Part shown: one piece after another, positions 1 through 31,656 of the stretch | How the letters are laid out: each line of letters opens with the position of its first letter | Position numbering within the stretch: position 1 is the first letter of the stretch | Assembly (NCBI GenBank): GCA_024275165.1 | Contig: JAJRZQ010000011.1 | Span: 1-31,656 of the forward strand | Reading direction: 5' to 3' | Origin: a bacterium | GTDB lineage: Bacteria; SAR324; XYD2-FULL-50-16 | Length of the DNA: 31,656 nucleotides | Notes under the pieces: model-generated | The model's database searches: none | What the model was told of the DNA's origin: nothing | The model's input: only the letters and a program-made list of their open reading frames with translations | Made by a program: the position numbers and the translations under genes

Positions 1-1
1 A

Positions 2-365
2 AGCGATGACTTGGAACTTGACGAAGCAAAAGAAGAACCCCTTTCCTTAGAAGAGGAAGAAGAACCCCTGCCAACCACAGAAACAACCACCGAGGAGCAG
101 GCCCCTGAAAGCGATGACTTGGAACTGTACGAAGCAAAAGAAGAACCCCTTTCCTTAGAAGAGGAAGAAGAACCCCTGCCAACCACAGAAACAGCCACCG
201 AGGAGCAGGCCCCTGAAAGCGATGACTTGGAACTTAACGAAGCAAAAGAAGAACCCCTTTCCTTAGAAGAGGAAGAAGAACCCCTGCCAACCACAGAAAC
301 AACCACCGAGGAGCAGGCCCCTGAAAGCGATGACTTGGAACTTAACGAAGCAAAAGAAGAACCCC
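2..365 (+). repeat. 108-bp in-frame tandem repeat in the CheA-like gene
   Basis: Units begin at 2, 110, 218 and 326. The first three are complete at 108 bp (36 codons) and almost identical at DNA level. The fourth matches for about 40 bp and then diverges. The encoded unit starts SDDLEL, continues EAKEEPLSLEEEEE and ends TEEQAPE. The near identity points to recent expansion. More copies may lie upstream of the window, since the sequence starts inside a unit. Confidence 0.95.
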
Positions 366-2275
366 CTCCAATCACAGAAGCCGCCGCAGAAGAACCGGCA
401 GAGGAACAACTCGCCCTGTTGGATTTTTCAGAGCAAAAAGACGAAAATAACGAGCCCGCCCCTGAGCTGAAGGAAGAAGCCACCTCCGCAGCGACTCCAA
501 TAAGCCACCCTGAGCCGGGGCCGGAGCAACTCCGCTTAGATGAAACAGAAACCCAGCCCCCACCAAAGACCACAGAACCGCCAGAACAAAATATTGAACC
601 CTCCCCGGCTAAAGCCGAACCCGCCATCACCAACAGCCTAGAGGCTTCCCCGGCCAAGCAAGACCCATCCCTGGTAACCAACATTCCCGATGCCTTTAGT
701 CAAGTCATCCTCAATTTGGATCATGCCTTTATGGCCTTTGACTCCGCGGGTCGCCTGGTCCCCATTTATCCAGGCAAACACCCTCTCTTTGGTGATTTGC
801 CGCCTGAATCCGATGCCCTGGAACTCTTATTTTTCTTCTACCAGGCAAGCAACCCCGACTCGGCAAGTTATACCGCGGAAGCGCCGGATTTAAACTTGAT
901 TCGTGAATTGATGCAAACCGTCTTTGCTCGGATCACCGACCTCGATGTCTTCGCCGAAATGCTGCCAAAGTACCTCAAAAGCGATAAGAATATCTATCAA
1001 GTCAGCTACAGCTACTTAAAAGCACCGGATAGTCAACAAGATTGTATTTTGGCAATATTTAAGGAAATCAGTGCTGAAAGAAGCTTACGACAACAACTTG
1101 AAACCGAAAAGGGCCATTGCGGCATGATCGCGAAAGTTGCCATGGATTTAAAAGGTTACCAGCATTTTTATCAAAGCGCGAGCCAGAGCTTAGCAGAGAT
1201 GCTCAAGGAGTTGGATAAACCCTTAACAGAGATTCGGGTAGGGGGACTGCTCAACAGCATGGATATTCTAAGCTCTGGGGCAGAACTTTATGAAATCAAT
1301 GAGATCTCCGGCTCCACCGTCACCCTAGAAGCCGACTTATACCGCTATACGCACTCCCAAAGCCCCTTTGATGAAGAGGCCCAACTCCGTTTACTGCAAG
1401 CGGTGGATGGCTTAAAAGACCAGTTGGAACAGATCCACGGGCAATATTTAAACGAGTTGGCCAGTACCGACAGCGCAAGCGGAATTCCAGTCCGCCCCCA
1501 AGCATTAACCGAAGCAGAGCAAAATTTAATCCAAACCATTCAAGACTTGGTACAGAGCATGGACGAAGTTTTTGAAAAAAACTACGCTCCCTTTACCAAG
1601 CTGCCTCAACTCGAAAGCGTCACCCAGCACCGCTTAGAACGAATCAAAGCCTTTTTGAACGATCATATTGCCTTTGAAGCAAAAAAAGCGATCACCGAAA
1701 ACCTCTCCCAATTGAGCCGTCAACCCCTCGCCCCCATCTTACGCCGTTACGCCTTAATCGCCGAGGGCATGGGCCGCAGGCAAGGCAAACAATTAAACAT
1801 CCAAATCAGCGGTCAAGACCTCGTCTTACCCATAGCGGGAATGCGCGACCTCTTTACCAGCCTGACCCACTTGGTGCGCAACTCGGTAGAGCATGGGATT
1901 GAAAAAATGGAAGAACGGGTTTTTATGGGGAAGGATTTAGAAGGAAAAATCAACATCCAGGCCGCTTTAGAAGGAGACGAACTCCTCTTGACCTTTAGCG
2001 ACGACGGCAAGGGAATGGACGCGGAATCCTATAAACAAGAACTCATTGCCCAAGGATTAAAAACCGCCGAAGAACTGGCGGATTTAAACTCCAATGAAAT
2101 CTTCGCTTTTCTTTTTTCTGAAACCGCGGAAAAAGAAACCCTAGACGGCATTAGCAGAGGAATTGGCTTGGAAGCGGTATATCACGAGTTGACGAAATTG
2201 GGTGGAAGCATCCAAGTTCAAAGCGAACCGGAAAAAGGCACTCAGGTCGTGGTTCGGGTTCCCTGTTCAAACTAA
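2..2275 (+). CDS. CheA-like histidine kinase / ATP-binding protein with acidic N-terminal repeats, 5'-truncated
   Basis: The reading frame is open at the window edge, so the true start lies upstream; the TTG at 11 is only an internal codon. Visible parts in order: three and a third copies of a 36-residue Glu/Pro/Thr-rich unit, a long acidic disordered linker to about nt 680, a possible PAS-like region (about nt 690-1080), helical segments, and a CheA-type GHKL ATPase. The N box HLVRNSVEHGIE is at about nt 1868, the G1 box DDGKGMD at about 2000 and the G2 box GISRGIGLEAV at about 2147. The protein ends right after the ATPase fold, with no CheW-like P5 domain. A stretch near nt 1246-1310 (LLNSMDILSSGAELYEINEI) has the pattern of an HPt helix but lacks the phosphorylatable His and the following Lys. 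CheA-type kinases phosphorylate response regulators in chemotaxis. Here the ATPase is clear; the phosphotransfer route is not visible. A rhodanese gene follows after 9 nt. Confidence 0.82.
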   Translation, partial: SDDLELDEAKEEPLSLEEEEEPLPTTETTTEEQAPESDDLELYEAKEEPLSLEEEEEPLPTTETATEEQAPESDDLELNEAKEEPLSLEEEEEPLPTTETTTEEQAPESDDLELNEAKEEPPPITEAAAEEPAEEQLALLDFSEQKDENNEPAPELKEEATSAATPISHPEPGPEQLRLDETETQPPPKTTEPPEQNIEPSPAKAEPAITNSLEASPAKQDPSLVTNIPDAFSQVILNLDHAFMAFDSAGRLVPIYPGKHPLFGDLPPESDALELLFFFYQASNPDSASYTAEAPDLNLIRELMQTVFARITDLDVFAEMLPKYLKSDKNIYQVSYSYLKAPDSQQDCILAIFKEISAERSLRQQLETEKGHCGMIAKVAMDLKGYQHFYQSASQSLAEMLKELDKPLTEIRVGGLLNSMDILSSGAELYEINEISGSTVTLEADLYRYTHSQSPFDEEAQLRLLQAVDGLKDQLEQIHGQYLNELASTDSASGIPVRPQALTEAEQNLIQTIQDLVQSMDEVFEKNYAPFTKLPQLESVTQHRLERIKAFLNDHIAFEAKKAITENLSQLSRQPLAPILRRYALIAEGMGRRQGKQLNIQISGQDLVLPIAGMRDLFTSLTHLVRNSVEHGIEKMEERVFMGKDLEGKINIQAALEGDELLLTFSDDGKGMDAESYKQELIAQGLKTAEELADLNSNEIFAFLFSETAEKETLDGISRGIGLEAVYHELTKLGGSIQVQSEPEKGTQVVVRVPCSN

Positions 2276-2284
2276 AGAAAAACA

Positions 2285-2593
2285 ATGATGAATAAAGAAG
2301 TCACCGTAATCGAAGCCCAAGAACTCATGGAGTTGGGCGAAGCCTTACTCCTCCTAGATGTACGCAGCGCAGAAGAATTTTCCAAAGGCAGCCTCCCAGG
2401 GTTTGAAAACCTGCCCCTCTCAGAAATCAGCCAAGCCATGCCGAATCTCGATGGCCGCAAAACCACCCTACTCTTATGCAGTGACGGCACCCAAAGCCAT
2501 CAAGCCCAGATTTTATTAGAGGCCTGCGGTTTTACCGCCCAGATCATCCGTGGGGGTCTCCGCGATTGGTCTTTAGTTTTTGACGCGGCTTAA
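2285..2593 (+). CDS. Single-domain rhodanese-like protein
   Basis: A 102-residue protein, the usual size of a stand-alone rhodanese module (compare GlpE, PspE). It carries the LLLLDVRSAEEFSKG segment typical of the first half of the fold. Its active-site loop is CSDGTQS with the nucleophile Cys65, followed by GFTAQIIRGGLRDW, the usual C-terminal signature. The family transfers sulfane sulfur through a cysteine persulfide; no substrate can be deduced here. There is no signal peptide, so it is cytoplasmic. Two ATGs occur back to back at 2285 and 2288. It lies 9 nt after the CheA-like gene and 3 nt before rlmKL, so all three are probably co-transcribed. Confidence 0.9.
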   Translation: MMNKEVTVIEAQELMELGEALLLLDVRSAEEFSKGSLPGFENLPLSEISQAMPNLDGRKTTLLLCSDGTQSHQAQILLEACGFTAQIIRGGLRDWSLVFDAA

Positions 2594-2596
2594 AAC

Positions 2597-4768
2597 TTGA
2601 ATTTTCCTTTTTATCTGCCCTGCCCTAGAGGGACGGCAGAACTCCTCTGCCAAGAACTGCTCGACCTCGGTCTCAAGGCCAAGCAAAAGGGCTCTGGCTG
2701 TGAAGTAGAAGGAGGGTTGGCAGCGGGCTATACAGCCTGCCTGCACTCCTTTATCGCCAACCGTGTGTTCTTGCCCTTAAGCGAGTTCCCCGCCGCCACC
2801 CCTGAAGAGCTTTACGAGGGGGTAAAACGCATCCCCTGGGAAAAGCACCTTGACGCCCAGGCCAGCCTGGCCATTGAAGCGGATTTAAGCGACTCGAACC
2901 TCACCCACAGTCATTTCGCGGCCCTCAAAAGCAAAGACGCGTTGGTCGATTATTTCAGAGAAAAAACAGGGCAGCGGCCTCGCATTGAAAAAAAAGACCC
3001 GGATATTCGCCTGCACCTATTTATTCATCAAAATCAAGCTCGCTTGAGCCTCGATTTTTCTGGACATAGCTTGCACTTTCGGGGATACCGCCCCAAAGGG
3101 GTAGACGCGCCCTTAAAAGAAAACCTCGCCGCCGCCCTCCTCTTTAAAATGGGTTGGCCTCAACTGGCTCAAGCCGGGGCAGCTTTTATCGACCCCTTTT
3201 GCGGCTCGGGAACCCTCTGCATCGAAGCCTACATGATTGCCGCCAAGCTACCCCCTGCTTGGGGCCGGGTTCATTGGGGCTTTCAGCGCTGGAAGGGGCA
3301 TGATGAATCCCTCTGGCAAAAAACACGCCTCCAGGCGAAGCAAAAAATCAAACTTCTCCCCTATCCTATTTTAGGCCTGGACATCAACCCCCTAGCTCTC
3401 AGGCAGGCTCGTGCCAGTGCCGATGCCCTGGGGATTAGCGGAAAACTGAGCTTTGAGCGAGAAGCAGCGGAAGAATTTCGCCTCCCCCAAAAAATGCGCC
3501 AAATGAAGGGTCTCATCTTAGGAAATCCCCCCTATGGGGAGCGGCTGGGGGATGAAGAAGACCTGTTTCACCTGCACCAAAGCTTAGGCCAGGCTTTAAA
3601 AAGTTCGGCCCAGGGCTGGCGTTTTGGCCTTTTTACCCCTAGAGAAGACCTCGCCTTCGCCTTAGGGATACGGGCCGATAAATCCAACCGCTTTTACAAC
3701 GGGGCCATTGAGTGTCGGCTTTTTCAGTTCACGATTGACCCCTCCCGCGAACTCAAAGAAAAAAACAAGCTTCAGCCGCCTCGCTTTTGGACAGGGCACA
3801 CGCCAAGCCCCGAAGCAACCGCCTTAGCCAATCGGTTAAGGAAAAACCTAAAAAAACTCAAAACCTGGAAAACCCAAAACAAGATAGAATGTTATCGCCT
3901 CTACAACAAAGACCTGCCTGAATACAGCTTTGCCCTGGATATTTATGGAAAAGATTGCCTCGCCTTTGAATACGAGCCCCCCCCAGAAATCGACCCCAGC
4001 ACCGCCAAAGGGCGTCGATACGACTTTTTAGCCAGCCTAGCCCCTGCCTTGGGGTTCACAGCGGAAAACATTTTTTACAAAGAGCGCAAAAGCCAAAAGG
4101 GCCGGGGGCAATACGAAAAAAACCAGGAGTGGAGTGAGAAACGAACCGTTACCGAAGGGGGGTTGCGCTTTGAGATCGACCTCCTCCGCTACCTCGATAC
4201 GGGCTTGTTTTTAGACAGCCGCAGCATTCGCCAGTGGATTTTTCAAGAGGCAAAGGGCAAGCGCTTTTTAAACCTCTTCAGCTATAGCTGTACCGCCAGC
4301 GTTTACGCCACTGCCGGGGGTGCCGCCCAATGTGTCAGCCTCGACTTAAACCCCCATTATCTGGAATGGGGCCAACGAAATTTTACCTTAAACCACCTCG
4401 ACCCCCATCGACACGCCTTCATTGCGACCGATGTCTTGACTTGGCTCAACAGTGCCCAAGGCGGCTATGATTTGATCTTGCTCGACCCGCCCAGCTTTTC
4501 CAATTCCAAAAAAATGCAAAAAAATCTGGACATTCAAACCGACCACCCCCGCCTCATCCAAGCAGCGGCCAATCTGCTCACCGAGCAGGGAAAACTCTAT
4601 TTTATGACCAACAAACGGGGATTCAAACTGAAAAACGAGGCCCTCAAAGGGCTAAGAACAATCCAACGAAAAGACAGCCTTCCCCTAGACTTTCAAGGGG
4701 GCAGGCCCATCCATCAACTTTGGGAAATCACTCGAAGTCTAGGGGCCGGGCCGCCTAATACTCGATAA
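2597..4768 (+). CDS. rlmL: Bifunctional 23S rRNA guanine methyltransferase RlmKL
   Basis: A 723-residue fusion, close to the 702 residues of E. coli RlmL (RlmKL), which makes m2G2445 and m7G2069 in 23S rRNA. The N-terminal part (about 1-160) is a THUMP-type RNA-binding region. The first Rossmann methyltransferase has a SAM loop at residues 199-206 (DPFCGSGT) and the N2-guanine motif NPPYGERL at 310-317. The second has a SAM region near 570-600 (FLNLFSYSCTASVYA) and LDPPSFSNS at 629-637. The start is a TTG placed 3 nt after the rhodanese stop; the next residues NFPFYLPCPRGTAELL match the family N-terminus, so this start is likely. The 3' end overlaps the convergent diiron gene by 14 nt. An eight-C run lies at 3977-3984. 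Confidence 0.93.
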   Translation: MNFPFYLPCPRGTAELLCQELLDLGLKAKQKGSGCEVEGGLAAGYTACLHSFIANRVFLPLSEFPAATPEELYEGVKRIPWEKHLDAQASLAIEADLSDSNLTHSHFAALKSKDALVDYFREKTGQRPRIEKKDPDIRLHLFIHQNQARLSLDFSGHSLHFRGYRPKGVDAPLKENLAAALLFKMGWPQLAQAGAAFIDPFCGSGTLCIEAYMIAAKLPPAWGRVHWGFQRWKGHDESLWQKTRLQAKQKIKLLPYPILGLDINPLALRQARASADALGISGKLSFEREAAEEFRLPQKMRQMKGLILGNPPYGERLGDEEDLFHLHQSLGQALKSSAQGWRFGLFTPREDLAFALGIRADKSNRFYNGAIECRLFQFTIDPSRELKEKNKLQPPRFWTGHTPSPEATALANRLRKNLKKLKTWKTQNKIECYRLYNKDLPEYSFALDIYGKDCLAFEYEPPPEIDPSTAKGRRYDFLASLAPALGFTAENIFYKERKSQKGRGQYEKNQEWSEKRTVTEGGLRFEIDLLRYLDTGLFLDSRSIRQWIFQEAKGKRFLNLFSYSCTASVYATAGGAAQCVSLDLNPHYLEWGQRNFTLNHLDPHRHAFIATDVLTWLNSAQGGYDLILLDPPSFSNSKKMQKNLDIQTDHPRLIQAAANLLTEQGKLYFMTNKRGFKLKNEALKGLRTIQRKDSLPLDFQGGRPIHQLWEITRSLGAGPPNTR

Positions 4769-5492
4769 TCCCCACCCGCAGGTTGTAGAGCCAATCCAAA
4801 AAGGTTTCCACCATCGCCCCTTCGTAGATCAAGCCATGCTGAGGGCACAAGAAGTCGATCCCTAGATTTTTTACCCTCTCGCACCATTGGTTTTTATGCT
4901 CGTTGCTGCCAAACCACCGTTTGTGAAAGCCTTCGATATGCTGAATGTGTTTGTCGAAATCACGCACCACAAAGTCTTTTGCGTTGCTAATCAGGCCCGC
5001 GCCGGTATCCCCGGTAAACAACACCTTGGCAACGGGGTCGTAGAGGTGAAAATTCCCCGAAGAATGCATAAAGTGGGCAGGGATGACTTGTAAATCCAAT
5101 CCATTGAGGTTTAAGATGGTTCCCTCATCATGCAGGGGAATGAAATTCGCCTTTTGCCCCCCAAAATGCAGCATAAAACTAATCCAAATCGAGGGAAGGT
5201 ACACCTGAATATTCGGTTTCATCATCAGCCACAAGGCAATGGCGCTGAAGATATCCGGGTCTTGGTGAGTACAAAAAACCTGATCTATCTTTTTGATGTC
5301 CACCACCTCGCCCAAGGCGCTGATCACCTCGGGAAAGGTTTCGGTACCCCCCGGATCGGTCATCAGGTATTTGTCGTTGTGTTGAACCAAATATTCATTG
5401 GTCGCCACCAGGTGATTTGCCTTTACATCGTCAAAATAAAAAATCGTCCAGCGATGGCCGCCCTGCTCAAATAGAGTCGCGTACTTTTTCAT
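4755..5492 (-). CDS. Stand-alone diiron beta-lactamase-fold protein, ODP/flavodiiron-like (copy 2)
   Basis: A 245-residue metallo-beta-lactamase-fold protein. Metal ligands fall at flavodiiron spacing: H76-x-D78-x-D80 (THQDPDIF), H143, D162 (GDTG) and H219 (CPQHG). Compared with the flavodiiron motif HxExDH, Glu is Asp and the trailing His is Ile81. The flavodoxin domain of true flavodiiron proteins is absent, as in the stand-alone oxygen-binding diiron protein (ODP) family described in Treponema chemotaxis. That family binds or senses O2; reductase activity without a flavodoxin partner is doubtful. The gene is last in a three-gene minus-strand operon, and its ATG lies 1 nt after the stop of the upstream paralogue. 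Both copies share the same N-terminal plan and the block RWFGSNxHKNxWCE. Family assignment is strong; the sensing role is inferred from context. Confidence 0.85.
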   Translation of the reverse strand: MKKYATLFEQGGHRWTIFYFDDVKANHLVATNEYLVQHNDKYLMTDPGGTETFPEVISALGEVVDIKKIDQVFCTHQDPDIFSAIALWLMMKPNIQVYLPSIWISFMLHFGGQKANFIPLHDEGTILNLNGLDLQVIPAHFMHSSGNFHLYDPVAKVLFTGDTGAGLISNAKDFVVRDFDKHIQHIEGFHKRWFGSNEHKNQWCERVKNLGIDFLCPQHGLIYEGAMVETFLDWLYNLRVGIIEY

Positions 5493-5493
5493 A

Positions 5494-6243
5494 TCATTTC
5501 ACCCTATTTCGGGTCGTACCTACATTAAGCTTATGCAGCCAATCGACAAACTGCCAAACCTGTTCCCCCACATAAATCGCCCCATGCTGGGGGCAAAGGA
5601 TCTCAATCTCTAATTCTTGCACCTTTTCGCACCAGTTGTTTTTATGTCCGTTGCTGCCAAACCACCGACGGTGAAAGGGCTCGATAAAGGGAATATGGGC
5701 CTCAAAATCGTCAATGAAAAGATAGCGGTTCTCATCGGGTAAAATAGCGGCACCGGTATCCCCGCTAAAATAGATTTTCGAACTGGGATCATAAAGATGC
5801 AGGTTGCCCGCCGAATGCATATGATGGGCAGGAACCGCGATAAGCTTAAGCCCGTTGTGATTGAGCTCCATCCCCTTATCGGGAATGGAGATAAAGGTAT
5901 TCTCATCCCCCCCAAAGTGAGGCATAAAACTCGACCAGAGCCAAGAAACATGACACTGCAATTCCGGTACGATTTCCTGCCATAAAGAAAAATTACTCGC
6001 AATATCCGGGTCTTGATGGCTTGAAAAAACTCCGGAAATCTCTTGGGGGTCGATGACCTGGACCAAGCTTGCCAACACGGTGGGGAAAATCTCAAACCCG
6101 CCTGGGTCGAGCAGAAAATGCTTCCCCTTATGGGTAATGACATACTCGTTTGAATCAATAAGCCCCTCTTTTTTATCGGGGTCACGGTGCAATACGATCC
6201 AGCGGTAATCCTCCTGCTCAAACAGGACATGGATTTTCTTCAT
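5494..6243 (-). CDS. Stand-alone diiron beta-lactamase-fold protein, ODP/flavodiiron-like (copy 1)
   Basis: A 249-residue paralogue of the downstream gene with the same ligand set: H76, D78, D80, H143, D162 and H220, and Ile81 where flavodiiron enzymes often have His. LLDPGGFEIFP near 44-54 and GDTG at 161-164 mark the beta-lactamase fold. There is no flavodoxin domain, signal peptide or membrane segment, so it is cytoplasmic. A good ribosome site (GAGGAAA) sits just before its ATG, inside the end of the upstream gene, and the two reading frames overlap by 4 nt (ATGA), which suggests coupled translation and fixed stoichiometry. Two ODP-like paralogues side by side suggest a heteromer or two sensors with different affinity; this is inference. 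Confidence 0.86.
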   Translation of the reverse strand: MKKIHVLFEQEDYRWIVLHRDPDKKEGLIDSNEYVITHKGKHFLLDPGGFEIFPTVLASLVQVIDPQEISGVFSSHQDPDIASNFSLWQEIVPELQCHVSWLWSSFMPHFGGDENTFISIPDKGMELNHNGLKLIAVPAHHMHSAGNLHLYDPSSKIYFSGDTGAAILPDENRYLFIDDFEAHIPFIEPFHRRWFGSNGHKNNWCEKVQELEIEILCPQHGAIYVGEQVWQFVDWLHKLNVGTTRNRVK

Positions 6244-6869
6244 TCGATTTCCTCGGATTGAATATTGGCAAAGAGGTTTGTAATCACCCCAAACTCAATA
6301 TTGATCGACTCTAAAAGCACAAACAGCCGCTCAATAGAGGCCTGCATCGTTTCGGTGATGATCCTAAATTTTTCCTCACTGCCCACGATATAAACCGCTT
6401 TAATCTTCCCCCCAATGGCCATGGTTTTACCAATGTTCACCAACTGAATCAACGAGTCCAAACCGCGCGCCATTTGAGCGGTATTTCGTTTTAACAAGGA
6501 AATATCAAAATGAGAGATCAATTCCCCAATCTTAAAGACATAAAGAGCCATTTCCTGCTGTTGCTTATAGGCACGCTGAAAAAGGCGATAAAAACGCGAT
6601 TGGGTTAAGAGTTGGCCATAGGCCTTGGTGGTCTCATCGAGACAAACAAAAGCCTGCTCTCGCCCACGGTGAGCGCTCTCGGTAACATCATTGCTCATCA
6701 CTTGGATTTCGCTAGAGAGCTTTAAAAAGGAGTCGTTATTGGCCTGTTTCGAGGCAATGCCCGCGTTAATGGCGATAAATTCCAAACTGGCGCATTCTTC
6801 GACCAGTTCAACATATTGAGCCGCAATCTTGACATAGCTCTGAGAGGCTTGTTTCAGTTCGTCCAGCAT
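6240..6869 (-). CDS. Small all-helical protein resembling a chemoreceptor signalling tip
   Basis: A 209-residue soluble protein with no signal peptide or membrane helix; almost all of it looks alpha-helical. Residues 28-66 (LEFIAINAGIASKQANND, then LSSEIQVMSNDVTESA) follow the pattern of the chemoreceptor hairpin tip, normally QTNLLALNAAIEAARAGE followed by FAVVAEEVRNLA. A weaker second copy of the pattern may occur at about 143-185 (IGKTMAIGGKIKAV, then EKFRIITETMQASIERL). It lacks the Gln/Glu-rich methylation helices and any sensor domain. It is first in the operon with two ODP-like diiron proteins and overlaps the next gene by 4 nt. It may be a minimal receptor or adaptor that passes the diiron signal to CheA/CheW. 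The family is not one I can name, and the receptor likeness is by eye. Confidence 0.6.
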   Translation of the reverse strand: MLDELKQASQSYVKIAAQYVELVEECASLEFIAINAGIASKQANNDSFLKLSSEIQVMSNDVTESAHRGREQAFVCLDETTKAYGQLLTQSRFYRLFQRAYKQQQEMALYVFKIGELISHFDISLLKRNTAQMARGLDSLIQLVNIGKTMAIGGKIKAVYIVGSEEKFRIITETMQASIERLFVLLESINIEFGVITNLFANIQSEEIE

Positions 6870-6942
6870 TTCAAATTTGCTTTTAGGGTTCTTAGATTAA
6901 AAGTATCAAGCTAACCGAAAAATCGCAAGATGAACCGCAACT

Positions 6943-8139
6943 TCAATGAATCAAGTTGGTTCTTTCTTTGCGCAGAATTTCACGCAACCGCCTTGGGTCG
7001 TTGTTTTTCGGGTTTGCCCAAACCTCGCGCAATAGGGCGTTCATGGCTTGGCCCAAGGCCTTGCCGGTTAAGCCTAAGGGGATTAGGTCTTTGGCTTGCA
7101 GCTTTAATTGGCGCAAATAAAGGGGCTCATTTTTCTGCTTGATTCGCCGGAGTAAAGGGCTTAAGTCAACCTGTAAGATTTCCTTCGCCCCTTGAGAGAG
7201 GGGTTCTAAGTCTTCTGGCAAGGCCTGATGCAAAAAATCTTTGGCCACCACTTCGCTGGCCCAGTCGGCCTGACGAAAGCGCAGCAACAAACGCCCTAAG
7301 TTGATCAACCTGCGAGGTAGGCGCAACTCTTCGGGTTTCACCCCGGCAAGCAACCCGTAATAGGCCAAGGGCAGGGGGTTTTGTAAGGTCAACCAAGCCC
7401 TGAGGCAAGCCTCCTCCTCCACAGGCTTCAAAAATTTACGAAAAAGGCGCAAAAAGGGCATGGTTTGCAGGAGAAAACCCAAGGCAAAGGGATGTAGAAA
7501 TATTTTGGAAATTTCATCTAAAATCCGCTCCATGCTCAATGGAGCGGGATCAAAAACCTCCAGGACTCGCTTTAATTCTACGGGGTCGTAGCCAAACCCC
7601 AAAGGGATAAAACGGGCCGACATTCTTAAATAGCGTAAGGCCCGCAAGTGATCCTCCCGCACCCGCAACCCCGCATCCCCCACAAAACGCAGGCGCTTTT
7701 GGGCAAAATCGGCCAAGGCCCCTTGATGATCTAAAAACCGCTCTTGGAGCAGGTCACAGGCTAAGGCGTTGAGGGTTAAATCCCTCCGTTCTTGGTCTTC
7801 TTGCCAGGAGTCCGCGAAAATCACCTTGGCCCTGCGGCCATCCTGCTCAATATCCTTGCGAAAACGGGTCACCTCAAAACGCATCCCCGCAAACAGGATG
7901 GTTAGGGTGCCATGCTCGACCCCGGTAGGGATCACCTTTTTAAAGAGCTTCCGGGTTTCTTCCAAAGGGCAGTTGGTGGCAAAATCAAAGTCTTTGGGGA
8001 TCTCGCCGAGGATTAAATCCCGCAAGCTCCCCCCCACCAAGAGGCACTGCCAGCCCGCCTTGGCGTAGACCCGCACAAAGCCCCTCAACCCCGCTAAGGT
8101 TTCTGGAGGTAAACGATTTAAAAGAGCGGAGACATCCAT
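6943..8139 (-). CDS. cca: CCA-adding tRNA nucleotidyltransferase
   Basis: A 398-residue class II nucleotidyltransferase of the CCA-adding enzyme/poly(A) polymerase superfamily. The head carries LLVGGSLRDLILG (about 33-45) and the catalytic DFDFAT near 51-56. Next come PTGVEHGTLTI and EVTRFRKD, then ERRDLTLNALA near 117-127, which matches the RRDFTINAMA nucleotide-binding motif of CCA enzymes. A helical RNA-binding neck and body follow (REDHLRALRYLRMSARF near 161-177). PTGxxHGT favours a CCA enzyme over poly(A) polymerase PcnB, but the two are hard to separate by eye. The reaction would be ATP/CTP-dependent repair or addition of tRNA 3' CCA, although both tRNA genes in this window encode CCA. 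It is divergent from tlyA and ends 73 nt before the receptor-tip/ODP operon. Confidence 0.82.
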   Translation of the reverse strand: MDVSALLNRLPPETLAGLRGFVRVYAKAGWQCLLVGGSLRDLILGEIPKDFDFATNCPLEETRKLFKKVIPTGVEHGTLTILFAGMRFEVTRFRKDIEQDGRRAKVIFADSWQEDQERRDLTLNALACDLLQERFLDHQGALADFAQKRLRFVGDAGLRVREDHLRALRYLRMSARFIPLGFGYDPVELKRVLEVFDPAPLSMERILDEISKIFLHPFALGFLLQTMPFLRLFRKFLKPVEEEACLRAWLTLQNPLPLAYYGLLAGVKPEELRLPRRLINLGRLLLRFRQADWASEVVAKDFLHQALPEDLEPLSQGAKEILQVDLSPLLRRIKQKNEPLYLRQLKLQAKDLIPLGLTGKALGQAMNALLREVWANPKNNDPRRLREILRKERTNLIH

Positions 8140-8251
8140 AAAAGAAGCGGCTAAAAAAACGCAGTGACAAGCCAGACGAGATGTTGAAAAATTGAACTGA
8201 CCCTCCTTTTATAACCCTCTGGAGCAAAAAAGAAAAGCAAGCTCAAGGCAA

Positions 8252-8989
8252 ATGAAAAAAGTACGCATCGACAAACTCTTGGTTGCCTCCGGCTTAGCCC
8301 CCAGCCGCGAACGCGCCCAGGCCTACCTCATGGCGGGGCGGGTCTTGGTGGACAATGTTCCCCTCACCAAGGCGGGTACTCTGGTAAACCCCCTGGCCAA
8401 ACTCCGCCTAAAGGGGGATGACCCTCCCTTTGTCAGCCGTGGAGGCCTCAAACTGCAAGGGGCCTTGGATCAATTTGACCTCTCTGTACGAGGCTACCTC
8501 TGCCTTGATGTAGGGGCTTCGACCGGCGGCTTTACCGATTGCCTGCTGCAAGCCGGCGCCGCTTTCGTCTTTGCCTTGGATGTGGGAACCAACCAACTCG
8601 ACCTGCGATTGAGAAAACATCCCCAAGTCAAATCCTTGGAACAGGTCAATTTTCGTCACACCACCTTAGAGCAAATCGGCAGTTTCGTGGATTTCGCGGT
8701 GGTGGATGTCAGTTTCATTTCCCTCAAGCTGATCCTACCCCCCTTAAAGCAATTGTTGGCCCGCCAAGGGCAAGTCATCGCCTTAGTGAAGCCGCAGTTT
8801 GAGGTGGGCAGAGAAAAAATCGGGCCCGGGGGGCTGGTAAAAGACAAAAAAGACCGCGACCTCGCTGTAGAAGGGATCAAAAACTTCGCCCAATCCTGCG
8901 GTTTTTTGATCTTGGGCAAGATGCCCTCCCCCCTGCAAGGCAAAAAAAGCGGCAACACCGAATGGCTGCTCTGGCTCAAAAAACCTTGA
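8252..8989 (+). CDS. tlyA: TlyA-family rRNA 2'-O-methyltransferase
   Basis: A 245-residue protein, the usual TlyA length (about 250-270). An N-terminal S4 RNA-binding domain (MKKVRIDKLLVASGLAPSRE onwards, about 3-62) is joined by PPFVSRGGLKL to an FtsJ-like methyltransferase. The SAM loop is LDVGASTGGFTDCLL near 84-98, followed by VVDVSFISL near 150-158 and ALVKPQFEVGR near 178-188. TlyA enzymes methylate ribose 2'-OH in 16S and/or 23S rRNA; the old name hemolysin is misleading. It is divergent from cca with a 112-nt intergenic region and convergent with the pentapeptide gene. Its stop codon directly abuts that gene's stop within a 12-bp palindrome. Confidence 0.92.
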   Translation: MKKVRIDKLLVASGLAPSRERAQAYLMAGRVLVDNVPLTKAGTLVNPLAKLRLKGDDPPFVSRGGLKLQGALDQFDLSVRGYLCLDVGASTGGFTDCLLQAGAAFVFALDVGTNQLDLRLRKHPQVKSLEQVNFRHTTLEQIGSFVDFAVVDVSFISLKLILPPLKQLLARQGQVIALVKPQFEVGREKIGPGGLVKDKKDRDLAVEGIKNFAQSCGFLILGKMPSPLQGKKSGNTEWLLWLKKP

Positions 8990-9451
8990 TCAAGGCTCCA
9001 GGTTGCAGCGGCCTATAGAGGGCTTTACGCAGAAGCGGCCATTCAGCCAAGAAGCCCCCAACAACTCCGCTTGAAAAAAATCGACTTGAAATAAATTCGC
9101 CCCCTGCAAGTTGGCGTGAAACAACTTCGCATAACTCAAATCAGCAAAACTTAAATCCGCCCCAACCAAGTTTGCCCCCGCCAATTGCGCTCCCTTTAGA
9201 TTGGCCTCCACCAAAATAGCCCCTCGCAGGTTCGCCTTTAAAAGATTCGCCCCCGCAAACTGAGTCGCGGTCAAGTTCGCGTTAGAGAGGTCCACCCCCT
9301 GGAGATGATATTTTTTTAAATCCATTCCGGAAAGATCACAAGAGGGACAGCTATTTTCGCGAATGAGCTGCTGAAAGTGGGTATGATCCCCCGCAAAAAG
9401 AGGAGAAGCCAAAACAACCAGCAACAGCAATTGTATTATTTTTATAACCAT
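8990..9451 (-). CDS. Exported pentapeptide-repeat protein
   Basis: A 153-residue protein with an N-terminal signal peptide (MVIKIIQLLLLVVLASPLFA, cleavage probably after residue 20). It then has about ten A(D/N)LxX pentapeptides from residue 42 to 132, such as VDLSNANL, ANLLKANLRGA, ANLKGAQL and ADLSFADLSYAKL, which fold as a right-handed quadrilateral beta-helix. A short cysteine motif SCPSC precedes the helix and two cysteines (FCVKPSIGRC) follow it, so disulfides in the periplasm are possible. No catalytic residues are apparent; such proteins usually act by binding partners. It stands alone on its strand. Confidence 0.88.
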   Translation of the reverse strand: MVIKIIQLLLLVVLASPLFAGDHTHFQQLIRENSCPSCDLSGMDLKKYHLQGVDLSNANLTATQFAGANLLKANLRGAILVEANLKGAQLAGANLVGADLSFADLSYAKLFHANLQGANLFQVDFFQAELLGASWLNGRFCVKPSIGRCNLEP

Positions 9452-9569
9452 TTCAATTAATTAAAAAAATAAATTTTCCGTTTACTTGGCTTAAGCTTTA
9501 GCATAGCCCGCCTCTGGCTTCAATACAAAGAAGGATAAGAAAAAACAAAACCCCTCCCTGACTGATCTA

Positions 9570-9590
9570 GAGGGGAATTTTTTTCCCCTC
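9570..9590. other. Perfect 8-bp hairpin with T loop upstream of rbgA
   Basis: GAGGGGAA at 9570-9577 and TTCCCCTC at 9583-9590 form a perfect stem with a five-T loop. It lies 36 nt before the preferred rbgA start and directly abuts the alternative ATG at 9591. It could be an mRNA hairpin affecting rbgA translation or a protein-binding dyad. It lacks the trailing T-run expected of an intrinsic terminator. Confidence 0.5.
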
Positions 9591-9626
9591 ATGACAGTTT
9601 GCTTTGCCTCGGTTATGCTCCCCTGC

Positions 9627-10529
9627 ATGAAAAGCAAATCTAGGCAAAACTCCATTCCCCCCGCAACAGGGCAACCCCAACGGATCAACTGGTTCCCCGG
9701 TCACATGGCCAAGGCCTTAAGGGAAGCGGAACAAAAGCTAAAAAACGCCGACCTGATCTTAGAGGTGCGAGATGCCCGGGCCCCCTTAGCCAGCACCAAC
9801 GCAGAACTACTCCGACGCTTAGGCGACAAGCCCCGCATTGTCATTTTAAACAAAGCCAATCTGGCGGACCCTGAAAACCTACGACTCTGGATAGAGTGGT
9901 TGCGGCTCCAACCAGTCCCCTTCGCGGCAGTCAATGCCTTAGATCGCCAGAGTTTGAAAAAAATCCCGAAACTGGCCAAGGAGATGGCTGCGAAAAAATT
10001 TCAAAAACTGATTCGCCGGGGCATCCGCCCCCCCGCAGCGCGTTTGATGGTCTTAGGCCTGCCCAACACAGGGAAATCAACCCTGATCAACGGCTTGGCC
10101 AATCGCAAAGCAACCGTTACCGGCGCCCGCCCAGGAGTAACCCAGCGGCAGCATTGGGTGATTGTCGAATCGGGGTTGGAACTCTTAGACACCCCGGGAA
10201 TCATGCCCCCCCGCATCGCGGATGATCATACGGGCTTAACCCTAACCGCGATTCACTGCATTAAAGATGAGATCCCAGGCCCCCAAAAGGTAGCTGTATT
10301 TTTATTAAAACTCCTCGCCGAGCAGGCCCCGCAAGCGCTAAAAAAGCGCTACGGCTTTAGCGAACCCAACCCCGAACGGGCCCTAGAAGAAGTGGCCCTC
10401 AAAGCGGGGTTTTTGAAAGGGCACGGGGTCACCGATCTCAATCAGGCAGCGAGCCGTATCTTAAAAGATTTCCGCTCCGGCTCTTTGGCGCCCTTGATCT
10501 TTGAAGAACCGCCAGAGCCTATTTCTTAG
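9627..10529 (+). CDS. rbgA: Circularly permuted ribosome-biogenesis GTPase RbgA/YlqF
   Basis: About 300 residues from the ATG at 9627; an ATG at 9591 would add 12 residues. I prefer 9627 because 9591 directly abuts a hairpin and the family N-terminus INWFPGHMAKALRE follows about 20 residues later. The G motifs come in permuted order: G4 (ILNKAN) first, then G1 GLPNTGKSTLIN and G3 DTPGI. A helical C-terminal domain follows. RbgA acts late in 50S subunit assembly, near the uL16 and bL27 sites. An oddity is that G4 reads NKAN rather than NKAD, so the Asp that recognises guanine is Asn, which may lower GTP selectivity. The 3' end overlaps the convergent CDGSH gene by 11 nt. Confidence 0.9.
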   Translation: MKSKSRQNSIPPATGQPQRINWFPGHMAKALREAEQKLKNADLILEVRDARAPLASTNAELLRRLGDKPRIVILNKANLADPENLRLWIEWLRLQPVPFAAVNALDRQSLKKIPKLAKEMAAKKFQKLIRRGIRPPAARLMVLGLPNTGKSTLINGLANRKATVTGARPGVTQRQHWVIVESGLELLDTPGIMPPRIADDHTGLTLTAIHCIKDEIPGPQKVAVFLLKLLAEQAPQALKKRYGFSEPNPERALEEVALKAGFLKGHGVTDLNQAASRILKDFRSGSLAPLIFEEPPEPIS

Positions 10530-10764
10530 GCCCATCCCGATAGGCGCGATGGGAGTTGTCGCAATAGGGGAACTCTTTACTGTGCCCGCATTGGCATAGG
10601 CTGACTTTCGTTTCTTCTGTAAAAGTAACGCTCACAGGACTTTTCCCCGTTCCCTGGTGACTGCCGTCGCAAAAAGGATAAATTTGACTCTGCTCGCATT
10701 GGCAGAAAAAAATCTTTTCCCCCCGTTGAAAGGTTTTTTTTAAAGCTCGATTTTTTTTTACCAT
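10519..10764 (-). CDS. Tandem CDGSH iron-sulfur domain protein
   Basis: An 81-residue cytoplasmic protein with two CDGSH-type motifs. The first is CQCEQSQIYPFCDGSH (about 21-36) and the second is CQCGHSKEFPYCDNSH (about 57-72). Each supplies three Cys and one His for a 2Fe-2S cluster; the second has Asn for Gly in CDGSH. Double-CDGSH proteins of this size occur in many bacteria and are thought to act in electron or cluster transfer or redox sensing; no partner is evident here. It lies 20 nt upstream of the stop side of the GGDEF-EAL gene on the same strand, so it may be the last gene of that transcript. It overlaps the rbgA 3' end by 11 nt. Confidence 0.9.
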   Translation of the reverse strand: MVKKNRALKKTFQRGEKIFFCQCEQSQIYPFCDGSHQGTGKSPVSVTFTEETKVSLCQCGHSKEFPYCDNSHRAYRDGPKK

Positions 10765-10784
10765 GGGGCCCCTTGAAACTTGGT

Positions 10785-13625
10785 TTATGACTTTTTGAGG
10801 GGCAAGACCCTCACGGTCAACACCTCTTCCATATCCGCCGCCTTTAAGGGCTTACTAAAAAAATAGCCCTGCACAAAAAGGCAACCCATGGCGGCTAGAC
10901 AAGCGCGTTGCCCCTCGGTTTCCACCCCTTCTGCCAAAACCTGCAAATTCAAGCCCAAGCCTAAGCTCACCACCGCTTTAGCGATGCTCGCGTCCTCTTC
11001 CACATGAGCCACAAAGGCTTGATCAATCTTCAATTCATGGAGGGGAAAACGGTTGAGATAACTTAAGGAAGAATACCCTGTACCAAAATCATCCACAGAG
11101 GTCACCACCCCCATATGGCGCAGATCGGTGAGAATATCGACCGCCTTGTCGACCTCCTGCATCAAGATTCCTTCGGTCAATTCAACCCGTAACAGATGCG
11201 CGGGCAAGCCCGTCTCCGCCAAGGTTTTTTTAATCAACCCATAAACATCATCGCGCTGAAACTGGCGCACCGAAAAATTCACCGCCACCGGCACGGGGTT
11301 GAGCCCTGCGTCCAACCATCGTTTTGTTTGCAGGCATACCTCGTTGAGCACCCAAGCCCCCAAAGGCACAATCAAACCCGATTCTTCGGCAATGGAGATA
11401 AATTCCAAGGGAGAAATCATCCCTTCTTTAGGGTGTATCCAGCGCACCAAAGCCTCCGCCCCCGTGATCCCCCCGCTTTCGATATCCACCTGAGGCTGAT
11501 ACAGCACATGAAACTCGTTGTTTTCCAAGGCGTGATGCAGTTCGGCAACGCGGTTGATTTTAATCTTGGCATTGGCTTCCATATGCGATTTGTAAAAACT
11601 GACCTGTCCCTTGCCCCGCTCTTTGGAGTGATACATCGCCGTATCCCCCATTTTTAAAAGCTCATTCGCGTTCTCCCCGTCTTCTGGGTAAAAGCTTACC
11701 CCAATGCTGCCGTTGATAAAAACCTCTTGCCCCCTAATCTGGATCGGCTGGCTCAGCCTGCGGTTGATCTCTTCGCCCACCTGCATGGCATAACCGGGCT
11801 CGCTCAACTTAAACAAAGCGAGAACGAATTCATCCCCCCCCAAACGGCTCACCAAATCGGATTCACGCACCGCGTTCCTTAAAATACGGCTCACTGTTTT
11901 TAACAACTCGTCTCCCGCCGCATGCCCCAAGGAATCGTTTACATTTTTAAAATCATCAATATCCACAAAGAGCAAAGCGACTCTTTGTTGCTCCCTCTTG
12001 GCAAGCTTAATCGCCTGATCGAGTTGCTCCAAAAAATACAACCGATTCGGCAAACCCGTTAAGGCGTCATAATAGGCCATCAAGCGCAGTTCGTATTCCG
12101 TGTTCTTTAATTGACTGATATCGGTAAAGGTACCCAGAAAATAGGTTTTCTGCCTGGATTCATCCAAAAAGCGGGTGATGGATAATAGTTTCGGGTAAAG
12201 CTCCCCGTTTTTTCTGCGATCCCAGATTTCCCCCTTCCATTGCCCATGATCTTGAATACTTTTCCACATCTTAGCGTAAAAAGCGGTATCGTGACGCCCG
12301 GAGGAAAGGATATGCGGGTCCATGCCCAATACTTCTTCATGGGTATAGCCGCTAATCCGCTCAAAGGCCGGATTGGTTTCGATAATTTTATTTTCCTCAT
12401 TGATAATGACAATGGCTTCACTGGCGTTTTGAAACACCTTGGCCAACAGGCGAATGCGTTGATTTTGCTCTACTCTTTCTGTAATATCCTGCACGATCCC
12501 GAGCATTTTTTGCGGTTCCGTTTGCGAGTTGAACAAGACTTCGCCCTGCTCTTGCACCGTACGAACTTCACCCGTATCTTGGCGTATCACGCGATGCTCT
12601 ACCAAATAGGGTTTCTCGCCTTTTAAGGCCGCAGCTACCCGCTCTTTCACCAGCGCTTGATCTTCAGGGGGAATCACCTGCAAAAAATGCTCATAGGTCG
12701 CTTCAAACCGCTCCGGATCCGCGCCAAAAATTTTGTATATTTCCTTTGACCATTTCAATTCCCCCGTAGCCATGTTCCATTCCCAACTCCCCATCTTGCC
12801 CACTGCTTGGGCTTGATCCAGCCCTTCCATGCTTTTTCTTAAAGCCTGTTCCCTCTCCAAGTTTTGTCTGGACATTTCCTCAATCGCTCTCGCCAACACC
12901 CCCAATTCATCCGACCCGGTCACCTGGGTACTCGCTTCCTTTCCGTTCACAATGGCCTGAATCGCCACCACTAGACGCTCAGCCCTTGCGGTAATTAAAA
13001 AATGCAACCCCACCCCAAACAACAAGGTGAACAAACCCACCAGGCCTGAAAACTGCCAAAACTGTGCTTCTAAGGCACTATAAGCCTGCTCTTTCATGGC
13101 CTTAAGATCATAAAACAAAACGAGGTAACCGGTCCGGTAGGAGCGCAGAGAGCACTGTTTTTTAGGCAGTGGAATGGGCACCACGGCATAGATCGAGTTT
13201 CCCTCGTTCACCAAGGAAAATTGCGCTTGCAGACTCTTTAGGGCTTGTTCCATCAGCCTTAGATTGCCCTGTTCAAAATGGGGGTGATTCTGTTGGAGGT
13301 GTTCTATAAAGGGCTGGCCGATATCCCGTTTTTCCAGGGCCGAGACGACGCGCCCCCGCTCGTCAACCAGGTAAACATCGCGCATATTCGCGTCCACCCC
13401 GGCCTCGACAATCTCTTCTTCAATCCAGCGCTCATCCCCCTTCGCCAATGCGTGTTCCAAGGTTCGCTGCAATTGATTCGCTCTCAGACGCATGCGATTC
13501 AACCCCTGGGATTCAGCATATTGATCACTCTGCCCTTTGACCCAAGTGAGATTATACAAGCTGATCAACAAGATAAAAACAATCAAAAACAAAGGGATAA
13601 GCCAGCGCAGAGAGATGATTTTCAT
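10785..13625 (-). CDS. Membrane PAS-PAS-GGDEF-EAL cyclic-di-GMP enzyme
   Basis: 946 residues. TM1 is at about 7-28, followed by a periplasmic domain of roughly 160 residues with DANMRDVYLVDERGRVVS (dCACHE/sCACHE-like), TM2 at about 188-212 and a HAMP-like linker. PAS1 spans about 270-385, PAS2 about 390-505, then GGDEF and EAL. The GGDEF site is RLGGDEFVL near residue 594, preceded by an RxxD inhibitory site five residues upstream (RESD). The EAL domain has GAEALVRW near 723 and DDFGTGYSSLSYL, with KIDQAFV further on. Both catalytic motifs look intact, so it may make or break c-di-GMP depending on signal. The ATG overlaps the stop of the upstream binding-protein gene by 4 nt, which suggests that the lipoprotein delivers the periplasmic signal. 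Confidence 0.92.
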   Translation of the reverse strand: MKIISLRWLIPLFLIVFILLISLYNLTWVKGQSDQYAESQGLNRMRLRANQLQRTLEHALAKGDERWIEEEIVEAGVDANMRDVYLVDERGRVVSALEKRDIGQPFIEHLQQNHPHFEQGNLRLMEQALKSLQAQFSLVNEGNSIYAVVPIPLPKKQCSLRSYRTGYLVLFYDLKAMKEQAYSALEAQFWQFSGLVGLFTLLFGVGLHFLITARAERLVVAIQAIVNGKEASTQVTGSDELGVLARAIEEMSRQNLEREQALRKSMEGLDQAQAVGKMGSWEWNMATGELKWSKEIYKIFGADPERFEATYEHFLQVIPPEDQALVKERVAAALKGEKPYLVEHRVIRQDTGEVRTVQEQGEVLFNSQTEPQKMLGIVQDITERVEQNQRIRLLAKVFQNASEAIVIINEENKIIETNPAFERISGYTHEEVLGMDPHILSSGRHDTAFYAKMWKSIQDHGQWKGEIWDRRKNGELYPKLLSITRFLDESRQKTYFLGTFTDISQLKNTEYELRLMAYYDALTGLPNRLYFLEQLDQAIKLAKREQQRVALLFVDIDDFKNVNDSLGHAAGDELLKTVSRILRNAVRESDLVSRLGGDEFVLALFKLSEPGYAMQVGEEINRRLSQPIQIRGQEVFINGSIGVSFYPEDGENANELLKMGDTAMYHSKERGKGQVSFYKSHMEANAKIKINRVAELHHALENNEFHVLYQPQVDIESGGITGAEALVRWIHPKEGMISPLEFISIAEESGLIVPLGAWVLNEVCLQTKRWLDAGLNPVPVAVNFSVRQFQRDDVYGLIKKTLAETGLPAHLLRVELTEGILMQEVDKAVDILTDLRHMGVVTSVDDFGTGYSSLSYLNRFPLHELKIDQAFVAHVEEDASIAKAVVSLGLGLNLQVLAEGVETEGQRACLAAMGCLFVQGYFFSKPLKAADMEEVLTVRVLPLKKS

Positions 13626-14602
13626 GGTTCCAGTTGTTGAGCATAGTCCAATAAAGGCCTTGGGGTTGCGCTTTCTTGCCCCCTATAGGGACGAGGCAAA
13701 AGCTTTTTTTCCCACATTGCTTTGGCAAGTCGGTTGGTATTGGTTTGAAAGCCTTTGCCCAACAGATGCAAGTTCTCTTGCAACCCGGGCAACCTCAACC
13801 CCTTATAAACCGACCAAACCTCGCTAGGGCGCAGCTTGAGACGCGCCGCGAGAATCTCTGCCGCCTTGGCGGGCTCTTGTTTCATATAATCCAAGGCAAA
13901 AAACCATGCTTGGAGCAAATATTGAATTATTTTTGGTGATCGCTCCACGCTTTCTCGTTTCATGACAAGCACATCGAATATCTCTGCGGGGATCTGGCTG
14001 GAGTCGAAAAGTTGATTTGCTCCCTTTGCCAAGAGACGGCTCCGATGAGGCTCAAAGGTGACAATACCGTCAACCGCGCGAGATTGAAAGGCCGCTTCAT
14101 GCTCATTGACCCTAAAATTAAGAATCTCAATTTCCTCCGGCCTCATTTGATTTACCTCCAAAGCACGGCTCAACACATAGGCCCCTAAGGCGGTTTCTTC
14201 CACCCCGACCTTTTTCCCCTTCAAGTCGCTCATGCTTTGATATTCCTTTTGCCCCAGCACCACATCCCCCCCTGTGGAGATATCCATCACCAAAATCGCT
14301 TGGACCGGCAAACCGCTCTCCAGCAAAATAATCTGCTCATCATGGGTCAAGGCACCTCCATCAATCAAGCCATTGCGCAAATTGCGGATCACCTGCGAAG
14401 AAGACGCCATCTCCACCAGCCGCACCTTAGCGGGGTCCAGTTTGCCCAAGGCCCGAGCCAGGTATAAGGGTTCATAGCCCGGCCAAACATTAGTGCCGAT
14501 TTGAATCCCCCGTTCTTCTTTTTGCCCTCCCCAATCGCACCCACCAAGCCCCCAGAGAAAGAAAAATAAAATTAAGACTAAATGACGCTTGCTTGGTTTC
14601 AT
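13622..14602 (-). CDS. NMT1/SsuA-like periplasmic binding lipoprotein
   Basis: 326 residues. The signal peptide ends in a lipobox-like LGGC (about 19-22), so it is probably a lipoprotein. The mature part resembles NitT/TauT/SsuA binding proteins: IGTNVWPGYEPLYLARALG, VIRNLRNGLIDGGALT, DLKGKKVGVEETALGAYVLSRAL and VDGIVTFEPHRSRLLAKG. Family ligands include nitrate, taurine, sulfonates and thiamine precursors; the ligand here cannot be deduced. No ABC permease or ATPase gene is next to it. Its stop overlaps the start of the GGDEF-EAL gene (ATGA), so it is more likely a sensory input for that enzyme than a transporter component. It is divergent from dctP across 208 nt. Confidence 0.85.
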   Translation of the reverse strand: MKPSKRHLVLILFFFLWGLGGCDWGGQKEERGIQIGTNVWPGYEPLYLARALGKLDPAKVRLVEMASSSQVIRNLRNGLIDGGALTHDEQIILLESGLPVQAILVMDISTGGDVVLGQKEYQSMSDLKGKKVGVEETALGAYVLSRALEVNQMRPEEIEILNFRVNEHEAAFQSRAVDGIVTFEPHRSRLLAKGANQLFDSSQIPAEIFDVLVMKRESVERSPKIIQYLLQAWFFALDYMKQEPAKAAEILAARLKLRPSEVWSVYKGLRLPGLQENLHLLGKGFQTNTNRLAKAMWEKKLLPRPYRGQESATPRPLLDYAQQLEP

Positions 14603-14810
14603 CCCGACTTCAACCCAGTGGTGTTACTTCAACATACAAGGGTTCCCTTCGGCTGACTAGAAAAAAAGCCTAGGGATAATCCCTTAAGGAGCAACCCCAA
14701 GAGGCAAAAAGCGGCCTATTCCCCCTGCAAAAAGCCCTAAAAAGAGGCTTTCTAAATTAAACCAATCCTTGTAACCTACGGCAAACAGCCCTTGTTCCCC
14801 CAAGCAAACC

Positions 14811-15929
14811 ATGAAACGCAGAGAATTTGTCAAAACCGCCAGTTTAGCGGCCCTTAGCGCCACCGCCTTGGCAGCTTGCGAAAAGCAACCCCTTCAGCAC
14901 AGCCCCCAAGCCCCGGCCCTGCGCGCCAACAAGACCTTTAAATGGAAGATGGTCACGGCCTGGCCAAAAAACTTCCCCGGTTTGGGCACGGGAGCGAATT
15001 ATCTGGCAGAAACCATCACCGCCATGAGCGGAGGCCGATTAGAGGTCAAGGTATATGGCGCCGGAGAACTGGTGCCTGCTTTTGAGGCCTTTGACGCCGT
15101 TTCCAAAGGCACCGCCGAAATGGGTCATGCCGGGGCCTATTACTGGAAAGGCAAAAGCGAGGCAACGCAGTTTTTCACCACCGTTCCCTTTGGTTTGACC
15201 TCCCAAGAGACCTTAGGCTGGCTCAAGTTTGGCGGAGGGCAAGAATTATGGGATGAGCTTTACGCCCCCTTCAACCTAAAACCCTTCCCGGCAGGCAGCA
15301 CCGGGGTACAAATGGGAGGCTGGTTCAACAAGGAAATCAACCAAATCGAAGATTTTAAGGGCTTAAAAATGCGCATGCCCGGCTTAGGCGGTGAGGTTTT
15401 ACAACGGGTTGGGGGAACGGTGGTCAACCTCCCGGGGGGGGAACTCTTCCAAGCCATGCAAAACGGCACCCTCGACGCCACCGAATGGGTCGGCCCCTAC
15501 AACGACCTCGCCTTTGGCTTGCACAAGGTGGGCAAATACTATTATTGGCCCGGCTGGCATGAACCGGGCAGCATTATGGAATGCTTTGTCAACCAAAAGG
15601 CCCTCGCGGGGCTCCCCCAAGACTTGGCCGCCATTGTCACCCATGCGATGGATGCCGCCTATGAGCAGATGTCTGCCGAGTTTACGGCGCGCAACAACCG
15701 CGCCTTAACCACCTTATTAACCAAACACAAGGTTCAGCTCCGCCATTTCAGCAAGGATATCTTAACCACCTTAGCGAAGATTTCCCAAGAAGTGATTGAA
15801 GAAATGATTGAGCGAGACCCCTTTTCCAAACGGGTCTATCAGAGCTACAGCCAGTTCCGCAAAGAATCCATGCAATGGAATCAAATCGGGGAACTCGGTT
15901 ACGCCCAAGCGCGAGCTTTGGTTTTTTAA
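14811..15929 (+). CDS. dctP: TRAP transporter substrate-binding protein, TakP-like
   Basis: 372 residues. The N-terminus MKRREFVKTASLAAL looks like a twin-arginine-type signal, with AAC at residues 21-23 as a possible lipobox. The mature part shows the TakP/monocarboxylate branch of DctP proteins: KWKMVTAWPKNFPGLGTG, VYGAGELVPAFEAFDAVS, FPAGSTGVQMGGWFNKEI, MRMPGLGGEVLQRVGG, TEWVGPYND and YYWPGWHEPGS. Relatives bind 2-oxo monocarboxylates or lactate, often with a cation; substrate assignment is inferred from this likeness. It is the first gene of a dctPQM operon, with dctQ 4 nt downstream. An eight-G run lies at 15434-15441. Confidence 0.93.
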   Translation: MKRREFVKTASLAALSATALAACEKQPLQHSPQAPALRANKTFKWKMVTAWPKNFPGLGTGANYLAETITAMSGGRLEVKVYGAGELVPAFEAFDAVSKGTAEMGHAGAYYWKGKSEATQFFTTVPFGLTSQETLGWLKFGGGQELWDELYAPFNLKPFPAGSTGVQMGGWFNKEINQIEDFKGLKMRMPGLGGEVLQRVGGTVVNLPGGELFQAMQNGTLDATEWVGPYNDLAFGLHKVGKYYYWPGWHEPGSIMECFVNQKALAGLPQDLAAIVTHAMDAAYEQMSAEFTARNNRALTTLLTKHKVQLRHFSKDILTTLAKISQEVIEEMIERDPFSKRVYQSYSQFRKESMQWNQIGELGYAQARALVF

Positions 15930-15933
15930 TCCC

Positions 15934-16449
15934 ATGAAAAGCTTACAGCGCCTTTCTACTCAACTCGACTCCTGCAACCGACAAATCGGAAAAGCGGCAA
16001 GCTGGGCGTTGGTTGCCCTGATTTTTGTCACCTTGGTAATCGTCCTCCTCCGCTACCTCTTTAATCTCGGCTGGGTCTGGATCCAAGACCTGGCTATTTA
16101 TCTACACGGCGCGGTGTTCATGCTGGGGGCGGGTTACGCCTTGCTCTTTGATGAGCATGTGCGCGTTGACATCTTTTATAGTCGGGCCAGCTCTCAAACC
16201 AAGGCCAAGATCAACCTCTTCGGCTTTTTCTTTCTCTTAGTCCCCACCTGTTTTTTACTGACTTGGTATGCTGTTGGCTATGTGGCCTCCTCCTGGGCCG
16301 TCTTGGAAGGTTCGAGAGAAACCGGCGGACTCGGCGGGGTCTTTTTGTTCAAAAGCCTGATCCTCCTTTTTGCCCTGTTGCTTTTTTTACAGGGGCTGAG
16401 CGAGTCCATCAAAGCCTGGCTGCTGCTGCAAAAAAATCAGCATGCATGA
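15934..16449 (+). CDS. dctQ: TRAP transporter small membrane subunit
   Basis: About 171 residues from the ATG at 15934, just after the dctP stop; a longer frame reaches back into dctP, but that extension is not family-like. Four hydrophobic segments are visible: ASWALVALIFVTLVIVLLRYL, a second around IYLHGAVFMLGAGYALLF, a third around FGFFFLLVPTCFLLTWYAVG, and a fourth around LILLFALLLFLQGL. ILLRYLFNLGWVWIQDLAIYLHG is typical of DctQ, as is the HVRVDIFYSR loop. It pairs with DctM in the inner membrane to form the secondary transporter. Its last 8 nt overlap dctM. Confidence 0.9.
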   Translation: MKSLQRLSTQLDSCNRQIGKAASWALVALIFVTLVIVLLRYLFNLGWVWIQDLAIYLHGAVFMLGAGYALLFDEHVRVDIFYSRASSQTKAKINLFGFFFLLVPTCFLLTWYAVGYVASSWAVLEGSRETGGLGGVFLFKSLILLFALLLFLQGLSESIKAWLLLQKNQHA

Positions 16450-17827
16450 ATTCTTTCCCCTGTTCATGTTCCTCTTGACCATTGCCATTTTGATGCTCGG
16501 CTACCCCGTCGCCTTTTCCCTGTCCGGCTCGGCAATTGCCTTTGCCTTGCTGGGCCAGGGGTTGGGATATTTTGATTGGAGTTTCTTTGGCGCCTTTCCC
16601 GAGCGCATCTTTGGGATCATGAACAACCAAACCCTCATCGCCGTACCCTTATTTATCTTCATGGGGGTCATGCTGGAGAAGGCAAAAATTTCAGAAGACC
16701 TCCTCGAAACCCTAGGCCTGCTTTTTGGCCGGGTTCGCGGCGGCATTGGGGTTTCGGTCTGCCTTGTCGGGGCTTTGCTCGCCGCCAGCACCGGGATTGT
16801 GGGGGCCACGGTCGTCACCATGGGTTTGCTCAGCCTACCGATCATGCTGCGCAATCGCTACGAGCCGAGCTTTGCCACCGGGGTGATCACCGCGGCGGGG
16901 ACCTTAGGCCAGATCATCCCCCCTTCGATTGTCTTGGTACTTTTAGGCGATGTCATCAGCAGCGCGTACCAACAGGCCCAACTCAACCTAGGCAACTTTG
17001 CCCCGGGCTCGATCAGCGTGGGCGACCTCTTTTTGGGGGCCTTGGTTCCCGGCCTGCTCTTGGTATTTTTTTACATCCTCTTTATTTTAATCGCCTCCTA
17101 TTTCAACCCCCATTTGGCGCCCGCGGTAAACCCTGAAGAAGTCGCTGCCGCTTGGGCAGCGGGGATGGGCAAAAAGGCCTTGTCGGCCCTCTTTCCCCCC
17201 TTAATCTTAATCATCGGGGTTTTAGGCAGTATTCTCTGGGGCATTGCCACGCCCACCGAAGCGGCGGGAGTGGGCTCCTTTGGGGCGATTGTTTTAGCGG
17301 GGCTCAAGGGCAAATTGAGCGGCGCCGTATTAGAAAGCGTGGCCCATAGGGTAATGAAAATCAACGCCATGGTCTTTTTGATCTTAATCGGCAGTTCCAT
17401 GTTTTCCTTAGTTTTTCGTGGGCTCGCGGGGGATGAGGTGGCGCATCGCATCTTGGTCAATCTTCCAGGCGGAGTCACCACCGCGTTTTTTGTGGTCATG
17501 TTGATTATCTTTATTTTAGGTTTCTTTTTAGACTTTTTTGAAATCACCTTTGTAGTGGTCCCCATTATTGGCCCCATCCTGCTCACCTTAGGGATGGACC
17601 CAATCTGGCTGGGGGTCATGATCGCCATGAACCTACAGACAAGCTTCCTAACCCCGCCTTTTGGCTTTGCCCTGTTTTACCTGCGAGGGGTCGCCCCCCC
17701 AGAGGTCACAACGGCACAAATCTATAAAGGAACCATCCCCTTTATCGGTTTGCAGGTTTTTACCCTCTTGTTGCTCTACTTCATACCCGAATTGGCCACC
17801 GAGCTTCCTCGCCTCGTTTTTAGGTGA
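16442..17827 (+). CDS. dctM: TRAP transporter large membrane subunit
   Basis: 461 residues with about 12 hydrophobic segments, the normal DctM/SiaM-type size. Family marks include LIAVPLFIFMGVMLEKAKI, an internal block with STGIVGATVVTMGLLSLPIML, AAGTLGQIIPPSIVLVLLGD, IATPTEAAGVGSFGA and TPPFGFALFYLRG. It drives Na+- or H+-coupled uptake of the solute presented by DctP. Its start overlaps dctQ by 8 nt, so translation is probably coupled. A 117-nt AT-richer gap separates it from the hemerythrin receptor gene. Confidence 0.94.
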   Translation: MHEFFPLFMFLLTIAILMLGYPVAFSLSGSAIAFALLGQGLGYFDWSFFGAFPERIFGIMNNQTLIAVPLFIFMGVMLEKAKISEDLLETLGLLFGRVRGGIGVSVCLVGALLAASTGIVGATVVTMGLLSLPIMLRNRYEPSFATGVITAAGTLGQIIPPSIVLVLLGDVISSAYQQAQLNLGNFAPGSISVGDLFLGALVPGLLLVFFYILFILIASYFNPHLAPAVNPEEVAAAWAAGMGKKALSALFPPLILIIGVLGSILWGIATPTEAAGVGSFGAIVLAGLKGKLSGAVLESVAHRVMKINAMVFLILIGSSMFSLVFRGLAGDEVAHRILVNLPGGVTTAFFVVMLIIFILGFFLDFFEITFVVVPIIGPILLTLGMDPIWLGVMIAMNLQTSFLTPPFGFALFYLRGVAPPEVTTAQIYKGTIPFIGLQVFTLLLLYFIPELATELPRLVFR

Positions 17828-17944
17828 TCTAGCGGTTCTTCTCTCCTGATTAAAAGCGACCAATTCCCGCTAGAAATCTTGCAGTTTAGCTCCAAACAAG
17901 GTAAAGACAAATAAACCCTAATTGTACGCCTTATAGACTATCTC

Positions 17945-19609
17945 ATGAGCACTTCCGCCAAACTCAGCATTTCCGTCTTTTTTACTTTTTTTTTCATCGC
18001 CCTTTTTGGTGGCTTGGCCCTGTACAGCCTCCAGGAATTGCAAGCAACGCATGATACCTTTATGCGGGATTTGCGGCAAACCCTCGCGTCGGGTACCGAC
18101 GAGGCGCCTGCTTTAGCCGCCTTAGCCGAAAAACAAGCCGCCACCTTTATCGCAGACAGTGAAAGTGCCTCATCCTACATCATTTCAGGCCTTTTCCTAC
18201 TTGCGGTGAGCTTGACGGGAATTTTCTTTTACATCTCCAAACAGCTCTTGACTCCCCTTAAAAACTGCGCGACCAGTCTCGATGACCTGATCGCCGGGCA
18301 ATGGAGGGGGAAAAACCTAGATCAAGGTACCACAGAAATCCAAGGCATGGGAAAGCGTTTTTACGAATACGCCAACAAGGTCAATGCGATTGTCAATAAC
18401 CTACGCGAGCAGGCCATACGCCTCGATCTTTCTTCCAAGGTCTTTTCGATCAACGCCAAATGCATCTCCAACAATACCGACCGCATCGAACAAAACAGCC
18501 AAAAAAACTTCAACTCCATCACCCAGTCTTCAACCGCCTTAAACGAGATTGCCGCCACCACCAAGGAAATCGGAACCCAGCTTGAGCAAATGGACCAAAT
18601 GACCCGCAACGCGGAAGAAAAGACGACCGCGGGGAGCCGTAGCGTAGAGCTGGCGATCAACACCATGAGCTCCATTGAAAAAGGCAGCAAGGAGATCAGC
18701 CGCATCGTCACCACGATCAGCGAAATCGCCAACCAAACCAACCTGCTCAGTTTAAACGCCGCCATTGAGTCGGCCAAAGCGGGGGAGCAGGGTAAGGGCT
18801 TCGCGGTGGTCGCCGAAGAGGTACGCAACCTAGCCCAACGCAGCAACGGCGCGGCGAGTGAGATTTATCAACTCATCGACGCGAGCCAAAAAGAAGTGGC
18901 CCAGGGGGCCAAGGTCGTTAATCAAGTGGGCGAGGACTTAACCGAAATCGTCAATCAAGTCCGAGAAATCTCCCACCAGATGACCACCTTGAATCAGAGC
19001 ATGGAACAGCAAGAAATGGGCATTGATGAAATCGCCCTGATGACCCACGCGATCAGTGAATCCTCCGAAACCAACTTAGCCTATGTCGCCGAGTTGCAGC
19101 ATGTGGTTTCCGCCAGTCTATCCGGCACCCGCACCCTCGACAACGCGGCCCAATACCTGGACGAAATTATCGATCGTTTATCCATTACTCCACTCAAGGC
19201 CTTTACAGAACTCATCCAATGGGGCCCCGAATTCAGCGTAGGGATACAAGAAATCGACTACCAGCACAAGGTGCTCGTACGCCTGATCAATGTCATTCAT
19301 CAGGCCGATCAGGAAGGCAAAAAAATCACCGATTTTGAAGACCTTTTAGAAACCCTAGTCAATTACACCATCGCTCACTTCAACTATGAAGAAGACTTAA
19401 TGGAAAAGGTGGGATACGCAAACATCGGCCCCCACAAAGCCATTCACAAAGAGTTTCTCAAAGGAGTGGGCGAATTTTTAGCCGACTTCCGCGCAGGAAG
19501 AACCTCGGTGGAACAACTCATGGAAATTTTAAAAAAATGGTTGGTCAACCACATCCAAAAAACAGATACAGAATACACAGAACCGGCGCACCAGGCAGGA
19601 ATTCGCTAA
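17945..19609 (+). CDS. Chemoreceptor with C-terminal hemerythrin domain
   Basis: 554 residues. TM1 is at about 10-28, with a short periplasmic loop of some 50 residues, TM2 at about 77-99 and a HAMP-like region. The chemoreceptor hairpin tip is at about 260-298 (EIANQTNLLSLNAAIESAKA, then GFAVVAEEVRNLAQR). From about 424 a bacteriohemerythrin follows with the full diiron set: His in DYQHK (441), HFNYEE, HKAIH, and the final HIQKTD. Hemerythrin domains bind O2 at a diiron site, as in the DcrH receptor of Desulfovibrio. The tiny periplasmic loop suggests that the cytoplasmic hemerythrin is the main sensor, probably for aerotaxis. The next gene starts on the last base of its stop codon (TAATG). 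Confidence 0.94.
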   Translation: MSTSAKLSISVFFTFFFIALFGGLALYSLQELQATHDTFMRDLRQTLASGTDEAPALAALAEKQAATFIADSESASSYIISGLFLLAVSLTGIFFYISKQLLTPLKNCATSLDDLIAGQWRGKNLDQGTTEIQGMGKRFYEYANKVNAIVNNLREQAIRLDLSSKVFSINAKCISNNTDRIEQNSQKNFNSITQSSTALNEIAATTKEIGTQLEQMDQMTRNAEEKTTAGSRSVELAINTMSSIEKGSKEISRIVTTISEIANQTNLLSLNAAIESAKAGEQGKGFAVVAEEVRNLAQRSNGAASEIYQLIDASQKEVAQGAKVVNQVGEDLTEIVNQVREISHQMTTLNQSMEQQEMGIDEIALMTHAISESSETNLAYVAELQHVVSASLSGTRTLDNAAQYLDEIIDRLSITPLKAFTELIQWGPEFSVGIQEIDYQHKVLVRLINVIHQADQEGKKITDFEDLLETLVNYTIAHFNYEEDLMEKVGYANIGPHKAIHKEFLKGVGEFLADFRAGRTSVEQLMEILKKWLVNHIQKTDTEYTEPAHQAGIR

Positions 19610-20049
19610 TGTTGCCCCTTCGTGCCCTTTGGCTCGCGTGCCTTGCTTTATTCCTCCCCCTAAACCTCATTGCCGGCAACCTGATTGTTCAGGTTGACCA
19701 GATGCGAAATGATCAAGGCACTTTAAGGGTCTACCTTTATGATGAAGCGCGCAAGCAGGGGTTTTTAGCTGCCGGATTTCAAGACTTTGCCTGTAAACGC
19801 TATACCAAAATCACTCAAGGCCAGGGGCAAGTGGTTTGCGAAAACCTCCCCCCGGGGATTTACGCTCTCACCTTCTTCCACGATGAAAATGATAATTTTG
19901 AGGTCGATAGCAATTTTATCGGAATCCCCAAAGAGGGTTATGGCTTTTCCTTAAATTATAAACCGAAGCTGTCCAAACCCAGCTTTAAGCAGGTTCAATT
20001 TGAAATAACCGAACAAAACCTAACCCTAGTTCTTCACGCTATTTATTAG
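19609..20049 (+). CDS. Exported DUF2141 protein
   Basis: About 146 residues from the ATG at 19609, which shares one base with the preceding TAA; a longer frame into the receptor gene is unlikely. It has a signal peptide at about 1-22 (LACLALFLPLNLIAG). Family-like segments are LIVQVDQMRNDQGTLRVYLY, GIYALTFFHDENDNFEVDSN, FIGIPKEGYGFS and VQFEITEQN. DUF2141 proteins are small predicted beta-sandwich periplasmic proteins of unknown role. The tight junction with the hemerythrin receptor suggests co-expression. A 190-nt regulatory gap with its own promoter separates it from the cytochrome. Confidence 0.88.
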   Translation: MLPLRALWLACLALFLPLNLIAGNLIVQVDQMRNDQGTLRVYLYDEARKQGFLAAGFQDFACKRYTKITQGQGQVVCENLPPGIYALTFFHDENDNFEVDSNFIGIPKEGYGFSLNYKPKLSKPSFKQVQFEITEQNLTLVLHAIY

Positions 20050-20122
20050 GTTTCAGCAGGTTCAGTCCACTTTGTGGCTCAACGCAAATTGAATCAGACC
20101 CCTGATTTAGAGGAAAAAAAAA

Positions 20123-20151
20123 TAGACAAACCCGCTATTTTTATTTATACC
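20123..20151 (+). promoter_or_regulatory. Sigma-70-type promoter for the cytochrome c gene
   Basis: A -35 box TAGACA (20123-20128, one mismatch to TTGACA) and a -10 box TATACC (20146-20151) are separated by 17 bp. The predicted transcript start is about 20158, at the edge of the dyad at 20162-20196. A GGGA ribosome site (20228-20231) precedes the ATG at 20240. This is sequence resemblance only. Confidence 0.55.
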
Positions 20152-20161
20152 ACAGGTACTG

Positions 20162-20196
20162 TTTTGCAAAGCAGACCCTCAGTCTACCGTGCAAAA
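20162..20196. promoter_or_regulatory. Dyad-symmetric element in the cytochrome c leader
   Basis: TTTTGCA (20162-20168) with TGCAAAA (20190-20196), and AGAC (20173-20176) with GTCT (20182-20185), are all symmetric about the same centre at 20179. The halves are separated by a 4x4 mismatch and a five-base loop. The element lies just after the predicted transcript start. It could be a repressor or activator operator or an RNA hairpin. Confidence 0.55.
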
Positions 20197-20239
20197 TCTT
20201 TAGTTCGCTCTAACGAAATTAAAAAAAGGGAATGAGAAC

Positions 20240-20557
20240 ATGAAAAAGTTAATGACCGCCCTCCTGCCTACTTTGGCTCTGTTTCTCTTCGTCGCAACTC
20301 CGGTTATGGCAGAAGACGGCAAAATTATCTTCACCCGCAAAGGTTGTACGATTTGTCACGGTACGGATGCCCGTACTACCCGTGGCCCAGATTATCCTGT
20401 ATTGGCAGGCCAACATAAAGACTATCTGGTAGCTCAACTCCATGAGCTTAAGGCAAAAAAGCGGACTAGCGTTCGCTCTAAGGAAATGATTCCCTTTGCC
20501 AACAGCTTGACTGAAGAGCAGATGACCGCTGTAGCCGAATACCTTTCTGGCCTTTAA
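20240..20557 (+). CDS. Periplasmic monohaem cytochrome c, class I
   Basis: 105 residues with a signal peptide (MKKLMTALLPTLALFLFVAT, then PVMAED; cleavage near 24). The haem site is CTICH (Cys36, Cys39, His40) and the likely sixth ligand is Met84 in SKEMIPFANS. YPVLAGQHKDYLVAQL and LTEEQMTAVAEYLSGL are typical of small cytochromes of the c4/c553 kind. It would carry electrons in the periplasm, for example to a terminal oxidase or from a dehydrogenase; no partner enzyme is in the window. It is monocistronic, with a promoter, a leader dyad and a strong terminator of its own. Confidence 0.93.
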   Translation: MKKLMTALLPTLALFLFVATPVMAEDGKIIFTRKGCTICHGTDARTTRGPDYPVLAGQHKDYLVAQLHELKAKKRTSVRSKEMIPFANSLTEEQMTAVAEYLSGL

Positions 20558-20572
20558 ACCCCTCTTGGGTTG

Positions 20573-20603
20573 AAAACGAGCCTCATAGAGGCTCGTTTTT
20601 TTT
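20573..20603 (+). terminator. Rho-independent terminator after cytochrome c
   Basis: A perfect 12-bp stem (20573-20584 with 20588-20599) with a 3-nt loop is followed by a T run to 20603. It lies 15 nt after the cytochrome stop and separates that gene from the next operon. Confidence 0.95.
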
Positions 20604-20663
20604 CAATATTTCCTTTCTTTTCCAAAGCAGGTATTCTTAAAGGGAACCTCAAACGCCCAAAGC

Positions 20664-21032
20664 ATGACTCCACCTGTAGCGCCCATTTTACTCTATGATG
20701 GCCATTGCGGCTTTTGCCAAGGCTGGGTGAACTGGCTCTTACCTCGCCTCAAAACAGACCACCTGCGACTGCTGCCCCTGCAAGATCCCCAAGCCGCCCC
20801 CTTATTGACTCAGCATCGGTTCCCCACTGATTTTCTCGATTCTTTAGTCTTGATCCAAAGCAACCAAGCCTACACCCAAGGGCAAGCTTTGCGCAAAATC
20901 AGTCATTATTTAAGATATTCTTGGCTTTGGGCCTCTATGCTTTACATTTGCCCTCTTTTTTTGCTAAACCCATTTTATCGATTTGTGGCAAATCAACGCA
21001 GGGCGCTATCTTGTGAGAACAAAAGACCATGA
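20664..21032 (+). CDS. DCC-family thioredoxin-like protein (DUF393)
   Basis: 122 residues. The N-terminal ILLYDGHCGFCQGWVNWLL is the DCC signature (DGxCxxC; Cys17 and Cys20 region), followed by LRLLPLQDPQAAPLL. The C-terminal half is hydrophobic (LWASMLYICPLFLLNPFYRFVANQR), so it may associate with the membrane. The family is predicted to have a thiol-disulfide role, without a settled function. Its stop overlaps the ATG of the HTH gene by 4 nt, so it is the first gene of the signalling operon that follows. Confidence 0.88.
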   Translation: MTPPVAPILLYDGHCGFCQGWVNWLLPRLKTDHLRLLPLQDPQAAPLLTQHRFPTDFLDSLVLIQSNQAYTQGQALRKISHYLRYSWLWASMLYICPLFLLNPFYRFVANQRRALSCENKRP

Positions 21033-21517
21033 AGGATTTTTTGCTCACCACCGGAGAGGTAGCGCTTTTGGAAGTGGAAAGGTTTCGCCAAGGGGATTTG
21101 AACCAGCAACGGCGTATCGAGGCGCTGCTTTTGCTGGGGCAGGGGGAGTCGGCCATGGAGGCGGCGCGCAAGCTGGGCGTTCCCCCTTGGCAGGTGCAAG
21201 CTTGGGTAAGATGTTACCGCGAAGAAGGTTTAATCGAGCTCATGCGCAGGGACTTTCAAACTGCCCCCTGCAATCAGGAAGAGCAGACAACCCTTTTGCA
21301 GGAATTGGAACAGTCCCAAAAATCCCTGCAAAAAAACCTATACGATCTTAAGGCCCTTATTCGACAATTAAGAGACTCGCTCCCGTTGAGCGCCCAGGAT
21401 AGCGACCTTGCCCATTGGCTCGTTCGCTTGGAAAAAACCCAAGAAAACCTCCTTGAGGCCCAAAAGGCGCAACAAGCGCAACTGGCAAGCCTTAAGTCTC
21501 ATTTATCTCTGCCATAA
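21029..21517 (+). CDS. Orphan transposase-like HTH protein with coiled-coil tail
   Basis: 162 residues. Residues 26-72 (QRRIEALLLLGQGESAMEAARKL, then VPPWQVQAWVRCYREEGLIEL) match the N-terminal homeodomain-like helix-turn-helix seen in IS630-type transposases. No catalytic DDE domain follows. Instead, residues 85-160 form a long Gln/Leu-rich helix that is probably a coiled coil (LQELEQSQKSLQKNLYDLKAL and onwards). It overlaps the DCC gene by 4 nt and lies 19 nt before a hybrid sensor kinase. It may be a domesticated DNA-binding protein working with the kinase and regulator; no target site is visible. The HTH is reasonably clear; the role is inference. Confidence 0.72.
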   Translation: MKDFLLTTGEVALLEVERFRQGDLNQQRRIEALLLLGQGESAMEAARKLGVPPWQVQAWVRCYREEGLIELMRRDFQTAPCNQEEQTTLLQELEQSQKSLQKNLYDLKALIRQLRDSLPLSAQDSDLAHWLVRLEKTQENLLEAQKAQQAQLASLKSHLSLP

Positions 21518-21536
21518 ACCGTCTTTCGGCCCTAAA

Positions 21537-23912
21537 ATGATCGCATTGGTCTTCCAGCATCCTCAGGTTCTCATCCCCTTTCGTAAGGTCTTACAGCCTT
21601 ACCCGCAAAGGAATTTTTCCCCCTCAGAGGCAGCAATCAAACCCGCGGGGGTACGCATCGGGGTCTTTGAATGCGACCCGGCTTCATCTTGGCATCTCAA
21701 TCTGGACCCAAGCTGGCATTCGCTCCCCTTGATATTTTTATCCACCGGCCCCCCCTTAAACCCCCAACAACTCCATCAAATCTATGCCCAAGGCGGAATC
21801 GCCATCTGGGAACCCAACCAAAACCTAATCGGTTGCTCCAACCTACTCAAAGCTCTTTTCCCCTCCCCCGAAAGCCTTGCGGCAAACATCCTCTTTCGTT
21901 CCAGAGAGAAATATCGCCGTATCGTAGACCAAGCCCCCTGCATCATCGTAAAGCTCGATGAGCAAAACCAAATCGAATTTTTAAACCACAACGGCCTCGG
22001 TTTGGATGTCAAAGACAGCTTAGGGCAAAACTTTGTTCAACTCATTCCCGAAACGGCAAGACCCGAGGCAACCCAAGCCATTCAAGCAACCAGAAAAGAC
22101 CGCAGTTCGCACGGCTTTGAGGCGAAACTCCCCTGGTATCAAGCGGGAGAACGAGAGTTCCACTTCGTCACCACCTTGTCAAAGAACATGGAGGGCAAAA
22201 AGGGTTTAATCCTGAGCGGGATGGATATCAGCCCCTACCGAGACGAGCTCTTCGAGATGCAAAAACTACTCGAAGACGCCAGAGAATTGATCGAACAACG
22301 AGCGGCGGAACTGCAAAAAGCCTATATCGAGCTGCGTCAAGAGGTGAAAGAACGCGAAAGGGCCAATGCGGCTTTACGCTACCAAAAAGAATTGATTCAT
22401 CAGGTTTTAGATGCTTTGCCCCTGGGGGTATACCTCAAAGACCCCCAAGGCCGTTATCAGCTCCTCAACCAAGAGGCGCCCCGTATTTTTGGCCTCACCC
22501 TAAAACAAATGCAGGATAAAACGGTCTACGACCTCTTTCCCCAAGCAACGGCCGATGAGTTCACCCAAGAAGACCGATGGGTCAAACAAGAAGGAAAGCT
22601 CTATACCAAAGAGGAGGTGATCCCCCAGGGGCAAGAACAGAGAAAGTACATCTACGGGCGCGTCCCTCTCGCCTTGGGCGCGGACAAAAATAGCCATATC
22701 CTAGGTTTTCGGCTCGATGTCACCGAGCAGAAAAAAATGGAACAGCAGCTTTTTCAAAATCAAAAACTTAAATCCCTCGGCGCGCTTAGTGGAGCCATTG
22801 CCCATGATTTCAACAATCTTCTCTTTGCTATCCTGCTCAATATTCACCTAGCGCAAAAATTCTATCAGCCGGAAAAAAACAAAACCGATTACTTAAAGCG
22901 CGCCGAAACCGCAGGGTTGAGAGCCAAGGATTTGATTTTGCAAGTGCTCAGCTTTAGTCACCAAAGCCACCGCCAGTGCAAGGCCACCCCCATCGTCCCC
23001 CTGTTGATCGAAAGTTTACATTTAATAGAAGAAGGGCTCCCCGCAGAGGTCACCCTGCAAGTCGATTTTCAGGGCCATGATTTTTTAGCCTCGGCCGAGC
23101 CCACCGAAGTCCACCAAGTTTTACTCAATTTAACCCAAAACTCACTTTACGCCATGCGCAAAAAAGGCGGAACCCTGCGTCTAGCGACTCATATCGTGCC
23201 CGCCAAGGATATTCTAGAGTTACCCACAGAGCGTCGACAGGAAAATTTTTTACGCTTAGTCATTGAAGATCAAGGCGAGGGCATGACCGAAGAGATCAAA
23301 CAACAAATATTCGAACCCTTTTTCACCACCAAACCCAAAGGAAGCGGCGCGGGAATGGGCCTCAGCGTTGTTCACGGCATCATGAGCGAGTTGAGGGGGG
23401 TGATTCACTGTACCACCCAACCGGATCAGGGTTGCCGGTTTGAATTATTTTTCCCCCAAAGCAGACCTGAGATTTCCACCCTAAAGCAACAACCTGAGGA
23501 CCCAAAAAAAGAACCCCAGGAAAACAAAAAAACTCTCAACAACATAAAAATATTACTTGTTGAAGACCAAGAATTGATTCGAAATGCCCTCTATGAACAC
23601 CTAGAACAAAAAGGGGCTGAAGTCGCCAGCGCGAGTAACGCGACAGACGCCTTAGAAACCTGGAACAAATCCGGCCCCATGCACCTCTTAGTGACGGATT
23701 TGGGGCTGCCGGGCAAGAGAGGCGATCAATTGGCTCTCGAGTTCCTCAAAAAATATCCACTTTTACCTGTAATCATCCTTACGGGGTATCCAGAAAAAAT
23801 AGATCATAATTTTTATAAAAGTCAACAATGCAAAGTTCTCCTCAAACCCGTAGCCCTCGACAAGCTGCTCGAAGCAATCCATCAATTCACAACCCAAGTC
23901 CCGAGCAAATGA
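21537..23912 (+). CDS. Hybrid sensor histidine kinase (PAS-PAS-HisKA-HATPase-REC)
   Basis: About 791 residues from the ATG at 21537; a longer frame overlaps the HTH gene and is not needed. An N-terminal part of about 120 residues is not recognised. PAS1 spans about 122-235, a coiled coil about 240-285 and PAS2 about 285-400. The phosphoacceptor is His423 in GAIAHDFNN. The ATPase has NLTQNSLYAM (N box), IEDQGEGM (G1) and FEPFFTTKPKGSGAGMGLS. The C-terminal receiver begins ILLVEDQELIR, with phospho-acceptor Asp721 in VTDLGLPG and Lys in LLKPV. No membrane segments are seen, so the kinase senses a cytoplasmic signal. Its stop overlaps the next receiver gene by 4 nt (ATGA), so the two probably form a phosphorelay. 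Confidence 0.94.
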   Translation: MIALVFQHPQVLIPFRKVLQPYPQRNFSPSEAAIKPAGVRIGVFECDPASSWHLNLDPSWHSLPLIFLSTGPPLNPQQLHQIYAQGGIAIWEPNQNLIGCSNLLKALFPSPESLAANILFRSREKYRRIVDQAPCIIVKLDEQNQIEFLNHNGLGLDVKDSLGQNFVQLIPETARPEATQAIQATRKDRSSHGFEAKLPWYQAGEREFHFVTTLSKNMEGKKGLILSGMDISPYRDELFEMQKLLEDARELIEQRAAELQKAYIELRQEVKERERANAALRYQKELIHQVLDALPLGVYLKDPQGRYQLLNQEAPRIFGLTLKQMQDKTVYDLFPQATADEFTQEDRWVKQEGKLYTKEEVIPQGQEQRKYIYGRVPLALGADKNSHILGFRLDVTEQKKMEQQLFQNQKLKSLGALSGAIAHDFNNLLFAILLNIHLAQKFYQPEKNKTDYLKRAETAGLRAKDLILQVLSFSHQSHRQCKATPIVPLLIESLHLIEEGLPAEVTLQVDFQGHDFLASAEPTEVHQVLLNLTQNSLYAMRKKGGTLRLATHIVPAKDILELPTERRQENFLRLVIEDQGEGMTEEIKQQIFEPFFTTKPKGSGAGMGLSVVHGIMSELRGVIHCTTQPDQGCRFELFFPQSRPEISTLKQQPEDPKKEPQENKKTLNNIKILLVEDQELIRNALYEHLEQKGAEVASASNATDALETWNKSGPMHLLVTDLGLPGKRGDQLALEFLKKYPLLPVIILTGYPEKIDHNFYKSQQCKVLLKPVALDKLLEAIHQFTTQVPSK

Positions 23913-24274
23913 AACGAATTCTTTTAGTGGAAGATGAAGAAATGGTCGCCCAGGCTCTGGCGGAACTCTTATCTGATGAAGGCTATCTGGTGGATCAAGC
24001 GGCCAATGGGGTCGTGGCCCTGCAAAACTTTCAAAAAAACACCTATGATCTCTTGATTATTGACCTGTTTATGCCTGAAAAAGATGGCATCGCCACCATC
24101 ATGGAGGTGCAAAAACTCAATGCTCAGGTCAAGGTCATCGCGATCAGCGGGGGGGGGACCCTCTTGAAGAATTTCGACTACCTGGAATACGCCCACGCTC
24201 TAGGGGCTATCGCCTGTTTCCGTAAACCCGTTGATGCCAATATCTTGTTAAAAACCGTTGCCGAGTACATTTAA
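23909..24274 (+). CDS. Single-domain response regulator (CheY-like)
   Basis: 121 residues from the ATG at 23909, which overlaps the kinase stop by 4 nt. It is a complete receiver with the acidic pair in LLVEDEEMV, phospho-acceptor Asp52 in LIIDLFMPEKDG, AISGGG at the Thr/Ser switch position and Lys in FRKPVD. There is no output domain, so it acts by protein contact, on a motor, an anti-sigma switch or a further relay. It is likely phosphorylated by the upstream hybrid kinase. A nine-G run at 24149-24157 encodes the three glycines of AISGGG. No terminator is obvious after the stop. Confidence 0.93.
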   Translation: MKRILLVEDEEMVAQALAELLSDEGYLVDQAANGVVALQNFQKNTYDLLIIDLFMPEKDGIATIMEVQKLNAQVKVIAISGGGTLLKNFDYLEYAHALGAIACFRKPVDANILLKTVAEYI

Positions 24275-24772
24275 AAGGGCCTGCTGTGGATCGAGAAAAA
24301 GTTATGCTCAAAATCAGGTTACCTCCTTTTGGCGGACTCCTGATGTTCTCTAGCGGCCCCCAACAACAAGCACCGTAAATGAGGAGCTTAAAACCACCTC
24401 CATCATCCATTCAAGCCCATCGCGCCGAATCATCGAGACAAGCGATATCACCTCCGCGCCACCCGATGAAGGTTGCCTCTATCTAGTTATTGCGCTGGGC
24501 CTGCGCTTGAGGAAGCTCATGGGTTGAAGGCTATCGGCTAAACTCCCCGCAGCAAAAAAAGGGGATCAATCGAGAGACGACGCGAGGCAAAGTACCTTCA
24601 AATGCATTGAGGCTTTTATAATCGTCATCGACCATCTTCAACTTTAGGGTACAAATCCCCAAAGGGATATGAGATACTTATAGTGATTTAAGGTGTTCAC
24701 AAAAGGGTCGCGAGCTCAAATCAGGCCAAACCTCATTAGTCATTCTTTATTATTTCAGCCTAAAAAAGCAGT
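24275..24772. other. 498-nt intergenic region with no convincing gene
   Basis: No RNA gene, repeat or strong terminator is seen. A frame of about 57 codons on the + strand (roughly 24359-24529) encodes a stretch ending DEGCLYLVIALGLRLRKLMG, but it has no good start or ribosome site and no family likeness. A small ATCCC/GGGAT hairpin lies near 24655. It may be decayed coding sequence plus the leader of the next chemoreceptor. Confidence 0.5.
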
Positions 24773-27073
24773 ATGAAAAATCTAAGCGTCAAACAAAAAC
24801 TTTACCTAGGCTTTGCCTCAATGGCTTTAACCTTGACTGTCGTCATTCTCTGGAGCATTGGCAGGGTGAGTACAATTTTAGAGCTTTCTCATCAGATTGA
24901 CAGTTTGCGGGTTCCAACCTCTGACGCCAGTGGAAAAATTTTGACCGGGGTTCACCATGCTCTTTCTGGCCTTCGTGGCTGGATAGTACTGGGCAAGGAT
25001 ACTTTTAAAACTGACCGAAAAAGTGCTTGGGACAAGGAAATCAACCCCTCCATTAGTTTTATGGATAAGGTCTCCGTCAATTGGACAAACCCAAAAAACA
25101 AAAAACGCTTAGAGGAGTTGAAATCCCTACTGGTGGAGTTTGCGAAATACCAACAAGAAATTGAGGATATTGCTCAAACCGTAGAAAATACCCCGGCTAC
25201 AAAAATCCTCTTCGAACAAGCGGCTCCGCATGCCGCGGTTATGATGAAAAACATCACCTTGATGATTGATATTGAAGCAACCTTACCTGCAACAAGAGAA
25301 AGAAAAAAATTGCTCGTAATGATGGCGGATGTACGCGGCACCTTAGGGTTAGGTTTGGCTAATATTCGGGCCTATCTGCTTTCAGGAGAGACTACATTTC
25401 GAGATCAATTTTTTGTATTGGCAAAAAAGCATGACCGCCAATATCAAAACTTAAGCAAAAATCGAGGACTTCTAAATAGCCGCCAGCGGGCAGCTTTTAC
25501 TGAATTCCAAAAGGCAAAAAAAGATTTTGCGCCCCTGCCTAACATGATGTTCGACCTTAGGAGCGGTAAAAGTTGGAACCTAGCGAACGAATGGTTAGCC
25601 ACAAAGGCAGCGCCTGTTGGAGCTAAAATTATTGAGATCTTAGAGGCCATGCATCAAAACCAGCAGGATTTGCTTCACCAAGATGAGTCAGAAATTGATA
25701 AGCTTATCGCCTCGTTGCAAATTATGCTTTGGATTTTACTAGCTGTGGGCTTAGTTGTAGCAACCTTTTTTGGTTTAATGATTTCTAAATCCATTACAGT
25801 GCCCGTGACTGCCGTTGCGGAGATTCTACCGAAGATGAGTCAAGGTGATATTCGGGGGAGGTTAAAAATCGTCCGAAAAGATGAACTCGGGGCAATGGCC
25901 AAGGCCATTGATCTATTTGCGGCTAAGCTTACCGAGTTGATTCAGGGGATCAGAGGGGATAGTGACAAGGTATCAGAATCATCAGATAAACTTCTGAATT
26001 CTTTAACAAAAGTAAAGGAAAGCTCTCAAATCATGCAGGGAAAATCTGGCGTGATTGCCGCTGCGTCAGAAGAAGTTTCAGCTAATGTGGATACCGTCGC
26101 CTCTGCGGCAGAAGAAACCGCGATGAACCTAAATACGGTGACCGCTGCAACAACAGAAATTGATGTAACCATGAAGGATATGACTACAAATATTGTGGAT
26201 GTCTCCGATAATTTAAATACCGTAACAAGTACGGTTACTAATATCTCAGAGGATATGATTTCAGCTGCCACCTCAGTGGAAAAAGTGGCCACTGCTGTGA
26301 GTGAAATCAGTGAAAACGCGCTAAAAGCGGCTTCCTTAACTGAGTCTTCGAATAAAAATGCCCTCGCCACTTTAAGCGCGATGAAGGAATTGGGTACCGC
26401 CTCAGATGAGATTGGGAATGTAGTCAGAATTATTGGTTCTATCGCCAGCCAAACCAATATGTTAGCCTTAAATGCAACCATTGAGTCTGCAAGCGCCGGC
26501 GAAGCGGGAAAGGGCTTTGCGGTGGTGGCAGGTGAAGTGAAAACCTTAGCCCAACAGACCTCCGAATCCAATAGTCAAATTGGAGGTCTGGTCAGTAAAA
26601 TTCAAACTTTAATGGGAACTTCGCTGAACTCGACTCAAAAAGCCGCGGACTCTATTAAAGAAGTGAAAGACATCAACCAAACCACTGCCTCAACTGTGGA
26701 AATGCAAAAACTGGTTACCGAAGAAGTCAGTAGTATGTTGCAAAATGTAGTGCAAAAGAGTCAGAACTCCACCAAATCGTTGAAAAAGGCCAATGACATG
26801 GTGCAAGAGATTAGAGCGGCCTTTACAGAAGCAGCCAACGCGGTCAGCGAATCTACTAAAAACCTCACCGAGGCCTCCACCGGAATTAAAGAAGTGGCTC
26901 GTTCTTCAGCCGAGGTTTCTTCTGCTGTAAGTGAGGTGAATCGCTCCATCCAAGATATTCGAACATCCATTGATCTTGTGGGTACAGAAGTGGCTAGTTC
27001 CAGAGAAGACGCACAGAGGGTCGCAAGCATCTCAGATGAGTTAAAAGAGAAAATGAGATTCTTTAAGCTTTAA
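24773..27073 (+). CDS. Transmembrane methyl-accepting chemotaxis protein
   Basis: 766 residues. TM1 is at about 10-31, with a large, mainly helical periplasmic sensor at about 35-310. TM2 is at about 312-336 ([20 protein letters not shown]), followed by HAMP ([20 protein letters not shown] onwards). A long signalling hairpin has its tip at about 552-600 ([20 protein letters not shown], then [15 protein letters not shown]). The C-terminal end ([14 protein letters not shown]) is complete and has no CheR-docking pentapeptide. The ligand is unknown. Codons are visibly more A/T-rich than in the surrounding signalling genes, which may mean a different origin. A decayed IS21 element begins immediately after its stop. 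Confidence 0.93.
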
Positions 27074-27105
27074 AAAAATACTGCCCCTGACTAACGGGAG
27101 AAACG

Positions 27106-28345
27106 ATGCTGGTACCGGAAGAGGTTTCGGTGATTCTCGGGCTCCAGAAGCGGGGCTGGGGAACCAGGCGAATTGGCAAAGAGCTTGGGATCAGCCGCAA
27201 CAGGGTGAGGAAATACATAAACACGGGCCAATGGGAGGCTTATGGTAAACCTAAGAGACCCAGTCTTTTAGAGGGCCTGGAGTCTTGGTTGGAAGAGAAG
27301 CTGTTGCGGCGGTGGTTCGCCAAGAGCTATCTAAGGAACTTAGGATCAACGCCAGTTTGCGTACGGCGCAACGGGCAACGCAAGCGACGCGCCAACGCTT
27401 AAAGGCCGGAGCCAAGGCAACGGTTCGCTTTGAGACGCCACCGGGCAAGCAATTGCAGATCGATTTTGGCGCCCGACGAATAGAGATCGGCGGGGAGGTA
27501 AGACGAGTCAGCCTTTTTGTGGCGACCCTGGGCTATTCCCGGCGGATTTTTGTCAAAGCTTTTGATCATGAGCGCCAATCGGCTTGGTTTGAAGGGATGG
27601 AAGAAGCGTTCCATTGGTTTGCTGGGATTCCCAAGCAGGTGCTGCTCGATAACGCAGCGGCCTTGGTCAAACATCATAACGCAGAAACCCGAGAGGTCCA
27701 GTATAATGACAAGCTTCTGGCCTTCTCCAAACACTGGAGTTTTACCCCCAAGGCTTGTGTGCCTTACCGGCCTAGAACCAAGGGCAAAGACGAAAGAGGG
27801 GTCGTTATGTCAAACGCAATGCCCTGGCCGGTCACAAATTTGATACATGGCAAGATTTAGAGGCTCATTTGGATTGGTGGACGCGAGAAGTGTCTGACTG
27901 CCGAATTCACGGGACCACCGGTCAGAAGCCAATAGATCGGTTTAAATCCGAATTGGCTTCCCTCAAGCCCCTAGATGGCAAACCCCCGTTCCAGCAAACC
28001 AGGGAATTGATCCGCAAGGTCAATCAAGAAGCCTGTATAGAAGTAGACCGCAACAGCTATAGCGTGCCTTGGGCGTTAATTGGTAGTACCTTGTTGGTTC
28101 AGGTTTCCGGCCTTGAATTGGTCGTGTCAAAAGGGAACAAAGAGGTTGCCCGTCATCCAGTATCTAAGGGATATAGGGACCGGGTGATTGACTACCGGCA
28201 CCTGTCAGGGATCGTGGGAGCAGCGGCGATTCAGCTACAGAGGGAGGCCAAAGAAGTCCCTGAAGCGGCACAACCAGACGCAGAACCCAGCCCTTTGCTT
28301 CGGCCCCTGTCCTACTATGAGGCTTTCGCTGGAGGTGCCTGGTGA
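27106..28345 (+). pseudogene. istA: IS21 transposase IstA, broken by two frameshifts
   Basis: Three frames together give a nearly full IstA. Frame one (27106 to about 27312) carries the HTH region GWGTRRIGKELGISRNRVRKY. Frame two (about 27312 to about 27800) carries the DDE core beginning QLQIDFGARRIEI, with VLLDNAAALVKHH. Frame three (about 27800-28345) carries YVKRNALAGHKFDTWQDLEA, then DCRIHGTTGQKP and the C-terminal beta-barrel region. The shifts fall near LLRR/VVRQEL and near KDERG/RYVKRN. IstA cuts and joins the element ends; this copy should be inactive. Its stop overlaps the istB GTG. Confidence 0.88.
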
Positions 28346-29111
28346 ATCTAAATTTAGAACAATTACCGAAGATGTTGACCCGGCTGAAATTGACGGCGAT
28401 TAGGGATCAGTTGGATAACCTCCTGGATGAGGCCGGTCGCCAAGACTTGAACCTAAGAGAGGCATTGAGCTACCTTTGCGCCGCCAAAGTCACTCGCAAA
28501 GACCAGCGGCGGGTTCAAATGGGGATCAACCTCGCCAAGTTTCCTTTCCAACGGAGTTTGGAGGATTTCGATTCAAATCCCTCACTGGACCCCAAACAGG
28601 TTCGTGAACTAGCAACCTGCCGATGGGTGGCCAATGGAGACAGTTTGTTGCTGTTAGGACCTCCTGGGGTTGGACAAACACACTTGGCAGTGGCACTGGG
28701 CAAAGAAGCGATCTTGGGGGAGGCTACTCAACTCACTTTGTGACGGCGACGAGCTTGATGACCAGTCTAGCTAAGGCTCATCAAGAGGGAAGGCTGGAGG
28801 AAAGATTGACACATTACAGCAAACCAAAACTGTTGATTGTAGATGAATTGGGTCATTTACCCTTTGAACGCAATGCCGCTCATCTCTTCTTTCAACCAGT
28901 GTCGCGGCGTTACGAGCGGGGCAGTCTATCGTTAACCAGCAAGCGGTCAGTTGGAGAATGGGGCCAAGTCTTCTCAGACCCCGTGGTGGCGACCGCTATC
29001 TTGGACCGGCTGCTCCACCACAGTCATGTGATTACCATCAAAAGAGAGAGTTACCGGCTCAAAGAAAAGAGACATTCAGGCTTGTTAAAGCCAACGATAG
29101 AAAAGGATTAA
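28342..29111 (+). pseudogene. istB: IS21 helper ATPase IstB, frameshifted and Walker A altered
   Basis: A GTG start at 28342 overlaps the istA stop by 4 nt, the usual IS21 arrangement. The first frame runs to about 28720 and includes the Walker A loop as GPPGVGQTHLA, with Gln in place of the nucleotide-binding Lys. A shift of one base in a G run near 28717-28722 moves to the second frame. That frame carries GGYSTHFVTATSLMTSLAKA, the Walker B LLIVDELGHLPF and the usual C-terminus to 29111. IstB is the AAA+ target-choice ATPase of IS21. Both the frameshift and the Lys-to-Gln change argue that it is dead. Confidence 0.88.
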
Positions 29112-29180
29112 ATCAATAACTTTGGGTGGGTCACATTTGGTGGCGTAAAGGGGTCAATTTCTGGTGTCGCTTGACAGTCA

Positions 29181-29340
29181 AATGGTTCCGCTCAAGCCAA
29201 TCATCCAAGCTTGGAGGTAAAAGAAGAAGCTGGATAGGGTTGTAATCCTTGAAGTTATATCCCATGGGTTTCCTTAAACTAGATGGTTTAAACCATTCTA
29301 ACTTAAAGCTATAACCTATTCAATTGGTTTATCGGACAGG
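29181..29340 (-). mobile_element. Remnant of an IS1182-like element, cut by the IS21 insertion
   Basis: On the minus strand an ATG at 29265 opens a frame reading MGYNFKDYNPIQLLLLPPSL and then DDWLERNHL. This is the N-terminus of IS1182-like transposases (usually LLPPSLDDWLPEDHLARF). It stops matching exactly at 29181, where the IS21 terminal repeat begins. Upstream of the ATG lies about 75 nt of leader ending in CCTGTCCGATAAACC (minus strand), which I take as this element's outer end near 29337-29340. The rest of the transposase is not in the window, so it was lost with the IS21 left end. Confidence 0.7.
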
Positions 29341-30019
29341 CTCATAGTAACGATTTAATACCCATCTACAGTATTGCAATCACCTTTGGGGGGTTGACCC
29401 TCGCCTGGGCATTTGATTCCAAAGAAACATCAACTTTTTCTGACCTAAAAGGGCGCAGAACGCAAAATTTACATTGATCCCACCGAAGCCAATAAAAAAA
29501 GCGAACCCCCAACCATGGATGAAATTAAGGCTATGGTGACCAAAAAGTTGAGCCTGCTTGAACAGCAATGGGAGGAAAAGTTTGCAAATACTCTTCTCCC
29601 CAACAAAGAAGGTGAAAAAGGGCAGGGTTTAAGCGCAATGGTGGAGATGGTAAAAATGTCTATCCTAAAAGATCCTTCTTTTGTGGCAAAATCAGTCGCC
29701 GAATTTCTAGATTCTCTTGAGTTGGGGCCGATTCATAAAAACAGCCAAAGAATGGCAGGAAGAAAATCCTGATAAAAAGGGGAATATGCGTGATTACGCT
29801 AATGTTTCACAATTGGTATGTTTAGCAAATATGGAAAACCTTAACGCTGTTTTTATTGGGGAGGGCTTAGAGCAACAAGAACGATTAACTCGGCTCAACC
29901 AACTGGCAATTTCTCAAATGAAGATATTGCTCAATGACAACTTAAGAAAACTCTGGAAAATACAGAGTTTTCTAGCAAGGCAGGAATGCCTTGCCAAATC
30001 AAAAAGTGTAACTTATTGA
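29341..30019 (+). pseudogene. Unknown gene, interrupted by the IS and frameshifted twice
   Basis: Three frames join into one protein-like sequence. The first (about 29341-29450) encodes a membrane-like segment, SNDLIPIYSIAITFGGLTLAWAF. The second (about 29450-29718) encodes ERKIYIDPTEANKKSEPPTM, then DEIKAMVTKKLSLLEQQWEE and VAEFLDSLELG. The third (about 29718-30019) encodes FIKTAKEWQEENPDKKGN, then LVCLANMENLNAVFIGEGLE, and a tail that runs through two hairpins. The shifts lie near 29450 and in a G run near 29717. The 5' part is missing at the IS1182-like junction. It looks like a membrane-anchored helical protein; I do not recognise the family. If the shifts are sequencing errors, the part from 29515 could be a live gene. 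Confidence 0.6.
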
Positions 30020-30239
30020 TTCGCGTTGAGGTTGTGGATTTCATTCACAATCGAAAAGACTAAAAAACTTGATGCGCCCCAAGGGCCATAATCAGCCTGA
30101 AGGGCACGAACCTATCGCTTGAGCAAGCGGTAGGCAAGGAGTTTTTCAGAGGTTCCTCAATGTAAATCAACAGGTTGTAAATTTTGGCTTGGCAAGGCAT
30201 TTTTGGGCTGCATGGAATTTTTAAATTTTTCAGAGGTTC
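29946..30239. repeat. Cluster of small inverted and direct repeats
   Basis: Two adjacent hairpins occur: GAAAACTCTG/CAGAGTTTTC (29946-29955, 29963-29972) and GCAAGGCA/TGCCTTGC (29975-29982, 29987-29994). A third has a 10-bp stem with one G-T pair (30111-30120 with 30125-30134). ATGCCTTGCCAA (29986-29997) recurs inverted at 30189-30200. TTTTTCAGAGGTTC occurs directly repeated at 30142-30155 and 30226-30239. No gene lies between 30020 and 30309. This may be a REP- or MITE-like remnant. Confidence 0.65.
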
Positions 30240-30269
30240 TTAAAAATCAAGATTTCATCGAAAAAAAAC

Positions 30270-30299
30270 TTGACACCAATTGTACACTTTTCGTATCCT
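30270..30299 (+). promoter_or_regulatory. Sigma-70-type promoter of the tRNA pair
   Basis: A consensus -35 box TTGACA (30270-30275) and a -10 box TATCCT (30294-30299) are 18 bp apart, ending 10 nt before the mature 5' end of tRNA-Val. An A-rich stretch (30261-30268) lies just upstream. This is the expected layout for a strong stable-RNA promoter. Confidence 0.8.
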
Positions 30300-30309
30300 G
30301 TTTGAATTG

Positions 30310-30385
30310 GGGCGCTTAGCTCAGCTGGGAGAGCAACGGCCTTACAAGCCGTGGGTCACAAGTTCGATCCTTGTAGCGCCCACCA
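30310..30385 (+). tRNA. tRNA-Val (anticodon TAC)
   Basis: A complete 76-nt cloverleaf. The acceptor GGGCGCT pairs with AGCGCCC, the D arm is GCTC/GAGC, the anticodon stem ACGGC/GCCGT encloses loop CTTACAA, and the T arm is ACAAG-TTCGATC-CTTGT. The discriminator is A and the 3' CCA is encoded (30383-30385). It lies 9 nt before tRNA-Asp and was probably transcribed with it. Confidence 0.97.
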
Positions 30386-30394
30386 ATTTTGAGC

Positions 30395-30471
30395 GGGGTT
30401 GTAGTTAAGTTGGTTATAACGCCAGCCTGTCACGCTGGAGGCCGCGGGTTCGAGTCCCGTCAACCCCGCCA
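30395..30471 (+). tRNA. tRNA-Asp (anticodon GTC)
   Basis: A complete 77-nt cloverleaf. The acceptor GGGGTTG pairs with CAACCCC, the D arm is GTTA/TAAC, the anticodon stem CCAGC/GCTGG encloses loop CTGTCAC, and the T loop is TTCGAGT. The discriminator is G, as expected for tRNA-Asp, and the CCA is encoded (30469-30471). The 5' end is set at 30395 because GCGGGGT from 30393 would leave no proper discriminator and CCA. Confidence 0.97.
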
Positions 30472-30765
30472 TTTATTTCAAATAGTTAGCCTGTTTTAGG
30501 GCTATCCTGAAATCCCCTCACATTACCTATATCGCATTGGCGTACGGCTTTGCAAGCGCGATAGATTTTAGTTTGCATCATCTATCGATTCAACAAGGTG
30601 TGACCCCTTTATTTTTCTCCAAAACTGATCAAAGTTCTTGGTCGCTTAGAATCAAATTCATTTGTTCAATCAAGCCTTGCAGCTGTAGACGCCACTTTTC
30701 AGACTTTGATTGATTGGAAAACATGACTCGTTCATTTAGCCCTGTTGTGCTGCTTAAATCTAATT
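30472..30765. other. Region between the tRNAs and the IS, possible gene relic
   Basis: No clear terminator follows tRNA-Asp. On the minus strand an ATG at 30724 opens a 31-codon frame (MFSNQSKSEKWRLQLQGLIE, then QMNLILSDQEL, stop at 30629). A one-base shift near 30640 would extend it by FDQFWRKIKGSHLVESIDDAN to a stop at 30568. It is not recognised and could be a small decayed gene. Confidence 0.4.
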
Positions 30766-31656
30766 GAGACCTCTGCATAAGCAAGCATAAGGGGGAAAGG
30801 TTCTTGAAGCAAAATAATATTACCTAGATTCAGCTCCATCTTCTTGATTTTACCCTCATTTCTGAGTGTTTGTGGCCCTTTGACCAAATTTTAGGCGAGG
30901 GGAGGCCTAGGTCACCAACCTTACTGCTTTCTTGAGGTTGAAACAGAAGGCATTTAAGAAGAACTCTAACTCGACTTTATCCCTCCCTATATAATAGCTG
31001 GCTCGATCAAAACGGTAGTTGCGTTTTAAGGCGCCGAAGGCGCGCTCCACCTGTGCCCTTAATCCTGATGACATTAGCCTGTAACTTCGCCTCGCCACCC
31101 TCCTGCTCAATCTCTTCCACTTCGATGGCCTTCTTTGGTTTACGGCTTGCGTCCACTATGGCCCCCGTTTTTACAATCAGGCCAGACCCCTCCAACTGTG
31201 GGTTCAACTTCTTGAATAACTTCTCATAGAGTCCCTTCTTCAATAGACCATTTCTAAATCCGCAAAGGGTTGTTTCGTCAGGTCGATCCCCGCTCATAGG
31301 GAGTCCACAAAAACGAATGAAGGAAATCCGATCATAAAGAGCCTCCTCCAATCCAGGGTCGCTTAAAGTATACCAACATTGTAACACAAGGCCTTAAACA
31401 TGGGCAAAGCAGGATAGGCAGGCTTACCCGTGGCATTGGTTCCCCGCTTGTATCCTTTTTTAAGGAGTTTTTCTATGGGTCGCCAGTCGATGACCTTATC
31501 CATGTTGGATAAAAAATTGACCTTAGAAGAATGAGGGATTAAAGAATCGGCAAAATCTGGCGCCGCCGCTTTCTCAGATGACATGGGGAACTCCTGTTTC
31601 GGGCTTAACCTATAATATCAAAGGGGATAGATAGAGTCTAGCTGTGCAGAGGTCTC
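30766..31656 (-). mobile_element. IS5-family insertion sequence, 891 bp, internally deleted
   Basis: Perfect 12-bp terminal inverted repeats GAGACCTCTGCA lie at 30766-30777 and 31645-31656, the last base of the window. The only gene inside is a transposase relic on the minus strand. At 891 bp it is shorter than usual for IS5-type elements (about 1.1-1.2 kb), in line with loss of the central catalytic region. The left flank reads CTAATT; a target duplication cannot be tested because the right flank is outside the window. Confidence 0.85.
30907..31584 (-). pseudogene. IS5-family transposase, frameshifted and missing its core
   Basis: Three frames are needed. The N-terminal part (31584 to about 31380) ends YPALPMFKALCYN. 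The second frame (about 31387 to about 31090) continues LQCWYTLSDPGLEEALYDRI, then FIRFCGLPMSGDRPDETTLC and the first catalytic Asp in AIVDAS. The C-terminal part (about 31080-30907) is LRAQVERAFGALKRNYRFDR, then LEFFLNAFCFNLKKA. Between the second and third parts there is no room for the middle of the DDE fold, including the second catalytic Asp, so sequence has been deleted as well as frameshifted. It could move only in trans. Confidence 0.82.

Follow-up and report, generated by a model that had tools for sequence, protein, structure and literature searches.

What kind of receptor, if any, is specified by three closely packed genes of an SAR324 bacterium, in which a small helical protein precedes two diiron proteins? 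The genes lie in a window (the whole stretch of DNA analysed, 31,656 nucleotides) and form a tight minus-strand operon at 4755-6869 in the order 209-aa helical protein, ODP-A, ODP-B. The helical gene overlaps ODP-A by 4 nt (ATGA), and ODP-A and ODP-B are 1 nt apart, so that the ORF coordinates bear out the arrangement described in an earlier, sequence-only reading. That reading had gone on to propose a compact oxygen or peroxide sensor whose receptor part had shrunk to one signalling tip and whose diiron sensor was duplicated. The features concerned are these:

6240 to 6869, minus strand: partner gene, encoding a 209-aa helical protein, a proposed single-chain receptor-tip pseudo-dimer (ORF; conserved; AF2 model)
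5494 to 6243, minus strand: ODP-A, 249 aa, a stand-alone diiron MBL-fold protein (PF19583 8e-68; 6qrq 4e-62; ligands)
4755 to 5492, minus strand: ODP-B, 245 aa, a paralogue of ODP-A, duplicated inside the family (PF19583 2e-67; ligands; sister clades)
6684 to 6797, minus strand: tip 1, residues 25-62 of the partner, ECASLEFIAINAGIASKQANNDSF...SSEIQVMSNDV (tip HMM; PSSM; AF2 turn 43-45; orthologue conservation)
6336 to 6443, minus strand: putative tip 2, residues 143-178 of the partner, LVNIGKTMAIGGKIKAVYIVGSEEKFRIITETMQAS (PSSM rank; AF2 turn 159-164; MAFFT alignment)

By profile and structure-sequence searches, both diiron proteins are genuine ODPs. The Pfam ODP profile PF19583 matches ODP-B at 2e-67 and ODP-A at 8e-68 (227-228 bits against a cut-off of 27.2, with profile positions 1-194 covered), and ODP-A matches the solved ODP structures 6qrq/6qwo (4e-62) and 6qnm/6r9n (9e-62), so the family assignment made earlier holds at E~1e-67 for Pfam and E~1e-62 for solved structures. 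All six diiron ligands are kept in both proteins (H76, D78, D80, H143, D162 and H220 in ODP-A or H219 in ODP-B), at the flavodiiron-spaced positions that had been claimed for them. In the window ODPs Asp replaces the flavodiiron Glu, and Ile the flavodiiron His that follows (other ODPs examined have I, V or L there), giving the motif HQDPDI where flavodiiron proteins have HxExDH. The C-terminal flavodoxin domain of flavodiiron proteins is also absent, as had been noted, since lengths of 245-249 aa leave no room for it. The two ODPs are indeed paralogues, 49.6% identical and placed as sister clades in the tree described below. A convergent gene for an RlmKL-like methyltransferase ends within the 3' end of ODP-B, overlapping it by 14 nt (window 4755-4768).

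Searches of Pfam, NCBIfam and PDB sequences with the helical protein gave no usable match, and Pfam reported no PF00015 (MCPsignal) domain in it. Matches to mCpol (0.15 and 0.011) covered a short C-terminal stretch far below the cut-off and were disregarded, and no relatives were found in the viral contigs searched. Orthologues with 70-71% identity occur in three other genera of the SAR324 (Lambdaproteobacteria) family, making four genera in all. Two of these genomes (G002 and G004) carry both ODPs in the same order as the window beside a helical protein about 70% identical, and the trio is thus more than a chance association. In a third (G001) the helical gene is followed by ODP-A, which runs into the contig end, and ODP-B ends another contig. 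Conservation of the pairing thus extends well beyond the window genome. The most conserved stretches of the helical protein are about residues 24-56, nearly invariant in the orthologues, and 140-176.

An AlphaFold (AF2) model based on the four orthologues has helices at 2-42, 46-101, 105-119, 124-158 and 165-201 (pLDDT 87.9, pTM 0.81). It predicts a single-chain four-helix bundle with hairpin turns at 43-45 and 159-164, where two chemoreceptor-tip motifs lie. With VIA-align the model fits a single-chain four-helix bundle over 177 residues at 2.1 A, which puts both turns at one end of the model. Foldseek searches with this model and that of a relative, L033, returned mostly generic helical bundles, a result that weighs neither for nor against an MCP fold.

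Tip 1 of the window protein is convincing. The first predicted turn lies within FIAINAGIASKQANNDSF, N35 occupies the place of the MCP tip's conserved Asn, and the loop falls two residues short of the canonical MCP length. With an HMM made from 20 canonical MCP tips, tip 1 scores about 6-10 bits in all four orthologues, against <=4.4 bits for reversed control sequences, and an ungapped tip PSSM that allows for the 2-residue loop deletion gives +5.2 at this register and -9.0 at the next. Gln takes the place of the tip Arg that MCPs conserve. For tip 2, the second predicted turn falls within MAIGGKIKAVYIVGSEEKF, the loop length is exactly that of canonical MCPs, MAFFT places the segment against tip 2 of relatives, and the canonical tip PSSM ranks it best of about 175 registers in three of four orthologues and tied in the fourth. 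Because its score does not exceed the reversed-PSSM maximum and is not significant by sequence alone, tip 2 is proposed from AlphaFold and the homologues. A hairpin with the conserved tip motif is thus indicated for tip 1 by register, Asn and AF2 turn, and for tip 2 by AF2 and rank only. With hhalign, no repeat relating one half of the window protein to the other was detectable, and comparisons of the window family profile with MCPs or with other two-tip proteins were weak (1-12%). The link to two-tip proteins consequently draws on operon position, ODP phylogeny, the tip 1 register and the AF2 model. The sequence-only reading was right that the receptor part is tip-like, as the tip 1 HMM and PSSM results indicate, but its single tip gives way to two tip hairpins in one chain, as suggested by the model and by relatives.

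Relatives of the partner are easier to recognize as receptor-derived. A helical gene of this kind lies immediately upstream of every ODP found in this clade (19 genomes, from three SAR324 families and two other lineages); in the SAR324 class, among close ODP relatives outside the window family, the upstream gene is a divergent one of 230-275 aa in seven of seven genomes. One of these proteins, L033, passes the PF00015 cut-off (6.4e-9, 36.3 bits) in two stretches. Three others reach about 1e-5 (L034 and L032, both at the second tip, and L086), and L031 and L037 reach 0.002 at the first tip. The tip HMM detects both tips in L033, L032, L034 and L063, the last from another lineage and with tips at 22 and 14 bits. 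When the halves of one set of relatives (f4) were compared with an MCP tip profile by hhalign, they scored 89% and 97%, with the set's own reversed controls below 1% and all reversed controls below 4%. The AF2 model of L033 has helix breaks at both tips, at lower confidence (pLDDT 75, pTM 0.63). In relatives, then, profile comparison establishes that the partner is homologous to MCP tips, and the earlier suggestion that the partner is receptor-tip-like survives, with tip 1 passing its tests and L033 above the Pfam threshold.

Gene neighborhoods place several of these pairs in chemotaxis operons. One operon (G384) reads CheZ-CheA-two-tip (PF00015 1.8e-5)-ODP-MCP/CZB-MCP-CheV, and in the class of G398 the order two-tip-ODP-mini-MCP-CheA occurs in all six genomes with such an ODP, the second tip there having been seen by eye and not by HMM. 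Two-tip/ODP pairs in relatives are accordingly linked to CheA. The mini-MCPs between ODP and CheA in this class, of about 120-146 aa, consist of little beyond one canonical tip hairpin (L094 3753-4124 in G398; L102 2173-2535; L104 1037-1429; L105 2160-2537; L106 2169-2606), and two such hairpins come close to the length of a two-tip chain, about 211-224 aa. In a tree of 53 ODPs, all 21 with two-tip partners form one group (support 79/93), and support rises to 100/99 when one ODP is added whose upstream gene, similarly placed, is a canonical MCP. Beyond the window family, the ODP nearest to those of the window comes from the G384 che operon (97/91), and the split between ODP-A and ODP-B falls inside the window family. 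Other ODP clades sit beside canonical soluble MCPs (about 95-115 bits), histidine kinases, GGDEF or Roadblock/HD-GYP genes, these domain names having been read from the sequences, part of which were scanned. Among them, ODPs at L093/L091 (G401), L062 and L064 adjoin Roadblock-like and HD-GYP-like genes; in G401 the Roadblock-like gene is flanked by two tandem ODPs. A SAR324 relative encodes a 666-aa ODP fusion with a long C-terminal GGDEF-like and receiver-like part (L040 130-2130, minus strand).

The two-tip appearance of the partner, together with the same pairing in chemotaxis operons of distant bacteria, suggests that the trio is probably a stripped-down oxygen receptor of undescribed build. 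Specifically, we assign a probability of about two in three to the reading that it is a module feeding O2/iron input into chemosensory arrays, with a one-chain, two-tip pseudo-dimer standing in for the homodimeric receptor and with a duplicated sensor. The compact sensor proposed earlier is thus partly upheld by the tip-like partner, the conserved pairing and the relatives inside CheA operons, and is amended from one tip to two. Under our reading the trio would be cytoplasmic, and the diiron sites of ODP-A and ODP-B would take up iron and O2, as in characterised homologues. The two ODPs would signal through the 209-aa partner by altering its bundle; the partner would be a diverged chemoreceptor signalling region that lacks sensor, membrane and long adaptation segments. 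Placed next to each other in one chain, two receptor-tip hairpins would imitate the tip of a homodimeric receptor and might dock on CheW/CheA or join receptor trimers, thereby biasing kinase activity, with an ODP bound towards the opposite end of the bundle. Having two ODPs may double the sensor, allow an ODP heterodimer to form or provide two affinities. For the window's own diverged partner we infer the same function, as well as the same-end tips, the binding of ODP and CheA/CheW, and the sensed ligand. More tentatively, and just short of favoring it, we suggest a natural single-chain chemoreceptor whose fused tips are free to diverge, one serving kinase/CheW docking and the other contacts with neighbors, with input from one or two diiron proteins.

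Several observations weigh against the input-module reading: no che genes adjoin the operon of the window, the partner has no Pfam MCP domain and reaches 1-12% in profile comparisons, the sequence score of its tip 2 falls short of significance, its tip 1 has Gln for the conserved Arg, and Foldseek finds mostly generic helical bundles. Elsewhere in the window, an MCP with a C-terminal hemerythrin domain is encoded at 17945-19609 on the plus strand (PF00015 2.7e-41, PF01814 7.7e-15) and is a second chemoreceptor of diiron type, probably oxygen-linked, in the same 32 kb. A PAS-GGDEF-EAL protein (10785-13625, minus strand) adjoins genes for an NMT1-like binding protein and a TRAP transporter set. 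The genome as a whole (G000) encodes about 14 MCPs and 4 CheA proteins, and a chemosensory cluster on its contig 29 (L100 5148-13506) includes a 547-aa triple-CheW protein, CheB, CheR, a 636-aa repeat protein and CheA.

Other architectures deserve consideration. DosM, of the F9 systems, resembles the window partner in having two MCP signalling hairpins per chain, no sensor domain and input from another protein, and the partner could be a small double receptor of this kind: two chains would pair into a long rod that carries a tip at either end and the ODP at its middle and that bridges two baseplates or cross-links arrays. In DosM itself the tandem signalling domains sit at opposite ends of a rod (PMC7534058, PMC9321776), the tip-legs-tip order recurs in the partner, and the triple CheW in the CheB-CheR-CheA cluster of the genome is a marker of DosM-type F9 systems. 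However, the AF2 monomer folds back into one bundle, with the short helix 105-119 and turns at its far end; a DosM-like gene was not seen near the triple-CheW cluster; and the two che clusters with two-tip genes that were read show ordinary CheW or CheV and no triple CheW. DosM also has recognisable MCP domains and CheW3 (PMC7534058, PMC9321776), whereas the window chain is short, diverged, modelled with same-end tips and paired with ODP; two PF00015 domains of the DosM type are present as two stretches in L033 and absent from the window protein. We give a DosM-like rod a low but real probability.

Slightly less probable still is a partner that has given up array binding and now serves only as ODP partner or scaffold, for example for metabolic or c-di-GMP output. 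The extreme divergence of the window family, the loss of the canonical tip Arg and the histidine kinase, GGDEF and HD-GYP/Roadblock genes beside other ODP clades would fit such a role, but conservation in the protein is highest in the tip 1 and tip 2 blocks, and the nearest ODP relative from beyond the family sits in a che operon. The MBL fold and distant flavodiiron similarity would suit ODPs that act as enzymes, either hydrolases or detoxifiers of O2, NO or peroxide, beside a helical protein with no relation to receptors. This appears very improbable, because the flavodoxin partner domain is absent, characterised ODPs are sensors (PMC7319448, PMC7666581, PMC6978683), and the operon company of relatives is chemotaxis.

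How much of the proposed single-chain oxygen input module is new can be judged from known ODP systems. As summarised in PMC7319448, Muok et al. (2019) reported that ODP genes share operons with MCP genes, in either of two orders, or with genes for other signalling proteins. In the oxygen/iron sensor pair TDE2498 and TDE2496 of Treponema denticola the receptor is soluble and without transmembrane or sensing modules (PMC7666581). The T. denticola ODP-MCP system and the T. maritima ODP share with the window the ODP family, the diiron ligands and a gene adjoining a soluble receptor (PMC7666581), but the T. denticola partner is an MCP homologue, whereas the window has a two-tip chain of 209 aa and tandem copies of the ODP. 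The ODP-linked MCPs of our survey have one canonical tip, at about 95-115 bits. Small soluble MCPs beside ODP (L053-L061, L065-L067, L073, L090) occupy the same place as the two-tip partner, and that of L067 has the same upstream order and the sister ODP; with one canonical tip per chain, however, they would need a dimer to supply four helices. No description of a short single-chain two-tip receptor with ODP, or of tandem ODPs with it, was found in the open-access papers searched. Among these papers, what is undescribed comes down to the two-tip partner and its tandem ODPs, and for these the earlier remark stands that no described system with two ODPs and so small a partner was known. The coupling of ODP to a receptor was already known from Muok et al., as summarised in PMC7319448 and PMC7666581.

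Chemoreceptors are treated as homodimers, and the two tips of a native dimer therefore cannot be mutated independently. If our reading is correct, a short, soluble one-chain receptor with unequal tips and a separate sensor protein to drive it would allow tip asymmetry and the path from sensor to CheA to be tested in about 450 residues of soluble protein. It would also extend ODP-type oxygen sensing, as predicted here from sequence comparison, to SAR324 bacteria.
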